A stretch of 64,000 bases of DNA from Psychrobacillus sp. FSL K6-2836 (GTDB taxonomy: Bacteria; Bacillota; Bacilli; Bacillales_A; Planococcaceae): contig NZ_JBBOOM010000001.1 in NCBI RefSeq assembly GCF_038003085.1, positions 3,906,001 through 3,970,000 on the forward strand, written 5' to 3'. The position numbers and the translations under genes are program-made. Shown here one piece after another: positions 1 through 64,000 of the stretch; position 1 is the stretch's first letter, and every line of letters begins with the position of its first letter. The notes below the pieces were generated by a model. The model had not been told where the DNA came from. It worked only from the letters and a program-made list of their open reading frames with translations, and made no database searches.

Positions 1-182
1 AAAAAAACACAGCACAAATGCAAAATAATATTAAACGTGGAGACGATATCATTACTGTTGGCGGGTTACACGCTAAGGTAGATGCAGTAGATGATCAAAC
101 GATCTTCGTTACTGTTGCAGACGGAACTCGTTTACAATTCGAGCGCGTAGCAGTAGGACGAGTAGTAACAGAAACTAAGTAA
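1..182 (+). CDS. yajC: YajC, Sec translocase accessory subunit (3' part)
   Basis: The window opens inside this gene: frame 3 is open from base 3 to a TAA at 180-182 (59 codons). The visible part reads KNTAQMQNNIKRGDDIITVGG, then LHAKV, and ends in VTETK. The pattern of basic residues, then GD.I.T.GG, then a small beta domain is typical of the cytoplasmic C-terminal part of YajC. The N-terminal membrane helix would lie upstream of the window. YajC is a small single-pass membrane protein that associates with SecDF. In B. subtilis the homologue (YrbF) also lies upstream of secDF, as here. The neighbouring order yrbG-spoVB-comN-secDF supports the call. Confidence 0.9.
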   Translation, partial: KNTAQMQNNIKRGDDIITVGGLHAKVDAVDDQTIFVTVADGTRLQFERVAVGRVVTETK

Positions 183-186
183 TAAT

Positions 187-549
187 GAAATGTGCAAGCG
201 CCTAAGAAAGCCCCGACAGGCACTGGAAGGGTTTCGCATAAAGGCGTTCCTTGCCTTTATCGAAAACCTGAAGTGACCCGAGGGGCTGGGCGCTGGAACT
301 AGACAGGTAGAAAAGCGGAATGCGCCGATTAGTTGCGACTAGCGCTGGAAGGCTTGTGAGAAAGGCGCCTTTTGCCTTACTCACAAGCCTGAAGCGACTC
401 GAGCGACTGGCGCATGAAGACTAGACAGTAGGAAATGTGCAAGCGCCTAAGAAAGCCCCGACAGGCACTGGAAGGGTTTCGCATAAAGGCGTTCCTTGCC
501 TTTATCGAAAATCTGAAGTGACCCGAGGGGCTGGGCGCTGGAACAAGAC
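187..549. repeat. Cluster of three family A repeats
   Basis: Three adjacent palindromic units of about 115 bp fill most of the yajC-yrbG gap: 187-304, 311-426 and 432-549. Units 1 and 3 are almost identical (two differences seen) and lie exactly 245 bp apart. Unit 2 keeps the outer pattern (GCGCTGGAAGGC, then GAAGCGACTCGAG, then GACTAGAC) but has a different inner hairpin. Related copies in the opposite orientation lie at 14207-14327 and 43777-43987, all marked by TCTAGC.TC.AGCGCC.AGCCC at one end. From 550 to about 640 there is another weak palindrome (GATAGCGTCTATG against AATAGGCGCTATA). No coding function is supported; short ORFs here are by-products of the repeat. Confidence 0.8.
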
Positions 550-676
550 TGGGGATGTGATAGCGTCTATGAAATGTTTGCAGTCATGTGAGAATCTAAT
601 AGGCGCTATAACAAACTGCAAAAATTCGTAGTATGCTAGATAGCTACAAAATTAGTTGTCTTTATTAAAATACATA

Positions 677-720
677 AGAAAAAGAACTTATTCATTTTAT
701 ATGAGTAAGTTCTTTTTCTT
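677..720. terminator. Rho-independent terminator after yajC
   Basis: AAAGAACTTATTCAT at 681-695 pairs with ATGAGTAAGTTCTTT at 701-715, followed by a T-rich run. It has A and T runs on both sides and could work in either direction. It separates yajC and the repeat cluster from yrbG. Confidence 0.8.
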
Positions 721-747
721 TGGGCAAGGTAATTATGAGGTGATTAT

Positions 748-1386
748 GTGCAGGACTTACTCATAATTATGATTCGAACATTTTTTTTATACTGGTTTAT
801 TTTGTTAATACTTCGCCTGATGGGAAAAAGAGAAGTTGGCGAGCTAAGTATTTTCGACTTAGTTGTCTTTCTATTAATAGCGGAGGTAGCAGCATTTTCA
901 TTGGACGATCCTCACAGTAATCTTTTTCATGCAATTGTTCCAATGATTATATTGTTTCTCATTCAGATTGGCGTATCCTACTTTTCTTTAAAAAGCAAAA
1001 AGTTTCGTGATGTAATGGAAGGCGAGCCTTCCATACTTATACGAGATGGAATTATCATTGAAAAAGAGATGAGAAAACAACGTTATAATTTAGATGACAT
1101 GCTTCAACAACTACGAGAACAACAGATTGGTTCGATTCAGTCTGTCTCATATGCTTTTTTAGAGCCATCAGGGAACTTATCTGTCTTTAAAAAAGATGAA
1201 GAACAATACGTTTTTCCACTTATAATAGATGGTGATATACAACATAGACATTTAGAGCATATTGGTAAAAATGAAAAATGGTTGATGCAAGAACTAGAGC
1301 AAAAGCAAATCATGAACTATAAAAAAATATTTTACTGTAGTTATGAAAACAAAGTGCTATATATTCAGCTAAAGACTTCTTTTTAG
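748..1386 (+). CDS. yrbG: DUF421 membrane protein (YrbG/YetF family)
   Basis: Protein of 212 residues starting at GTG 748, with a GAGGTGAT ribosome-binding site seven bases upstream. Three hydrophobic helices lie in the first 80 residues (about 5-25, 36-53 and 62-82), with the conserved LRLMGKREVGELS turn between the first two. A soluble domain follows, carrying the EGEPSILIRDG and LREQQIGSIQSVSYAFLEPSG blocks. These are hallmarks of DUF421 proteins of the YetF/YrbG group. The biochemical role is unsettled; in spore formers related proteins have been linked to membrane and spore functions. The position beside spoVB matches B. subtilis yrbG. The call is firm at family level, and the function is not known. 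Confidence 0.88.
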   Translation: MQDLLIIMIRTFFLYWFILLILRLMGKREVGELSIFDLVVFLLIAEVAAFSLDDPHSNLFHAIVPMIILFLIQIGVSYFSLKSKKFRDVMEGEPSILIRDGIIIEKEMRKQRYNLDDMLQQLREQQIGSIQSVSYAFLEPSGNLSVFKKDEEQYVFPLIIDGDIQHRHLEHIGKNEKWLMQELEQKQIMNYKKIFYCSYENKVLYIQLKTSF

Positions 1387-1396
1387 TAGAAATTGC

Positions 1397-2923
1397 TTAA
1401 AATCTGTTTTTAGACGTTTTTGCAATCTTGAAAATGACGCTTATCTCTTTTCGTTTAATCTGTCTAAAAAGCACTAAAGCGACTGTTAAATAGGCCATAG
1501 TGAATAGACAATCGATTAGCAAAGAGTGACTTCCAATAGAAATGATCATTGGTCTTGAGATGATTGTCAACAAAAATACTGCGTAAGGTATTACAAAAAA
1601 AGAGAAGCCAATTTGTGCTTCTTTTTTTTCTTTCAAAGAAGCGATATGTAAAAAAGAAGTAATCAATACTCCAAATCCAATCGCAACGATCGCACCTTTT
1701 TCTTGAATAGTTACTTGAGAAGCAAGGAAAAATAGTAGCAATAGTTTTCCTACACCACCATATAGGGAATTGAGAAAGGCAGCTTTTGAATTATTTAAGG
1801 CCTGCAAAATAGAAAACAAAGGACTTTGAATATAGTAAAAGAAAAAAATAGGCGACAGAATTTTCATATAAACCGTTGCATTTTCTACATGAAATAGCGT
1901 CTCTACTAGATCACCACCATGTAGGTAAAACAGTGTGGCTGCATAACAACCCGTTAATGTAGAGAATTTTAGGGAAAGGTGAATTCTTTCTTTTAATAGC
2001 TTGAAATTTTTCCGTGCAAATGCATCACTAACTGCCGGTATTAGGACAATAGAAAGTGCGTATGGGATGAAAGAAGGAAACAATAACAAAGGAACTAAGA
2101 CACCTGAAATAACTCCGTAAAGAGTAGTAGCTGCCACTGCGGTAATTCCTGTAATAGCTAGGGCTTTGATGAAAATAATCGGCTCCAAAAACCATGTGAA
2201 GGATCCGAATAGTCGACTTCCTGAAGACGGTAATGCAATTGCGAAAAGTGGAGATAGTGGATACGCTTTAGACGTTTTATTATACGTTTGTTTTGTCTTC
2301 CATCTGTCATACTTCCATTTTAAGTAGAGTAATGCGATAAGTTCAGCGATTAGAGCTAAGACCATCGCATATGCAGCAGCTTCTTGTGGAGATGCAGAAG
2401 TTAAAAAGAAAGGAAGTGCAAAACTGATTAATAGAATACGAACGATTTGCTCCATTAATTGGGCAACTGCTGTTTCTTCTAATCGTGCTATTCCTTGGAA
2501 AAATCCTTTCAATATTCCTCCAGCTGCAGCAATTGGAACGATTGCGATGGATACATATAATGTCATAGTGATTGCATCATTTTTTAATAGATTACCCGAA
2601 ATATATGGGGTTATAAAGATAAATAGTGGCGTGAAAAGTAAGATGGAAACAACCGTAACGATAACAGAGGTTCGCATAACAGAAAAATAATCCGATGTCG
2701 CACTTCTTGCGCGTAGCTCCGCAATAATTTTAGCCATTGCAATTGGAATACCAAGTTGTACCAAAGAAAGGAAAAAAATAAAAGCTGGATAGGCAGTCAT
2801 ATAAATCCCAACTGTTTCTTCACCAGTTAAGCGAACAAACTGCATACGATAAATAAACCCTAAAAACTTAGATAAAAAAATGGAAATCATTAACAAAATA
2901 GACCCTTTTAAAAATGTAGACAA
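1397..2923 (-). CDS. spoVB: Stage V sporulation protein B (MOP-family flippase)
   Basis: Protein of 508 residues with about 14 hydrophobic segments and no large soluble domain. It belongs to the polysaccharide-transport group of the MOP (MATE/MurJ-like) superfamily. The N-terminus reads MSTFLKGSILLMISIFLSKF followed by LGFIYRM, the typical SpoVB start, and the LTGEETVGIYMTAYPAF block follows. In B. subtilis SpoVB is needed for spore cortex peptidoglycan and is thought to flip a lipid-linked wall precursor. Length is close to that of SpoVB (518). The gene is transcribed against its neighbours, ends 10 bases from the end of yrbG and is divergent from comN, as in B. subtilis. A ribosome-binding site (GAAGG) lies upstream of ATG 2923. 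Confidence 0.9.
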   Translation of the reverse strand: MSTFLKGSILLMISIFLSKFLGFIYRMQFVRLTGEETVGIYMTAYPAFIFFLSLVQLGIPIAMAKIIAELRARSATSDYFSVMRTSVIVTVVSILLFTPLFIFITPYISGNLLKNDAITMTLYVSIAIVPIAAAGGILKGFFQGIARLEETAVAQLMEQIVRILLISFALPFFLTSASPQEAAAYAMVLALIAELIALLYLKWKYDRWKTKQTYNKTSKAYPLSPLFAIALPSSGSRLFGSFTWFLEPIIFIKALAITGITAVAATTLYGVISGVLVPLLLFPSFIPYALSIVLIPAVSDAFARKNFKLLKERIHLSLKFSTLTGCYAATLFYLHGGDLVETLFHVENATVYMKILSPIFFFYYIQSPLFSILQALNNSKAAFLNSLYGGVGKLLLLFFLASQVTIQEKGAIVAIGFGVLITSFLHIASLKEKKEAQIGFSFFVIPYAVFLLTIISRPMIISIGSHSLLIDCLFTMAYLTVALVLFRQIKRKEISVIFKIAKTSKNRF

Positions 2924-3015
2924 CTAAACACTTCCTTCTCAAATACAGGAACTTCGTATACAATAACAATATGCATATTGCTTGGTACATTATTCTTTAA
3001 AAGAGGTGCGATATT

Positions 3016-3330
3016 ATGGAAAATAATTTTGAAGCTATTTTTACGCACGTACTACCAGCTATAGAAAGTAAGAGAAATGAGTTTGTCGTTTATCAATACA
3101 ATACGGTGACGGAAAAAGACATTTGGAATTTTTGTGTGACGAAAAAATGGAGAAAAAAAGATATAGCTTCCTTGCCTTTATATCAAATCATAAACGATAT
3201 TCTCACCATTTCTCCCGCAGAATTTATGACGTTTGAACAAATTGAAAATCAAAGAACATCTAACTGGTTTTCTGAGATTAATCAAGAAGAGTTGCAATTG
3301 TTATTAAACCCAGGTTTCGAAGAAAAATAA
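3016..3330 (+). CDS. comN: ComN-type post-transcriptional regulator
   Basis: Small soluble protein of 104 residues with an AGAGGTGCGAT ribosome-binding region before ATG 3016. The pattern W.FC..KKW..K....L..I..DILT.....F..F...E matches the ComN (formerly YrzD) family. In B. subtilis ComN is a polar-localised protein that promotes accumulation of comE transcripts after transcription. The position between spoVB and secDF is the same as in B. subtilis, which is the strongest support. A comE operon that could be its target is in this window at 51.3-54.8 kb. Acidic C-terminus, no membrane segment. Recognition rests on synteny plus moderate sequence resemblance. Confidence 0.8.
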   Translation: MENNFEAIFTHVLPAIESKRNEFVVYQYNTVTEKDIWNFCVTKKWRKKDIASLPLYQIINDILTISPAEFMTFEQIENQRTSNWFSEINQEELQLLLNPGFEEK

Positions 3331-3342
3331 GTGGATGGTTAT

Positions 3343-3371
3343 TTGACAGTGAGCGCAACGTGTTTCATAAT
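3343..3371 (+). promoter_or_regulatory. Sigma-A-type promoter of secDF
   Basis: TTGACA at 3343-3348, a 17-bp spacer, then CATAAT at 3366-3371. The secDF ribosome-binding site (GAGGAGGAT) and ATG follow 37 bases later. Confidence 0.7.
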
Positions 3372-3407
3372 AAACTTGTTGCTTTTTTTTGAGGAGGATA
3401 TCTACAT

Positions 3408-5684
3408 ATGAAAACTAGAGGACGCATAGTTGCGTTTTTATTGTTACTCGTTATTTTTGCAGGAACAATCAGTCCCACAGTTACAGGCGTACTGAACAAT
3501 ATTAAACTCGGTCTAGATCTTCAAGGTGGTTTTGAGGTTCTTTATCAAGTAAACGAATTAAAGGATGGTCAAGAAATAACGGAAGATGTTGTGGCGGATA
3601 CAGCATCAGCACTTACGAGCCGTATTGACGTATTAGGTGTAAGTGAACCTAGTATTCAAATTGAAGATGGCAACCGAATTCGAGTACAACTTGCTGGTGT
3701 GGATGATCAGAATTCTGCCAGAGAGTTACTTTCGACACAAGCGAATTTAACATTCCGAGATTCCGATGATAATATAATGCTAGACGGGATGGACTTGAAG
3801 GAAAGCGGAGCTAAGGCAGCTTTTGATCAACAAGGACAACCTATCGTAACATTAGAATTAAAAGATGCAAATAAATTTGCAGAAATTACTTCTGAAATTG
3901 CGGCAAAGCCAGCCCCAGACAATGTTCTAGTTATTTGGTTAGACTTTGAAGAAGGTGTGGATTCGTACAAAACAGAAGCATTGAAGCCTGAAGAAGAGCA
4001 AAAATTCACTTCAGCTCCGCGCGTTTCTCAGCGCATTAACTCCGATAGCGTGGAAATTTCTGGTGCATTTACAGTTGATGAAACAAAACATCTGTCAGGA
4101 ATTTTAAATGCCGGTGCTCTTCCAGTTGAATTGGAAGAAATTTACTCTACCTCAGTAGGAGCACAATTTGGGGAAGAAGCATTAAACAGTACTATTTTAG
4201 CTAGTATTATAGGTATTACGGCAATTTTCATCTTTATGATTGGATATTATCGTTTACCTGGTGTTATTGCAGTTATTTCCTTAGTGGTATATATTTTCTT
4301 AATTTTAGTTATTTTTGATTGGATTAATGGTGTATTAACACTTCCAGGGATCGCGGCAATTGTTCTCGGGGTAGGTATGGCAGTGGATGCTAATATTTTA
4401 ACCTATGAGAGAATTCGAGAAGAATTACGTGTTGGAAGATCAGTGAAGAAAGCATTTGATGCAGGAGCAAAAGAATCCTTTACTGCAATTTTCGATGCAA
4501 ATATTACAACATTATTAGCAGCTGCGGTATTATTCTTCTTCGGTACAAGTTCTGTAAAAGGATTTGCTACACTGTTAATTATTAGTATTTTAGTTATTTT
4601 CATCACAGCAGTATGGGCTTCACGTATTTTACTTGGGCTACTTGTTCATAGTGGTTACTTTGATAACAAGCCAGGTTGGTTTGGTATTCCGAAGAAAAGA
4701 ATGCACTCTCCAGAAGAAGAAGTAGACACTCTTGACTTAACAACAAAATTCGATCGTTTTGATTTTGTTCATAGTCGTAAAATCTTCTATATTGCTTCTA
4801 TAACATTAACGATTGCAGGAATTATTATCTTGAGTGTGTTCAAGTTAAATCTTGGAATAGATTTTTCTTCTGGTACACGTGTTCAAATTGAGTCTACTCA
4901 GCCTTTAACCCAAGCTCTTGTTACAGAGAAAATTGAAAGTATAGGTATGCCTTCAGATGATATTGTAATCTCAGGAGAAAACGGGGATAGTGCAGTAGTC
5001 AGATACAAAGATGAATTTACACAAGAAGAAGTTAAAACACTAAAAATAGAAATGACTGAACAGTTTGGTGCTGAACCTCAAGTAAGCACAGTTTCTGATA
5101 CGGTTGGACGAGAACTTGTGAAAAATGCATTAAAAGCATTAGCGTTTGCTGCTATTGGAATAATCATTTATGTTGCTTTCCGTTTTGAGTGGAGAATGGG
5201 TGTTGCATCGATTGTTTCGCTACTCCATGATGCATTCTTAATGGTTGCCATATTTAGTATTCTTCGTTTAGAGGTAGATATTACGTTTATCGCAGCAGTG
5301 TTAACGATAGTCGGATATTCTATAAACGATACGATTGTAACATTTGACCGTATACGAGAAAACTTACAACGCAGTGCTAAAATCACATCAGAAGATGAGC
5401 TTGCAACGATTGTAAATAAATCATTACGACAAACACTAGGTCGTTCTGTTAATACAGTACTTACTGTTATTTTAGTAGTTGTAGCCTTATTGTTATTTGG
5501 TGCAGAAGGAATTCGTAACTTCTCTATTGCTTTATTAATCGGGTTAATAGCCGGAACGTATTCTTCCATTTACATTGGAGCACAAATTTGGTTTGACTTG
5601 AAAGTGAAAGAAATGCGTAAAAATGGCGGTATTGATGTGAAAAAAGAAGAGAAAAAATGGGGTTCTGACGAGCCGGTTGTATAA
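3408..5684 (+). CDS. secDF: SecDF fused protein-export membrane protein
   Basis: Protein of 758 residues that joins SecD (about residues 1-430) and SecF (about 450-758) in one chain, the usual arrangement in Bacillus (737 residues in B. subtilis). The SecD half has an N-terminal helix, the LGLDLQGGFEVLYQV motif, the extracytoplasmic P1 domain and the GMAVDANILTYERIREELR signature. The SecF half begins with a new helix, LGIDFSSGTRVQIE, and carries TIVGYSINDTIVTFDRIREN, the matching RND-type transmembrane motif. SecDF uses the proton gradient to help pull proteins out of the SecYEG channel. A strong RBS (GAGGAGGAT) precedes ATG 3408. A perfect-stem terminator follows, so the gene is probably monocistronic. 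Confidence 0.96.
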   Translation: MKTRGRIVAFLLLLVIFAGTISPTVTGVLNNIKLGLDLQGGFEVLYQVNELKDGQEITEDVVADTASALTSRIDVLGVSEPSIQIEDGNRIRVQLAGVDDQNSARELLSTQANLTFRDSDDNIMLDGMDLKESGAKAAFDQQGQPIVTLELKDANKFAEITSEIAAKPAPDNVLVIWLDFEEGVDSYKTEALKPEEEQKFTSAPRVSQRINSDSVEISGAFTVDETKHLSGILNAGALPVELEEIYSTSVGAQFGEEALNSTILASIIGITAIFIFMIGYYRLPGVIAVISLVVYIFLILVIFDWINGVLTLPGIAAIVLGVGMAVDANILTYERIREELRVGRSVKKAFDAGAKESFTAIFDANITTLLAAAVLFFFGTSSVKGFATLLIISILVIFITAVWASRILLGLLVHSGYFDNKPGWFGIPKKRMHSPEEEVDTLDLTTKFDRFDFVHSRKIFYIASITLTIAGIIILSVFKLNLGIDFSSGTRVQIESTQPLTQALVTEKIESIGMPSDDIVISGENGDSAVVRYKDEFTQEEVKTLKIEMTEQFGAEPQVSTVSDTVGRELVKNALKALAFAAIGIIIYVAFRFEWRMGVASIVSLLHDAFLMVAIFSILRLEVDITFIAAVLTIVGYSINDTIVTFDRIRENLQRSAKITSEDELATIVNKSLRQTLGRSVNTVLTVILVVVALLLFGAEGIRNFSIALLIGLIAGTYSSIYIGAQIWFDLKVKEMRKNGGIDVKKEEKKWGSDEPVV

Positions 5685-5700
5685 TGTTTAAGTATAATGT

Positions 5701-5741
5701 GGAGCAGGGTATAACAACATATACCCTGCTCCATTTTATTA
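5701..5741 (+). terminator. Terminator of secDF
   Basis: A perfect 12-bp stem, GGAGCAGGGTAT at 5701-5712 against ATACCCTGCTCC at 5722-5733, followed by ATTTTATT. Confidence 0.85.
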
Positions 5742-5771
5742 TGGTACATTTAGAAGAAAAGAGGTGTCAAC

Positions 5772-6122
5772 ATGAAACTTCAATGGTCATTATTATTTGG
5801 TTTGCTATTCGCTATTATTATCGCTTTATTTGCTATTTACAATGTAGATACTGTTCCGGTTAATTATGTATTTGGAACAGCACAATGGCCACTTATCCTC
5901 GTTATCTTGGGTTCAGCTTTATTAGGAGCACTCCTAAGTGGGTCAGTTGCAATTTATCGATCATTTATATTATCAAGGAAAATTAAGCACTTAGAGAAAG
6001 ACCTTGAAAAGAAAGAGGCTACCATTGGTGTTTTACAAAATGAGGTAGTTGCGTACAAGGAAAAACCAGTAGATTTTCTTGATGAGCCAGTGATAGTAAA
6101 AGATGAGAATTCAACTATTTAA
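5772..6122 (+). CDS. LapA/DUF1049-domain membrane protein (YrvD-like)
   Basis: Protein of 116 residues with two membrane helices (about 5-27 and 40-64) joined by a short loop with NVDTVPVNYVFGTAQWPL. A charged, likely coiled-coil tail follows (RKIKHLEKDLEKKEATIGVL). This is the LapA domain (DUF1049) layout; E. coli LapA works in lipopolysaccharide assembly, but the Gram-positive versions have no known role. B. subtilis has a homologue, YrvD, in the same place between secDF and recJ. An AGAGGTGTCAAC ribosome-binding site precedes ATG 5772. A terminator follows immediately, so the gene stands alone. Confidence 0.8.
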   Translation: MKLQWSLLFGLLFAIIIALFAIYNVDTVPVNYVFGTAQWPLILVILGSALLGALLSGSVAIYRSFILSRKIKHLEKDLEKKEATIGVLQNEVVAYKEKPVDFLDEPVIVKDENSTI

Positions 6123-6372
6123 ATGAGGCTGGGACAGAATCCCAAAACAGCATTTTTCTCTGTGAGAAAAATGCTGTTTTTTTGCTGTGCACAAAATTGA
6201 TTTCCATTCCAGGGACGCTTTCCGCGGGCGTGGCCTGAGCCTGTAGTCTCAGGCGTCACGTTATTCCCGTAGGAGTCGCACCTCCATTCCAATCAATTTT
6301 ATTAAATATCCATTTATTTAGTAAAGGTTTCTCCTTATCCAATAAAATTTCTACTTCTGTCCCAGCCTCATT
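6122..6372. repeat. Element E: 18-bp inverted repeat enclosing a family B repeat
   Basis: AATGAGGCTGGGACAGAA at 6122-6139 is repeated in perfect inverse at 6355-6372, 215 bases apart. The interval holds a terminator (6144-6183) and a family B unit (6193-6300) whose own ends AAAATTGATT and AATCAATTTT are inverted repeats. The family B unit carries GGGACGCTTTCCGCGGGCG and GTAGGAGTCGC, as in the copies near 18.0, 40.8 and 51.0 kb. The whole block fills the gap before recJ and holds no gene. The GAGGCTGGGACA end motif is one I recall as common in spacer DNA of Firmicutes. Confidence 0.75.
6144..6183 (+). terminator. Terminator after the LapA-like gene
   Basis: AAAACAGCATTTTTCTC pairs with GAGAAAAATGCTGTTTT, followed by more T. 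The long A/T-flanked stem may act in both directions. It lies just inside the left arm of the element E inverted repeat. Confidence 0.85.
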
Positions 6373-6462
6373 GGGATATAAGAAAGTGTGCTAGGAAAAA
6401 CTGCTTTTTCACAACGTTTCAACCTCAGATAAGGTATAATAGGTTACAAGGAAGTGAAGAAA

Positions 6463-8817
6463 ATGATTAAATCTCAAAAAAAATGGCAAGTTTCAAGGCC
6501 TAATATAAATGTAGTAGAAATGTTAGAAAAGGAGCTTTCAATTCCAAGGGTTTGTGCAAAAGTATTGGCTTCTAGAGGATTTGAGCATGTAGAAGATGCG
6601 AAAGCATTTTTACATGTAACAGCAGATCAATTACATAATCCTTTTTTACTTCCAGGCATGGAAGCGTTAGTTGCTCGAGTACATCAATCAGTTGATGCAG
6701 GAGAACGTATTATGGTTTACGGAGATTACGATGCGGACGGAATTACAAGCACAACTATAATGGTTAAGACACTAGAGTCACTAGGTGCTGACGTCATCTA
6801 TAAGATTCCGAATAGATTTATAGATGGCTACGGACCAAGTGAACGTTTGTTTCAAGAAGCCTTTGATGAAGGCGTGAAGCTAATCATTACAGTTGACAAC
6901 GGTATTTCTGGTTTAAAACCTATTGAGTTTGCGAAGGAACTAGGAATGGACGTTATTGTGACAGATCATCATGAACCTGGTGAGAATTTACCAATAGCAG
7001 ATATTATTATTCACCCGGGTTTGAAAGATACAAGTTATCCTTTTCCGCATCTGGCGGGAGTAGGTGTAGCATTTAAAGTGGCACATGCATTACTAGGAGA
7101 AATTCCAAAGGATCTCTTTTACTTAGTGGCGATTGGGACAATAGCGGATCTTGTTTCTTTAACAGGAGAGAATCGTTATTTAGTCCAACAGGGGTTAAAA
7201 CAAATGCAACAAACAGATTCTGTAGCAATTGAAGCATTAGCAAATGTTAGCGGAGTAGAGCTACGTTCAATCGATGAAGAGACTGTTGGATTTATGTTTG
7301 GTCCACGGATTAATGCTGTAGGAAGACTAGGAGAAGCAGCTCCGGGTGTAGATTTGTTCTTAACAGAAAATCCGAATCATGCACTTGCACTTGCCAATAT
7401 GCTCAATGAAAAAAATCAAGAACGACAAGCTATCGTAAAGCAAATTACAGATGAAGCAATGGAACAACTAGAAAATTCTCCTCCACAAGAGGGAGCGAGT
7501 GTCATAGTAGTAGGGAACGTTGGCTGGAACCCAGGAGTGTTAGGTATTGTTGCTTCTAAGCTAGTTGAAAAATACTATAGACCCGCTATTGTACTAGGTT
7601 TTGACGAAGAAAAAAGTATTGCAAAAGGATCTGCCCGTAGTATTGAGGGGTTCCATATGTACAAAGAGCTTGCAAAGAACCAAGATATTGTTCCGCATTT
7701 TGGTGGACATCCAATGGCTGCGGGTATGACTTTACCATTAGAAAACGTAAGTGAGTTTCGTCGAAGATTAAATGAACAAGCTAAAATAAGCCTAACGGAA
7801 GATCAATTAATACCTATTGTATCGATTGATGTACCACTAGAAATGGATGAAATTTCTACAGAATCCATTGAATCTCTTAGAAAACTAGCCCCGTTTGGTA
7901 TGGACTTTGCAAAACCAGTTTACTGCATTGAACATGTAGAAGTTTCGACCGTTCGAAAAATTGGCTCTGCGCAAAATCATTTGAAAATGGAATTGAAACA
8001 AGATGCTGTCCTATTAGATGCGATTGGATTTGGGAAAGGGCAACTTGCAGACGAAATCGCTCCGACAACCAAATTATCTTTTATTGGAGATTTACAGATT
8101 AATGAATGGAATGGACGAAAAAAACCACAGTTAATGATACAGGATATAAAAACGGATGAGTGGCAGCTTTTTGATATTAGAGGAATCCGTCAAGTGAATC
8201 GTTGGAAATCATTAATTCCTGTAGATGATACAGTGTATATTGCTTTTAATGATACTACGATTAAGCATTTTAGTTCTACCATCGAGAGCAAACTCTATTT
8301 GATGAGTGAATTGCTGGAGCAGTCCATTCATGCACAATATGTCGTCCTCTTAGATTTACCTGAAGATGAGCAATCTCTGATCAAGTTAATGCAATATCAT
8401 TCTTGGAAACGGATATACGCACACTTTTATACGAATGAATCATCTTATTTCGAGGGATTACCGACGCGAGATCAATTTAAGTGGTATTTTTCTTTCTTAG
8501 CAAAAAGAAAAACATTTGCATTGAAACAGCATATTCATGAATTATCTAAGCATACTGGTTGGAGTCATAATACATTTAATTTTATGTCGAAGGTGTTTTT
8601 TGAACTAAGTTTTGTTAGAATAGACAATGGGATGTTAGTGCTCAATGAAAATCCCGCAAAAAAGGATTTATCGGAGGCACCTTCATACAAACATCGTGAA
8701 AAACAGATGGAACTTGAACAAAAATTATTATACGCTCCGTATGTGGAGCTTAAACAATGGTTTGAAGAGCGAAGAGCAGTACAAACCGTTCCTGAGGAGG
8801 AGCAAGTATGGATTTAA
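6463..8817 (+). CDS. recJ: Single-stranded-DNA exonuclease RecJ
   Basis: Protein of 784 residues from ATG 6463, chosen because AAGGAA at 6448-6453 is well spaced for it; an upstream in-frame GTG at 6454 touches that site. DHH phosphoesterase motifs are clear: [11 protein letters not shown] (about 86-96), VTDHHEPGE (about 166) and the DHHA1 motif GGHPMAAGM (about 414). The length matches B. subtilis RecJ (786), including the C-terminal extension found in Bacillus. RecJ degrades single-stranded DNA 5' to 3' in mismatch repair and recombination. A TATAAT box lies at 6435-6440. The 3' end overlaps apt by 10 bases, so the two are probably co-transcribed. Confidence 0.95.
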
Positions 8818-9320
8818 AGCAATATGTAACAACAGTAGAAGATTGGCCAAAACCAGGTGTCAGTTTTAAAGATATTACATCCATTATGGATAATGGAGAG
8901 GCATATAAATACGCAACTGACCAAATTGTAGAGTATGCAAGAAAAGTTAACGCTGAAGTAATTGTAGGACCTGAAGCTCGTGGATTTATTACAGGGTGTC
9001 CAGTTGCTTATGCGCTTGGTGTTGGTTTTGCACCCGTTCGTAAGGAAGGTAAACTTCCTCGTGAGGTCATTCGTGCGGAGTATGGTTTAGAGTATGGTAA
9101 AGATGTATTAACAATGCATAAAGATGCTGTTAAACCAGGACAACGAGTGTTAATCGTTGATGATTTATTGGCGACAGGTGGTACAATCGATGCTACAATT
9201 CGCTTAGTAGAAGAATTAGGTGGAGTAGTGGTAGGGTGTGCATTTTTAATTGAACTTACATACTTAAAAGGCCGCAACAAATTAGAAAACTATGATATTT
9301 GCACATTGATGCAATACTAA
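8808..9320 (+). CDS. apt: Adenine phosphoribosyltransferase
   Basis: Protein of 170 residues, the standard Apt length. The PRPP-binding motif [16 protein letters not shown] lies at about residues 115-130, and [18 protein letters not shown] at about 52-69. The enzyme converts adenine and PRPP to AMP and pyrophosphate (purine salvage) in the cytoplasm. The start lies inside the recJ 3' end, preceded by GAGGAGG in recJ codons, which indicates translational coupling. The recJ-apt-relA order is conserved in Bacillus. A terminator follows. Confidence 0.96.
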
Positions 9321-9360
9321 TTAATGTATGGGTTAATGTTTGCTGTTAGCAAGCTTATTT

Positions 9361-9392
9361 AGGGTGGACTTTACAAGTCCCTCTTTTTTTTT
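9361..9392 (+). terminator. Terminator after recJ-apt
   Basis: GGACTT-TAC-AAGTCC extended by flanking G/C pairs (AGGG with CCTC), then a run of about ten T. Confidence 0.75.
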
Positions 9393-9449
9393 ATACAATA
9401 TACTTTATAAACTATTTTAGAAATATAAAATGAAATCAGGTGAGTTGGC

Positions 9450-11642
9450 ATGGCTAAAGATCAGGTGAAGACGGCAGAAGATGTGTTTGAAACACTCTCT
9501 ACTTATATGAATGAGGAACATGTGAACTTTGTGAAAAAAGCCTATGAACTAGCAGAGCATGCACATAGGGAACAATTCCGAAATTCGGGTGAACCTTATA
9601 TTCTACATCCTATTCAAGTAGCTGGTATTCTTGCTGATCTTCAAATGGATCCGGAAACCGTTGCTGCTGGTTTTTTACATGATGTAGTAGAAGATACAGA
9701 ATATACCCGTGAAGACATAGTTAAGCAATTTAACGAGGAAGTAGCTCTGCTAGTAGAGGGTGTTACTAAACTAGGTAAGATTAAGTATATGTCAAAAGAA
9801 GAACAGCAAGCAGAAAATCATCGGAAAATGTTTATAGCAATGGCGCAGGATATACGTATTATTCTGATTAAGCTTGCGGACCGCTTACATAATATGCGTA
9901 CACTGAAACATCTACCAGAAGAAAAGCAACGTAGAATCTCCAATGAAACCCTAGAAATATTCGCACCACTTGCACATCGACTTGGTATTTCTGCAGTCAA
10001 ATGGGAGTTAGAAGATACTTCATTACGATACCTAAATCCTCAACAATATTATCGAATAGTTAATTTTATGAAGAAAAAACGTACAGAACGTGAATCTTAT
10101 CTAAGTAATGTTATGGAAGATATACGAAAACAGTTAGTTGAAATGGAAGTTGAAGCTGATATATCTGGTCGTCCAAAGCATATTTATAGTATTTATCGTA
10201 AAATGGTCGTCCAAAACAAACAATTCAACGAAATTTATGATCTACTTGCGATGCGTATCATTGTAGAAAGCATTAAAGATTGTTATGCCGTTTTAGGAGT
10301 TATCCATACGCTTTGGAAACCAATGCCCGGACGTTTCAAAGATTATATAGCCATGCCTAAACAAAATTTATATCAATCACTGCATACAACTGTTATAGGT
10401 CCAAATGGAGAGCCCTTAGAGGTTCAAATACGCACAGAAGAAATGCATAATATTGCAGAATTCGGTGTCGCTGCACACTGGGCTTATAAGGAAGGCAAAA
10501 AAGTAGAAGCTGATAAAAAAACGATTGACTCTCAGTTGAATTGGTTTAGAGAAATTTTAGAATATCAGCATGAATCTTCGAATGCTGAAGAATTCATGGA
10601 GTCTTTAAAGTTCGATTTATTTTCCGATATGGTATATGTTTTCACGCCTAAAGGGGATGTTGTAGAACTCCCGGCTAGCTCTGTTCCAATAGATTTTGCT
10701 TACAGAGTGCACTCTGAAGTCGGTAACAAAACTATTGGTGCAAAGGTCAACGGTAAAATGGTTCCACTTGACACGAAACTTAAAACCGGTGATATTATCG
10801 AAGTATTGACGTCTAAACAATCATTTGGACCTAGTAGAGATTGGGTTAAAATAGCTCAATCATCTCAAGCAAAAAATAAGATCAAACAGTTTTTTAAGAA
10901 ACAGTTACGTGACGAGAATGTTATTAAAGGAAAAGAACAAATAGAGAAAGAAATTAGATCACAGGACTTTGACATAAAAGAAGTACTAACTCCTGAGAAT
11001 ATTAAACGTGTATGTGATAAATATGCATTTACCGGCGAAGAAGACTTATATGCAGCTGTAGGCTTTAATGGCATTACAGCACAACAAGTGGTAAATCGCT
11101 TAGCAGAGAAAATGAGAAAGATTCGAGATCAGGAAGAAGCATTAGAGAAAATAACTACCGAAATGCAGACTCCACCGATCAATAAAACGACAGAATCAGG
11201 TGTCATTGTTAAGGGAATTGAGAATATGCTCATCCGCTTATCGCGTTGCTGTAGTCCAGTTCCAGGTGATGATATCGTTGGGTTTATAACAAAAGGACGT
11301 GGTGTTTCAGTCCATCGTGCAGATTGTCCAAATGTACACAACGATGATACGAATTCCCGGATTATAGAAGTAGAATGGGTAAAACATGATTCTCCTACGA
11401 AAAAAGAGTATCAAGTGGACATAGAAGTATCCGCATATGATCGATCAGGTCTGTTGAATGAAGTTTTACAAGTAGTAAATGAATCTAAAACCAATATCGC
11501 TGCGGTAACCGGTAAATCAGAAAATGATATTGCTATCATTCATTTGACTATTCTAATTTCAAATACTGCTCACTTAAACAGGGTGGCAGATCGTATAAAA
11601 CAATTGCCAGATATATATTCTGTCCAACGTATTATAAATTAA
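9450..11642 (+). CDS. relA: Bifunctional (p)ppGpp synthetase/hydrolase
   Basis: Protein of 730 residues (B. subtilis RelA/Rel is 734). An HD hydrolase domain includes [10 protein letters not shown] at about 73-82. The synthetase domain has [20 protein letters not shown] at about 295-314. TGS ([12 protein letters not shown]) begins near 393. A zinc-finger-like [20 protein letters not shown] lies near 595, and an ACT domain covers about 650-730. The RxKD motif is of the bifunctional, manganese-type Rel class rather than the RelA-only type. It makes (p)ppGpp on starved ribosomes and also degrades it. The gene follows a terminator, has a short spacer to dtd (55 bases) and probably forms a relA-dtd unit as in B. 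subtilis. Confidence 0.96.
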
Positions 11643-11697
11643 AGTGCTATTACAATAAGAAATTGGCAGCGCCTTAGTTAAAAGGAGTTTACTTTTC

Positions 11698-12135
11698 ATG
11701 AAAGTATTGTTGCAAAGATGCAAAAATGCAAGTGTGACAGTGGATGGACAAGTCACTGGAAAGATAGAAAACGGCTATTTATTGTTAGTTGGTATTACTA
11801 CAACAGACACCGAAAAAGAAATAAATTATCTAGTAGAAAAAGTTATTGGTCTACGCTTATTTGAGGATGCGGATGGTAAAATGAACCATTCTATCGAACA
11901 AGTTCGAGGAAGTATTTTGTCGGTTTCTCAATTTACTTTATATGCCGATACGAGAAAAGGCAGAAGACCGAGCTTTACTGATGCAGCCAGACCAGAAATT
12001 GCAAAACCTTTATGGGAGCTCTTCAACGAAAAACTACAATCAAAAGGCTTGCAAGTAGAAACTGGTGTATTTGGTGCTATGATGGACGTCTCATTTACGA
12101 ACGATGGTCCAGTAACGATTATGTTAGAAGCTTAA
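11698..12135 (+). CDS. dtd: D-aminoacyl-tRNA deacylase
   Basis: Protein of 145 residues, the normal Dtd length. It has the [19 protein letters not shown] block (about 82-100) and the C-terminal block [19 protein letters not shown], which carries the cross-subunit Gly-Pro motif. Dtd removes D-amino acids (and glycine mischarged on tRNA-Ala) from tRNA. An AAAGGAG ribosome-binding site lies a few bases before ATG 11698. A strong terminator follows, ending the relA-dtd unit. Confidence 0.95.
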
Positions 12136-12138
12136 CTG

Positions 12139-12192
12139 CAAAAAAGTTGTATAAATTACTCTAATTAGGAGTAATTTGTACAACTTTTTTTG
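12139..12192. terminator. Terminator after dtd
   Basis: AAAAAAGTTGTATAAATTACTC pairs across ATTAGGA... with GAGTAATTTGTACAACTTTTTT (split here at the loop TAATTA). The stem is long with A and T runs on both sides, so it can also end transcription from the facing amidase gene. Confidence 0.85.
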
Positions 12193-12272
12193 AAATCAAT
12201 AATTCTGCTGGTTTTGACCTAAAGATCTTGTCTCACTGTATTTAAAGATTAGGAAATAAGTTTTAAGTTCAT

Positions 12273-13823
12273 CTAATCTAATTGAGCATCAAAGTAATTA
12301 ATAATTCCATTATAAATGCCATGTGTAGCTTGTTCTCGATAGTTTTGAGTTGTTACATTGCGTTCTTCAGAAGGATTACTTAAATAACCTAACTCTATTA
12401 AAATAGCTTTCTGTTTATTTTCTCGTAATACCAAATAATCTCCTGGTTGAGTGCCTCTATCTTTCAAAGAAATCATGTTACCAAGCCCGCTATGGACGTA
12501 CTTAGCAAATTCTTTTTGATAACCATGCATGTAGTAAGTTGTAAAACCTCTTACCGAGCTATTATCGATTGCATCATAGTGTAAACTTATGAATGCATCG
12601 GCATCAACTTGGTGACCAATGGAGACTCGTTTTCGAAGGTCTACATATTCGTCTGATTCTCTTGTCAAAATAACATTAGCACCAGCTGCTTGTAATTTGG
12701 ATGAAAGTAATTCAGATGTTTTTAAAGTTATATCTTTTTCATCTGTTCCAAGTACACCAGTTGTACCACGGTCATTTCCACCATGCCCTGCGTCGATGAC
12801 AATAGTTAGCCCTTTTAAAGTGCCTTTTTTACGAGTGGAATCTTTTTTATCTTCTTTTTCCACTTCGCTATTATCTTCTGATTCCTCAGTTACATTTGGT
12901 GTGGTGGATGAAGATGATACTAACCAACTTGCTACATAAGCTGTTTGTCCATTATCTAAAATAATTTTGTACCAATCATTTATCTTTTCTGCTACTGGAA
13001 AAGTAGTCCCAGCATCAGCTCTTGAAACTACTTCACTACTCGTTGTGCTATCTTTGCGAAGGTTTGTCCCGTTATAAAGAATAGTAATAGTTTCATTATT
13101 CTGCGCAGCATCAATACTTTCAGAGGTTGTAGATAAGGTTCCATAAAAACTATACAACCATCCCTTTTCTCCATTTTCAAGTTCTACTTGCACCCAATTA
13201 TGATCGGAGTCGACAACTGAAAATTGATCCCCCTTATTAACCAGCCCTATTTTTTTGGAAGTTAAATCTGCTTTTGAGCGAACATTTAGCGCATCGACGG
13301 ATACTTCAAATACATTTTCAGTAGTGTTCGTTTCTTTGCTTGCAGTTTGTTCGGTCACGGTGATATAGGATTGATGGATCCAACCTTTTCTACCTTGAAA
13401 GTCTATTTCAATCCAATCCTCTTGAGATTTGTAGGCATTTGTAGAGTCACCCTCATGTAATTGGCCTATAACTGCGGAAGAGGTAGTAGGTTCCGTTCGA
13501 ACATTCAATCGATTTACTTTCGATACAATCTGTTTGTTTGTCAACTCAAGTGATTCTTTGGTTGTGTACCAGCTAGCTATCCAACCAGTGGAACTACCAA
13601 AATTAACTTGAAGCCAATCATTTTCTTTACCGATGACGTCTAATTTGTCATTTTTTGTAACAGCACCGATTGTCTCGTATGTAAGGCCTGGACCTGATCG
13701 TACTTTTAAAGAATCAACATTTACGGTCACTTCATTCTCCTGCGCATTTACTTGCAAGTATGGCATTAGTAAACATGCACATAAAAAAATAATGGTCATT
13801 TTATGTATTATTTTAGCGTTCAT
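12273..13823 (-). CDS. N-acetylmuramoyl-L-alanine amidase with four SH3b repeats
   Basis: Secreted wall hydrolase of 516 residues. Residues 1-27 form a signal peptide (hydrophobic core IIFLCACLLMPYL, likely cut after VNAQ). Four bacterial SH3 repeats follow, with the cores VDSLKVRSGPG (about 36), VNRLNVRTEP (about 103), VDALNVRSKAD (about 176) and YNGTNLRKDSTT (about 249). After an acidic/serine linker (about 308-335), an Amidase_3 domain begins at TIVIDAGHGGNDRG. Zinc ligands are visible: His in DAGHGG, Glu in LTRESDEY and His in FISLHYDA; the catalytic Glu is in LIELGYLSN. It cleaves the bond between MurNAc and L-Ala. It corresponds by position and layout to B. subtilis YrvJ. SH3b domains probably bind the wall. 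Confidence 0.92.
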   Translation of the reverse strand: MNAKIIHKMTIIFLCACLLMPYLQVNAQENEVTVNVDSLKVRSGPGLTYETIGAVTKNDKLDVIGKENDWLQVNFGSSTGWIASWYTTKESLELTNKQIVSKVNRLNVRTEPTTSSAVIGQLHEGDSTNAYKSQEDWIEIDFQGRKGWIHQSYITVTEQTASKETNTTENVFEVSVDALNVRSKADLTSKKIGLVNKGDQFSVVDSDHNWVQVELENGEKGWLYSFYGTLSTTSESIDAAQNNETITILYNGTNLRKDSTTSSEVVSRADAGTTFPVAEKINDWYKIILDNGQTAYVASWLVSSSSTTPNVTEESEDNSEVEKEDKKDSTRKKGTLKGLTIVIDAGHGGNDRGTTGVLGTDEKDITLKTSELLSSKLQAAGANVILTRESDEYVDLRKRVSIGHQVDADAFISLHYDAIDNSSVRGFTTYYMHGYQKEFAKYVHSGLGNMISLKDRGTQPGDYLVLRENKQKAILIELGYLSNPSEERNVTTQNYREQATHGIYNGIINYFDAQLD

Positions 13824-13896
13824 TGAATCACTCCTATCCCTATTGTAAATAGTCTGATAAAAAATTTCTACCTTTTCTTCAAAAGGGTTGACTTAT

Positions 13897-13926
13897 TTGT
13901 CTTACGTCATTAAGATAAAGTATAAT
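13897..13926 (+). promoter_or_regulatory. Promoter of the hisS-aspS operon
   Basis: TTGTCT at 13897-13902, an 18-bp spacer and TATAAT at 13921-13926, just upstream of the T-box leader. A second TTGACT lies at 13888, too far from this -10 box. Confidence 0.65.
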
Positions 13927-13934
13927 CAAAAACT

Positions 13935-14200
13935 AAAACAAACCTATGACCGAAAAAGTAACTGTCTAAAACGGATGACAAGAGAAGGAAAGACGTGGCT
14001 GAAATCTTTCCTACATACGCATTCAGTGAACAACATTCGCGAGGATTTTTGTCGAAAGAGATTTTACTCTAGTAGGCAAAAACGGAACTGGTCGTTATCC
14101 AGAATTGAGAGGGTCAATATTTTTGACCAACTAGGGTGGAACCGCGGAAGCTTATACAAGCTCTCGTCCCTTGCTATTTATAGCAGGGGATGAGGGCTTT
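13935..14200 (+). ncRNA. T-box leader of hisS-aspS
   Basis: A typical T-box riboswitch. Stem I is closed by GACAA (13978) and TTGTC. The specifier region reads GTGAACAACATTCGCGAG near 14025-14042. The T-box AGGGTGGAACCGCGG starts near 14133 and is followed by a terminator (GCTCTCGTCCCTTGC...GCAGGGGATGAGGGC, then T) ending about 14204. By comparison with GAA-A-GGC-A in the B. subtilis glyQS leader and GAA-A-GCT-A in the alaS leader of this window, the specifier would be AAC (Asn). The bulge is TGGA. Uncharged tRNA binding should allow read-through into hisS and aspS. T-box identity is sure; the specifier is an inference. Confidence 0.93.
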
Positions 14201-14206
14201 TTTATA

Positions 14207-14327
14207 TGTCTAGCTTCAGCGCCCAGCCCCTCGAGGTCGCTTCAGTTCCTCGGTCGAAAGTTGAAAGATGCTTTCGATTCGGAACTTCCAGCACTTGTCG
14301 GGGCTAAGTAGGGCGCTTACGCTTTTC
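14207..14327. repeat. Family A repeat between T-box and hisS
   Basis: The unit begins TCTAGCTTCAGCGCCCAGCC and ends with TGTCGGGGCTAA and GGGCGCTTACGC, the same outer arms as the copies at 187-549 (opposite strand) and 43777-43987. The inner part, around GAAAGTTGAAAGATGCTTTC, folds on itself. It lies after the T-box terminator and before the hisS ribosome-binding site, so it is part of the read-through mRNA. Confidence 0.8.
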
Positions 14328-14355
14328 TATAATGCAATGGAAAGGGGCAATTGCC

Positions 14356-15651
14356 ATGGATATTAAAGTACCTAGAGGAACACAAGACATTTTGCCATCA
14401 GAAACTGGTAAGTGGCAAGCAGTAGAAGAACTAATTAGAGAACAGTGCCGTATGTATCAGTACAAAGAGATTAGAACTCCTGTTTTTGAACATACTGAAT
14501 TATTTACTAGAAGCGTTGGAGATACGACGGATATTGTTCAAAAAGAAATGTACACGTTCCAAGATAGAGGAAATCGTTCCCTAACATTACGACCAGAAGG
14601 CACGGCATCAGCGGTAAGAGCGTTTGTAGAACATAAAATGTTTGGTTACCCAGATCAGCCTGTTAAGCTTTACTATATGGGACCAATGTTCCGTTATGAG
14701 CGTCAGCAGGCAGGTAGATACCGTCAATTCGTGCAGTTCGGTATTGAAGCAATAGGTAGTGCGGATCCAGCAATCGATGCGGAAGTAATTTCTTTAGCAA
14801 TGTCTGTCTATCAAAATGCGGGATTGAAAAAGCTAAAGCTTGTTATAAACTCCTTAGGGGACACAGAAAGTAGAGTTGCACATAAAGCGGCACTAGTTAG
14901 TCACTTCGAACCACATATTGAAGAGTTTTGCTCGGATTGTCAAAATAGATTACAAAAAAATCCACTTCGTATTTTGGATTGCAAGGTAGATCGTAACCAC
15001 CCGTTAATGGAAACAGCACCATCCTTAGCAGACTTTTTAAATGAAGAATCAGCTACTTATTTCGAAAAAGTAAAAGAATATTTAGCAATATTAAATATTC
15101 CATTTGAGGTAGATCCTAATCTGGTCCGTGGATTAGATTATTATAACCACACAGCTTTTGAAATTATGAGTGCTGCAGAAGGCTTTGGCGCAATTACAAC
15201 ATTAGCGGGCGGGGGAAGATATAACGGTCTAGTAGAAGAACTAGGTGGACCAGATGCTCCTGGAATTGGATTTGCAATGAGTATTGAGAGACTACTATTA
15301 GCTATTGAAGCGGAAAACAATGAATGGGCAGATAAGTCGACATTAGATGTTTATGTAATTGGTCTAGGTGAAGCAGCTAAGAAAAAAGCGATCGAACTTA
15401 CGTATCAACTTAGACAGCAAAAAATTTCAGCAGAGATGGATTATTTAGATCGTAAAATGAAAACACAAATGAAATCAGCAGATCGTTTAAAAGCAAAATT
15501 CGTATTAGTAATAGGCGATGATGAATTAGAAAAAGAAAGTGCAATGTTGAAGGATTTAGCAACAGGAACTCAAAATTTAGTTCCATTCAGTTCATTAGTA
15601 GAACAAATAAAGAGTAGTTCAACACAGTTGGAGGCAGAGAATAATGAGTAG
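14356..15651 (+). CDS. hisS: Histidyl-tRNA synthetase
   Basis: Protein of 431 residues from ATG 14356, chosen because AAAGGGG at 14341-14347 is ideally spaced; an ATG at 14332 lies upstream of that site. It is a class II synthetase with motif 1 near the N-terminus ([11 protein letters not shown]), motif 2 [20 protein letters not shown], the His-specific [15 protein letters not shown] and [15 protein letters not shown] blocks, motif 3 [12 protein letters not shown] and a C-terminal anticodon-binding domain. It charges tRNA-His. It overlaps aspS by 8 bases, indicating a tight two-gene operon under the upstream T-box. Confidence 0.96.
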
Positions 15652-17413
15652 AACACACACAAGTGGACAATTAAATGAACAACAAATCGGTGAATCTATC
15701 CAATTAATCGGGTGGGTGCAAAAACGTAGAGATTTAGGTGGCTTAATATTTGTTGATGTACGTGATCGCACTGGACTAGTACAAGTAGTTTTTAACCCTG
15801 AGTTTTCTGAATCAGCAATTCAAATAGCGGATAAATTACGCAATGAATACATCATAGAGGTAAAAGGTACTGTAGTTGCACGTGCAGCAAACCAAGTGAA
15901 CAAAAATATTTCATCTGGGGCAATTGAAGTACATGCTAGTGAAGCTCGTATTATTAACGAAGCTAAAAACCCTCCTTTTGCGATTGAAAACCAAACGGAC
16001 GCAGGAGAAGATATTCGCTTAAAGTATCGCTACTTAGATTTAAGAAGACCAGTAATGTATGACACATTTAAAATGCGTTCAGATATTACTAAAACCGTAA
16101 GACGTTTCTTAGACGATGAAGGCTTCTTAGAAGTAGAAACTCCAATATTAACTAAATCTACTCCTGAAGGGGCGCGCGACTATTTAGTACCAAGTCGTGT
16201 ACATGATGGAGAATTCTATGCACTTCCACAATCACCACAGTTGTTTAAGCAGCTTCTAATGGTTGGAGGATTTGAAAAATACTATCAAATTGCTCGATGC
16301 TTCCGTGATGAAGATTTACGTGCAGACCGTCAACCAGAATTTACTCAAATCGATATGGAAATGAGTTTCCTATCGATGGATGAAATTTTAGAAATGAATG
16401 AACGTATGATGAAAAAGGTTATGAAGGACGTTAAAGGTGTAGACGTTACTATTCCTTTCAACCGCATGAATTATGATGAAGCGATGAATCGCTTTGGGTC
16501 GGATAAACCGGATGTTCGTTTTGGACTAGAACTTGTTGATCTTTCGGAATTAGTGAAAGACAGCTCATTCAAAGTTTTCGCTTCCGCAGTAGAAGCTGGT
16601 GGACAAGTAAAAGCGATTAATGTTAAAGGTGCCGCAGATAACTATTCTCGTAAGGATATTGATGCACTTGGAGAATACGCTGGAGTTTACGGTGCAAAAG
16701 GGCTTGCTTGGTTGAAAGTGGACGAAGAAGGTTTGAAGGGACCAATTGCTAAATTCTTTGAAGGTGAAGCAGCTACAAGCCTTATTCAAACATTAGAGGC
16801 AACAGCTGGAGATTTACTATTATTTGTTGCTGATAAAACCTCTGTAGTGGCAGATTCATTAGGTGCATTACGTCTAAAACTTGGAAAAGAACTTGAATTA
16901 ATCGATGAATCACGCTTTGAATTTTTATGGGTAGTTAACTGGCCATTATTCGAATACGATGAAAAAGAAGGTCGTTACTACGCAGCGCATCATCCATTCA
17001 CAAGACCTTTTGTTGAGGATCTTGCATTAATGGATACTGATCCAAGCAAAGTGCGTGCCCAAGCGTATGACTTAGTATTGAACGGTTATGAATTAGGTGG
17101 AGGATCACTACGTATATATTCTAGAGAAGTTCAAGAAAAAATGTTCGAGATACTTGGATTTTCGGATGAGGAAGCTAAAGCTCAATTTGGTTTCCTAATG
17201 GAAGCTTTTGAATATGGAACACCTCCACATGGCGGAGTTGCATTTGGATTAGATAGATTAGTCATGCTTCTTTCTGGTAGTACAAATCTACGTGATACTA
17301 TTGCGTTCCCGAAAACAGCAAGTGCAAGTGATTTATTAACTTCTGCACCAAGCCCAGTGGCTGAGGCTCAGTTAGATGAGTTAAGCCTAAGCTTGAAATT
17401 GAAAACGAAGTAA
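15644..17413 (+). CDS. aspS: Aspartyl-tRNA synthetase
   Basis: Protein of 589 residues, bacterial-type AspRS. An N-terminal OB-fold anticodon-binding domain ([26 protein letters not shown]) is followed by a class II catalytic core with [20 protein letters not shown] (motif 2), the bacterial GAD insertion (about 290-415) and [20 protein letters not shown] (motif 3). The RRDLGG segment has Leu where some non-discriminating bacterial enzymes have His; this hints at Asp-only charging but does not prove it. It is translated from ATG 15644 inside the end of hisS, with GTTGGAGG as ribosome-binding site. A terminator follows. Confidence 0.96.
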
Positions 17414-17416
17414 ATT

Positions 17417-17463
17417 TCAGAAGGATTTGTCATGACTGTTGTCGTGATGAATCCTTCTTTTTA
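17417..17463 (+). terminator. Terminator of hisS-aspS
   Basis: AGAAGGATTTGTCATGAC pairs with GTCGTGATGAATCCTTCT around a TGTT loop, then TTTT. Confidence 0.85.
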
Positions 17464-17516
17464 GATTATAGACTTACTTGACTTATAACTCTAGAAAAAA
17501 TTTATCCATATACTCC

Positions 17517-17760
17517 AGATTTCCGTTACAGGTGGAGAACAAAGGCTAAAAGCGCCACGTCGTGTGGCAACGCCTTCGTGACCAACATCCTGTTGGCCTC
17601 CGCGGGCTTGGCTTCAGCCTCCTCGTCGCTGTGAAAACATATGCTCTTGCGGTTACTCGTCGCAAAGACATTGGTCAAACAAAGTTCGAGCAATGTCTTT
17701 CCTGTGGGGGCATCAGCTCAAGCTATTCCGCTGGAGTCGCCACCTTTCACTACAATCAAT
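17517..17760. repeat. Family B repeat, long form
   Basis: Read on the minus strand it begins ATTGATTGTAGTGAAAGGTG, then GCGACTCCAGCGGAATAGC, and ends CACCTGTAACGGAAATC, which are family B ends. Between them is a long insert with small hairpins: CCAACATCCTGTTGG at 17582-17596, GCCACGTCGTGTGGC at 17554-17568, and a larger stem around CATATG. It lies between aspS and the YqhV-like gene. With the oppositely oriented copy at 17931 it fills most of a 760-base gene-free stretch. The AT-rich 17761-17930 between them shows nothing else that I recognise. Confidence 0.75.
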
Positions 17761-17930
17761 AGATGTGTAATTCTACACTAAAATATTTGTCATAGCTTAT
17801 CGCTAAGATAAAAAAATTGATTAATTTTTAGTGATTCACTCCAATTACTTATCATCTTCTTTGAATTATAAATGTTATCCACTGATGATTAAGAAATCAG
17901 AATTTTATTAAAGGTTTATTGTTGATTGAA

Positions 17931-18024
17931 GCGCAGGTCGGCGACTCCTGTGGGACAGCACGAGGGAGAGACTACAGGCTCGAGCCGTGCCCACGGAAAG
18001 CGTCCGACCGGAGCGGAAATCAAC
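17931..18024. repeat. Family B repeat, short form
   Basis: GTTGATTGAAGCGCAGGTCG starts the unit and GGAGCGGAAATCAAC ends it, giving a GTTGATT/AATCAAC terminal inverted repeat. Inside, GGTCGGCGACTCC is matched by GAAAGCGTCCGACC near the other end, and GGCTCGAGCC is palindromic. It resembles a repeat type that I recall as widespread in Bacillaceae and Planococcaceae; its role is unknown to me. Confidence 0.8.
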
Positions 18025-18175
18025 GGCATATCTAAGTTTTTATTCTTAAGGGACGGGGTATTTTTTACCTGGATTTTTTTGTGAACTTATTTAAGTTGAT
18101 ACAAAAATAAAATTATTGACGCAAACATATAATCTCAATAGTACATATTCTTTTATTAAAGAGAGGTAGAAGATA

Positions 18176-18445
18176 TTGATTATTGAGAAGGCCTTATTAT
18201 TTATCGTCATACTTAGATTACTTTCAGGAAGTATTGAGTTATCTGCAGCAATGCTTATGATTAAATTTAATGATTTAGAAAAAGCTTTTTATATTAACTC
18301 TTTACTAGCTTTAGTAGGTCCTGTTGTTTTAATAGTTACAACTGGCATAGGTTTAACTGGCTTATCTGAAAAAATATCTTTAACAAGAATGGTCTGTTTA
18401 TTTGCAGGTATTTTACTTATTCTTTATAGTTTAAAATCAAATTGA
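18176..18445 (+). CDS. YqhV-like DUF2619 membrane protein
   Basis: Protein of 89 residues starting at TTG 18176 with an AGAGAGGTAG ribosome-binding site. Three hydrophobic helices are seen (about 5-25, 38-58 and 69-87). The pattern LRLLSGSIELSAAMLM, then ND..KA..INS.LA.VGP closely follows B. subtilis YqhV (DUF2619), which lies just upstream of the spoIIIA operon in that species. Here it stands alone after two repeats and before an unrelated transporter, so it is either a paralogue or a relocated gene. Function is unknown. A bidirectional terminator follows. Confidence 0.75.
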   Translation: MIIEKALLFIVILRLLSGSIELSAAMLMIKFNDLEKAFYINSLLALVGPVVLIVTTGIGLTGLSEKISLTRMVCLFAGILLILYSLKSN

Positions 18446-18449
18446 AAAT

Positions 18450-18492
18450 ATAAAATGGACTGGTTAGCATCTCGCTTTCCAGTCCATTATAT
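18450..18492. terminator. Bidirectional terminator
   Basis: AAAATGGACTGG and CCAGTCCATTAT pair around TTAGCATCTCGCTTT. It lies between two convergent genes and serves both. Confidence 0.75.
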
Positions 18493-19734
18493 TTATGCTT
18501 TATGATTTTGTCCCTCGATTTCCTCTACTTTTATAAGTTTCATCGCAAGGAAAAAGAGGAAAATTCCAATTACACCGGCAACAATATAACTAATATTAAG
18601 ATAATTTTTCATAACTAGTGACATGATTGGTGGACCAGCTGCAACTCCGATGAATCTGGCAGAACTATAAAAAGAAGAGATTGTGCCGCGCTCTTCTTTT
18701 TTTATATTTTCTGTAATAAGTGCATCTAATACTGGCAGCAAGGCACCAATGGCGATTCCCATTACACTTGTAATGATCAATAAAAGAATCAGTTTTTCTT
18801 TTGTAAATCCTATAAATACAACTGAGATAGACATAACTATTAGACAAATCAGCGTCATTTTTTTCATAGTAGAAATATTTCCTTTTATATTTCGACCAGT
18901 TATATAAGAAGCAATACAAAGCATAAGGAGCGGAATGGCTAATACAAACCCTTTTTTTATTCCTTTTATATCATGTGTTTTTTCAAGCATTTCGGACAAG
19001 AAAAACAACACGGCGAATAATATAAGCATAACAAAGGCACCATTTAAAAATACGGTTAACAGCCATTTACCTTCTTTTTTAAAGGTCTTTTTTGTATTGC
19101 TTAAAAAGTCTTTAAATTTAACTGGTTCATCTTTTTCTTTTGGCACTTTAACAAAGAAAAATATCATAACAATGGAAATTAGACTAAAAATTGATATTGA
19201 AAAGAAAGGTAAAAACCATAATACTGCTGCTAAAACAGATCCAAGAATAGGACTTAAAACCTTTCCGAAGGTATTGGAGGTTTCGATAATTCCGAGACAA
19301 GAACTGGTTTTTTCATCATCATCCTTATATAAATCACCAACAAGCGGCAATACTATCGGCATAGCACCAGCCGCTCCAATACCTTGAAGAATTCTTCCAA
19401 TAATAATCCAAAAAAAAGGATCGTCTATTTTCCAAGAGGCAAAACCGGCGATTACACCACCGAGTAGTGCTAATATCAAGCTAGGCAAAATGACGATCTT
19501 TCTTCCGAAACGATCAGATAGGTATCCCGCCACAGGTATAAGAAAAATAGCTGCAATTGAATAACTCGTAATAATCATACTTGACTGGAATGAGCTGATA
19601 CCTACCTTTTTTTCTAATATAGGTAAAATAGGGATTAGCATGGAATTACCAAGTGTCATGACGAGTGGAATAGAGGCCATACTTATAACGCACCAGATAC
19701 TTACATTGTCAGTTTGACTATTGTTCTTTATCAT
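18493..19734 (-). CDS. MFS-family drug/siderophore exporter
   Basis: Protein of about 413 residues from ATG 19734, chosen because GAGG at 19742-19745 is seven bases away; the GTG at 19740 is too close. Twelve hydrophobic helices are seen. The MFS motif A, GYLSDRFGRK, lies after helix 2, and motif C-like GIIETSNTFGKVLSPILGS lies in helix 5, typical of proton-driven drug exporters (DHA1 group). Similar Bacillus proteins export drugs or bacillibactin; the substrate here cannot be read from sequence. The gene is very AT-rich, not part of the conserved core order, and paired with a LysE-type exporter 66 bases upstream on the same strand, so it looks like an accessory insertion. Confidence 0.85.
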   Translation of the reverse strand: MIKNNSQTDNVSIWCVISMASIPLVMTLGNSMLIPILPILEKKVGISSFQSSMIITSYSIAAIFLIPVAGYLSDRFGRKIVILPSLILALLGGVIAGFASWKIDDPFFWIIIGRILQGIGAAGAMPIVLPLVGDLYKDDDEKTSSCLGIIETSNTFGKVLSPILGSVLAAVLWFLPFFSISIFSLISIVMIFFFVKVPKEKDEPVKFKDFLSNTKKTFKKEGKWLLTVFLNGAFVMLILFAVLFFLSEMLEKTHDIKGIKKGFVLAIPLLMLCIASYITGRNIKGNISTMKKMTLICLIVMSISVVFIGFTKEKLILLLIITSVMGIAIGALLPVLDALITENIKKEERGTISSFYSSARFIGVAAGPPIMSLVMKNYLNISYIVAGVIGIFLFFLAMKLIKVEEIEGQNHKA

Positions 19735-19806
19735 ATACACACCTCAACTAATGATCTTTAAGGTATGTTCTCCTTAGTGAGCTACAATATACGTTTCAGA
19801 AACCTA

Positions 19807-20433
19807 CTAAAACAGAGCTTGAAAAGCTTGCATGCCAAAATAGATTCCGAAACCAATCATACATAAAGAAGAAACAAAAGAAATAACTTTTAAAAGAGGC
19901 GTGGACAGTAAATTTCGTGAACTACTCGATAAGAAGGCCATTATAAAATCTACAAGTCCAATACCAACTAATATAGCTATGCTAATGATTATCGTTTCAA
20001 TACCCGATACTTCACCACCACCACTCACTAAAATAGATCCGTAAATACCTAGCCAAAATAGAATGGTTAACGGATTTAAAAAAGCCATTAGCAAACCAGC
20101 AAGGATAGAGTGCCGGAACCGAACAATTTTTCGAAATTTTGGGTCCATAGAAATATTATTTAACGTCAGCAAATTTTCAATTCCTGTATACATAAGCACA
20201 AAAAAACCAAAGCACCATAAAAATATCCGCATATGTGGTGAATCGATAAACTGACCCACTCCAAAGTAAACCATTAGCATATAAATTATGTCTGTTACTA
20301 TTGCTCCTAGTCCAAAAAACCATGCGTGGAAAAATCCATTTTTTATTCCAGTGTTTAGGAGTGTTGCTTTAACAGGTCCAATAGGCGCTGCTAAAGATAT
20401 ACCTAACAAGAAATATGTACTTAAAGAATTCAT
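19807..20433 (-). CDS. LysE/RhtB-family amino-acid exporter
   Basis: Protein of 208 residues with six hydrophobic helices. The N-terminus YFLLGISLAAPIGPVKATLL carries the APIGPV motif, and FLNPLTILFWLGIYGSIL follows in helix 4. Both are hallmarks of LysE-type translocators that export amino acids or related small molecules. The substrate is unknown. Its ribosome-binding site (GGAGG) precedes ATG 20433. It lies upstream of the MFS gene on the same strand (66-base gap) and the two may be co-transcribed. A 14-bp palindrome sits 22 bases upstream of the start and could be an operator. Confidence 0.87.
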   Translation of the reverse strand: MNSLSTYFLLGISLAAPIGPVKATLLNTGIKNGFFHAWFFGLGAIVTDIIYMLMVYFGVGQFIDSPHMRIFLWCFGFFVLMYTGIENLLTLNNISMDPKFRKIVRFRHSILAGLLMAFLNPLTILFWLGIYGSILVSGGGEVSGIETIIISIAILVGIGLVDFIMAFLSSSSRNLLSTPLLKVISFVSSLCMIGFGIYFGMQAFQALF

Positions 20434-20454
20434 TCATGTCCTCCATTTTTGTTG

Positions 20455-20468
20455 TATGATGCATCATA
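20455..20468. promoter_or_regulatory. Perfect palindrome upstream of the lysE-type gene
   Basis: TATGATGCATCATA is a perfect 14-bp palindrome 22 bases before the exporter start codon. Its position suits a repressor site or a 5' UTR hairpin. No regulator gene is adjacent. This is an inference from symmetry only. Confidence 0.4.
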
Positions 20469-20585
20469 TTCATGATGGACTTACCTTACAACTTATGGAA
20501 CTAAATATTATTATGAATAGCTTATAGACGAATAATTCTATTTACCTATTATTCAGAATAGTCAATAAAGTTCATCTTAAAATGA

Positions 20586-20614
20586 TTGAATTTTGATGAT
20601 TTATATGTTATTAT
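20586..20614 (+). promoter_or_regulatory. Promoter of 6S RNA
   Basis: TTGAAT at 20586-20591, a 17-bp spacer and TATTAT at 20609-20614, placing transcription start at about 20621. Confidence 0.65.
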
Positions 20615-20621
20615 TCATTTA

Positions 20622-20854
20622 ACACGAATCCTGATGTGTTCGCAATTTGCCAATCAGTTTTGACCGAACAATTCTATCGTTGGGAGTCTAACTTTTATTA
20701 TGAATGACATGCCTTTAATCGGGACGCCAAGATTAATAAAGAGGACACCCACCTGCTTCTTGCGGGTTCAAAACGATACGCTTTATTTGTCGGCACGATT
20801 GGGATTCGTATCATTTCTTAAATATCCTCTGGCGAATTTGCTAGAGGTTTTTTA
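20622..20854 (+). ncRNA. ssrS: 6S RNA (6S-1 type)
   Basis: The segment starts near ATCCTGATGTGTTCGC and contains GGGAGTCTAACTTTTATTAT and GGGACGCC, as in Bacillus 6S-1 RNA (bsrA), which also begins with a TCCTGATGTGTT stretch followed by GGAGTCTAACT. A complex central region with GGACACCCACCTGCTTCTTG-type hairpin follows. It ends in CCTCTGGCGAATTTGCTAGAGG plus six T, a clean terminator at 20826-20852. 6S RNA mimics an open promoter and holds sigma-A RNA polymerase in stationary phase. The position between aspS and tcdA matches that of bsrA in B. subtilis. The 5' end is inferred from the promoter. Confidence 0.88.
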
Positions 20855-20860
20855 TTGGGA

Positions 20861-21131
20861 TTTAATCCCGTTTTAACGGGCAGGCCGATTAAAGTCGCCA
20901 CGTCCTGTGGCAACATTGGCACTTGTACGTCCTGTACGTCGTAAAACTTCCATTTATTACTTGGTTCAAGTAACAAAGCGAATTGCGAGTTCAACTGCCC
21001 GTAAAACCCGAATGGTTCGGGCCAACACGATGTTGGTTACTCAGGCATTGCCGCACGACGAGGCGTTATTTGCCAGAGTTCAATTTTTCAATCAGTGGGA
21101 TAAGGCACCCCACTGATTGAAGTATCACCTT
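20861..21131. repeat. Family C repeat, long form with extra hairpins
   Basis: The left end TTTAATCCCGTTTTAACGGG and the right part CTGCCCGTAAAACCCGAATGG, then CAATCAGTGGG...CCCACTGATTGAAGT are family C landmarks. Two extra blocks of small hairpins are present: 20895-20945 (GCCACGTCCTGTGGC, GTACGTCCTGTAC) and 21018-21080 (CCAACACGATGTTGG, GCCGCACGACGAGGC). The second block is also in the copy at 60957 and, inverted, in family B long forms. The repeat ends about 25 bases before the tcdA ribosome-binding site and directly follows the 6S RNA terminator. Confidence 0.75.
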
Positions 21132-21169
21132 TTTTCCTACTAATCTGATTTAAAATGGAGTGTTTTAAT

Positions 21170-21931
21170 ATGTTGCATCAATTTTCTAGAAATGAACTTG
21201 CAATAGGTACAGAGGGAATAGATTTATTGAAAGGTACTACTGTTGCTATATTAGGTGTCGGTGGCGTTGGATCTTTCGCAGCTGAAGCTTGTGCACGAAG
21301 TGGTGTAGGACGTATTATATTAGTAGATAAAGATAATGTAGATATTACTAATATTAACCGTCAATTAGTAGCTTACATATCAACGATTGGGCGTTCAAAA
21401 TCAGAAGTGATGAAGGAACGGATTGCTGACATTAATCCTGAATGTGAAGTAATAGATATGCATATGTTTTATACGGAAGAAACATATGAGCAATTTTTTG
21501 CGATGAATATTGATTATGTTATTGATGCATCTGATACGATCATTTACAAAATCCACTTAATGAAAGAATGCTTGAAACGAAATATTAAAATTATTTCAAG
21601 TATGGGTGCTGCAAATAAAACAGATCCAACTCGCTTTAAGATTGTAGATATTTCTAAAACGCATACAGATCCAATTGCAAAAGTAATACGCACAAAGCTA
21701 CGCAAAGAAGACCGCATTACAAAAGGAATTCCAGTTGTATTTTCAGATGAGAGTCCTATTGTAGTTAGAGAAGATGTAGTTGAAACGGTAGGTAAACCAG
21801 AAGCAGCTATTAGAAAAGCTAAAATGCCACCTTCTTCAAATGCATTTGTTCCATCAACAGTCGGATTAATATGTGCTAGCTGGGTGATAAACGACATTTC
21901 AAAAGACATTCATATTAATCGAGTACAGTAA
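21170..21931 (+). CDS. tcdA: tRNA threonylcarbamoyladenosine dehydratase
   Basis: Protein of 253 residues from ATG 21170; the ATG at 21155 overlaps the GGAG ribosome-binding site at 21157-21160. It is an E1/ThiF-type Rossmann enzyme with VAILGVGGVGSFAAEACARSG (about 25-45, split here by GVG) and the adenylate motif DKDNVDITNINRQL. TcdA uses ATP to cyclise t6A to ct6A at position 37 of ANN-decoding tRNAs. Length and order (downstream of aspS and 6S RNA, upstream of rarA) match B. subtilis YrvM. A TcdA-type catalytic Cys in the C-terminal half is present near LICASW. Confidence 0.92.
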   Translation: MLHQFSRNELAIGTEGIDLLKGTTVAILGVGGVGSFAAEACARSGVGRIILVDKDNVDITNINRQLVAYISTIGRSKSEVMKERIADINPECEVIDMHMFYTEETYEQFFAMNIDYVIDASDTIIYKIHLMKECLKRNIKIISSMGAANKTDPTRFKIVDISKTHTDPIAKVIRTKLRKEDRITKGIPVVFSDESPIVVREDVVETVGKPEAAIRKAKMPPSSNAFVPSTVGLICASWVINDISKDIHINRVQ

Positions 21932-21992
21932 TTGCTTGAAGTTTTTTCCTGATGATTTATACTAAATTTATACAAACAAGGAGGGGAATACA

Positions 21993-22187
21993 ATGACTGA
22001 AACAAATAACCAAGAAGCACCTAAAAAGAAAATGACACTCCAAGAAGCTGTTAAGCAAAAGCTTGAAGAGAAAAAGAATCAATCTGCTGGTGGTAAAGCT
22101 TCCCTTAACGGATCAACAGGAAGTCAAAAAATGAAAAGCCAACAAACTAAAAAGGTCAGTAACACCAGACGTAAGATGGGTGTATAA
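21993..22187 (+). CDS. Small basic protein of unknown function
   Basis: Protein of 64 residues with an excellent AAGGAGGGGAAT ribosome-binding site before ATG 21993. It is lysine-rich and probably helical at first (KKKMTLQEAVKQKLEEKK), then has a Gly/Ser/Asn-rich linker and a basic tail ending SNTRRKMGV. No membrane segment or known domain is seen and I do not recognise a family. Its last 14 codons and stop are repeated four more times immediately downstream, in a 102-bp tandem array, always in the same frame. The basic tail suggests nucleic-acid or ribosome contact, but that is a guess. Confidence 0.75.
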   Translation: MTETNNQEAPKKKMTLQEAVKQKLEEKKNQSAGGKASLNGSTGSQKMKSQQTKKVSNTRRKMGV

Positions 22188-22595
22188 TTGTTACCTTCTT
22201 TTAGAAAAGTAAATTTAAGTTCTGCGACGAGCTTTGCGCAGGAGCAAACTAAAAAAGTTAGTAACACCAGACGTAAGATGGGTGTATAATTGTCACCTTC
22301 TTTTAGAAAAGTAAATTTAAGTTCTGCGACGAGCTTTGCGCAGGAGCAAACTAAAAAAGTTAGTAACACCAGACGTAAGATGGGTGTATAATTGTCACCT
22401 TCTTTTAGAAAAGTAAATTTTTGTCCTGCGACGAGCTTTGCGCAGGAGCAAACAAAAAAGGTTAGTAACACCAGACGTAAGATGGGTGTATAATTGTCAC
22501 CTTCTTTTAGAAAAGTAAATTTATGTTCTGCGACGAGCTTTGCGCAGGAGCAAACAAAAAAGGCCAGTAACACAAGACGTAAAATGGGTGTTTAA
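22188..22595 (+). repeat. 102-bp tandem array repeating the gene's 3' end
   Basis: Four units follow the small gene. Stop codons fall at 22185, 22287, 22389, 22491 and 22593, exactly 102 bases (34 codons) apart. Each unit has a 54-base spacer (TTGTCACCTTCTTTTAGAAA, then GTAAATTTAAGTTCTGCGACG, then AGCTTTGCGCAGGAG; shown in pieces) and then the last codons of the gene, QTKKVSNTRRKMGV plus stop. Because 102 is a multiple of three, all units are in the gene's frame and each is open from stop to stop, beginning with TAATTG. Units 1-2 are nearly identical; the last differs most (GGCCAGTAACACAAGACG), and a terminator follows it, so it may be the original gene end. Confidence 0.9.
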
Positions 22596-22603
22596 AACCT
22601 CGA

Positions 22604-22635
22604 AAATCCAGTCCTTACAAGGACTGGATTTTTGT
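22604..22635 (+). terminator. Terminator after the 102-bp array
   Basis: AAATCCAGTCC and GGACTGGATTT pair around TTACAA, then TTGTTTTC. It ends the tcdA-small gene-array transcript. Confidence 0.8.
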
Positions 22636-22811
22636 TTTCTTATAGATAAAAAAAGTACCATCATATGCACTGAACTATGTTGTCTAATATGCAGGATTGA
22701 CTAAAGAAACTAACCATTGCAGTCCACTTAGTGAAATAGAAGTATTAATTATTATATTTTACAAATTTAGGATGTGAATTAATAAAGTATTTTGGGAAAA
22801 CTATCCGTTTT

Positions 22812-22936
22812 GCAAGTAAGAGATAGTCGACCGCAAGTAAATATAGACTTAGTGCAAGAAATCCTTTACTACCGCAAGTAAGCAGCAGATGGAAGCAAGT
22901 AAACAATAAATGAGAGCAAGTAAAGGTAAAATAGAA
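22812..22936. repeat. Phased GCAAGTAA array (21-bp spacing)
   Basis: The octamer GCAAGTAA (once GCAAGAAA) begins at 22812, 22833, 22854, 22874, 22895 and 22916, so the steps are 21, 21, 20, 21 and 21 bp. Only the octamer is conserved; the 12-13 bases between copies differ. The spacing is two helical turns, so all copies face the same side of the DNA. It lies in the gap between two converging genes. The 22636-22811 stretch before it shows nothing that I recognise. Confidence 0.8.
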
Positions 22937-22975
22937 GAGCGATGGACAGGCAAACGAAATAAAATTACTGTGAAA

Positions 22976-23085
22976 AGTGAGGTTGACCGTGACGTCAGTC
23001 ACAATCAACCTCTCTAATAAGTAAGTCGGTAACAATATAGCAAAACGTCTGTCCAAAGCCTCCAGTAAACGATAGAAACAGGTTT
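22976..23085 (-). repeat. Family D repeat, terminator-like, after rarA
   Basis: Read on the minus strand, in the direction of rarA, it begins AAAACCTGTTTCTATCG just after the rarA stop, continues GGCTTTGGACAGACG and ATATTGTTACCG, and ends in the hairpin GAGGTTGATTGTGACTGACG paired with GTCACGGTCAACCTC, then ACTTTTC. The same string of blocks follows yqeM at 50443-50556, and a decayed copy lies at 34668-34773. It could serve as the transcription terminator of rarA. Confidence 0.75.
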
Positions 23086-23086
23086 T

Positions 23087-24376
23087 TCATGATTTTTCTG
23101 TTTTAAATTTCTCTAATCGATGATATATAGCAGCTAATCTTTTTTCTTCACCTGCTTCGATTGGTTTATAGAAGGTACTTCCTACAAGGTTATCTGGCAG
23201 GTAGGTTTGATTGACCCAGCCTCCAAATGTTCCGATTTTATAGTCATGCGGATAAATATAGCCACCATGACCTAAATCAGCAGCTCCTGCATAATGAGTG
23301 TCCTTTAAATGACTTGGGATATCTCCAGTTTTTCCCTGATGGATACTTGCAATTGCAGCATCTAAACCGGAGTATGCAGAATTAGACTTCTCCGACAAAC
23401 ACATTAATACAACTGCATTGGCTAAGGGTATTCTTGCTTCTGGTAATCCTAATCGCTCTGCAGATTGAATAGCTGCTAACACTTGGGGTCCCACAGATGG
23501 GTTAGCAAGTCCAATATCTTCATAACTCATCACAAGTAGCCGCCTAGATACAGCTACTAAATCTCCGTTTTCCAATAAGTGTGCCAAATAGTATAGGGCG
23601 GCATCCGTATCACTACCGCGGACAGATTTCTGTAAAGCTGAAAGCAAGTTATAAAAATGAGAGCCTTTTTTATCCCCAAAAACCCCAACCCGATCTACAA
23701 GGCTCTTTAAGGTGGAATCTTCTACAATGGTTACTCCATTTTCTTCAAAACTTGCAAAGATAGTAGATTCTAATAGCGTTAAAGCTTTTCTAGCATCCCC
23801 ATTTGCAGCATCTGCTATTAGTCGTCTCTGCTGCTCAGTAATTTGAATGTTCATTTGACCAAGGCCTTTTATTTTATCTTCCAACGCTCTAGTTAATAAT
23901 GAGTCTATGTCATCTGTTGTTAATCTTTTGAGTTGTTTAATCTCCCCACAGCGCGATCTAATCGCGGGATTTACATCATGATAGGGATTTTCTGTTGTTG
24001 CACCGATTAAAATAATCGATCCATTTTCTACATGAGGAAGCAATGTATCCTGTTGTAGCTTGTTGAAACGATGAATTTCATCTAGAAATAAAATAACTTT
24101 TCCACTTATACGCGCATCCGCAACAACATCTTCCACATCTTTTTTCCCAGCTTTAGTTGCATTCAAAGCAACAAAGGGTAGCTTTGTCGTACCAGCGATG
24201 GCGAAAGCAAGTGATGTTTTGCCAACTCCTGGGTCACCGTACAAAAGCATGGAGGGTACATGTCCGTTTTTTATCATTTTATATAAAGCGGTATTTTCTC
24301 CGATAACATGCTGTTGGCCAGCTAGTTCGTCAATAGTTTGAGGTCTCATCCGATATGCTAAAGGTTCATTTTGCAA
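23087..24376 (-). CDS. rarA: RarA/MgsA-family replication-recombination ATPase
   Basis: Protein of 429 residues. It is an AAA+ ATPase with Walker A LLYGDPGVGKTSLAFAIA (about 41-58), Walker B VILFLDEIHRFNKLQQD (about 94-110), sensor 1 LIGATTENPYHDVNPAIRSR and the clamp-loader-like C-terminal tetramerisation domain with GSDTDAALYYLAHLLENGDL. RarA acts at stalled forks and gaps and interacts with SSB. In B. subtilis the homologue is YrvN, in the same place between yrvM (tcdA) and cymR. The gene is divergent from cymR across a 137-base gap. Its stop codon abuts a family D repeat. Confidence 0.94.
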   Translation of the reverse strand: MQNEPLAYRMRPQTIDELAGQQHVIGENTALYKMIKNGHVPSMLLYGDPGVGKTSLAFAIAGTTKLPFVALNATKAGKKDVEDVVADARISGKVILFLDEIHRFNKLQQDTLLPHVENGSIILIGATTENPYHDVNPAIRSRCGEIKQLKRLTTDDIDSLLTRALEDKIKGLGQMNIQITEQQRRLIADAANGDARKALTLLESTIFASFEENGVTIVEDSTLKSLVDRVGVFGDKKGSHFYNLLSALQKSVRGSDTDAALYYLAHLLENGDLVAVSRRLLVMSYEDIGLANPSVGPQVLAAIQSAERLGLPEARIPLANAVVLMCLSEKSNSAYSGLDAAIASIHQGKTGDIPSHLKDTHYAGAADLGHGGYIYPHDYKIGTFGGWVNQTYLPDNLVGSTFYKPIEAGEEKRLAAIYHRLEKFKTEKS

Positions 24377-24513
24377 AATGATCTCTCCTTATTTCGTACG
24401 TTTGTTCTTTAATTATATAGAAGATTGTCTGAAAAGTCATTTTGAAGTCGATATAGTGCGTAATTATGCTATACTAGGGAAAGAATTTTTTTAATCTTAT
24501 GAGGTGAATTATA

Positions 24514-24936
24514 TTGAAATTTTCAACAAAGGGAAGATACGGTTTAACGATAATGGTCGCTCTAGGCAAGCAATGCGGAGAAGGTCCAATTGCCCTTCGA
24601 CAAATAGCTGCAGAATATAATTTGTCTGAAGCGTATTTAGAGCAGATTGTCTCTCCTCTTAGAAATGCAGGACTTGTGAAGAGTGTCAGAGGAGCGTACG
24701 GAGGATATATGCTTTCAAGAACTCCAAGCGAAATAACTGCTGGAGATGTTATTCGAGTTTTGGAGGGTCCTATTCAAATCGTAGAGGGAATTGAAGAGGA
24801 AGCTCCGCCACAACGTGAATTGTGGATGCGTATACGAGATGCGGTAAAAAATGTACTAGACACAACTACGATCGAAGACCTTGCAAAATATACTGAAGAA
24901 GATCCAGAGAGTGCTGGATATATGTTTTATATATAA
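24514..24936 (+). CDS. cymR: CymR, Rrf2-family cysteine-metabolism repressor
   Basis: Protein of 140 residues starting at TTG 24514, seven bases after GAGGTG. It is an Rrf2-type winged helix: KFSTKGRYGLTIMVALGK, then LRQIAAEYNLSEAYLEQIVSPL (recognition helix) and VKSVRGAYGGYMLSR (wing). There are no clustered cysteines, so it is of the CymR rather than the IscR type. In B. subtilis CymR, in complex with CysK, represses cysteine and sulfur uptake genes. It is followed after 10 bases by iscS; the cymR-iscS-mnmA order is conserved and links sulfur status to tRNA thiolation. Confidence 0.93.
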   Translation: MKFSTKGRYGLTIMVALGKQCGEGPIALRQIAAEYNLSEAYLEQIVSPLRNAGLVKSVRGAYGGYMLSRTPSEITAGDVIRVLEGPIQIVEGIEEEAPPQRELWMRIRDAVKNVLDTTTIEDLAKYTEEDPESAGYMFYI

Positions 24937-24946
24937 GGAGTTTAAA

Positions 24947-26077
24947 ATGACTAGAATATATTTGGATCATGCAGCCACAACACCGATGGCCAAAGAAGTA
25001 ATCCAAGTCTACACGGCTGAGATGAAGGAAGAGTTCGGAAATCCATCTAGCATTCATCAAACTGGAAGAAAAGCAAGAAAAAAAGTGGATGAAGCTAGAA
25101 CAATTTTAGCTCAAAGTATTGGAGCACATGAAACGGAAATTACAATTACTAGCGGAGGTACGGAAGCAGATAATTACGCTATTTTTGGAACTGCTTACGC
25201 AAGAAAGAACGAAGGTAAGCATATTATCACAACGCAAGTTGAACATCATGCCGTACTTCACGCATGTGAGCAGCTTGAAAAAGAAGGTTTTGAGGTAACT
25301 TATTTACCAGTTGATAAAAATGGTTTAATCAGTATCAATGACTTGAAAAATTCTCTGAGAAAAGATACTATTTTAGTTTCCATTATGTTTGCAAATAATG
25401 AGGTGGGGGTTGTTCAACCTATCGAGGAAATTGGAGAGTTACTGAAGGATCATCCAGCCTATTTCCATACAGATGCTGTACAAGCATATGGAAGTTTATC
25501 AATAAATGTTCAACCAGCCTACATTGATTTACTAAGTGTTTCCAGTCATAAGATAAACGGGCCTAAAGGGATAGGTTTTTTATATCAACGAAAAGGTATT
25601 TTACTAAAGCCTATTTTTTACGGAGGACAGCAAGAGCGGAAAAAACGAGCAGGTACGGAAAATGTACCGGCTATTGTTGCATTTGCAAAGGCAGTTCAAT
25701 TGAAACAAGTAGCAATTACTGATGGCATTCTAGCTTATAGTCAGTTAAAGAAAGTTTTCCTAACCGAATTGGAGAGATTAGGCGTTCCTTTTAAAATTAA
25801 TGGATCTCATGAATCAGTTCTTCCACATGTATTAAACATTAGTATCCCCAATACAGATGTGGAGACTTTTTTAGTGCAATTAGATTTAGCTGGTATTGAC
25901 GCTTCTAGCGGATCTGCTTGTACCGCCGGTTCGATTGATCCATCTCATGTTCTAGTAGCGATGTATGGTGAAAACACACCAGAGCTGCGCAATTCGGTTC
26001 GTTTTAGCTTTGGCTTGAACAATACGGAAGAGCAAGTGATGGAAGCAGCAAAAAAAATAAGCAATATACTACTATAG
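24947..26077 (+). CDS. iscS: Cysteine desulfurase (IscS/YrvO type)
   Basis: Protein of 376 residues from ATG 24947, preceded by ATAAGGAG; an upstream in-frame ATG lies inside cymR. It is a class V PLP aminotransferase with MTRIYLDHAATTPMA, TSGGTEADN, QVEHHAV (His that activates substrate), HTDAVQA, the PLP Lys in SVSSHKINGPKG, and the catalytic loop Cys in SGSACTAGS. It takes sulfur from cysteine as a persulfide. In B. subtilis YrvO is a dedicated partner of MnmA for 2-thiouridine, and mnmA lies 90 bases downstream here. Confidence 0.95.
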   Translation: MTRIYLDHAATTPMAKEVIQVYTAEMKEEFGNPSSIHQTGRKARKKVDEARTILAQSIGAHETEITITSGGTEADNYAIFGTAYARKNEGKHIITTQVEHHAVLHACEQLEKEGFEVTYLPVDKNGLISINDLKNSLRKDTILVSIMFANNEVGVVQPIEEIGELLKDHPAYFHTDAVQAYGSLSINVQPAYIDLLSVSSHKINGPKGIGFLYQRKGILLKPIFYGGQQERKKRAGTENVPAIVAFAKAVQLKQVAITDGILAYSQLKKVFLTELERLGVPFKINGSHESVLPHVLNISIPNTDVETFLVQLDLAGIDASSGSACTAGSIDPSHVLVAMYGENTPELRNSVRFSFGLNNTEEQVMEAAKKISNILL

Positions 26078-26097
26078 TTCAAATTCAATTAAAGGAT

Positions 26098-26140
26098 TAA
26101 CTTCATTTGGATTGAGTTTGAATGTATTACAATGAAGTTA
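26098..26140. promoter_or_regulatory. Inverted repeat upstream of mnmA
   Basis: TAACTTCATT at 26098-26107 and AATGAAGTTA at 26131-26140 are perfect inverted repeats around GGATTGAGTTTGAATGTATT. There is no T-run after them. They may form an mRNA hairpin or a protein site between iscS and mnmA. A second, weaker dyad (TTCAAATTCAAT with ATTGAGTTTGAA) overlaps it. Confidence 0.4.
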
Positions 26141-26158
26141 AAGATTTAAGTGAAATGA

Positions 26159-27280
<1,122 letters not shown>

Positions 27281-27294
27281 CTGGAGGTAATAAC

Positions 27295-27951
27295 ATGAAT
27301 TATAACGAATTAGGAATTCAAGCTATACAAGAAGAAAATTACGAAAAAGCGGTTGAGTTTTTTACGAAAGCTATTGAAGAAAATCCGGATGAGGCAATAG
27401 GTTATATCAATTTTGGAAATCTTTTATCCTCGATGAATGAAGATGAACGAGCGGAGAAATTCTTTCAAAAAGCGATCACATTAGATGAGGGTGCAGCTAC
27501 GGCCTATTATAGTCTTGCAAACTTATACTATAATGCGGAGCGATTTGAGGAAGCTGCTAAGTTATATGAAAAAGCAATTGCAAATGGTATTGAAGGACCG
27601 GACGCTTACTATATGCTTGGGAAGAGTCTTGAAAAAGAAGGTTTAACAAAGCTTTCACTACCGTACTTTCAAAGAGCATATGAACTAGCTCCTGAGGATG
27701 CTCAAGTGAAATTATCTTATGGAATCGCCCTTGCCAGCTTAGAAATGTTCGATCAAGCTGAGCCTATTTTCAAAGAGATAATTGAGACAGATGCTGAAAA
27801 TGCAGATGCTCACTATAATTTAGGTGTTTTATATGCTGTTTCTACATCTAACACGGAAGCTGCATTAACCCATTTAAAAGAAGCTTTTACACTTCAACCC
27901 AATTATGATCAGGCGCGCTATGTGCACGACATGATTTCCCTACGAAATTAA
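27295..27951 (+). CDS. Tetratricopeptide-repeat protein (YrrB-like)
   Basis: Protein of 218 residues made almost wholly of TPR helices. About six repeats can be picked out by their small-large pattern and the closing A..L.P turns, e.g. GIQAIQEENYEKAVEFFTKA, INFGNLLSSMNEDERAEKFF and YYSLANLYYNAERFEEAAKL. There is no signal peptide or membrane segment, so it is a cytosolic scaffold. The position between mnmA and recD2 equals that of B. subtilis YrrB (206). A CTGGAGGTAAT ribosome-binding site is 14 bases after mnmA, and recD2 follows after 21 bases, so the three genes are likely one operon. Partners are unknown. Confidence 0.88.
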   Translation: MNYNELGIQAIQEENYEKAVEFFTKAIEENPDEAIGYINFGNLLSSMNEDERAEKFFQKAITLDEGAATAYYSLANLYYNAERFEEAAKLYEKAIANGIEGPDAYYMLGKSLEKEGLTKLSLPYFQRAYELAPEDAQVKLSYGIALASLEMFDQAEPIFKEIIETDAENADAHYNLGVLYAVSTSNTEAALTHLKEAFTLQPNYDQARYVHDMISLRN

Positions 27952-27972
27952 TGAAATTCTGGAGGCGGTAGT

Positions 27973-30393
27973 ATGACCAACGAAATAAATAATGAGAAAC
28001 AATTTATTACAGGTCGTCCTATCGTCTCGATTTTTCATAATCCTCAAAACTTATTTTCTATCATAAAAGTAAAAATCAAATCCACAAACACTACATACAC
28101 CGACAAAGAAGTAATAGTATCGGGTTATTTCCCCCCATTAGTACTGGAAGAACCATATAAATTCATTGGTTATATTAAAAATCATCCAAAATATGGTGTT
28201 CAATTCCAAGTGGAAACGTTTCAAAAAGAAGTACCTGCGACGGAGCAAGGAATCATTCATTATCTATCGAGTGATATGTTCACTGGTATAGGTCGCAAAA
28301 CAGCAGAACAAATTGTTAAAAAACTCGGACCAAACGCCATTAACAAAATATTAGATGACCCAGAAGCACTAGATGTAGTGCCACGTCTTTCTGAAGAGAA
28401 AAAACAAACACTACGAGCAGTATTAGAACAAAATTTAGGCTTGGAAAAAGTGATGATTCAACTCAACGAATGGGGATTTGGACCTCAAGTAGCTATGAAA
28501 ATCTATCAAGCATATAGAGAAGAAACAATCACCATCCTTACTAAAAATCCATTTCGTCTAATTGAAGAGGTTGAGGGTGTAGGTTTTGTTCGAGCTGACG
28601 AGCTTGGCTATAAATTAGGTATTCAAGGTAACCACCCAGATCGTATTAAGGCAGCAATCTATCACCTGCTTCAAACTGCTTCTTTAGGTGAAGGTCATGT
28701 ATTTTTATACGCAGAGCAATTATTAGAATCAGTTAAAAAGTTATTAGAAAATGCGCAGCGTGAAGAAATTCCGTATGAGGCAATTAGTAAATGCTGCATT
28801 GAACTCGCTGAAGAAAGTCGGATAGTAGGAGAAGTGAATCGTTTTTATATTCCTTCTTTATATTTTTCCGAAGTTGGAATTGGTTCAAAAATTGAAACGC
28901 TTCTAGCTGAAAATGATACGCATCATCAATTTCCCTTAGCAGAGATGAAAAAGCATCTTGGGGGTATTGAAGAACGTTTAGGGGTGCAATATGCCCCGAC
29001 TCAGATTAATGCGATTGAGACAGCGCTAAATGCAAGTATGACCTTACTAACGGGAGGTCCTGGTACGGGTAAAACAACAGTTGTCCGAGGGATTGTTGAA
29101 CTATATGCAGAGCTACATGGCCTTTCATTGGATCCGAAGGAATGGTTAAAGGACAAAAAACCTTTTCCGATAGTTTTAGCTGCTCCAACTGGTAGAGCGG
29201 CCAAGCGCCTAAGCGAATCAACAGAACTTCCGGCTATGACTATCCATAGATTATTAGGCTTTACTGGCCAAGAGGATTCTGATGTAGTAGGTAAAGAAAT
29301 AGAAGGAAAACTAATTATCATTGATGAAACATCTATGTTAGATACTTGGTTAGGACATCAATTACTAAAGGCTATTCCAAAAGACGCCCAAGTTATTTTT
29401 GTTGGAGACCAAGATCAACTTCCGCCGGTAGGACCAGGGCAGGTATTAAAGGATTTGCTTGCTTCTAAACGAATTCCTACAGTTGAACTTAAAGATATTT
29501 ACCGACAAGCAGAAGGATCCTCAATTATAGAACTGGCACATGAAATGAAGCAAGGACTGGTTCCGGCATCTCTATTAGACAAGACAAAGGATCGTTCATT
29601 CATAAAAGCTACTACCGATCAGATCCCGAAAGTGGTGGAGCAAGTATTAAAAAGTGCATTATCCAAAGGACATTCCATTCGGGAAATGCAAGTATTAGCA
29701 CCTATGTATAGAGGTCCAGCAGGTATTGACGCACTTAACAAAATGATCCAGGAAATGGTCAACCCAAATACTGACGGAAAGCGAAAAGAAATGCTATTTG
29801 GTGAAACTATCTATCGTATTGGAGACAAAGTACTTCAACTAGTAAATCAACCAGAGAGTCATGTATTTAATGGAGATATGGGGGAAGTTATTAGTATTTT
29901 CAGAGCTGCAGAAACAGTTGAGAAAAAAGAAATGCTAATTGTTTCATTTGATGGCAATGAAGTAACCTACGAAAAAAATGATTTGAATCAGCTAACACTT
30001 GCTTATTGCTGTTCAGTCCATAAATCACAGGGTAGTGAATTTCAAACGGTTATTATGCCTATAACGAGAAGTTATATGAAAATGCTAAGACGAAATTTAC
30101 TATATACAGGAATAACTCGTGCTAAAAACTTTCTCATCTTATGTGGAGATCCTGAAGTATTTAAGTTTGGAGTTCAAAGAACTGATGATCTTCAGCGATT
30201 AACTACGTTAAAAGATCGTTTATCTAATGTAGACGAATCTGAGCAAGAAGATAAAGAAATAATAAAAGAATTAGCATCAGATGAGACTCAAACTGACTTA
30301 ACTTACTTAACTGCTGAAAATTATCATAAGATCGACCCCCTTTTTGGCATGAATGGTGTCACACCGTATCAATTTATGGATACAGACAATTGA
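27973..30393 (+). CDS. recD2: RecD2 DNA helicase (SF1B)
   Basis: Protein of 806 residues (B. subtilis YrrC 798). An N-terminal extension is followed by helix-hairpin-helix elements (GIGRKTAEQIVKKLG near 101, GVGFVRADELGYKLG near 205). The helicase core has Walker A LTGGPGTGKTTVVRG (about 358-372), motif II LIIIDETSMLDTW, motif III GDQDQLPPVGPG, and C-terminal CCSVHKSQGSEFQTVIMP and GITRAK. RecD2 is a 5'-3' helicase that works without RecBC and supports fork progression. The stop codon TGA 30391-30393 overlaps the -35 box of the alaS promoter. Confidence 0.95.
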   Translation: MTNEINNEKQFITGRPIVSIFHNPQNLFSIIKVKIKSTNTTYTDKEVIVSGYFPPLVLEEPYKFIGYIKNHPKYGVQFQVETFQKEVPATEQGIIHYLSSDMFTGIGRKTAEQIVKKLGPNAINKILDDPEALDVVPRLSEEKKQTLRAVLEQNLGLEKVMIQLNEWGFGPQVAMKIYQAYREETITILTKNPFRLIEEVEGVGFVRADELGYKLGIQGNHPDRIKAAIYHLLQTASLGEGHVFLYAEQLLESVKKLLENAQREEIPYEAISKCCIELAEESRIVGEVNRFYIPSLYFSEVGIGSKIETLLAENDTHHQFPLAEMKKHLGGIEERLGVQYAPTQINAIETALNASMTLLTGGPGTGKTTVVRGIVELYAELHGLSLDPKEWLKDKKPFPIVLAAPTGRAAKRLSESTELPAMTIHRLLGFTGQEDSDVVGKEIEGKLIIIDETSMLDTWLGHQLLKAIPKDAQVIFVGDQDQLPPVGPGQVLKDLLASKRIPTVELKDIYRQAEGSSIIELAHEMKQGLVPASLLDKTKDRSFIKATTDQIPKVVEQVLKSALSKGHSIREMQVLAPMYRGPAGIDALNKMIQEMVNPNTDGKRKEMLFGETIYRIGDKVLQLVNQPESHVFNGDMGEVISIFRAAETVEKKEMLIVSFDGNEVTYEKNDLNQLTLAYCCSVHKSQGSEFQTVIMPITRSYMKMLRRNLLYTGITRAKNFLILCGDPEVFKFGVQRTDDLQRLTTLKDRLSNVDESEQEDKEIIKELASDETQTDLTYLTAENYHKIDPLFGMNGVTPYQFMDTDN

Positions 30394-30418
30394 CACAGGA
30401 CGATTTGTTTTTTATAAT
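30390..30418 (+). promoter_or_regulatory. Strong sigma-A promoter of alaS
   Basis: Consensus TTGACA at 30390-30395, a 17-bp spacer and consensus TATAAT at 30413-30418. The -35 hexamer contains the recD2 stop codon. The T-box leader begins a few bases downstream. Confidence 0.85.
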
Positions 30419-30424
30419 CAATTG

Positions 30425-30663
30425 CATATAGTAAAATGTTGACGGAGAAAGTACTAATTGTTATCTGACTAGAGATGAATTCCTTGGCTGAAAGAATTCA
30501 CTGAACTAACATATAGGAAAGCTACTCCTGAGTACAGTTAAAACCTGTCGTTCGGCCGCGTTAAGGCTTCTTGAGAGACATAGTAGGAAAATCTGCTATG
30601 TAACTAGGGTGGTACCGCGAAACAACAGCTTTCGTCCCTTTTTTAGGGATGAGGGCTTTTTTT
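30425..30663 (+). ncRNA. T-box leader of alaS (Ala specifier GCT)
   Basis: Stem I spans about 30460-30550 with the specifier region GGAAAGCTACTCCTGAG near 30516; the specifier is GCT (Ala), matching the downstream gene. The T-box AGGGTGGTACCGCG starts near 30606. Its TGGT bulge suits an A discriminator base, as in tRNA-Ala. The terminator TCGTCCCTTTTTTAGGGATG, then AGGGC and T-run, ends near 30663. From 30664 to the alaS ribosome-binding site there are about 170 bases with only a weak inverted repeat (ATTACTCG at 30707, CGAGTAAT near 30780). Confidence 0.95.
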
Positions 30664-30846
30664 ATTTGTTTTGGTTTTTAGATATCACTTGTGAAGTGAT
30701 TGGGATTACTCGCGGTCGAAGATAGTTTACTGGCGAAACGGGATTTATAAAAAAAATTAATACTTTTAGTTTTTCGTCTCGAGTAATGTCAGCATTAAAT
30801 TAAATCTTTAAAGTTTACTAATACAAATTATTAGGAGGAACTAAAC

Positions 30847-33480
30847 ATGAAACAATTAACAGGTGCTCAAATTAGACAAATGTATTTAGACTTTTTTATG
30901 GAAAAAGGTCATTCCCAGGAACCATCAGCTCCACTTGTACCTATCAACGACCCATCTTTACTTTGGATAAACAGTGGTGTAGCTACATTAAAAAAATATT
31001 TTGACGGGCGTGTTGTTCCTGAAAACCCTCGTATTACGAATGCGCAAAAATCCATTCGTACAAACGATATTGAGAACGTTGGAAAAACAGCAAGACATCA
31101 TACTTTCTTTGAAATGTTAGGAAACTTTTCTATTGGCGACTACTTCAAAAAAGAAGCAATCCAATATGCATGGGAGTTTTTAACAGATTCCAAGTGGATG
31201 GCATTCGAACCGGAAAAGTTATCTATTACTATTCATCCAGAAGACGAAGAAGCATATAATATTTGGAAGGATGAAATTGGAATTCCGGAAGAAAGACTTA
31301 TTCGATTGGAAGGTAACTTCTGGGATATTGGAGAAGGTCCAAGTGGTCCGAACTCGGAGATTTTCTATGATCGTGGAGAAAGCTATGGCAATGATTTGAA
31401 TGATCCTGAGTTGTATCCGGGAGGGGAAAATGAGCGTTACTTAGAAATTTGGAATTTAGTGTTCTCCGAATTCAATCATAATCCAGACAATACCTACACA
31501 CCATTACCAAAACAAAATATTGATACTGGTATGGGACTAGAGCGTATGGCAAGTGTAGTCCAAAATGTTCCAACAAACTTTGATACAGATTTATTTATGC
31601 CAATTATTCGTCAAACAGAAATGATTTCTGGTAAACCATATCGTGCAAATGATGTGGATGATACTGCATTTAAAGTAATTGCTGACCACGTTCGTACAGT
31701 TGCTTTTGCTATTGGAGATGGTGCTTTACCATCAAACGAGGGAAGAGGTTATGTCCTTAGAAGATTACTTCGCAGAGCAGTTCGTTTTGCAAAACAATTA
31801 GGGATAGAAAAGCCATTCTTATATGAACTCGTACCAGTAGTAGGGAAAATCATGCAAGACTTCTACCCGGAAGTAACAGAAAAACAGGATTTCATCATGC
31901 GTGTTATGAAAACGGAAGAAGAAAGATTCCATGAAACGCTTCATGATGGCCTAGCTATATTAGAAAAAGTTATTGAAGAACAGCGAGCTAAAGGTGAATC
32001 TTCAATTCCAGGAACAACGACGTTTACGTTATACGATACGTACGGATTCCCAATTGAATTAACGGAAGAATATGCAGAAGAAGCAAATATGACTGTTGAC
32101 CATGAAGGGTTCAAATCAGAAATGGAAGCTCAACGTGCTCGTGCTCGTGCAGCTCGTCAAAATGTAGATTCTATGCAAGTACAATCCGAAGTGTTTGGAA
32201 ATCTACATGATGAAAGTGAATTTATTGGATATGACACAATGTCTGTATCTACAAAAGTTACTTCAATTGTGCGGGATCAAGTATTAGTAAAAACAGCACA
32301 CGAAGGTGAGGAAGTTAAAGTAGTTTTAACAAAAACACCTTTCTACGCTGAAAGTGGTGGGCAAATTGCCGATCATGGAGTAATTGAAAACGATACATTT
32401 AGAGGATATGTAAAAGATGTCCAAAAAGCTCCAAATGGACAAAACTTACACACAGTTGTTATTGAATCAGGAGAGATCATTACAGATGCAGAAGTTTTGG
32501 CTACTGTCGACAATTCTCTTCGTGGACACACGATTAAAAATCACTCTGCTACACATATTTTACATCAAGCTTTGAAAGATGTATTAGGAACTCATGTAAA
32601 CCAAGCTGGTTCTTATGTTGGTCCTGATCGTTTACGTTTTGACTTTTCTCATTTTGGACAAGTAACAACAGAAGAGCTTGAACAAATAGAACGTATAGTT
32701 AATGAAAAAGTGTGGGATAATATCCCGGTAGTTACTGGCTTCCATAATATTGATGAAGCAAAACAAATGGGAGCAATGGCATTATTCGGCGAAAAATATG
32801 GTGATATTGTAAGAGTAGTAAAAATGGGGGATTTCTCATTAGAGCTATGTGGTGGTATTCATGTTCAAAACACTTCAGAAATTGGATTCTTTAAAATACT
32901 TTCTGAAAGTGGAATCGGAGCGGGTACTAGACGTATTGAGGCTGTAACGGGTAAAGGTGCTTATGAAATAGTTAAAGAAGAAGAACATATGTTAAACGAA
33001 GCAGCAAATTTATTGAAGGCACAGCCAAAAGATTTAGTGAATAAGGTTGCTCAAACACTATTAGAGCTAAAAAATGTTCAAAAAGACAATGAGTCATTAT
33101 CTGCGAAAATAGCAAATAGCCAAGCTTCTTCTGTATTGTCATCAGCGCAAAAAGTGAATGATGTTACTGTGTTATCCGTAAAAGTAGATGCGAAGGATAA
33201 TAACCAATTACGTCAAATGATGGACGATTTAAAACAAAAGCTGGAAAAAGCGGTCATTGTTTTAGGTGCAGTTGATGGGGATAAAGTAATGATTTCCGCA
33301 GGAGTAACAAAGGATATAGTTGGTGGGAACTACCATGCTGGAAATATCGTCAAACTAGTGGCGGAGCAATGCGGAGGTAAAGGTGGAGGTCGTCCAGACT
33401 TTGCAATGGCTGGTGCTAAAGATGCAAGTAAGTTGGAGGCTGCTTTAAGTTCTGTATTGGATTATATTAAATCTCTTTAA
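30847..33480 (+). CDS. alaS: Alanyl-tRNA synthetase
   Basis: Protein of 877 residues (B. subtilis 878). Class II catalytic domain begins [20 protein letters not shown] and has the [16 protein letters not shown] motif; the tRNA-recognition domain follows. The editing domain has the zinc ligands [11 protein letters not shown] and, about 100 residues later, CGGIHV. A C-Ala domain with [18 protein letters not shown] ends the protein. It charges and proofreads tRNA-Ala. A TTAGGAGGAACTAAAC ribosome-binding region precedes ATG 30847. It is controlled by the upstream Ala T-box. Confidence 0.97.
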
Positions 33481-33558
33481 ACTATTTCCAAAATAGGGTA
33501 TACTGATACAATAGATACATTAGTTTACTAACTACAAATGGAAAGCGAGGTGCTGATC

Positions 33559-33825
33559 ATGAGCTCTTTTGATAAAACGATGAAATTTAATTTCCCTGAA
33601 GAATCGATGGAACAAGAAGTAAAGCATGTGATGATACAAGTTCACTCTGCACTAGAAGAAAAAGGGTATAATTCTATCAATCAAATTGTAGGCTATTTAT
33701 TGTCAGGTGATCCAGCTTATATTCCTCGCCATCAAGATGCACGTAATATGATTCGAAAACTTGAACGAGATGAAATATTAGAAGAACTAGTGAAGTTTTA
33801 TATCAAAAAAAATAATGAGGCTTAA
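33559..33825 (+). CDS. ireB: IreB-family regulatory phosphoprotein (UPF0297)
   Basis: Protein of 88 residues from ATG 33559, seven bases after GCGAGGTG; the longer frame from 33538 starts before that site. The sequence [20 protein letters not shown], then [27 protein letters not shown] is a full match to the UPF0297 family (YrzL in B. subtilis, IreB in Enterococcus, where the Ser/Thr kinase IreK phosphorylates it and it limits cephalosporin resistance). Thr near residue 7 is the kind of site modified in IreB. A TATACT box at 33499 with weak TTTAAA 17 bases upstream may give it its own promoter. ireB-ruvX-yrzB are packed together, as in other Firmicutes. Confidence 0.93.
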
Positions 33826-34247
33826 TGATGCGAATTATGGGGTTAGACGTTGGTTCTCGTACCGTTGGAGTGGCAATTAGTGATGCACTTGGTTGGACTG
33901 CACAAGGTATTGAAACGATAAAAATACATGAAGAAAATTTAGAATTTGGTCTAGAACGAATTGATGAACTCGTGAAAGAGCATAATGTAACAGAATTTGT
34001 TGTAGGTTTTCCGAAAAACATGAATAATTCTATTGGTCCACGTGCTGAGGCTTCTGAACAATATGCCAAGCTATTAACCGAGAAATATCAATTACCCGTA
34101 ACATTATGGGATGAACGATTGACAACGATGGCTGCAGAACGTATGTTAATAGATGCTGATGTTAGCCGTAAGAAACGTAAGCTAGTGATCGACAAGATGG
34201 CTGCTGTAATGATCTTACAAGGCTTTCTTGATAGAAAAAATAGATGA
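33825..34247 (+). CDS. ruvX: YqgF/RuvX-type RNase H-fold nuclease
   Basis: Protein of 140 residues. RNase H-like fold with [22 protein letters not shown] (first catalytic Asp), the [16 protein letters not shown] block and [19 protein letters not shown], then a final [14 protein letters not shown] helix with the last Asp. Members act in pre-16S rRNA processing and have also been proposed as Holliday junction resolvases. Its ATG shares a base with the ireB TAA (TAATG), which implies translational coupling. An ATG one codon later (33828) is an equally good start. B. subtilis YrrK is 138 residues. Confidence 0.94.
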
Positions 34248-34258
34248 GGTGACTGCAA

Positions 34259-34555
34259 ATGGACCACGGTCAAGAGAATATAACAATTGTAGATGAGAGT
34301 GGAAACGAGCAACTTTGTAACGTGCTTTTCACATTTGAATCAGATGAATTTGGAAAATCATATGTACTTTATTATCCAATAGGTGCTGAAGAAGATGAAA
34401 ATGAAGAAATCGAAATTCATGCATCATCCTTTGTACCAAATGAAGACGGAGAAGATGGAGAATTACTTCCGGTCGAGTCTGATGCAGAATGGGATATGAT
34501 CGAAGAAATGTTAAGTACATTTTTAGATGAGCAAGAAGACGAAGACGAAGAATAA
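34259..34555 (+). CDS. yrzB: DUF1292 protein (YrzB)
   Basis: Very acidic protein of 98 residues with a GAGGTGACTGCAA leader before ATG 34259. It has [20 protein letters not shown], then [12 protein letters not shown] and a C-terminal [17 protein letters not shown] tail. This is the DUF1292/YrzB family, always next to ireB and ruvX in Firmicutes; function unknown. No membrane or signal segment. A terminator follows, ending the ireB-ruvX-yrzB unit. Confidence 0.9.
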
Positions 34556-34565
34556 GATTATTTAT

Positions 34566-34605
34566 TCAAGGTGGATGAGGGAAGCCTCATTCACCTTTTT
34601 CTTTG
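34566..34605 (+). terminator. Terminator after yrzB
   Basis: AAGGTGGATGAGG and CCTCATTCACCTT pair around GAAG, followed by TTTCTTTG. Confidence 0.85.
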
Positions 34606-34667
34606 TTTAGTTCTTCTTTATATAGTTCAAGTTATCCAATAACGAACTTACCTGCTTCAAAATATTG

Positions 34668-34773
34668 CAAGAGGTCAACGGACAACCAATAGCATCCCTA
34701 AAATTTCAATCGGTAATAATATCGAATAATGTCTGTCCAAAGCCCCTCGAAAACAATAGAAACAGGTTTCTGC
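34668..34773 (-). repeat. Family D repeat, decayed copy
   Basis: TCGGTAATAATATCGAATAA, GTCTGTCCAAAGCCCC and AACAATAGAAACAGGTTT match the copies at 22976-23085 and 50443-50556. The terminal hairpin is eroded (AAGAGGTCAACGGACAACC). No minus-strand gene lies upstream of it, so unlike the other two it is not placed as a terminator. Confidence 0.6.
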
Positions 34774-34792
34774 TTAGATGGTACTTGGGTTT

Positions 34793-34821
34793 TTGTTCTT
34801 TTATATGTTTTCTTGTATAAT
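34793..34821 (+). promoter_or_regulatory. Promoter of mltG
   Basis: TTGTTC at 34793-34798, a 17-bp spacer, TATAAT at 34816-34821. It lies between the family D copy and the mltG start, which rules out starts further upstream. Confidence 0.7.
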
Positions 34822-34845
34822 GAGATTGATAAAGGGGGAGAACCC

Positions 34846-35964
34846 GTGGAAAATGAGACAAAAAAAGATATTATGTTTAATAAAATGAAAAATAAGAAAA
34901 AAGAAGTGAAACTTGTTAGAAAAATTGTTTTAATCATTACCTTTCTAGTAATAATCGTTGGAGGTATAGGTGGCTTAGTTGTCTATAATTATGTAGAATC
35001 AGCTTTGCTTCCATTAGATCCCAATTCTGAAGATACAATCACAGTGGACATCCCAATCGGATCAGGATTAGACACCATCTCCAACGAGTTGGAAGAAAGT
35101 GGAATTATAAAAAACGCTAAAATTTTCAAGTATTATGCGAAGTTCAATAATGAATCTCAATTTCAAGCTGGAGAGTATAGTTTAACGAAGGCAATGACAT
35201 TAGATGAAATTATTGAAAGTTTAAAAACAGGTAAAGTTTACAGAGAACCAGTTTTCTCCTTGACTATTCCTGAAGGATTAACAATCGAGCAAATTGGACA
35301 AGTAGTTGAAAAAAATACAAACCATTCTGCAGATGATTTCTTTACGCTCGTAACAAGCGAGGAATTTGTGGATAGAATGATGATTAAATATCCAAATTTA
35401 TTAGGTGCAGAGATAAAAGGTGAAAATGTACGCTATGCATTAGAAGGATATCTCTTCCCAGCGACCTATCCATTTTTCGAGGCAAATCCTTCTATCGAGT
35501 CAATAGTAGATACAATGCTTGCTAATACGGATAAAGTAGTAACTTCGTACGTAGACCTATTGCAAGCAGAGGAAAAATCAGTTCACTGGCTATTGACATT
35601 TGCATCTTTGTTAGAGGAAGAGGCTACAGCCCAAACAGATCGAGCAACTATAGCAAGTGTGTTTTATAACCGTATCGATGAAGGGATGCCTCTACAAACA
35701 GATCCAACTGTCTTATACGCAAAAGGGACACATAAAGATCGTGTTTTATTTGAAGATTTAGAGTTTGATAACCCTTATAATACGTATCAAAATACAGGAT
35801 TACCACCTGGACCAATCGCAAATGCTGGTAAAACATCTATCGAAGCTGCACTGGATCCAAGTGATACCGATTATTTTTACTTCTTAGCAGATAAAGAAGG
35901 AACTAATCACTTTTCTGTGACTTATGATGAGCATCTTCAAAAAATTGACGAATTCTTAAAATAA
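34846..35964 (+). CDS. mltG: Endolytic murein transglycosylase MltG (YceG-like)
   Basis: Protein of 372 residues from GTG 34846, preceded by AAAGGGGGAG; the open frame further upstream contains the promoter. A short basic cytosolic segment and one membrane helix (about 25-45, IVLIITFLVIIVGGIGGLVV) anchor it. A LysM-like region follows (VDIPIGSGLDTISNELEESG), then the YceG catalytic domain with the Glu in FASLLEEEATAQTDRATIAS and the VFYNRIDEGMPLQTDPTVLY motif. MltG cuts new glycan strands and so sets strand length during wall growth. Its partner genes are not adjacent; the place between yrzB and trmR is as in B. subtilis (YrrL). Confidence 0.93.
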   Translation: MENETKKDIMFNKMKNKKKEVKLVRKIVLIITFLVIIVGGIGGLVVYNYVESALLPLDPNSEDTITVDIPIGSGLDTISNELEESGIIKNAKIFKYYAKFNNESQFQAGEYSLTKAMTLDEIIESLKTGKVYREPVFSLTIPEGLTIEQIGQVVEKNTNHSADDFFTLVTSEEFVDRMMIKYPNLLGAEIKGENVRYALEGYLFPATYPFFEANPSIESIVDTMLANTDKVVTSYVDLLQAEEKSVHWLLTFASLLEEEATAQTDRATIASVFYNRIDEGMPLQTDPTVLYAKGTHKDRVLFEDLEFDNPYNTYQNTGLPPGPIANAGKTSIEAALDPSDTDYFYFLADKEGTNHFSVTYDEHLQKIDEFLK

Positions 35965-35966
35965 TT

Positions 35967-36012
35967 AGGCTGCAGGAGAGGGAGTGATGTCGCATTCCTT
36001 CTCCTGCTATGT
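35967..36012 (+). terminator. Probable terminator after mltG
   Basis: GCAGGAGAGGGAGTG and CATTCCTTCTCCTGC pair around ATGTCG. The T-tail is weak (TATGTTATT). Confidence 0.55.
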
Positions 36013-36079
36013 TATTATAAGAGTTGTTTTTTTACATAATAGGGATTACTATTTTATTGACCTAAAGGGGTTAGCTTAG

Positions 36080-36715
36080 ATGAATATAAGTGATGATTTT
36101 TTGAAGGATCTGATTAAGCCTAGATCCGCTATTTTTTTGGAAATGGAGCAATATGCAAAAGATAATCATGTACCCATTATGCAACTGATGGGTATGGAAT
36201 CGTTATTGCAACTTCTTTCTTTACAAAAACCTAAGTCTATTTTAGAACTAGGAACTGCGATTGGTTACTCTTCTATGCGTATGGCAACTAAACTAGAGCG
36301 AACATCCATTGTAACTATTGAGCGAGATGAAACAAAGGCAGAATTGGCCAAAAATTATATAGAGCGTGCGGATTTGCAACACCAAATTCGAGTAATTGTT
36401 GGAGATGCATTAGAAATTTCACAAAAAGAGCTTGAAGACTCCAAATTTGACGCTATTTTCATTGATGCAGCTAAAGGTCAGTACAAAAACTTCTTCGAAA
36501 AATATGCCCCATTTTTGAATGAAAATGGTGTTATTTATTGTGACAATTTATTGTTAAATGGACTGTCCGAATTACCAATGAGTGAAGTGCCTAGAAGAAA
36601 AAGAACTATGGTCCGAAACCAACATCAATTTATGGAGTGGCTGATGAATCATCCGGATTATGATACCGCATTCTTACCGGTTGGAGACGGAATGTTAGTA
36701 AGTATTAAGAGGTGA
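36080..36715 (+). CDS. trmR: tRNA 5-hydroxyuridine O-methyltransferase TrmR
   Basis: Protein of 211 residues in the class I SAM O-methyltransferase (methyltransf_3/COMT-like) family. It has ILELGTAIGYSSMRMATKL (SAM motif I, about 55-73), the acidic IVTIERDE and the metal-site block FDAIFIDAAKGQYKNFFEKY, then YCDNLLLNG. The B. subtilis homologue YrrM (TrmR) methylates ho5U34 to mo5U34 in tRNA. The two genes that follow encode U32-family proteins needed for the preceding hydroxylation, so trmR-trhP1-trhP2 is a complete wobble-U pathway cluster. An AAAGGGG site precedes ATG 36080. Confidence 0.9.
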   Translation: MNISDDFLKDLIKPRSAIFLEMEQYAKDNHVPIMQLMGMESLLQLLSLQKPKSILELGTAIGYSSMRMATKLERTSIVTIERDETKAELAKNYIERADLQHQIRVIVGDALEISQKELEDSKFDAIFIDAAKGQYKNFFEKYAPFLNENGVIYCDNLLLNGLSELPMSEVPRRKRTMVRNQHQFMEWLMNHPDYDTAFLPVGDGMLVSIKR

Positions 36716-36720
36716 AAGGT

Positions 36721-37650
36721 ATGAATAAAACAGAATTATTAGTTACGCCAACAAATATTAGTCACTTAGAAGAGTTAATGGTTGCAGGAGCGGATGCCTT
36801 TTTAGTAGGTGAACAATTTTTTGGTCTAAGACTTCCAGGAGAATTTACATTAAAAGAAATTGAAACAGCAAGAATGCTCACTACTAAGCAAAACAAAAAG
36901 CTATATGTGGCGATGAATGCCCTTTTCCATAACGACAAACTTGAAGCACTAGCACCTTACATGAAAAAACTTCAGGCAATCGGCATAGATGGAATTGTTT
37001 TTGGTGATCCAGCCGTCATTATAGCTAGACGAGAAGCTGAGGTAACCATTCCCTTACATTGGAATACAGAACAAACCGCAACTAATTATTTTACAGCGAA
37101 TTATTGGGGGAAACGTGGGTCTACCAGAGCTGTCCTTGCAAGAGAACTAAGCCTAGATGAGGTAGTGGAAGTAAAAGAAAATGCTGAGGTTCAAATAGAA
37201 GTGCAAGTCCACGGTATGACTTGTATTTTTCAATCGAAGCGGTCACTGTTAGGTAATTATTTCTTATTCCAAGACAAAGCAATGGAAGTTGAAAATCGCT
37301 CGAAAAATAAAAATATGTTTTTACACGACAAAGAACGTTCTAATAAATATCCGATTTATGAGGATATCAATGGTACGCATATTTTCAGTCCAAACGATAT
37401 GTGTATGATTGATGAACTGGATGAGTTATTAGATGCAGAAATTGATAGTTTAAAAATAGATGGAATCTTACAAGACCCTTCCTATGTAACGGCTGTTACA
37501 AGCTATTATCGTCAAGCTATCGATGCTTATTATGAATCGCGTGCTGCTTATAAAGCTTGCAAAAAAGATTTATTTAACAAAATTGAAGAAATTCAACCTG
37601 CATTAAGACCATTAGATACCGGCTTTTTCTTTAAAGAAACTGTGTATTAA
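36721..37650 (+). CDS. trhP1: TrhP1, U32-family tRNA hydroxylation protein
   Basis: Protein of 309 residues from ATG 36721; AAGAGGTG at 36707-36714 is correctly spaced, and the GTG at 36712 overlaps it. It is a peptidase U32-like TIM-barrel protein: LVTPTNISHLEELMVAGADA, FGLRLPGEF and VQVHGMTCIFQSKRSLLGNY. It equals B. subtilis YrrN (309), shown with YrrO to be required for 5-hydroxyuridine at tRNA position 34. It overlaps the 3' region of trmR without a gap. It lacks the fuller cysteine set of the U32 partner encoded downstream, which fits a helper subunit; that is an inference. Confidence 0.9.
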   Translation: MNKTELLVTPTNISHLEELMVAGADAFLVGEQFFGLRLPGEFTLKEIETARMLTTKQNKKLYVAMNALFHNDKLEALAPYMKKLQAIGIDGIVFGDPAVIIARREAEVTIPLHWNTEQTATNYFTANYWGKRGSTRAVLARELSLDEVVEVKENAEVQIEVQVHGMTCIFQSKRSLLGNYFLFQDKAMEVENRSKNKNMFLHDKERSNKYPIYEDINGTHIFSPNDMCMIDELDELLDAEIDSLKIDGILQDPSYVTAVTSYYRQAIDAYYESRAAYKACKKDLFNKIEEIQPALRPLDTGFFFKETVY

Positions 37651-37725
37651 AGAAGATTGTTATTGTAATTATATATAACTGAAAAGATTTATGATGCTAT
37701 TCAGTTAGGAGAGGGTAGGTTTTAT

Positions 37726-39000
37726 TTGCTTAATACTAAAATAGATAAAATAAGTGAGCTAATTGATGGTAAACGTGTTATTACGAAAAAACCCGAATTA
37801 TTAGCGCCTGCTGGAAGTTTAGAAAAGCTAAAAATTGCCGTGCATTATGGTGCCGATGCCGTATTTATAGGTGGACGAGAATTTGGACTTCGATCTAATG
37901 CGGGGAATTTTTCAATAGATGAAATGCGTGAAGGGGTAGAATTTGCTAGTCGGTATGGTGCTAAAGTGTACGTGACCACAAATATATTCGCCCACAATGA
38001 AAATATGGATGGTTTAGAAGAATATCTACAAGCAGTTGAATCTGCCGGAGTAACTGGTATTATTGTTGCAGATCCATTAATAATTGAGACGTGCCGTACC
38101 GTAGCACCTAAATTAGAGCTTCACCTGAGCACTCAACAATCCCTATCCAATTGGAAAGCTGTGCAGTATTGGAAAGAAGAAGGGCTGACCCGCGTTGTAC
38201 TTGCTCGAGAAACTAGTGGAGACGAAATTCAATTGATGAAAGAGAAAGTGGATATCGAGATAGAAACGTTTGTCCATGGTGCAATGTGTATTGCTTACAG
38301 CGGTAGATGTACTCTTTCCAATCATATGACTGCGCGTGACTCAAATAGAGGCGGATGCTGTCAATCATGTCGTTGGGATTATGATTTGTATGAACAGACA
38401 GATGGACAAGAACAGGCGTTATTTACAGAAGAAGATGTGCCATTTGCCATGAGTCCAAAAGATTTAAAATTATTGGAATCGATACCACGTTTAATCGATC
38501 TAGGAATCGATTCTTTAAAAGTGGAAGGGCGCATGAAGTCGATTCACTATATCGCTACTGTTGTGAGTGTATATCGTAAAGTGATTGATGCATATTGTGC
38601 AGATCCCACAAACTTTCAAATGCAACCAAGCTGGATAGAAGAACTAGAAAAATGCGCAAATCGTGAAACAGACACAGCATTTTTTGAGGATGAGCCTGGT
38701 TTTGAACAACAAATGTACGGTGTACATGATAAAAAATTAGGGTATGATTTTGTCGGACTTGTGTTAGAGTATAACGAAGCAACACAAATAGTTACACTGC
38801 AGCAACGTAATTATTTCAAGCCAGGGGACAAAGTAGAGTTTTTTGGTCCAGAAATAGAAAACGTTGAGATGGTTATAAATGAAATTACGGACGAAAAAGG
38901 ACGGGTATTGGATGCTGCGAGACATCCATTACAAATTGTCCAATTTAAATGTCTAACAAAATTATATCCAAATAATATGATGAGAAAAGGGATGAAATAA
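37726..39000 (+). CDS. trhP2: TrhP2, U32-family tRNA hydroxylation protein
   Basis: Protein of 424 residues starting at TTG 37726 after GGAGAGGGTAGG; the length agrees with B. subtilis YrrO (422). U32 signature: [41 protein letters not shown], and the block [19 protein letters not shown] followed by [10 protein letters not shown], whose cysteines probably hold an Fe-S cluster as in E. coli TrhP. It works with TrhP1 to make ho5U34 in tRNA, using a prephenate-derived oxygen route in E. coli. A C-terminal beta domain starts near residue 340. The stop codon shares a base with the udk ATG. Confidence 0.92.
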
Positions 39001-39638
39001 TGACGAAGAAAACTCCTCTTATCATTGGGATCACAGGTGGATCAGGATCAGGTAAAACGAGTGTAACGAACGCAATAAGTGAAGTATTTAAGAATCATTC
39101 AGTAGTAGTAATACAACAAGACTTTTATTATAAAGATCAAAGTCACTTAAAGTTTGAGGAAAGACTTAATACAAATTATGATCACCCATTAGCTTTTGAT
39201 AATGACTTATTACTTGAACATATTCACAATTTGTTAGACAATAAGGCAATTGAAAAGCCAGTATACGATTATGCAAAACATACCCGCTCTTCAGAAACGA
39301 TTAAAATTGAACCTCAAGACGTTATTATCTTAGAAGGTATTCTAGTATTAGAAGATGAGCGACTTCGGAATATGATGAATATCAAATTATTTGTGGATAC
39401 AGACGCAGATTTACGTATTATCCGTCGTATATTACGTGATATTAACGAAAGAGGGCGTACAGTAGACTCGGTTGTGGAACAGTACCTTAATGTAGTTCGA
39501 CCGATGCACAATCAGTTCATCGAGCCAACTAAAAAGTATGCAGATGTAATTATTCCAGAAGGTGGCCAAAATGAAGTGGCTATCGATTTAATGGTAACAA
39601 AAATAAAAACTATTCTTGAAACGGATGTTATTGTATAA
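39000..39638 (+). CDS. udk: Uridine kinase
   Basis: Protein of 212 residues. P-loop [19 protein letters not shown] (about 9-27), [12 protein letters not shown] and [13 protein letters not shown] are uridine kinase motifs, with a lid region [21 protein letters not shown]. It phosphorylates uridine and cytidine (pyrimidine salvage). Start ATG 39000 overlaps the trhP2 stop by one base. The place after yrrO and before greA is conserved in Bacillus. Confidence 0.95.
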
Positions 39639-39749
39639 TATGATGATTGAGATTGACAATAATTTCATGAAATTCATAACATTGTGATTTGATGCATATG
39701 AATAATACATGATAGAGTTTTAAGTGTGTATTTAAAGGAGTGTATGGGA

Positions 39750-40223
39750 GTGTCAACAGAGAAACAATATCCAATGACCGTTGCTGGTAAACAAAAATTA
39801 CAAGATGAATTAACGCATTTAATAACGGTGAAACGTAAGGAAGTAGTAGAACGTATTAAAATTGCTAGAAGTTTTGGTGATCTATCAGAGAACTCTGAGT
39901 ATGATTCAGCAAAAGAAGACCAAGCGTTTGTAGAGGGTAGAATCTCAACCCTAGAGTCAATGATTCGCAATGCAGTTATCATCGAAGGAGAAGGAAACAA
40001 CGACACTGTTACGCTTGGTAAAACAGTAACATTTGTGGAAATTCCTGATGGTGATGAAGAAACTTACACAATCGTAGGTTCTGCAGAAGCTGATCCAATC
40101 GAAGGTCTAATTTCAAATGATTCTCCAATTGCTAAAGGTTTAATCGGCAAGTCTACAGGAGATCGAGTGAAAATCCTTACTCCTGGTGGAGAAATGGACG
40201 TAGAAATAAAAACCATATCATAA
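39750..40223 (+). CDS. greA: Transcription elongation factor GreA
   Basis: Protein of 157 residues from GTG 39750; AAAGGAG at 39734-39740 is nine bases away, while the ATG at 39744 is too close. It matches B. subtilis GreA in length and sequence: [17 protein letters not shown], then [20 protein letters not shown] (coiled coil with acidic tip) and a C-terminal FKBP-like domain [20 protein letters not shown]. GreA enters the secondary channel of RNA polymerase and triggers cleavage of backtracked RNA. A strong terminator follows. Confidence 0.96.
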
Positions 40224-40228
40224 AATGA

Positions 40229-40262
40229 AGAGGTAAACGAAACCGTTTACCTCTTTTTTTGA
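40229..40262 (+). terminator. Terminator of greA
   Basis: AGAGGTAAACG and CGTTTACCTCT pair around AAAC, followed by seven T. Confidence 0.9.
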
Positions 40263-40329
40263 AAAGAAATATATAATACTGTACCTTGTATACTGTGTTA
40301 AGGGTAAAAGAACGAATAAATAACACTAC

Positions 40330-40513
40330 TGATTTCCGTTTCAGGTGGATTACAAAGGCTAGTGCGCTACGTCGCGATCGGAACGCCTTCGTGACCAACA
40401 TCCTGTTGGCCTCCGTGGGGTGAGCGATGAGCTATCACCGTCGCTAACGCGTCGATGTGATAGCTCATCTGTCTCACTCATCCCACTGGAGTTACCACCT
40501 TACCCTCCAATAA
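40330..40513. repeat. Family B repeat, long form
   Basis: GATTTCCGTTTCAGGTGG at one end and CCCACTGGAGTTACCACC near the other are family B ends read in reverse. The insert contains GAACGCCTTCGTGACCAAC, then ATCCTGTTGGCCTCCG (the CCAACA-TGTTGG hairpin shared with 17.58 kb) and a large stem GATGAGCTATCAC against GTGATAGCTCATC. It opens an 860-base gene-free stretch; 40514-40752 after it is AT-rich and shows nothing that I recognise. Confidence 0.75.
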
Positions 40514-40752
40514 ATATAATGTGGTGTAGTACCCAACTATAAGATTTGGCAAAGCATATCGCCGAGATAATATGTGTAATCAAAATTATTAGAGGGATAA
40601 AACCGTCTGCTTGATTTGGTATACTATTTTATCATAAAAGAAGCAAATGGATTTTCTTTTATCTGTTTCCACTTCATTATTACTTATTTGAAGATAAAGC
40701 AACTATATTTAGGTGGTTTTATATCCACTTATCCGATTATATAAAGTGGACG

Positions 40753-40890
40753 TAGTTATTGGAGCGCAGAGTGGCGACTTCAGTGGTAACAGCGTGAGCT
40801 GAAGACCCAAGACTGAGCGTAAGCGAGGGAAGCGAGGGAAGCGGCTGAAGCCGTGCTCACGGAAAGCGTCCGCTCAGAGTGGAAATTAAC
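40753..40890. repeat. Family B repeat, opposite orientation
   Basis: AGTTATTGGAGCGCAGAGTG, GCGACTTCAG and, at the other end, CACGGAAAGCGTCCGCTCAG then AGTGGAAATTAAC match the copies at 17931 and 50995. It contains a short direct repetition, GAGGGAAGC twice, near 40830. The pair with 40330-40513 repeats the layout seen at 17.5-18.0 kb. The 195 bases from here to yrrS should hold the yrrS promoter; I cannot fix one. Confidence 0.75.
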
Positions 40891-41085
40891 TGCATTTCAA
40901 CATTTCTTAATAGAAAAGAATGAATAGAATCTTTTACCTAAATAATTGGTCAAGCAGTTGTGTAAAAAAGGTCTATTAAATTCTTTTGATAACTATCAAT
41001 CGTCCTATTTTTTAGCTTGTTGAAACATAACCCTATTAATATCGTCTATTTGTAGTATATTCTCTTATATAGAAGGAGGAATTAC

Positions 41086-41778
41086 ATGCCAGAAAAAAAT
41101 ACGAAATTTGACACTCGGTTAGATCAACGAAATCACAAGAGAAAAAAGAATAATATTCTAAATATCCTTATAGGAATAGTAATTCTCCTAATTATTATAG
41201 TGACTGTAAATATAGTTACAGGTGATGATGAGAAAGAAAGTGCTAATCAATCTGATGTAACCACTGAATTAGAAGAGGATAATGTAGAGAGTGAATCGAT
41301 TGAAGAAGAGGAAGACAAGGAGTCTGAGGAAGTAGAGGGCGATAGTACGGAATCCACAGATTCGTCTTCTTCCAATGATGATACAACTTCAGAAAAAGAA
41401 GAGAATGAAGACACTGACGCGGAAGAAAATGAGGCTGGTACTGTATCTACAGAGCCATCAAACGATACGAATGTTGAATCAGTTATTGTAGATTCTGGAT
41501 GGGAGCCAATTGGAACAGAACAATCAGGAGAACATGTATCGAGCTATGATAGTTCCTCTGTAGACTGGGATGAAAAAGTTAAAGCACTAGCCTATGCTGC
41601 TAATTTAGATACGTCCAGTATGTATGTTAAATTTTTAGGTAATGGTGGAAGCCCTCAAAAATCGATAGGAACCGTTACTTCAAAGGATGGAAGCGAAATT
41701 TATCGCATATCCTTAGAATGGATTGATGGTGAAGGATGGAAACCAACTAAAAAAGAAAAACTTAAAACATTAGAATAG
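41086..41778 (+). CDS. yrrS: YrrS-family membrane protein (DUF1510)
   Basis: Protein of 230 residues with an AAGGAGGAATTAC ribosome-binding site. A basic cytosolic start (TKFDTRLDQRNHKRKKNN), one membrane helix (about 25-45), a long low-complexity acidic Glu/Ser/Thr linker (about 50-135) and a C-terminal DUF1510 domain (WEPIGTEQSGEHVSSYDSSS, then WDEKVKALAYAANLD and GWKPTKKEK) make up the YrrS layout. In B. subtilis yrrS lies next to pbpI and the gene may have a wall role; function is not established. Here pbpI is absent and mtnN follows after a terminator. Confidence 0.85.
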   Translation: MPEKNTKFDTRLDQRNHKRKKNNILNILIGIVILLIIIVTVNIVTGDDEKESANQSDVTTELEEDNVESESIEEEEDKESEEVEGDSTESTDSSSSNDDTTSEKEENEDTDAEENEAGTVSTEPSNDTNVESVIVDSGWEPIGTEQSGEHVSSYDSSSVDWDEKVKALAYAANLDTSSMYVKFLGNGGSPQKSIGTVTSKDGSEIYRISLEWIDGEGWKPTKKEKLKTLE

Positions 41779-41796
41779 GGCTCAGAATATATTTGC

Positions 41797-41833
41797 AAAA
41801 AGAAAAGCTTCTTGACTTAAGAAGCTTTTTTCC
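41797..41833 (+). terminator. Terminator after yrrS
   Basis: AAAGCTTCTT and AAGAAGCTTT pair around GACTT, followed by TTTTCC. Confidence 0.85.
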
Positions 41834-41874
41834 TTATTTTTAAAGAAGTGCATTTTAGAGAGGGGCAATTAACA

Positions 41875-42567
41875 ATGAAAATAGCAGTTATAGGTGCAAT
41901 GGAAGAAGAAGTAGAGCTTCTGAGAAATGAAATAGAAAATCCTAAAACAAAAACAATAGCAAATAGCGAATTTACAAGTGGGACATATAAAAACCATGAA
42001 GTTGTATTATTGAAAAGTGGAATCGGGAAAGTGAATGCGGCAATGACTACTTCCATATTATTAAGTGAATACAAACCTGATTATGTGATTAACACTGGTT
42101 CAGCAGGTGGTTATGATCCAAATCTAGAAGTAGGAGCTATCGTAATTTCAGATGAGGTAAGACATCATGATGTAGATGTAACTGCATTTGGCTATGAAAT
42201 TGGTCAAGTGCCTCAGCTTCCAGCGGCATTTAAAGCAGATGAGCACTTAATGAAATTAGCAGAGGCTGCTGTATACGAAATTGGTGAACACCAAGCTGCA
42301 ACGGGTTTAATCGCTACAGGTGATATCTTTATGCATGACCCTGCAAAAGTTGAACAGGTTCGTATTCATTTTCCGCAAATGAAAGCTTGTGAAATGGAGG
42401 CTGCAGCAGTTGCGCAAGTTTGTCATCAATTTGAAGTTCCTTTTGTGGTAATCCGTGCACTTTCTGATATTGCTGGAAAAGAGTCTTCTATCAGTTTCGA
42501 TGAATTTTTACCAGTTGCTGCAAAACATTCGACACAAGTAGTTTTACATGTAATTGAGAAATTATAA
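41875..42567 (+). CDS. mtnN: MTA/SAH nucleosidase
   Basis: Protein of 230 residues from ATG 41875, preceded by GAGAGGGGCAATTAAC. Nucleoside phosphorylase fold with [20 protein letters not shown] (catalytic Glu near 12), [20 protein letters not shown], the TGDIFM loop and the signature [11 protein letters not shown]; the catalytic Asp lies in [11 protein letters not shown]. It hydrolyses methylthioadenosine and S-adenosylhomocysteine, releasing adenine in SAM recycling. B. subtilis MtnN has 231 residues. It has its own short spacer on both sides. Confidence 0.95.
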
Positions 42568-42676
42568 GTTTGTCATTAATTCGCCATACTGAGTAGTTTC
42601 GTGCATATTAATAATTCTCTTGTTATGTGCTATGATAAAGTCATCAAGCGCTTTCAATGACAGAGGGGGAGATCGA

Positions 42677-42757
42677 ATGTTATTTATAATGGCGATGTCA
42701 GTTTTAATAACTGCAGTTTTAGCATTTATCATGATCGCAGAGACAAGTGAAGATTGA
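42677..42757 (+). CDS. 26-residue hydrophobic peptide (small membrane protein)
   Basis: ATG 42677 follows a very strong ribosome-binding site (GAGGGGGAGATCGA) and opens a 26-codon frame: MLFIMAMSVLITAVLAFIMI then AETSED. Residues 2-20 would form one membrane helix, with an acidic C-terminus outside the helix. TATGAT near 42631 with a weak TTAATA 17 bases upstream could be a promoter. The stop codon TGA touches the left end of a family C repeat. I do not recognise the family. Evidence is the RBS, clean hydrophobic helix and sensible gene spacing between mtnN and sigK. Confidence 0.6.
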   Translation: MLFIMAMSVLITAVLAFIMIAETSED

Positions 42758-42908
42758 TCCCGCATTAACGGACAGTAATTCTCCTGTTTCGAGTTTTGAC
42801 CTAAGTAACTAAGTATAAGTGGGAGAAAACTGCCCGTAAAAGCCCGAATGGTTCAACTAACAATCAATGGGGGATATAGAATCCCCCATTGATTGAAGTT
42901 TCACTTTT
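42757..42908. repeat. Family C repeat, short form
   Basis: Left end ATCCCGCATTAACGGACAGT, an inner stem TTCTCC...GGGAGAA, then AACTGCCCGTAAAAGCCCGA, then AATGGTTCAACTAACAATC and the terminal hairpin AATGGGGGAT...ATCCCCCATT ending TGATTGAAGTTTCACTTT. It lacks the extra hairpin module of the long copies. It lies between the small peptide gene and the end of sigK. Confidence 0.8.
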
Positions 42909-42919
42909 TCTTAGCTTAG

Positions 42920-43663
42920 CTAAGCTCTTTTGGTGTTTGATACATCAAAAGAGTTTTTTTCATGTATATAGGATTGATACAGTTTCACTAATGCGCGTTT
43001 TTCAATCCGAGATACGTAACTTCTAGATATTTTTAGTTGTTTGGATATATCTTTTTGAGTCATCGGTTCATGACCAAGTAATCCATATCTTCGGACGATA
43101 ATTTCGAGCTCTCGGCTTTCGAGTTGAGATAAATGGCGGTATAAGCTATTCGTATCTTCCTCCTCTACAAGTTGTTCATCTGTGCTCTTATCGATACCTG
43201 GAAGTAGGTCTGTAATTTCTAAAGAGTGACCATCTTTATCCATACCAATGGGCTCATGTAAGGAAACGTCTTTTTGTACTTTCTTTAATGATCGCAAATA
43301 CATCAATATTTCATTTTCAATACATCTGGCAGCGTATGTGGCTAGTTTAGTTTTCTTAGTAGGAGTATAGCTATTGACAGCCTTCATCAGACCAATGGTG
43401 CCTATGGAGATATAATCATCCAATAATTCATGTTTTGGGTGAAACTTTTTTACAACATGGGCAACCAATCGCATATTTCGTTCGATAAGTTCGTCACGAG
43501 CTGTTAAATCTCCGCCTAAAAAACGGTCTATCATGACTTTTTCTTCTTCCGGAGTGAAGGGTTGATGAAATGCCTGGCCCTTCAAATAACCAAGAACGAG
43601 AGGGAAATCTACAAAGATGCTTATAAAGGCAGTCATTAGACCTGTAATGAGGTTCACCTCCAT
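42920..43663 (-). CDS. sigK: Sporulation sigma factor SigK (pro-sigma-K), uninterrupted
   Basis: Up to 247 residues. Sigma-70 region 2 reads LIERNMRLVAHVVKKFHPKH, then ISIGTIGLMKAVNSY and KLATYAARCIENEILMYLRS; region 4 ends in KQLKISRSYVSRIEKRALVK. These match B. subtilis SigK. The hydrophobic N-terminus (LITGLMTAFISIFVDFPLVL before GYLKGQAF) is the pro-sequence removed by SpoIVFB in the mother cell. There is no skin-type insertion. The start is unclear: ATG 43663 has no ribosome-binding site, whereas GGAGG at 43657-43661 is correctly spaced for an ATT codon at 43646-43648 that fits the start of B. subtilis pro-SigK. The coordinate given is the conservative ATG. Confidence 0.92.
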   Translation of the reverse strand: MEVNLITGLMTAFISIFVDFPLVLGYLKGQAFHQPFTPEEEKVMIDRFLGGDLTARDELIERNMRLVAHVVKKFHPKHELLDDYISIGTIGLMKAVNSYTPTKKTKLATYAARCIENEILMYLRSLKKVQKDVSLHEPIGMDKDGHSLEITDLLPGIDKSTDEQLVEEEDTNSLYRHLSQLESRELEIIVRRYGLLGHEPMTQKDISKQLKISRSYVSRIEKRALVKLYQSYIHEKNSFDVSNTKRA

Positions 43664-43776
43664 CTAGTTGTTAGACTAATGTATGTCGAAAGCTGACAAA
43701 ATATGAAAAAAGCGACTACAATTTCGCAGCCGCTTTTCTTCAAATTTAAAAGGTATATACTTTTTAGTCTTTTGCA

Positions 43777-43987
43777 GTCTAGCTCCAGCGCCTAGCCCTT
43801 CGAGTCGCTTCAGAATTTTGGGGCCGCACCATGCGGATCAGTCATTCGTTGTAACACGATGTCACGAATTTAGACAAACTTACTATGCAAAAGACGCCTT
43901 TACGTGAAATTCTTCCATCGCTTGCTCCTCTGCAAAGCTCGTCGCAGAAGAACGTTGTCAGGGCTAACATAGGCGCTAGCGCATTTC
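43777..43987. repeat. Family A repeat, long form
   Basis: Starts CAGTCTAGCTCCAGCGCCTA then GCCCTTCGAGTCGCTTCAG and ends GTCAGGGCTAACATAGGCGC then TAGCGC, family A ends as at 14207. The inside is longer than in other copies and includes GCTCCTCTGCAAAGCTCGTC then GCAGAAGAAC (43924-43953). The reverse complement of the TTCTGCGACGAGCTTTGC part recurs in each unit of the 102-bp array at 22.2 kb. It lies between sigK and pssA. A weak hairpin AAAAGCG...CGCTTTT at 43708-43738 may end the pssA transcript. Confidence 0.75.
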
Positions 43988-43991
43988 GTCA

Positions 43992-44531
43992 TTAAACTTT
44001 TCTTAATGTAAATGTACTGATCATTAGTAATGCGAGGATAATGAATAAAAACATATACGAGACAGATGGTACATATTCTATCGCGAAATAAGAGAGCGTT
44101 AAGATTACACCAGCTACAGTAATAGGTAAACCTGTAAAAAAACCATTCGGTTCAGAAATATTAAATCGTGCGAGCCTGAAAGCACCACATGCTATATAAA
44201 TAACGGTTATTATCATTCCAGTTACACTAAACTCTTGTAATACTAATGAATACATCAGTAATGCAGGAGCTATCCCGAATGAAATAATATCGCTCATGGA
44301 ATCTAGTTGTTTGCCTAATTCGGATTCCAGATGAAATTTTCTTGCTACAATTCCATCAAATCTGTCTAAAAGGCCACCTATAAATATAAATAATACACTA
44401 AACGTGTAATTTTCATTCATCGTTGCCATGATGGCTGCACCTCCAAAAGCAAGATTGCCAATGGTGATCATGTTCGCCGCATGTGATTTCAATTTTTTTA
44501 CTGTTTGATACATCGCGTTTTGTAAAAACAT
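43992..44531 (-). CDS. pssA: CDP-diacylglycerol-serine phosphatidyltransferase
   Basis: Protein of 179 residues with an AGGAGTGATTTGCA leader before ATG 44531. It has five or six hydrophobic helices and the CDP-alcohol phosphatidyltransferase signature DGIVARKFHLESELGKQLDS then MSD, i.e. DGxxAR-x8-G-x3-D-x3-D, with all acidic residues present. It makes phosphatidylserine from CDP-diacylglycerol and serine. It is divergent from psd, the next enzyme of the pathway, across 91 bases. Size matches B. subtilis PssA (177). Confidence 0.94.
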   Translation of the reverse strand: MFLQNAMYQTVKKLKSHAANMITIGNLAFGGAAIMATMNENYTFSVLFIFIGGLLDRFDGIVARKFHLESELGKQLDSMSDIISFGIAPALLMYSLVLQEFSVTGMIITVIYIACGAFRLARFNISEPNGFFTGLPITVAGVILTLSYFAIEYVPSVSYMFLFIILALLMISTFTLRKV

Positions 44532-44622
44532 TGCAAATCACTCCTTTACAAATAACATATTTGTTCATTATACTTCGATTAAGTAAAAATAGTAAGTTTA
44601 ATTTTTCCTAGGGAGCTAAAAA

Positions 44623-45405
44623 ATGAGAGAAAAATTATACCAAACCATGATTGAATTAACCAATGGGAAATGGTCCTCGTCACTAATCAGAAGCTTTACA
44701 AAGTCCAGTGTAAGCAGACGCATGATTCCCTATTATATTAATTATTTTAATATATCAACTCAAGATACGATACAAAAAAGTACTGATTTCACTAGTTTAC
44801 ATGATTTTTTTATTCGTAAAGTTAAAGTGGAGAGTCGTCCGATTGATCGGGAATTCAATAGCATCATTAGCCCGGTAGATGCTACAATAGAGACCTTTGG
44901 GGATATTACAGGGGACGGGCTCTTTTATGTAAAGCAGAAAACCTACACATTACAGGATATGCTAGGTTCGGAGAAAATAGCTTCATCCTTTCAAAATGGA
45001 AAGTATATCATTTTATACTTAAGCCCTGCAGAATATCACCGAATACATTCTCCAGTAGATGGGAAAGTACTAAGTCAATATAGTCTTGGTGAAAAATCGT
45101 ATCCAGTTAATAAATGGGGACTTCAGTATGGAAAACAAACGATAAGTGGTAACTACCGAATGCTTACAGAATTAGAAATGCCTAACGAAAAAAAATGTAT
45201 ACATATAAAAGTAGGAGCTATGTTTGTAAATTCGATTGAGCTTACGAATAATTCTACAATATGGAATAAAGGAGAAGAGGTCGGATATTTCTCCTTTGGA
45301 TCCACTGTCGTTATGCTATTCGAAGCTGATAGCGTGGAGTTCTCAAGTAAAGTTCACCCTGGTAAATTTGTCCGAATGGGTGAGAATGTAGCAAATATGC
45401 TATAA
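44623..45405 (+). CDS. psd: Phosphatidylserine decarboxylase proenzyme
   Basis: Protein of 260 residues. Family motifs are TDFTSLHDFFIRKVKVESRP (early), SPVDATIETFGDI, YLSPAEYHRIHSPVDG (catalytic His) and the self-cleavage site FGSTVVMLFEAD near residue 225, where Ser of GST becomes the pyruvoyl group. It converts phosphatidylserine to phosphatidylethanolamine at the membrane. The GST triad follows FSF rather than the L of the classic LGST; such variation is seen in Bacillus. It follows the divergent pssA and precedes yqeG by about 38 bases. Confidence 0.94.
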   Translation: MREKLYQTMIELTNGKWSSSLIRSFTKSSVSRRMIPYYINYFNISTQDTIQKSTDFTSLHDFFIRKVKVESRPIDREFNSIISPVDATIETFGDITGDGLFYVKQKTYTLQDMLGSEKIASSFQNGKYIILYLSPAEYHRIHSPVDGKVLSQYSLGEKSYPVNKWGLQYGKQTISGNYRMLTELEMPNEKKCIHIKVGAMFVNSIELTNNSTIWNKGEEVGYFSFGSTVVMLFEADSVEFSSKVHPGKFVRMGENVANML

Positions 45406-45443
45406 TCATAAATAGAAAAAGCCTCGAATTGGAGTGTTCGTCT

Positions 45444-45965
45444 TTGTATTCAAATTTTATACCTAGTGAATTTGTAAGAAGTGTTTTTCATATAACACCT
45501 GAAATGTTAAAAGATAAAGGGATAAAGGGCATTATTACAGATTTAGATAACACATTAGTTGAATGGGATCGACCAGATGCTACACCTAAATTGATCGAGT
45601 GGTTTGCAAGTATTAAAGCTGCTGGGATTCAGGTAACAATTGTTTCAAACAATAACGAGCTGCGAGTTAAATCCTTTGCAGATCCACTTGGAATTCCATT
45701 CATATTTAAAGCTCGAAAGCCACTTGGAAAAGCATTTCGCCAAGCATTAAGTATTATGACGGTGAAACGTGAAGAAGTAGTAGTCATTGGTGATCAGTTA
45801 TTAACCGATGTATTTGGCGGAAACAGACAAAAACTTCATACGATTTTAGTCATTCCGGTTGCAAAATCTGATGGTTTTGTGACTAAATTTAATCGTATGG
45901 TGGAACGAAGAATTTTTAGTTACTTGGACAAAAAAGGACAAGTTACATGGGAGGAAGAAGCGTGA
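45444..45965 (+). CDS. yqeG: YqeG, HAD IIIA-family phosphatase
   Basis: Protein of 173 residues from TTG 45444, nine bases after GGAG at 45431-45434; an earlier TTG at 45429 precedes that site. HAD motifs are GIITDLDNTLVEWDRP (nucleophile DxDxT), TIVSNNNELRVK, the Lys in KARKPLGKAFR and VIGDQLLTDVFGGN. YqeG is a conserved, probably essential phosphatase in Bacillus; the substrate is not settled and phosphatidylglycerophosphate has been proposed for this family. It is the first gene of the yqe operon and overlaps yqeH by four bases. Confidence 0.92.
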   Translation: MYSNFIPSEFVRSVFHITPEMLKDKGIKGIITDLDNTLVEWDRPDATPKLIEWFASIKAAGIQVTIVSNNNELRVKSFADPLGIPFIFKARKPLGKAFRQALSIMTVKREEVVVIGDQLLTDVFGGNRQKLHTILVIPVAKSDGFVTKFNRMVERRIFSYLDKKGQVTWEEEA

Positions 45966-47065
45966 CAGAAGCACCAAAATGTATCGGCTGCGGTACAATA
46001 ATTCAAACAGAAAAAGTAGGAGAGCCTGGTTTTGCACCAGTGTCCTCTTTAGAAAAAGAAGATATTATATGTCAGCGTTGTTTCCGATTGAAGAATTACA
46101 ATGAATTACAGCCAGTTTCATTGACAGATGATGATTTCCTTCGAATATTAAATAGCTTAGGAACTCAAAAAGGATTAATCGTTAAAATAGTTGATATCTT
46201 TGATTTTAATGGTAGCTGGTTACCTGGTTTGCATCGTTTTGTTGGCAATAATCCTATATTGTTAATAGCTAATAAGGCAGACTTATTACCGAAATCAGTG
46301 AAAAAAAATAAAGTCATCAACTGGATGAAACAGGAAGCTAAAAAACTAGGCTTGTCTCCAATAGACGTATTGTTTGTAAGTGCACATAAAGGTACAGGTA
46401 TGCCAGAAGCAATGGAAGCAATTGAGCATTATAGAAAAGGCGAAAACGTTTATGTTGTTGGATGTACAAATGTTGGAAAGTCGACTTTTATTAACCGTAT
46501 TATTAAACAAGCAACTGGAGAGGATGCGATTATTACTACTTCACATTTCCCCGGTACTACATTAGATATGATTGAAATTCCATTAGATGACACTAAGTCA
46601 TTATTTGATACACCTGGTATTATAAATCACCATCAAATGGCACATTATTTAGATCCATCGGAATTGAAATATATTACACCAAAAAAAGAAATTAAACCGA
46701 AAGTATTTCAGTTAAATAGTGAACAAACATTATATTTAGGCGGCTTATCTCGATTTGACTTTATCAAAGGTGACCGAGCAGCATTTACCTGCCATATAGC
46801 AAATGATATTCCAATTCACCGTACAAAATTAGAGAATGCGGATAATTTATATAAAGAGCATAAAGGTAAATTATTATCTCCTCCTAGTGAAGAGTTTGCG
46901 GATCTATTGCCTCCTTTAGTTCGTCATGAATTTAAGATCAAAGATGACAAAACAGATATCGTATTTTCTGGATTAGGATGGATTACTGTACAACGTGGAG
47001 GAGTAATTGTAGCTGCGCATGCCCCAGCAGGTGTAGAAATATCTATTCGTCCATCGTTAATATAG
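45962..47065 (+). CDS. yqeH: YqeH, circularly permuted ribosome-assembly GTPase
   Basis: Protein of 367 residues from GTG 45962 (GGGAGGAAG upstream; GTGA overlaps the yqeG stop). An N-terminal zinc finger, KCIGCGTIIQ...ICQRCFRLKNY, is followed by a permuted GTPase domain: G4 NKADLLPKS and G5 VSAHKGTGM come before G1 VGCTNVGKSTFINR, and G3 LFDTPG comes last. B. subtilis YqeH (366) is needed for 30S assembly. The order and length are fully typical. Confidence 0.95.
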   Translation: MTEAPKCIGCGTIIQTEKVGEPGFAPVSSLEKEDIICQRCFRLKNYNELQPVSLTDDDFLRILNSLGTQKGLIVKIVDIFDFNGSWLPGLHRFVGNNPILLIANKADLLPKSVKKNKVINWMKQEAKKLGLSPIDVLFVSAHKGTGMPEAMEAIEHYRKGENVYVVGCTNVGKSTFINRIIKQATGEDAIITTSHFPGTTLDMIEIPLDDTKSLFDTPGIINHHQMAHYLDPSELKYITPKKEIKPKVFQLNSEQTLYLGGLSRFDFIKGDRAAFTCHIANDIPIHRTKLENADNLYKEHKGKLLSPPSEEFADLLPPLVRHEFKIKDDKTDIVFSGLGWITVQRGGVIVAAHAPAGVEISIRPSLI

Positions 47066-47076
47066 GGGGTTTAGGT

Positions 47077-47907
47077 ATGAAAAAATGGTTTGCAGTGATA
47101 GGAAATCCGATTACCCATTCCTTTTCACCTACTATGCATGAAACATGGTTAAAACAGTTGAATATAGATGCAAGCTATATCCCAATTCATGTAGAAAAAA
47201 ATCATTTAGAGCAAGCAGTAGAATCTTTAAAGCTCTTAGGATGTAGTGGTTGGAATGTGACTGTTCCTTTTAAAGAAGCGATTATTCCATTTCTTGATGA
47301 TGTGGATGATTCGGCAAAAGGAATTGGAGCAGTAAATACAGTTGTGAAAACAGCGGACAATAAGTATGTTGGGTATAATACCGATGGATTAGGTTTTATT
47401 GAATCACTCGGCTCCATCTTACCTGAGCATAATATATTGATAATTGGAGCTGGAGGAGCTGCCCGTGGTATAGCTCATGCTTTCAAAAGTCTAGGTTATA
47501 CACATCTGACAATAGCTAATAGAACGTTAGAAAAGGCTATAGTATTAGTTGATGAACTACAGACGGGACAAGCATTGACTCTTGAGGATGCAGAAACTAA
47601 TTTGAGCAAGTTTGATATCGTCGTTCAAACGACTTCTCTCGGTATGAAAACTAGTGAAGCATCTTTACCAATCCAGCTAAATCGGTTAAAAGAGCATGCA
47701 ATTGTTGCGGATATCGTATATAATCCTTTAGTTACCGCTTTTTTAGAGGAAGCAAAGAAAAACAATGTTCGAACAATTAATGGTCTAGGAATGCTTGTAC
47801 ATCAAGGAGCACTGGCCTTTTCATATTGGAATGGAGTAAAACCCGATACTGATGGGATGATCCAACAATTGATAGAGCAAATAGGAGGAAATTATGTTAA
47901 CAGGTAA
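47077..47907 (+). CDS. aroE: Shikimate dehydrogenase
   Basis: Protein of 276 residues from ATG 47077 after AGGGGGTTTAGGT; the longer frame runs back into yqeH. Motifs are VIGNPITHSFSPTMHETWL (shikimate site), WNVTVPFKEAIIPFLDD (catalytic Lys), GAVNTV, NTDGLGF, and the NADP-binding IIGAGGAARGIAHAF. It catalyses NADPH-dependent reduction of 3-dehydroshikimate in aromatic amino-acid synthesis. It overlaps yhbY by 14 bases. The place between yqeH and yqeI is conserved in Bacillus. Confidence 0.95.
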   Translation: MKKWFAVIGNPITHSFSPTMHETWLKQLNIDASYIPIHVEKNHLEQAVESLKLLGCSGWNVTVPFKEAIIPFLDDVDDSAKGIGAVNTVVKTADNKYVGYNTDGLGFIESLGSILPEHNILIIGAGGAARGIAHAFKSLGYTHLTIANRTLEKAIVLVDELQTGQALTLEDAETNLSKFDIVVQTTSLGMKTSEASLPIQLNRLKEHAIVADIVYNPLVTAFLEEAKKNNVRTINGLGMLVHQGALAFSYWNGVKPDTDGMIQQLIEQIGGNYVNR

Positions 47908-48199
47908 ACAAAAAAGATTTTTACGTAGTCAAGCACACAATCTATCTCCGATTTTTCAAGTCGGTAAAGGTGGAGTGAACGATGCGATGATTAAACAAAT
48001 CGGTGAAGCACTTGAAGTTCGTGAGTTAGTTAAAATTAGTATCTTACAAAATTGTGAAGAAGATAAGCAAGAAGTGGCAGAAGCACTTGCAAAAGGTACA
48101 CGAGCAGAGCTAGTGCAACTGATTGGTTTAATGGTAGTGCTATATAAACCGTCTAAAAATAATAAACGAATCGAGCTTCCAAAAGCGAGTCGTGCATGA
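47894..48199 (+). CDS. yhbY: YhbY/YqeI CRM-domain RNA-binding protein
   Basis: Protein of 101 residues that begins MLTGKQKRFLRSQAHNLSPI, then FQVGKGGVNDAMIKQIGEAL and the GLMVVLYKPSK end: the CRM (CRS1-YhbY) domain with its GxxG loop in VGKGGV. It is associated with pre-50S ribosome particles in E. coli. A GGAGGAAATT ribosome-binding site lies in the end of aroE. It overlaps nadD by four bases (ATGA). Confidence 0.93.
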   Translation: MLTGKQKRFLRSQAHNLSPIFQVGKGGVNDAMIKQIGEALEVRELVKISILQNCEEDKQEVAEALAKGTRAELVQLIGLMVVLYKPSKNNKRIELPKASRA

Positions 48200-48768
48200 G
48201 AAAAAAAGTAGGGATTTTAGGTGGAACCTTTAACCCGCCGCATATTGGACATTTGATCATTGCAAATGAAGTACTCCATGCATTGAACTTAGATGAAGTG
48301 CGTTTAATGCCAAATGCTACCCCTCCTCATAAAGAAATTCAAAATAGAGTCACATCTATCCAACGTTTAACTATGGTGGAATTATCTGTACAAGACGCCC
48401 CTATGTTGAAGGTAGAAACGATTGAAATTGATCAAGGCGGAACTTCTTATACATTTGATACGATGGAGCTTCTTAGAAAACGAGAACTGCAAACTGATTT
48501 TTATTTTATCATCGGTGGAGATCAGGTGGAGGATTTACCGACGTGGTATCGAATCGAAGAACTTATACAAAATGTGCATTTAGTAGGAGTTCCAAGACCA
48601 AATAAATTACTCGAAACTGCATATCCTATAGTAACTTTAGATATACCACAAATCGATTTATCTTCTACTACCATTCGAAATCGAATAGCAAATGGTGAAA
48701 CTACCCAGTTTCTTATTAGTGATGCTGTTCGGGATTTTATCCGAAAGGAGAAGCTATATGAAACATGA
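48196..48768 (+). CDS. nadD: Nicotinate-nucleotide adenylyltransferase
   Basis: Protein of 190 residues. Nucleotidyltransferase motifs are GILGGTFNPPHIGHLIIANE (HxGH) and ISSTTIR-type IDLSSTTIRNRI near the C-terminus; MPNATPPHKE lies between. It makes nicotinate adenine dinucleotide from NaMN and ATP in NAD synthesis. ATG overlaps the yhbY stop (ATGA), and its end overlaps yqeK by 11 bases. Confidence 0.96.
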   Translation: MRKKVGILGGTFNPPHIGHLIIANEVLHALNLDEVRLMPNATPPHKEIQNRVTSIQRLTMVELSVQDAPMLKVETIEIDQGGTSYTFDTMELLRKRELQTDFYFIIGGDQVEDLPTWYRIEELIQNVHLVGVPRPNKLLETAYPIVTLDIPQIDLSSTTIRNRIANGETTQFLISDAVRDFIRKEKLYET

Positions 48769-49333
48769 ACAACTACTTGCGCAGATGAAAAGTCGTATGC
48801 CTGAAAAGCGATTTATACATACAAAAGGTGTAGCTGAAACAGCTATACAATTGGCCAAAATGTATGGAGAAGATTTTGATAAAGCAGAGATTGCGGCGAT
48901 TTTGCATGATAGTGTAAAGTATGCCGATAAAGAGTGGCTAAGATCCATTATCGTTTCCGAAAAAATGAATCCATTATTATTGGATTTTAATCATGAATTG
49001 TGGCATGCTCCGGTTGGTAGTTATGTAGCGAAAACAGAATTTCAAATTATGGATCAGGATATTTTACAAGCTATCGAGTTCCATACAACGGGTCGAGCTG
49101 GTATGTCCAAATTAGAAAAAATAATTTATGTCTCAGATATGATAGAGCCTAGTCGGAATTTTTCTGGTGTTGAACCTTTACGTGAAAAAGCAAAGATCGA
49201 TTTAGAAGATGCTATGACCAGTTGTATAAAGCATAGTATTTCATTTTTAATAGAAAAAAAACAACCGGTATTTCCGGACTCATTTCATTGTTACAATGAT
49301 TTGATACAACAGAGAGGAACAGTGAAAGAATGA
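48758..49333 (+). CDS. yqeK: YqeK, HD-domain Ap4A hydrolase
   Basis: Protein of 191 residues from ATG 48758 after AAAGGAGAAGC; the longer frame starts inside nadD. HD motifs are RFIHTKGVAETAIQLAKMYG (first His) and AAILHDSVKYAD (His-Asp), with WHAPVGSYVAK, EFHTTGRAGMSKLEKIIYVS and DMIEPSR after. YqeK-type enzymes hydrolyse diadenosine tetraphosphate to two ADP and work next to NAD synthesis genes. B. subtilis YqeK has 186 residues. It overlaps rsfS by four bases. Confidence 0.94.
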   Translation: MKHEQLLAQMKSRMPEKRFIHTKGVAETAIQLAKMYGEDFDKAEIAAILHDSVKYADKEWLRSIIVSEKMNPLLLDFNHELWHAPVGSYVAKTEFQIMDQDILQAIEFHTTGRAGMSKLEKIIYVSDMIEPSRNFSGVEPLREKAKIDLEDAMTSCIKHSISFLIEKKQPVFPDSFHCYNDLIQQRGTVKE

Positions 49334-49683
49334 CATCTTCAAATTCATTAGTAGAAATCGCTTATAAAGCAGCAGACGATAAAAGAGCAGAGGATATTGT
49401 TGTATTAAATATGCAAGGAGTTTCTTTACTTGCTGACTACTTTTTAATCTGTCATGCGAACTCGGATCGTCAAGTTCAAGCAATTGCAAAAGAGCTAGAG
49501 GACCAAGCCTTCAAAGCTGGATTTAATGTGAAGCGTTTAGAAGGTTTTGATGAAGCTAGATGGATTTTAGTTGATATGGGTGACGTTGTGGCACATGTAT
49601 TCCACAAAGATGAGCGTGCTTATTATAATTTAGAGAGACTTTGGGGAGATGCACCAATGATTCAAGTTGGGCAAGATGCTTAA
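49330..49683 (+). CDS. rsfS: Ribosome silencing factor RsfS
   Basis: Protein of 117 residues with IVVLNMQGVSLLADYFLICH, then ANSDRQVQAIAKELED and GFDEARWILVDMGDVVAHVF and a C-terminal YYNLERLWGDAP. These are invariant blocks of the RsfS/Iojap family. It binds L14 on the 50S subunit and blocks subunit joining when nutrients are low. ATG sits in the end of yqeK (ATGA overlap). The stop TAA shares a base with the yqeM ATG. Confidence 0.95.
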   Translation: MTSSNSLVEIAYKAADDKRAEDIVVLNMQGVSLLADYFLICHANSDRQVQAIAKELEDQAFKAGFNVKRLEGFDEARWILVDMGDVVAHVFHKDERAYYNLERLWGDAPMIQVGQDA

Positions 49684-50417
49684 TGTCTACGTATGAACAA
49701 TTTGCTTATATTTATGATTCGTTAATGTCCGACATTCCGTATAACAAATATGCGGAATGGATACAACAGAACGCGCCCTTGGCTACATCCAAAAAATTAG
49801 TTGATATTGGTTGTGGTACGGGCGTTTTGAGTATCGAATTTGCTAAAGCAGGTTATGAGGTAATAGGTGTAGATTTATCAGATTCTATGCTTACAGTTGC
49901 CCAAAATCGAAGCTTTGAAAGTGGAACGGATATCACTTTTATATGTCAATCAATGGCTGATCTTGAAGGTGTAGATGAGGTAGATGTAGCGGTTATTGCT
50001 ATAGATTCTCTAAATTATTTAGAGACATTAGAGCAAGTAGAGCAGACATTTAGTCGTTTATTTGCAGCTTTAAATCCAAATGGACAATTGTTTTTTGATG
50101 TCCATTCGCTTTATAAAATGGATGAAATTTATCCAAATGGACCCTTTACCTATGAGGATGAGCAGGTTGCTTATCTTTGGCATACGGAGCCAGGAGAAGA
50201 AGAACATTCTATTTACCATGATATTACTTTTTTTGTTCGCGATGAATCTGGATATTACGAACGATTTGAAGAATCCCACTATCAACGAACTTATTCTATG
50301 GAAATATTTAAGAATCTCTTAGAAAAAGTAGGGTTTTCATCGGTGAACGTCCATGATGATATTTTTGGGAAGCCTACAGGAGAAGTGGATAGATGGTTTA
50401 TCCATGCTGTAAAATAA
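49683..50417 (+). CDS. yqeM: YqeM, class I SAM-dependent methyltransferase
   Basis: Protein of 244 residues from ATG 49683 (TAATG overlap with rsfS). It begins YEQFAYIYDSLMSDIPYNKY, followed by SAM motif I LVDIGCGTGVLSIEFAKAGY and the post-I acidic VIGVDLSDSML; IDSLNYL and FFDVHSLYKM follow. The C-terminal part is beta-rich (EEHSIYHDITFFVRDESGYY). The substrate is unknown. B. subtilis YqeM (247) is the last gene of the same operon. A family D terminator-like repeat follows 26 bases after the stop. Confidence 0.92.
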   Translation: MSTYEQFAYIYDSLMSDIPYNKYAEWIQQNAPLATSKKLVDIGCGTGVLSIEFAKAGYEVIGVDLSDSMLTVAQNRSFESGTDITFICQSMADLEGVDEVDVAVIAIDSLNYLETLEQVEQTFSRLFAALNPNGQLFFDVHSLYKMDEIYPNGPFTYEDEQVAYLWHTEPGEEEHSIYHDITFFVRDESGYYERFEESHYQRTYSMEIFKNLLEKVGFSSVNVHDDIFGKPTGEVDRWFIHAVK

Positions 50418-50442
50418 GAAAAGCACGAGCAGGCTTTTATAG

Positions 50443-50556
50443 TCAATACCTGTTTATATTGTTCTTGGTTGGCTTAGGACATACTTTTTGCTATATTATT
50501 ACCGTTTGATTTTTTGAGAGGATGATCGTGACTGACGTCACAACCATCCTCTCTTT
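50443..50556 (+). repeat. Family D repeat, terminator-like, after yqeM
   Basis: In the direction of yqeM: ATACCTGTTTATATTGTTC, GGCTTAGGACATAC, TATATTATTACCG and then the hairpin GAGAGGATGATCGTGACTGA paired with GTCACAACCATCCTCTC, followed by TTTTC. It matches the copy behind rarA block by block. One stem pair is changed on both sides (GGTTG with CAACC there, GGATG with CATCC here). It probably terminates the yqe operon. Confidence 0.8.
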
Positions 50557-50994
50557 TCTCGATAATCTTATGGCATTTGTCTGTTCGTATCTCTCCTATT
50601 ACTTTTGGAAACAGGTTCAAAATATTTTTGGGAAGCAGGGAAGAAATTCTTTCCCATCCATGGAAGAGGCGCTCGAAGATACAATTTCGGTCACCCTCAC
50701 CCTTTTTATTCGATAAACACTTAATATTTCTCTGTATTTCCACTATTACTTAAAGTAAATCTACTTTCTAATCCCCAATAAATAATTAGTGAATATCATT
50801 TAAACTCTATGAACGCTAGTTGGATCACTGCATAGTTTTTACTATTATCCTGTAATGCGCAAAATCTCAGAAGAAAAGATAATAGATTTTCAAGATTACT
50901 GGATTCTATTAATTATCCATACAATTACTTAATTTCATCCTATCATTTTAAAGAAACGATATGGAGAATATTGTTATTAAGTAATGCACCACTT
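50557..50994. other. Gene-free AT-rich spacer
   Basis: No supported gene, RNA or repeat was seen in these 438 bases. Short open frames (for example 50522-50716 on the plus strand and 50474-50743 on the minus strand) start inside the family D repeat and have no ribosome-binding site. In B. subtilis this place between yqeM and comEA holds comER on the opposite strand; no trace of it can be read here. Confidence 0.6.
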
Positions 50995-51124
50995 ATTGAT
51001 TGTAGTGTAAGGCGGCGACTCCAGCGGGATGAGTGGGGCAGATAAGCAATCACAACGAACGCGTAGCGGCGGTGATGGCTTATCGCTCACCCCGCGGAAA
51101 GCGTCCGCCTGAAACGGAAATCAG
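50995..51124. repeat. Family B repeat
   Basis: ATTGATTGTAGTGTAAGGCG then GCGACTCCAGCGGGATGAG, and at the far end CCCGCGGAAAGCGTCCGCC then TGAAACGGAAATCA. Outer stem GGCGG pairs with CCGCC; a second stem, GCGGGATGAG with CTCACCCCGC, is near-perfect. It lies between the yqe operon and comEA. Confidence 0.8.
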
Positions 51125-51280
51125 CGGTATCGTTTGATTCTTTACTATACATGAATCACTGTATTTCCGGCTCGATAATCTATTTACCTTTTTGGCTTTT
51201 AAAATAACTCTTTTCAACTAGAGGTAAATTTAGTATAGTTTTTGTAACTCCATATAATTTACCTCTTTTGAAAGAGGCTG

Positions 51281-51898
51281 ATGATTCTGATCCAACTGTT
51301 CGTCCATAAATATAAGAAAAAGCTGTTACTCCCAGTAGCAGTTATAGGAATAATACTGCTCATCAGTATTCAATCCTTTATAAAATCGGCAACCCCCAAA
51401 GCCGATTCCATTCTAACTATCCCATTAAAAGAAAATTTTAACGAAGAAGAAAAAATTGAATATGTAGAGGACCTCGTTGTATTCGTGGAAGTAAAAGGTG
51501 CCGTTTCGAAGCCAGGAGTCTATGAACTTTCCGAAGGAGATCGTGTGTTAAATGCGATAGAGATGGCTGGAGGCTATTTAGTGTCTAGTAATTCTAAACA
51601 TATCAATCATGCAGAGCGTGTTAAAGACGAAATGGTTATTTATGTTCCAGAAGAGGGTGAAGAAGTGGAAGAACTGCCTTTATCTACGAGTAGTTCACAA
51701 TCATCTTTAGTAAACATAAACAATGCAGACGCCACAGTTTTGTCTACTTTACCAGGTATTGGAGCAGCTAAGGCAGAGGCAATAATCGCTCATCGCGAGC
51801 AGTCTGGTACCTTCAAAGAAAAAGCTGATTTGTTGAAAGTGACGGGTATCGGACAAAAAACGTATGAGAAACTGGAGCCATTAATATCTGTTAAGTAA
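51281..51898 (+). CDS. comEA: Competence protein ComEA (DNA receptor)
   Basis: Protein of 205 residues, the same length as B. subtilis ComEA. One N-terminal membrane helix (about 15-33) anchors it. An SLBB-like domain follows (VFVEVKGAVSKPGVYELSEG, then VLNAIEMAGGY), then a Ser-rich linker and a C-terminal double helix-hairpin-helix DNA-binding domain (VNINNADATVLSTLPGIGAA, LLKVTGIGQKTYEKLEPL). ComEA binds incoming double-stranded DNA at the cell surface and delivers it to the uptake machinery. GAAAGAGG precedes ATG 51281. It is first of comEA-comEB-comEC. Confidence 0.94.
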   Translation: MILIQLFVHKYKKKLLLPVAVIGIILLISIQSFIKSATPKADSILTIPLKENFNEEEKIEYVEDLVVFVEVKGAVSKPGVYELSEGDRVLNAIEMAGGYLVSSNSKHINHAERVKDEMVIYVPEEGEEVEELPLSTSSSQSSLVNINNADATVLSTLPGIGAAKAEAIIAHREQSGTFKEKADLLKVTGIGQKTYEKLEPLISVK

Positions 51899-51969
51899 TA
51901 AAATGAGCCATTGAAGTTTCCCACACAAACTACTACACTTAAAGAAATGTTTATTTTGGGGGTAATTAT

Positions 51970-52551
51970 ATGGAGAGAATAACTTGGGATCAATTTTTCT
52001 TGGCTCAGAGCCATTTACTTGCACTAAGAAGCACATGTACACGTCTAGCAGTTGGTGCGACGATTGTTCGTGATCGCCGAATAATGGCTGGAGGATATAA
52101 TGGATCTATTTCCGGTGGAGACCATTGTATTGATCATGGATGCTATGTCGTAGATAATCATTGTGTGAGAACGATACACGCAGAGATGAATGCTCTTTTA
52201 CAGTGTGCTAAATACGGGATTACAGTGAGTGGGGCTGACTTGTATGTTACTCATTTTCCGTGCCTTCCGTGCACAAAATCGATCATTCAAGCAGGAATCA
52301 GTCGTCTGTACTATGCACAAAATTATAAAAACAACGCTTATGCCCTTGAATTGTTAAATATGGCAGGAGTCGAAGTTATTCATGTGCCTTTCGATGAACG
52401 TAAAATAGATTTCTTAAGCGATGAAAAAGTTGCCCTGTACACAGAGCTGATTTCGAAGCTAAGAGAAAAAGGAGCAAGTAGTGAAGAATTGGCACCATAC
52501 GAAATGAAGGTGGCAGAACTATTTGGATTAACGACTTCCATGGAAATTTAA
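51970..52551 (+). CDS. comEB: ComEB, dCMP deaminase-family protein
   Basis: Protein of 193 residues in the cytidine/deoxycytidylate deaminase family. The zinc site is complete: HAE in TIHAEMNALLQC and PCxxC in HFPCLPCTKSIIQ; GGDHCIDHGCYVVDNHC supplies extra His and Cys. B. subtilis ComEB is annotated as a late competence operon protein and dCMP deaminase; it is not needed for DNA uptake. A TTTGGGGGTAATTAT leader precedes ATG 51970. comEC coding-like sequence starts right at its end. Confidence 0.93.
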   Translation: MERITWDQFFLAQSHLLALRSTCTRLAVGATIVRDRRIMAGGYNGSISGGDHCIDHGCYVVDNHCVRTIHAEMNALLQCAKYGITVSGADLYVTHFPCLPCTKSIIQAGISRLYYAQNYKNNAYALELLNMAGVEVIHVPFDERKIDFLSDEKVALYTELISKLREKGASSEELAPYEMKVAELFGLTTSMEI

Positions 52552-52625
52552 TATATATCGCAATAACAGTTGTAGTAGGAGTAGTAGCTGCTTACGAATC
52601 TACCATTATCCTTTTTTTCCTGTTT

Positions 52626-54815
52626 GTGATTCTTTTGTGGCTAGTATATAAACAGTTTTCAATATTATATATATCAATTTCTTTAAGCTTAGGAATCGGT
52701 TGCTATTTTTATACAGAACAGAGAATACCCGTTCCTCCACTAGAGCAAAATGTCACCCAAATTACATGGACAGACATTTACCGCATAAACGGAAGTACTC
52801 TACGTGGTTTTGCTACATCGGAAAAAAAGGATAAATGGTACGTTCAATTAAAGCTAGAAAGTGAACAGCATAAGGAAGCATTCACAGAACATTCGCTTGC
52901 GGGACTAACTATGAATATTCTCACAGAAGAAGTTTCTAATAGACCAAAGGCACATATGTATGCATTTGATATGGATAATTATTTGAAAAGCAATGGTTCT
53001 GTGGGACAACTTCAAATTTCTCAATATGAACTAATTGGAAAAAAGAATGATTTTTTAACCTTTATGGCAGGGCAGCGTTTTAAGATGAAACAGCATATCC
53101 AGGATAGCTTTCCATTATCCCTACAAGCAGAGGCAGAGGCGCTTTTAATAGGTAGTAGGGAGCAGATGCCCACCGACATGCAAAGCGCCTATCAGACGCT
53201 AGGTATAACACATTTATTTGCTATTTCTGGTCTTCATGTAGCACTCATTGCTTGGTTATTTTATGAGAAGATGATTCATTTAGGTGTAAGGAGGGAAACA
53301 GCGAACTTGCTGCTACTAATTTGCCTTCCTCTATATGCACTCCTCGCGGGAGGTGCACCTTCTGTATGGAGATCTGTTTCGGTAACAGAGATTGTGTTAA
53401 TCTCCATGTATTTTCAAAGAAAAATTGCAGTAGAAGATGCTTTTTCACTGAGTATTATCGGATTTATCTTTTTAACACCTTGGATTATATTCCAAATTGG
53501 TTTTCAGCTCTCCTATTTGGCCGCATTTTCACTTATTTATTCCTCCATTTTATTGAAGTCAAGTCAATCTTATTTATTTCAATCATTTATTATCACCGCT
53601 GTGTGTCAAATCATCGTTTACCCTATACTTCTCTACCATTTCTATGAGATTTCTGTTTCCTCATTTCTTGCTAATTTAATATTCGTTCCTTTATTTTCTT
53701 TTGTTATTTTACCTCTAAACTTATTTTTTTTATTATTAACGTTTATATTACCCTCTTTGGGTGAAAACCTGTTTTTAATCTATGAGCCTCTTCGAAATCT
53801 ATTGGATATTCTTATATTGAAACTAGGTGCCATACCTTATCAATTGTGGAATCCGATGAAGCCACAGAGTTGGATGGTATTTCTTGCATACATTAGCGTA
53901 GTTTTGATACTTACTTCATTAGAAAGAAAAAAGAACGTTTTTTTAAGTACTCTTTTTTTCTTATTCGTTATAGTGATCATTCAGCTAGCACCTTATATGG
54001 ATTCATCCACAAGAATTACTTTTGTAAATGTTGGACAAGGTGATTGTATACTTATCGAAATGCCTTTCCGCAAACAAGTTATTATGATTGATACTGGTGG
54101 CTTATTAAGGTTTGACCAAGAAATTTGGAAACAGACAGATGAACCATATGAAATTGGCAGACAGGTTGTTTTACCTTTGTTAAAGGGAAAAGGTATCCAC
54201 ACTATCGATACTCTTATCCTTACGCATGCAGATGCCGATCATATGGAGGGTGCGGAAGAAGTAGTAAGAGGAGTAAAGGTAAAGGAAATTCATATTACTC
54301 CTGGGTCTGCGGAGAAGGAAGTAATGCGTGATTTATGGCAGGAAATTGAGAAGCAGCGAATCCCAATCTATGAAAAGAGAGCTGGAGATAAGATCTTATC
54401 GAATTATTTCCATCTTCAATACTTATATCCAATGGATGAAACCTATGAAGGGAATAATGATTCACTAGTACTTTCTATGAGAAATGATCACTTTCATGGA
54501 TTATTCATTGGAGACTTGGAAGAACAAGGAGAATTAGATTTAGTGGAGCATTATTCACTAGCATTAAAACAAATAGATGTATTGAAGGTAGGGCATCATG
54601 GCAGTAAAACCTCTAGCAATGAACAATTTTTGGCATTGGTTCAGCCGGATGTAGCGATTATACAAGCAGGATTTGAGAATCGCTATGGTCATCCTCATCC
54701 AGAAGTAGTTGAACGTTTAAAAGAATTGCAAATACCGTATTTACAGACGGGGACTGATGGCACTATTGAAGTCGAAATTAATAAAAGTGGGGGCATATCT
54801 ATTACAATTCCATAA
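52626..54815 (+). CDS. comEC: ComEC, DNA-uptake channel and MBL nuclease-like protein
   Basis: At least 729 residues. It has an N-terminal hydrophobic part, a DUF4131 region, the Competence domain with about eight helices (including FAISGLHVALIAWLF and GGAPSVWRSVSVTEIVLISM), and a C-terminal metallo-beta-lactamase domain with VNVGQGDCILIEMP, LTHADADHMEG (about 533) and VGHHGSKTSSNEQF. ComEC forms the channel that carries single-stranded DNA into the cell. GTG 52626 is the first usual start codon but has no ribosome-binding site. The same frame is open and hydrophobic upstream to about 52545 (IYIAITVVVGVVAAYESTII), so the true N-terminus is probably longer and may use a rare start codon. Confidence 0.9.
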   Translation: MILLWLVYKQFSILYISISLSLGIGCYFYTEQRIPVPPLEQNVTQITWTDIYRINGSTLRGFATSEKKDKWYVQLKLESEQHKEAFTEHSLAGLTMNILTEEVSNRPKAHMYAFDMDNYLKSNGSVGQLQISQYELIGKKNDFLTFMAGQRFKMKQHIQDSFPLSLQAEAEALLIGSREQMPTDMQSAYQTLGITHLFAISGLHVALIAWLFYEKMIHLGVRRETANLLLLICLPLYALLAGGAPSVWRSVSVTEIVLISMYFQRKIAVEDAFSLSIIGFIFLTPWIIFQIGFQLSYLAAFSLIYSSILLKSSQSYLFQSFIITAVCQIIVYPILLYHFYEISVSSFLANLIFVPLFSFVILPLNLFFLLLTFILPSLGENLFLIYEPLRNLLDILILKLGAIPYQLWNPMKPQSWMVFLAYISVVLILTSLERKKNVFLSTLFFLFVIVIIQLAPYMDSSTRITFVNVGQGDCILIEMPFRKQVIMIDTGGLLRFDQEIWKQTDEPYEIGRQVVLPLLKGKGIHTIDTLILTHADADHMEGAEEVVRGVKVKEIHITPGSAEKEVMRDLWQEIEKQRIPIYEKRAGDKILSNYFHLQYLYPMDETYEGNNDSLVLSMRNDHFHGLFIGDLEEQGELDLVEHYSLALKQIDVLKVGHHGSKTSSNEQFLALVQPDVAIIQAGFENRYGHPHPEVVERLKELQIPYLQTGTDGTIEVEINKSGGISITIP

Positions 54816-54827
54816 GTATTTTTAAAT

Positions 54828-54868
54828 GAAAAAAGGGTTTACCTCCACGAGGCAAAACCCTTTTAATT
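54828..54868. terminator. Terminator after comEC
   Basis: AAAAGGGTTTACCTC and GAGGCAAAACCCTTTT pair around CAC. A and T runs on both sides suggest it works for both comEC and the facing yqzM. Confidence 0.75.
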
Positions 54869-55045
54869 TTCAATCAGTATGATTGAAGTTTCAATTTATC
54901 CCGCTTTAACGGGCAGTATGACTCCCACTTCAAGGATTGGCTTAAGCACATGAAGAAGTGGGAAATAAATGCCCGTAAAAGCCCGAATGGTTTAACTATA
55001 AATCAGTAAGGGATAATAACCCCCACTGATTGAAGTTTCACTTTA
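54868..55045. repeat. Family C repeat with a partial right end in front
   Basis: The intact unit runs 54896-55045: TTTATCCCGCTTTAACGGGC, stem CCCACTTC...GAAGTGGG, TGCCCGTAAAAGCCCGAATG, and the terminal hairpin ATCAGTAAGGG...CCCCACTGAT with GAAGTTTCACTTTAT. Just before it, 54868-54898 (CAATCAGTATGATTGAAGTT then TCAATTTAT) looks like a collapsed right end of another copy. The right end overlaps the yqzM stop codon. Confidence 0.8.
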
Positions 55046-55177
55046 TCGAGCTACAAACTCAATAACGGTTGCAATGATAAACATTATTGCAAAAAAACCA
55101 AAGGAGACTACAAAACCTACACCAGAGTCGATCGCGTCGTTACGTTTCGACTGGACATTTTGTTCAAACTCATTCAT
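55043..55177 (-). CDS. yqzM: YqzM small membrane protein
   Basis: Protein of 44 residues on the minus strand with a perfect TAGGAGGGGTATCA leader before ATG 55177. The sequence NEFEQNVQSKRNDAIDSGVG is followed by a hydrophobic helix, FVVSFGFFAIMFIIATVIEF, and VAR. It is nearly the same as B. subtilis YqzM, which sits in the same place downstream of comEC and upstream of yqeN (holA). Function is unknown; it is a single-pass membrane peptide. Its stop codon (TTA at 55043-55045 on the plus strand) is formed by the end of a family C repeat. Confidence 0.93.
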   Translation of the reverse strand: MNEFEQNVQSKRNDAIDSGVGFVVSFGFFAIMFIIATVIEFVAR

Positions 55178-55276
55178 TGATACCCCTCCTATTTCCACCT
55201 AATTATAAAGGATTGCCTATAAAAAATCTATATACAAACTTTTCTTTTTCTAGTAAGACATATAATGTCACAATTT

Positions 55277-55425
55277 ATCTTGGTTTAAAGGCTGTAATAC
55301 CTAATCTCAACTTTTGTGAAAATCTAGAAAATCTAGGTGGGTATAAACAGCCTGTAAATCCCCGATTGGTTCAACTAACCATCAGCGCGGGATGAAGAAT
55401 CCCCACTGATGGAAGTTTCACTTTA
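55277..55425. repeat. Family C repeat, diverged copy
   Basis: Left part TTATCTTGGTTTAAAGGCTG then TAATACC, right part GGTATAAACAGCCTGTAAAT, CCCCGATTGGTTCAACTAAC and the hairpin ATCAGCGCGGGAT...ATCCCCACTGAT ending GGAAGTTTCACTTTAT. Compared with other copies the inner stem GGGCAG/CTGCCC has changed to AGGCTG/CAGCCT on both arms, so pairing is kept. It lies between yqzM and holA. Confidence 0.75.
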
Positions 55426-55480
55426 TTCATCTATTTACGTTATAATGAAATTTAACTATATGTAGCAAGGAGCACTTAGC

Positions 55481-56482
55481 ATGATTTCAGACAAGTGGAT
55501 GCAAATATCTAATAATAAGATTTCTTCTGTGTACTTATTATACGGCATTGAGGCGTATTTTATCGAAGAAACAATAAAAAAAATAAAAAGACAATTAAGT
55601 GAGCAAGGGGAATTAGAAGTTATCACCTTTGATATGGAGGAAAACAAAGTTGATGAGGTAATGTATGAAGCAGATACCATTCCTTTTTTTTCCGATAAAA
55701 AACTTGTGATAGCCAAAAATACTTTCTTTTTAAAAGCAACAGAGAAAGGCAAAGAAAAAATAACTCATGATACGGTTCGTCTAGAAGAATGGCTGAAATC
55801 TCCTTCACCATCAGCGATAACTGTTTTTATAGCGCCATATGAGAAACTTGATGAACGAAAGAAAATTACAAAAGCTATGAAGCAGACAGCCAATGTAATC
55901 GAGTCAGCCAGTTTACAGGTCCACGATTTAAAAGGTTGGATCTTACATGAGCTTTCTACTCATGGGAAAACTATGTCTGATGAGGCAATAGATTGCATCA
56001 TAGAACTTGGTGGAACAGATCTCGTTCACTTGCAGACAGAGTTAGCGAAAATAGCGACCTTTGTTGGTGAAGAGCAAGAGATTGATATTAAAACTATAAA
56101 GCAGTTGCTTGTACGTACACTAGAGCAGGATGTATTTACACTAGGAAATGCTTATCTTTCCGGAAACAAAAGTGAAGCGATTGAAATTTATCATGATTTA
56201 TTGAAGCGAAAAGAGGATCCTTTGAAACTAAATGCATTAATAGCAACACAGGTTAGGTTAATGGTGCAAGTAAGTCATTTAAAGAAAAAAGGCTACCATG
56301 CACAACAAATTGCCAATCAGCTCAAAGTACATCCATACCGAGTAAAGTTGTTAATAGATCACCCGATGCTTCACAATGAACAAAATTTGCAAACACTGAA
56401 TGACCTTGCAACAGTGGATTTACAATTAAAAACACTCAATATAAACCGTGATAGAATTTTAGAAATGTTTTTGTTGAAATAA
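55481..56482 (+). CDS. holA: DNA polymerase III delta subunit
   Basis: Protein of 333 residues (B. subtilis YqeN 347). It has the delta N-terminal pattern SVYLLYGIEAYFIEETIKKI and TIPFFSDKKLVIAKN, then ITVFIAPYEKLDERKKITKA, the GGTDLVHLQTELAKIATFVG helical domain and DVFTLGNAYLSGNKSEAIEI typical of HolA. Delta opens the sliding clamp in the clamp loader. GCAAGGAGCACTTAGC precedes ATG 55481. It converges with rpsT over a bidirectional terminator. Confidence 0.93.
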   Translation: MISDKWMQISNNKISSVYLLYGIEAYFIEETIKKIKRQLSEQGELEVITFDMEENKVDEVMYEADTIPFFSDKKLVIAKNTFFLKATEKGKEKITHDTVRLEEWLKSPSPSAITVFIAPYEKLDERKKITKAMKQTANVIESASLQVHDLKGWILHELSTHGKTMSDEAIDCIIELGGTDLVHLQTELAKIATFVGEEQEIDIKTIKQLLVRTLEQDVFTLGNAYLSGNKSEAIEIYHDLLKRKEDPLKLNALIATQVRLMVQVSHLKKKGYHAQQIANQLKVHPYRVKLLIDHPMLHNEQNLQTLNDLATVDLQLKTLNINRDRILEMFLLK

Positions 56483-56516
56483 CAAAAACCTAGAATATTA
56501 CTAGTAATCTTTAAGC

Positions 56517-56558
56517 AAAAAAAAAGACTGTCCGATTAAATCGGTCAGTCTTATTTTT
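56517..56558. terminator. Bidirectional terminator between holA and rpsT
   Basis: AAAAGACTGTCCGATT and AATCGGTCAGTCTTATTTTT pair around a small AA loop, with one bulge and with A and T runs on the outside. Confidence 0.8.
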
Positions 56559-56560
56559 TA

Positions 56561-56809
56561 TTACGCTTTTTTCATTAATTGAGACTTCTTACGAGAAGCT
56601 GCGTTTTTATGAATTAAACCTTTTGAAGCTGCTTTTTCAAGTTGTTGAATAGCAGTTTTAATAAGATCTTTTGCGTTTTCGTCGTTATTAAGAGCAGCAG
56701 TATCAGCTTTTTTCACAGCAGTACGCATTGCTGATTTTGCTTTTGCGTTTTGAGTGTTTAATCTCTCATTTGTCTTAACACGTTTAATAGCAGATTTAAT
56801 GTTTGGCAT
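56561..56809 (-). CDS. rpsT: 30S ribosomal protein S20
   Basis: Protein of 82 residues from ATG 56809 with TAGGAGGTGAAAGGT upstream; the GTG three codons earlier overlaps that site. It begins [20 protein letters not shown] and ends [12 protein letters not shown], very rich in Lys and Ala and helical, the S20 pattern. It binds 16S rRNA at the base of the 30S body. It is divergent from gpr, as in B. subtilis. Confidence 0.96.
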
Positions 56810-56957
56810 ACCTTTCACCTCCTAAATAGGTCTGAGATGATACATTTCTTTCTAATACAACAAGCATTATTTTAACAAACACAAAAACAAATTGCAATAT
56901 ATAAATGCAAAGAATATTTACTTGACACATTGAACACACTAAATAAGAGGTGATATT

Positions 56958-57977
56958 ATGTGGGGAAGAACTGATTTATTAGACGAATCGGATGAAATGG
57001 TAAAGCATCGTACAGCCGAGGAAAAAAACAAACTTAATAATTCCGAGGGGATAATATTTGAAGAAACACGTGAAGGTGCGGTACTTGTTACATCAATTGA
57101 AGTAAATGAAGCGGGAGAAAAGAAAATAGGAAAGAAAAAAGGTAAATATATTACATTAACGGACTTAACGGTGAGTCCAGATAGTGAGGATAGTTTCAAA
57201 GCATTAGAAAAATTATTTATCGAAAAGCTTAGGGAGATGCATAATGATTATAATCTATCAAAGGATTCGAAAATTTTAATCATAGGATTAGGTAATGCAA
57301 CTATAACACCTGATGCCATTGGTCCAAAGGCAATTGAGTATTTACAAAATTCTTCTTTAACCAATGACAGTGCTGAGCGGGTAAAAGTAGTGATGTATGC
57401 ACCAGGAGTAACTGGGCAAACCGGTTTTGAGACAAGTGATTTTGTTGAAGCAATTAGCAAAGCATTTAAACCGGATTTAATCATTGTGTTAGATGCTTTG
57501 GCGGCTAGAAATAGCGAGCGATTATGTAAAACGATTCAACTGACGAACACAGGAATACATCCTGGATCAGGTGTAGGAAACCAACGAAAAGAAGTTTCAG
57601 AAGAGGTATATGGCGTACCTGTAACTGCTATTGGTATTCCGATGGTTGTAGATGGACCAGTTTTATACGCAGATGCAATGGAGCAAGTCATTCATTATAT
57701 TGCTTCTAAGGTGGAAGAAAAGGGGAGCCCTTCATCTGCATTAGCGGTCACGCCAATGGTATCTAGCAAAAAACCGAATATTGACAAATCTGTACTGCAA
57801 CCAATTTTTGGAGAATGGGTTACGTGGCCAACGGAAGAAAAAAGAAAATTATTTGAAGAAGTATTTGTCGGAAAAAATCCATCCTTATTTGTAACTCCTA
57901 AAGAGACGGATGCTTGGGTTGAACATTATGCGTATATACTTTCTAATGGAATAGAAAGTTGGATTACTACAAGATAA
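56958..57977 (+). CDS. gpr: Germination protease GPR
   Basis: Protein of 339 residues (B. subtilis 368). The N-terminus WGRTDLLDESDEMVKH carries the pro-peptide boundary seen in GPR (RTDLA-like). Core blocks are SKDSKILIIGLGNATITPDA, PGVTGQTGFETSDFVEAISK, LIIVLDALAARNSERLCKTI, TGIHPGSGVGNQRKE and IGIPMVVDGPVLYADA, all typical of the A25 family with its aspartic residues. GPR degrades small acid-soluble spore proteins at germination and is made in the forespore. It is followed by spoIIP after 54 bases, the order found in B. subtilis. AAGAGGTGATATT precedes ATG 56958. Confidence 0.95.
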   Translation: MWGRTDLLDESDEMVKHRTAEEKNKLNNSEGIIFEETREGAVLVTSIEVNEAGEKKIGKKKGKYITLTDLTVSPDSEDSFKALEKLFIEKLREMHNDYNLSKDSKILIIGLGNATITPDAIGPKAIEYLQNSSLTNDSAERVKVVMYAPGVTGQTGFETSDFVEAISKAFKPDLIIVLDALAARNSERLCKTIQLTNTGIHPGSGVGNQRKEVSEEVYGVPVTAIGIPMVVDGPVLYADAMEQVIHYIASKVEEKGSPSSALAVTPMVSSKKPNIDKSVLQPIFGEWVTWPTEEKRKLFEEVFVGKNPSLFVTPKETDAWVEHYAYILSNGIESWITTR

Positions 57978-58031
57978 AGTGTTCTAAAAATGCTGCTCTC
58001 TTCATACGATTGTGTGAGGAGAGTGGAAATT

Positions 58032-58847
58032 ATGGCTAAGTCCTTAAAGAATGTTGTTAGCATTTTATTACTTTTATTTTTAGCACCAATTATTATTGCA
58101 ACCGTCCAAACGCCTCTTTTCCCGGAACAAAAGCAACAATCAGAAACAAAAGAAGTAATGCCAAAAGAGGAAAGCACTGCTGTTGTCTACGCAGCACAAT
58201 TAGAAACCAAAACTGCTGTTTCCGAAATTTTAGAACCTAAAAAAGCATTTGTTTATTTTACCCATTCCCAAGAAGCTTATAAACCTATATTAGCTTCTAA
58301 AGGTGAAAAAATCGCGACGTACCATCCAGAAAACAATATTACTTCATTTCAAGAGCAGATAACTGCTCAATTTGCATTACACCAATTAGAAACTGATATT
58401 TTGGAGCCTGAGACTACAGGGGATGCGAAGCAGTATAATACAATACGACCTTTTGTTCAAAATGCAATTGGACAAAAAAAATATGATATTATTTTAGATA
58501 TTCATAGAGATTCTGCAAAAGCAAATGTGACGACGCTTAAAAGTGGCGAAGAAAGTTATGCTAAATTTATATTTGTTATTGGCCGAGAGCACCCAAACTA
58601 TAGTAGGAATGAGCAACTTGCACAAAATCTCTCTAACCAATTAAATAAATTAGTACCTGGAATCTCACGAGGGATATTGCCAAAAGAAGGAAAGGGAGTA
58701 GACGGCGTATACAATCAAGACCTTTCCACAAATCTACTCAATGTAGAACTTGGGGGCATTGACAATAACGAACAAGAAATAAATCGTTCGATTGCAGTTT
58801 TAGCAAAAGCGATATCTAATATATTAAATGAAGATTTACCATTATAA
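58032..58847 (+). CDS. spoIIP: Stage II sporulation protein P (engulfment hydrolase)
   Basis: Protein of 271 residues from ATG 58032 (GAGGAGAGTGGAAATT upstream). A membrane anchor (about 6-25, VVSILLLLFLAPIIIATV) is followed by a short linker and the SpoIIP domain: VYFTHSQEAYKPIL (His ligand), HPENNITSFQEQITAQFALH, IILDIHRDSAKAN, VIGREHPNYSRNEQLAQNLS, KGVDGVYNQDLSTN and LLNVELGGIDNN. SpoIIP is an amidase and endopeptidase that works with SpoIID and SpoIIM to move the engulfing membrane. The protein is much shorter than the B. subtilis one (401); the loss is in the region before the catalytic domain. Confidence 0.92.
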   Translation: MAKSLKNVVSILLLLFLAPIIIATVQTPLFPEQKQQSETKEVMPKEESTAVVYAAQLETKTAVSEILEPKKAFVYFTHSQEAYKPILASKGEKIATYHPENNITSFQEQITAQFALHQLETDILEPETTGDAKQYNTIRPFVQNAIGQKKYDIILDIHRDSAKANVTTLKSGEESYAKFIFVIGREHPNYSRNEQLAQNLSNQLNKLVPGISRGILPKEGKGVDGVYNQDLSTNLLNVELGGIDNNEQEINRSIAVLAKAISNILNEDLPL

Positions 58848-58857
58848 GAATACTAAA

Positions 58858-58898
58858 AATGAGGTAAAGCAAATCATAGATGCTTTATCTCTTTTTGT
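58858..58898 (+). terminator. Terminator after gpr-spoIIP
   Basis: GAGGTAAAGCA and TGCTTTATCTC pair around AATCATAGA, followed by TTTTTG. Confidence 0.8.
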
Positions 58899-59086
58899 TT
58901 GGAAAATATACTCGTAGATTGTGTTATGTACGGGTTTTTGATAAGATTAAAGTCTGGCAAAAAATTATTTATATTTATTTTTATCAAATTAAATAATTTA
59001 GAGTGTACATACAATGATTCAGTAATATGTTTTAAACAATCCTTTATCTGTTATAATGCAAGTAGTTAAATTAGGAGTGAACAAGT

Positions 59087-60916
59087 ATGAATAATGATGA
59101 GAGACTGGCACGACAGAAAAAAATACGTAATTTTTCGATTATTGCCCATATTGACCATGGGAAATCGACACTTGCAGATCGTATATTAGAGCGAACACAA
59201 ACAGTAACATCTCGAGAAATGCAAAGCCAATTACTCGATTCGATGGACCTCGAACGTGAACGCGGTATTACCATTAAATTGAATGCAGTTCAATTGACTT
59301 ATAATGCAAAAGACGGGGAAGAATATATTTTCCATCTTATTGATACACCAGGACATGTCGATTTCACCTATGAGGTATCTCGAAGCTTAGCTGCCTGTGA
59401 AGGAGCTATTCTAGTTGTAGACGCTGCACAAGGGATTGAAGCACAAACACTAGCAAATGTTTATCTAGCTCTAGATAACGACCTTGAAATACTTCCAGTT
59501 ATCAATAAAATCGATCTTCCTGCAGCGGATCCAGAGCGTGTGCGAGCAGAGGTTGAGGACGTTATTGGTTTAGATGCTTCGGAAGCTGTTTTAGCATCTG
59601 CAAAAGCTGGTATTGGTATCGAAGAAATTCTAGAACAAATTGTAGAAAAAGTACCCGCTCCAACTGGAGACCCAACTGCACCGTTAAAGGCATTAATATT
59701 TGACTCTTTATTTGATCCTTATCGTGGAGTTATCGTCTATATTCGTATTATAGATGGAACTGTCAAACCCGGCGACACGATTAAAATGATGTCTTCAGGT
59801 AAAGAATTTGAAGTAGTAGAAACGGGAGTATTTACACCTAAAACAACACAACGTTCTGAGTTGACTGTTGGGGATGTTGGTTTCTTAACTGCGTCTATGA
59901 AAAATGTAGGGGATTCAAGTGTCGGAGATACAATTACATTAGCCGAAAACCCTGCAACTGCACCTTTAGCTGGATATAGAAAAATGAATCCAATGGTATT
60001 CTGTGGATTGTATCCAATCGATAATACAAAATATGTAGATTTACGTGATGCTTTAGAAAAATTACAATTAAATGACTCAGCACTTGAATTTGAGCCAGAG
60101 ACTTCTCAAGCATTAGGGTTTGGATATCGCTGCGGTTTCCTAGGACTGCTACATATGGAGATCATTCAAGAGCGTATTGAACGTGAATTTAAAATTGACT
60201 TAATTACTACAGCACCTAGTGTTATATATGATGTGAAGCTTACAAACGGAGAAATCCTAAAAGTGGACAATCCATCGATGATGCCGGATGCACAAAAAGT
60301 AGAAACAATTGAAGAGCCATATGTTAAAGCATCTATTATGGTTCCTGAAGATTACGTTGGTTCTGTTATGGAACTTTGTCAGCGCAAACGTGGTAACTTT
60401 ATAACAATGGATTTCTTATCAAAAGCTCGAGTGAATATTATTTATGAGATTCCATTATCAGAAATAGTTTATGACTTCTTTGATTCTTTAAAATCAAGTA
60501 CAAAAGGATACGCTTCTTTTGACTATGACTTAATCGGATATAAAGAATCTAAATTAGTAAAAATGGATATTCTGCTTAACAGCGAAAAAGTGGATGCGCT
60601 TAGCTTTATCGTTCACCGTGATTTCTCTTACGAACGAGGCAAGCTAATAGTTGAAAAACTAAAAGCGTTAATACCGAGACAGCAATTTGAAGTTCCCGTG
60701 CAAGCGGCTATCGGTCAAAAAATTGTCGCCCGGTCAACTATTAAGTCAATCGGTAAAAACGTCTTAGCTAAATGTTACGGTGGAGATATTTCTCGTAAAC
60801 GTAAACTTCTTGATAAACAAAAAGAAGGTAAAAAACGTATGAAACAAGTTGGTTCTGTGGAAGTTCCTCAGGAAGCATTTATGGCAGTTCTTAAGATGGA
60901 CGAGCCAAATAAATAA
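59087..60916 (+). CDS. lepA: Elongation factor 4 (LepA)
   Basis: Protein of 609 residues. GTPase motifs are [19 protein letters not shown] (G1), DTPGHVDF (G3) and [11 protein letters not shown] (G4). LepA-specific blocks are [36 protein letters not shown] and the C-terminal [20 protein letters not shown] then [12 protein letters not shown]. It is a ribosome-binding translational GTPase. TTAGGAGTGAACAAGT precedes ATG 59087, and a TATAAT box lies near 59053 (preceded by TG, an extended -10). A hairpin with T-run follows. Confidence 0.96.
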
Positions 60917-60917
60917 A

Positions 60918-60957
60918 AAAGCAAAAAGAGGGGGCACTAGTAGCCTCCTTTTTCGTT
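60918..60957 (+). terminator. Probable terminator of lepA
   Basis: AAAGAGGGGGC and GCCTCCTTTTTC pair around ACTAGTA, with an imperfect stem and then T. Confidence 0.65.
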
Positions 60958-61170
60958 TATCCCGCATTATCGGGCAGTATGACTTCCACCTAAAGACTTG
61001 GCAGATGCAACAAAGTGAAGTGGGAGGTCAAATGCTCGTAAAAGCCCGAATGGTTCGGGCCAACAGGATGTTGGTCACTCAGGCATTGCCGTACGACGCG
61101 GCGTTACTTGCATGAGTTCAGTTTTTCAATCAATGGGGAAGATAACCCCACTGATTGAAGTTTCACTTTA
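60957..61170. repeat. Family C repeat, long form, upstream of hemW
   Basis: TTTATCCCGCATTATCGGGC, stem TGACTTCCAC...GTGGGAGGTCA, TGCTCGTAAAAGCCCGAATG, then an extra hairpin module 61056-61118 (GGCCAACAGGATGTTGGTCA, GCCGTACGACGCGGC), then CAATCAATGGGG...CCCCACTGATTG and AAGTTTCACTTTAT. The right end lies 10 bases before the hemW ribosome-binding site, so the repeat is the hemW 5' leader. Confidence 0.8.
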
Positions 61171-61192
61171 TGAAAAGAAAGTAGGGATAGTT

Positions 61193-62326
61193 ATGGTACG
61201 AGGCGTATATATACATATTCCTTTTTGTCATCAAATATGTAATTACTGCGATTTCAACAAATTTTTCTTTCAAAACCAACCAGTAGATGAATATATTGAG
61301 TCCCTTGGAAAAGAAATGTCTTTATGGAGTGCAGATTTAGAAAAGGCATCTATTGAGACTATATTCATTGGAGGGGGAACTCCTACCTCATTAACTGCTT
61401 CGCAATTAGAACGGTTATTATTATTAATTCATCAGCATATACCAATGGAATATGTAACAGAATTTACTTCCGAAGCAAATCCAGATGAGCTAACACTTGA
61501 AAAAATGCAGTTAATGCGTAAATTTGGTGTAAATCGTTTAAGTATGGGTGTTCAAACCTTTGATCAGGAGCTATTAAAAGTATTAGGTAGAACTCATTCG
61601 AATGATCATGTATATGAGGTGATAGAATATGCCAAACAAACTGATTTTCCTTCAATTAGCATTGATTTGATGTATGGTCTTCCCAATCAAACAATGGACC
61701 AATGGAAAGCATCCTTGCAGGAAGCGTTCCGCTTAAAAATTCCACATATATCTGCCTATTCACTTTTAGTAGAACCAAAAACAATCTTTTATAATCTCCT
61801 GTCCAAAGGGAAATTATCTCTTCCTGGTGAGGACTTAGAGGCAGAAATGTATAGTTATCTACAAGAGGAAATGAAAATTCATGGTTATTCTCAATATGAA
61901 ATAAGTAACTTCGCGTATGAAGGGAAAGAATCAAAGCATAATTTACTTTATTGGAACAATGATGAATATATTGGATTAGGTGCTGGCGCTCATGGATATG
62001 TGAACGATGTGAGATATTCGAATCATGGTCCGCTAAAAAAGTTTATGCAAACTGTAGATTTTGGGGACAAACCTCTCATGATGCAAAAAGAAGTAACAAA
62101 AGTGGAAAAAATGGAAGAAGAAATGTTTTTAGGGTTAAGGAAGAACAAGGGAGTATCTCTTGTTAAGTTTGAGGAAAGATACGGACTGACCCTTAGAGAA
62201 GTATACGGAAAAGAACTTGACGAATTACTTCAAAAGGAATTAATAGACATACAAGATAATTATGTAAAACTAACTACACGTGGAAGATTTATTGGAAATG
62301 AAGTGTTTCAATATTTCCTTAAATAA
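61193..62326 (+). CDS. hemW: HemW, radical-SAM heme chaperone
   Basis: Protein of 377 residues from ATG 61193; the open frame further upstream is inside the repeat. Radical-SAM cluster motif CHQICNYCDFNKFF follows VYIHIPF at the start; EFTSEANPDELT, RLSMGVQTFDQELL and ISIDLMYGLPNQTMDQW follow. It lacks the extra features of true HemN coproporphyrinogen dehydrogenase and fits HemW, which binds heme and hands it to respiratory proteins. The lepA-hemW-hrcA-grpE order is the standard Bacillus arrangement. B. subtilis HemW has 379 residues. Confidence 0.93.
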   Translation: MVRGVYIHIPFCHQICNYCDFNKFFFQNQPVDEYIESLGKEMSLWSADLEKASIETIFIGGGTPTSLTASQLERLLLLIHQHIPMEYVTEFTSEANPDELTLEKMQLMRKFGVNRLSMGVQTFDQELLKVLGRTHSNDHVYEVIEYAKQTDFPSISIDLMYGLPNQTMDQWKASLQEAFRLKIPHISAYSLLVEPKTIFYNLLSKGKLSLPGEDLEAEMYSYLQEEMKIHGYSQYEISNFAYEGKESKHNLLYWNNDEYIGLGAGAHGYVNDVRYSNHGPLKKFMQTVDFGDKPLMMQKEVTKVEKMEEEMFLGLRKNKGVSLVKFEERYGLTLREVYGKELDELLQKELIDIQDNYVKLTTRGRFIGNEVFQYFLK

Positions 62327-62340
62327 TTAAAGCTAAATCG

Positions 62341-62369
62341 TTGACAGTTTTCTGTAGATTTGATAAGTT
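62341..62369 (+). promoter_or_regulatory. Promoter of hrcA operon
   Basis: Consensus TTGACA at 62341-62346; the best -10 at 17 bp is TAAGTT (62364-62369), which is weak. The CIRCE operator lies right after it, in the expected place. Confidence 0.55.
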
Positions 62370-62380
62370 TTATATGAGTA

Positions 62381-62407
62381 TTAGCACTCTCTTTGAACGA
62401 GTGCTAA
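62381..62407. promoter_or_regulatory. CIRCE operator
   Basis: TTAGCACTC, nine bases, GAGTGCTAA: a perfect CIRCE inverted repeat. HrcA binds it to repress the hrcA-grpE-dnaK-dnaJ operon at normal temperature. It lies in the hrcA 5' leader, 15 bases before the start codon. Confidence 0.98.
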
Positions 62408-62421
62408 CAGAGGTGATAATC

Positions 62422-63459
62422 ATGCTAACAAACAGGCAATTATTAATATTGCAAGTAACGGTAGATGATTTTATCGAAACCGCTCAACCAGTTGGATCTC
62501 GTCAGCTTTCGAAAAAGGAGGAAGTACCATTTAGTCCTGCTACTATTCGAAACGAAATGGCAGATTTAGAAGAAATGGGCTTTTTAGAAAAAACGCATAC
62601 TTCGTCTGGTCGCGTGCCTTCGCAAAAGGGCTACCGTTATTATGTCGATAATATGTTAACTCCACAAAGAATTTCGCAAAATGAGATAAAACAAATTCGT
62701 TCTATTTTTGAAGAACGAAAGGTGGAGACGGAGCAAATAATTCGTAAATCCGCTGAAATAATATCGGAGCTAACGAATTATACCTCTATTATGTTAGGCT
62801 TAGATGTAAGGAAACATCGTGTTAAACGATTTTCAATTGTTCCACTTTCAAGTGATTCTGCTGTAGCGATTATTGTTACGGACAGTGGTCATGTAGAAAA
62901 TCGACTATTTTCTATTCCTGAAAATTTTCAGGCATCAGACATCGAACGTATGGTCAATTTGATCAACGAACGTTTGGTAGGAGTATATTTGCATGAGCTA
63001 CCTGCAATGCTTGAAGCAGTTACTATGACAGTGTTGCAACAAAATAACGGCCGTCTGAATCATCTTTTTGGATCGCTCAACCAAGCGATGACTATTGAGC
63101 ATGAAGACAAAGTATATTACGGTGGGAAGCTGCAAATTTTAAACCAGCCAGAGTTTAATGATGTAGAAAAAGCACGAAGTATCATGAATTGGATGGATCA
63201 TGTAAATCAAATTCCAGGCATATTCCATTTGGATAAAAAAGGTATCCAAATCCGCATTGGCTCAGAAAATAATGATCTCGCCATGGAGGGATGTAGTGTT
63301 ATTACTGCATCGTACGGTATTGGTGAAGAACAGATGGGTTCTATTGCAATTATTGGTCCAACCCGAATGGACTATCGGAGAGTCGTGTCGTTACTAGATA
63401 TTATGAGTGGTGATTTGTCTAGAGAACTATCGAGAATATTACATGGACATCATGGATAA
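62422..63459 (+). CDS. hrcA: Heat-inducible repressor HrcA
   Basis: Protein of 345 residues from ATG 62422 with AGAGGTGATAATC upstream; the longer frame includes CIRCE. A winged-helix start (LTNRQLLILQVTVDDFIETA, then QPVGSRQL, PFSPATIRNEMADLEEMGFL and THTSSGRVPSQKGYRYYVD) is followed by a GAF-like domain and the C-terminal GEEQMGSIAIIGPTRMDYRR. It binds CIRCE and needs GroEL for activity. B. subtilis HrcA has 343 residues. It is first in the class I heat-shock operon. Confidence 0.97.
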   Translation: MLTNRQLLILQVTVDDFIETAQPVGSRQLSKKEEVPFSPATIRNEMADLEEMGFLEKTHTSSGRVPSQKGYRYYVDNMLTPQRISQNEIKQIRSIFEERKVETEQIIRKSAEIISELTNYTSIMLGLDVRKHRVKRFSIVPLSSDSAVAIIVTDSGHVENRLFSIPENFQASDIERMVNLINERLVGVYLHELPAMLEAVTMTVLQQNNGRLNHLFGSLNQAMTIEHEDKVYYGGKLQILNQPEFNDVEKARSIMNWMDHVNQIPGIFHLDKKGIQIRIGSENNDLAMEGCSVITASYGIGEEQMGSIAIIGPTRMDYRRVVSLLDIMSGDLSRELSRILHGHHG

Positions 63460-63474
63460 GGAGAGTTGTAGTCA

Positions 63475-64000
63475 ATGACAGAAATCAAAGATGAAAACTT
63501 AGAAGAGCAAGAAGTAAAAGAGGTTGCCGAAGAAGAGCCTGAACAGGTTGAAGAAGTAGTAGAAGAAGTAGATGAACTAACTCTAGCTAAACAGCAAATA
63601 GAAGAAGAACAAGATAAGCTTATTCGCTTAAGAGCAGACTTTGAAAATTATAAACGTCGTGTACAGCTCGATAAAGCCTCTGATTACAAATACCGAGCAC
63701 AATCTGTTTTAATGGATATATTACCTGTGCTTGATAACTTTGAAAGAGCACTTGCGGTTGAAACAACTACAGAGGAAGCAACTTCTTTAGTAAAAGGTGT
63801 GGATATGGTTTACCGCACTTTACTAGATGCGGTTAAAAAAGAAGGATTGGAACAAATCGAAGCAGAAGGTGTTGCATTCGATCCAAACTTTCACCAAGCA
63901 GTAATGCAGGAGCAAGATGATTCAAAAGAATCAGGAATTGTGCTTCAAGAGCTCCAAAAAGGGTACAAGTTAAAAGACCGCGTATTAAGACCTTCAATGG
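63475..64000 (+). CDS. grpE: GrpE nucleotide exchange factor (5' part)
   Basis: The frame from ATG 63475 (AAGGAGAGTTGTAGTCA upstream) is open to the window end, 175 codons, and cut there before its stop. An acidic N-terminus (EEQEVKEVAEEEPEQVEEVV) is followed by a long helix (LRADFENYKRRVQLDKAS) and ILPVLDNFERAL, with FDPNFHQAVMQEQD and GYKLKDRVLRPSM near the end; these are GrpE signatures. Only about 15-20 codons should be missing. GrpE releases ADP from DnaK. It lies 15 bases after hrcA in the heat-shock operon. Confidence 0.96.
   Translation, partial: MTEIKDENLEEQEVKEVAEEEPEQVEEVVEEVDELTLAKQQIEEEQDKLIRLRADFENYKRRVQLDKASDYKYRAQSVLMDILPVLDNFERALAVETTTEEATSLVKGVDMVYRTLLDAVKKEGLEQIEAEGVAFDPNFHQAVMQEQDDSKESGIVLQELQKGYKLKDRVLRPSM

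Follow-up and report, generated by a model that had tools for sequence, protein, structure and literature searches.

Small dispersed hairpin repeats, tandem clusters of such repeats and variable target duplications are known, as far as the available passages of the relevant papers go (PMC3116915, PMC2229807, PMC2884548). Repeats of the REP/REPIN-RAYT type are small palindromic hairpins, dispersed and mostly intergenic, whose tandem clusters may include flanking sequence (excerpts of PMC3116915), and for one TnpA-REP cleavage at a CA located 3' of the hairpin is described (excerpts of PMC8266576). The MITE-like YPAL/RU-2 elements are non-coding, dispersed and inserted, with variable target duplications of 3–26 bp (excerpts of PMC2229807), while the cyanobacterial small dispersed repeats of ~20 bp are tandem and possibly mobile (Elhai et al. 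2008, in the form in which it is cited elsewhere). These systems resemble M, a 25-bp hairpin (CTGCGACGAGCTTTGCGCAGGAGCA) that ends each spacer of a tandem array and stands directly before the next copied gene tail in the 64,000-nucleotide stretch of Psychrobacillus sp. FSL K6-2836 DNA analysed here (the window). M is an imperfect palindrome within the 20–50 nt of REP sequences and able to form a hairpin, with a CTGCG/CGCAG stem, variants that fold at −5.6 to −9.8 kcal/mol and a fixed 3' end, GGAGCA. It differs from REP sequences in that the flanks read carry no GTAG/CGTC-type tetranucleotide at the hairpin foot; by reading, the 5' flanks vary (TTCT, TTTT, TATA, GTTA, TTAT) and the fixed side is the 3' GAGCA. 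M is also distinct from YPAL/RU-2 in its length of 25 bp, in having no element-spanning terminal inverted repeats and in repeats that reach about 75 bp over the gene end. Where MITEs display terminal inverted repeats and a constant short target duplication, the stem of M is internal only and the apparent target duplications vary in size, the smallest being about 3 bp (by reading) and the largest about 75 bp. Like a minisatellite or VNTR, the array consists of head-to-tail units and varies in copy number between species, but here unrelated genes share one seed, M, and one arrangement. We know of no gene-end duplication among the cyanobacterial small dispersed repeats. The available passages of the REP/REPIN literature do not mention gene-end duplication, in contrast to what is seen at M loci, and a search of literature outside the subscription journals, available in part, found no published description of M or of M-linked gene-end duplication. 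The unusual part, in comparison with known small repeats, is the recurrent duplication of gene ends.

The array follows a 64-aa gene (an ORF reading MTETNNQ...KKVSNTRRKMGV*, 21993–22187, forward strand like all features of the array) within a 4.23-Mb contig. This gene has no Pfam or NCBIfam match at E 0.001; counting the own genome, 26 of 41 genomes have a match to it, and the 19 genus genomes are all in this number. Its own tail, T1, counted after CCAACA, is 43 nt long with the stop (22145–22187). Behind it lie a 34-bp spacer 1 (22188–22221), M copy 1 (22222–22246) and T2 (22247–22289), then spacer 2 (22290–22323), M copy 2 (22324–22348) and T3 (22349–22391), spacer 3 (22392–22425), M copy 3 (22426–22450) and T4 (22451–22493), and finally spacer 4 (22494–22527), M copy 4 (22528–22552) and T5 (22553–22595), each tail copy including a stop. 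T5 (GTGTTTAA) is joined to the gene's terminator, by reading a rho-independent one at 22604–22633 (AATCCAGTCC-TTACAA-GGACTGGATTTTT). A sequence-only reading had described the gene tail followed by four further copies with stops 102 bp apart, and the sequence confirms this array: the stops end at 22187, 22289, 22391, 22493 and 22595, and TRF gives a row at 22143–22595 with period 102, 4.4 copies, 95% matches and 0% indels. The 54-bp spacer that it gave also holds; together with a tail of 48 bp it makes a unit divisible by 3, and in the own genome the frame stays open between successive stops. The TAATTG reported for each junction is present at stops one to four, the fifth stop reading TAAAAC, and the protein-level conservation of the most diverged, fifth tail (KKASNTRRKMGV) is partial: the GTA/GTT and AAG/AAA differences are silent, but a V to A change (GCC) means that the tail is not purely synonymous. 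T5 is probably the original 3' end of the gene, because it is joined to the terminator and ends like several array-less relatives, in which similar terminators are read behind the stop; the single tail of G004, G006, G008 and G014 ends GTGTTTAA and that of G007 ends GTGTCTAA. The first four tails would therefore belong to inserted units. Across the genus the gene carries the array in 1 of 19 genomes, one extra tail in another, a truncated extra tail in a third (G003, where M and ~15 nt of tail precede the terminator; score 14, judged by eye) and none in the remaining 16. The array is not a product of chance, since M at ≤3 mismatches occurs five times in the window (four in the array) against 0.00 expected in shuffles, and none of the 57 window ORFs of ≥90 aa, a cut below which the 64-aa gene itself falls, has a downstream copy of its own tail. 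Compared with Rfam, the array reaches the gathering score of no family. Genomes of other species contain arrays of this kind as well.

M is widely dispersed. With the 603-bp array as query, at least 41 places in the own genome are found among the matches listed (40 of 67 candidates scored), and these, the array itself aside, lie nearly all over the M piece; in the same scored set, matches of spacer 1 elsewhere cover only its M-proximal end. The 24-nt core of M at ≤3 mismatches has 45 sites in the own genome (22 forward and 23 reverse; reversed control 0). Seventeen of the 19 genus genomes contain M, with 0 to 113 per genome at ≤1 mismatch, and variants M' occur in 11 of the 19. Exact matches in public species genomes, a set from which records very near the window were possibly left out, comprise 51 stretches, all from Psychrobacillus or one 'Bacillus sp. 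FJAT-22090'. Of 151 genomes drawn from across the family, M at ≤2 mismatches is present in 21, which include 15 of the 17 of the genus (own included), five of genus g7 and one with a single hit. Nothing points to a virus-borne M, the 24-nt core having no exact match in viral_contigs. In 11 sources picked because they bear M, six of nine Bacillaceae-1 RNA matches have 1–7 apical-loop positions replaced by 35–47 nt that comprise M and a T-rich leader; these matches are elements interrupted by M. Among five M-bearing loci compared with Rfam at E ≤1, only Bacillaceae-1 stands above cut-off. Where the empty version is readable, M follows GCA or ACA (GCCGCA, GGGGCA, CCACCACA, GTTGCA; by reading), the empty version of L050-type inserts being ambiguous. 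Several loci contain short M arrays of about 33–43 bp. In genus g7 (e.g. L336, L378) M occupies a fixed place in a structured intergenic repeat of ~130 nt, preceded by a variable hairpin, and L336, L339 and L378 show nothing above the Rfam gathering score. None of the 62 distinct M sites read outside the genus (61 of g7's 76 and one of G063) has a gene-tail duplication. At L331 (G115) a g7-type structured M element forms an 87-bp tandem duplication ending in M.

The window holds further repeats and structured RNAs. At 43923–43947 (reverse strand) M with two mismatches lies in a family-A-like element without tail duplication, the A/B family labels coming from a loose pattern that was not used for counts. 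Three head-to-tail copies of a 121-bp intergenic element (AAGCGCC...CCCGACA...GCGCTGAAACTAGACAG) span 187–549, and by reading M-bearing versions of what appears to be the same family occur elsewhere in the genome. Degenerate repeats of the GCAAGTAA type extend over 22801–22930 (TRF row 22874–22924, period 21), and similar words are present near M in L180. Five Bacillaceae-1 RNA (RF01690) elements, none interrupted by M, are located at 17530–17596, 20873–20938, 21022–21088, 43823–43889 and 61060–61126; two of these elements lie 83 bp apart in opposite orientation just upstream of a ThiF-family gene. A 6S RNA (RF00013) is found at 20625–20809 and two T-box leaders at 13937–14174 and 30430–30642, the first upstream of an ORF at 14332 that presumably encodes a histidyl-tRNA synthetase.

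Six unrelated genes share the arrangement, namely the 64-aa gene, a thioredoxin, an agmatinase, rpoB, an ABC transporter and a DUF2804 gene. The common order is gene, T1, stop, spacer, M, T2 and stop, usually followed by the native terminator, with M 9–46 bp beyond the stop and T2 consisting of the gene's last 4–18 codons and stop. The earlier suggestion that the spacer might also stand behind other genes, followed by a copy of each gene's 3' end, holds behind five others for M, the last 25 bp of the spacer, and not for the spacer as a whole. The agmatinase is named by TIGR01230 (above cut-off), the thioredoxin by Pfam Thioredoxin, the ABC transporter by ABC_membrane and ABC_tran, the DUF2804 gene (340 aa) by DUF2804, and the rpoB fragment by Rpb2 domains 6 and 7 together with TIGR02013, for which the fragment is below the whole-protein cut-off. 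Eight M units of ~95 bp lie behind the thioredoxin-family gene of the own genome (C1:3522000-3526000, minus strand), each M unit succeeded by a tail-like copy, of which the last is the gene's exact 31-nt end joined to the terminator. A scan of 238 distinct M sites for direct repeats beginning 0–2 nt behind M's 3' end (score ≥36, ≥20 bp) retained the same six genes plus L146, a repeat of a whole intergenic element; in null comparisons 99% of the scores of M flanks against other loci were ≤35 and shuffles reached at most 30. What is repeated upstream of M in the gene cases of the scan is an ORF's 3' end with its stop, the ORF and M sharing a strand; the tail repeat measures 22 bp at the DUF2804 gene and 34 bp, exact, at rpoB. 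Away from genes, where many M sites are copies of a few elements, no long duplication starts at M except at L146. The extent of the repeat differs between genes. At the ABC locus it includes the entire spacer (75 bp), and at the thioredoxin loci L129 and L150 the likeness continues about 10–20 nt past the stop. In rpoB of G010 the tails are identical, the likeness stops one nt past the stop and the 45-nt spacer is unlike the flank behind T2; the spacer of the 64-aa gene similarly has no visible resemblance to the flank. In the agmatinase of G001 and G012 the last tail is followed again by spacer and M-like sequence.

The prevalence of the arrangement was established by an orthologue survey of four genes (64-aa, thioredoxin, agmatinase and rpoB, the ABC and DUF2804 genes being outside it) in 19 genomes, scoring a downstream copy of the last 48 nt and taking as duplicated a score ≥30, a cut set after the scores had been seen. 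Duplication is found in 21 of the 76 gene-genome pairs (agmatinase 8, thioredoxin 9, rpoB 2, 64-aa gene 2), and all other pairs score ≤26. By reading, M, a variant or a degenerate M lies between the tails in all 21, the variant being of CTGCGGAGCTGAACGAAGTGAAGCGGAAGC type in the agmatinase of G001, G012 and G018 and the degenerate M belonging to rpoB of G009. With two cases judged by eye, the 64-aa gene of G003 and the thioredoxin of G014 (degenerate tail copy, score 17), 18 of the 19 genomes have at least one case, G003 resting on the by-eye judgement, and G002 has none. As a control, four of 400 ORFs of ≥90 aa in 8-kb loci chosen because they bear M have a downstream tail copy; M lies between in three, and the fourth was judged to be a spurious ORF inside a repeat. 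The proposal of a copy-number-variable 3' module is upheld between species, with 0 to 8 extra tails when different genes are counted.

The junctions are alike at several of these genes. T2 begins 0–2 nt after M's GGAGCA, and in front of T1 a site like GGAGCA is clear at three genes (agmatinase, on average 5.5 of 6 matches in 8 genomes; thioredoxin, 4.8 in 10; DUF2804 gene of L074, 6), weak at two (rpoB, 4; 64-aa gene, 3.3 in 3 genomes) and missing at the ABC gene of L115, whose hexamer ACTACA matches at 2 of 6 positions (by hand). The hexamer ends in CA at all six genes. With junction positions set by hand from alignments and the ABC gene (L115) entered as 0, the summed junction score is 23.6 against a mean of 9.0 at random positions, a value reached in 0 of 200,000 draws; singly, the rpoB and 64-aa gene junctions are not striking, 0.064 and 0.096 of positions scoring as high. 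GAGCA is present before T1 in 14 of 18 duplicated and 5 of 20 unduplicated agmatinase and thioredoxin genes (Fisher p 0.003, a value that ignores kinship). At five genes, each measured in one genome, the unit lengths are 102, 102, 103, 94 and 99 bp (101 bp at the thioredoxin of G011), and at the sixth gene the unit has 50 bp. In the same order, T comprises 58, 43, 33, 31 and 28 nt and the spacer 19, 34, 45, 38 and 46 nt. These lengths compensate at the five genes (3 of 120 pairings as even), a constancy that is lost when the sixth gene is included (342 of 720 pairings).

We interpret the array as one instance of M-linked gene-end duplication, in which M inserted near gene 3' ends with target duplication and arrays formed by slippage; this reading is tentative, with a probability of roughly 0.45. 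It draws on the recurrence of the arrangement in the survey and on the ORF control, on the junction likeness and the GAGCA before duplicated tails, on the lengths that offset each other at five genes, on the M inserts in Bacillaceae-1 RNAs and on repeats that take in the ABC spacer or pass the thioredoxin stop at L129 and L150. DNA synthesis, or an insertion reaction, would pass through the gene end and part of the 3' flank, pick up M from a genomic copy by template switch and resume at a GGAGCA-like site back inside the gene. M would thereby be inserted and some 75 bp of target duplicated (25 bp at the sixth gene). Such an insertion would be tolerated because the upstream copy would retain the complete coding sequence, and insertions that interrupt a gene and leave its end unrestored would disappear. 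Between the flanking tails, slippage or unequal recombination would then be possible, with traceless loss or amplification as the outcome, and alleles may also pass between species; amplified cases in the own genome are the four M units at the 64-aa gene and the eight at the thioredoxin. The extra tails leave the gene product unchanged. An element that copies gene ends, as the sequence-only reading put it, fits as a description, while how the copying happens is what we infer in these steps. No enzyme or intermediate for M insertion was found. Several observations weigh against target duplication. It would predict a likeness between spacer and flank, which the spacers of rpoB in G010 and of the 64-aa gene lack. 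Moreover, a variable target duplication should have left more traces, since M sites away from genes are, apart from L146, without long duplications. The unremarkable junctions of rpoB and the 64-aa gene, the unmatched hexamer of the ABC gene, the unit length of the sixth gene and the mostly silent tail differences described below count against it too.

Plain microhomology-mediated tandem duplication, the main rival, is rather unlikely in our judgement. M would have come first, in the 3' flank like any intergenic repeat, slippage or illegitimate recombination between its GGAGCA and the GGAGCA-like gene site would have duplicated tail, spacer and M together, and the last spacer and M would later have been lost via recombination with array-less alleles. 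This requires no new enzymology and agrees with the microhomology at the junction, with the short M arrays, with rpoB and 64-aa gene spacers unlike the flank behind T2 and with arrays that end in spacer and M or an M-like remnant (agmatinase of G001 and G012, ABC transporter of L115); the remnant after the last agmatinase tail is better explained by it than by target duplication. In most surveyed loci, however, an apparent native terminator stands directly after the last tail, as in array-less relatives, and plain duplication therefore needs a separate, repeated loss, while the offset of spacer and tail lengths at five genes also argues against it. The sequences of the tails themselves bear on two other accounts. 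Between T1 and the last counted tail (copies of ≥50% amino-acid identity within 330 nt, leaving outside the thioredoxin of G014, the agmatinase of G018, which is cut by the contig end, rpoB of G009 and the window's fifth tail) the agmatinase has pS 0.61 and pN 0.055 in 7 genomes (pN/pS 0.09), the 64-aa gene pS 0.66 and pN 0 in 2 (pN/pS 0) and the thioredoxin pS 0.37 and pN 0.08 in 9 (pN/pS 0.22). Since an untranslated T2 should drift, mostly silent differences call for tail exchange between species or for function. A function of the extra tails, whether through translation (by bypass, read-through or re-initiation) or as RNA, is highly improbable even though pN/pS is low and the frame is kept in the own genome. 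The frame is not kept elsewhere, because many stop-to-stop distances (95, 97, 98, 101, 103, 104, 107, also 96, 102, 108) are not multiples of 3, and the 34-bp spacer of the 64-aa gene is unlike among G000, G003 and G015, the three genomes with M there. Among the thioredoxin T2 copies, that of G006 stops prematurely, that of G007 shows no in-frame stop in the stretch read, and those of G004, G005 and G016 stop one codon late; T2 is truncated or decayed in G003 (64-aa gene) and G014 (thioredoxin), and 55 of the 76 surveyed pairs have no extra tail. The repeated peptide by read-through or re-initiation suggested earlier is rejected on these grounds of frame, stops and spacer. RNA structure as the reason for the unit was rejected as well, a 136-nt stretch with one unit folding no better than shuffles (z 0.04).

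The least demanding account of the silent differences is an exchange of alleles between species, both tails having worked until recently. A sliding-window breakpoint search of the agmatinase, in which rows with values of ~28–45 are mis-registered because gene lengths differ and were ignored, is suggestive, G010 and the G005/G016 pair pointing to exchange and the average not. The agmatinase of G010 has a clade II body and a T1 nearest clade I, with 5 differences to G004 and 11 to the nearest array-less clade II gene, and its T2 has 9 differences to G005 and 10 to G004. Between G005 and G016 the 54-nt tails show 11 differences, where other windows show ≤5, and the T1 stop is TAG in 8 of 8 duplicated agmatinases, with TAA in 7 of 11 others. 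These observations agree with a further possibility, that T1, spacer and M form a ~100-bp cassette which is inserted directly behind GAGCA into the homologue in a different strain or species, through short-tract homologous recombination or a HUH-type hairpin transposase, so that the resident tail is pushed downstream and becomes T2. The almost exclusively silent differences at the agmatinase and the 64-aa gene, as if both tails had recently been working, would follow as well, and the Marinomonas TnpA-REP cuts at a CA 3' of the hairpin (excerpts of PMC8266576). It is nevertheless doubtful that such an exchange is how T2 arose, and equally improbable that units cut and joined after CA form a system that swaps working gene ends among homologous genes across species. 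Tails of only 54 nt give a weak phylogenetic signal, and over 19 close pairs the last 18 codons average 0.41, inside the range of other windows (maximum 0.43). The 603-bp query, with 40 of 67 candidates scored, finds no tail separated from its gene anywhere in the own genome. Y1_Tnp is present in 18 of 19 genomes, and its count does not track that of M (rho 0.03, p 0.90); none of the 6 Y1 transposase loci read has M (strict pattern) closer than about 1.5 kb, and G002 has M and no Y1 match.

Insertion of M with target duplication is the reading we retain at the grade given above. A minimal dispersed hairpin is tied to repeated duplication of gene 3' ends, including that of rpoB, in 18 of 19 genomes, where occupied loci can be set beside empty ones. 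It can now be tested how very small dispersed repeats insert, and whether target duplication shelters genes from insertions at their 3' ends. For annotation, ORFs should not be called across such arrays. If tails are truly exchanged, this would provide a route for gene ends to evolve apart from gene bodies, and if whole cassettes of tail, spacer and M are what moves, the 3' ends of genes would turn over independently of their bodies.
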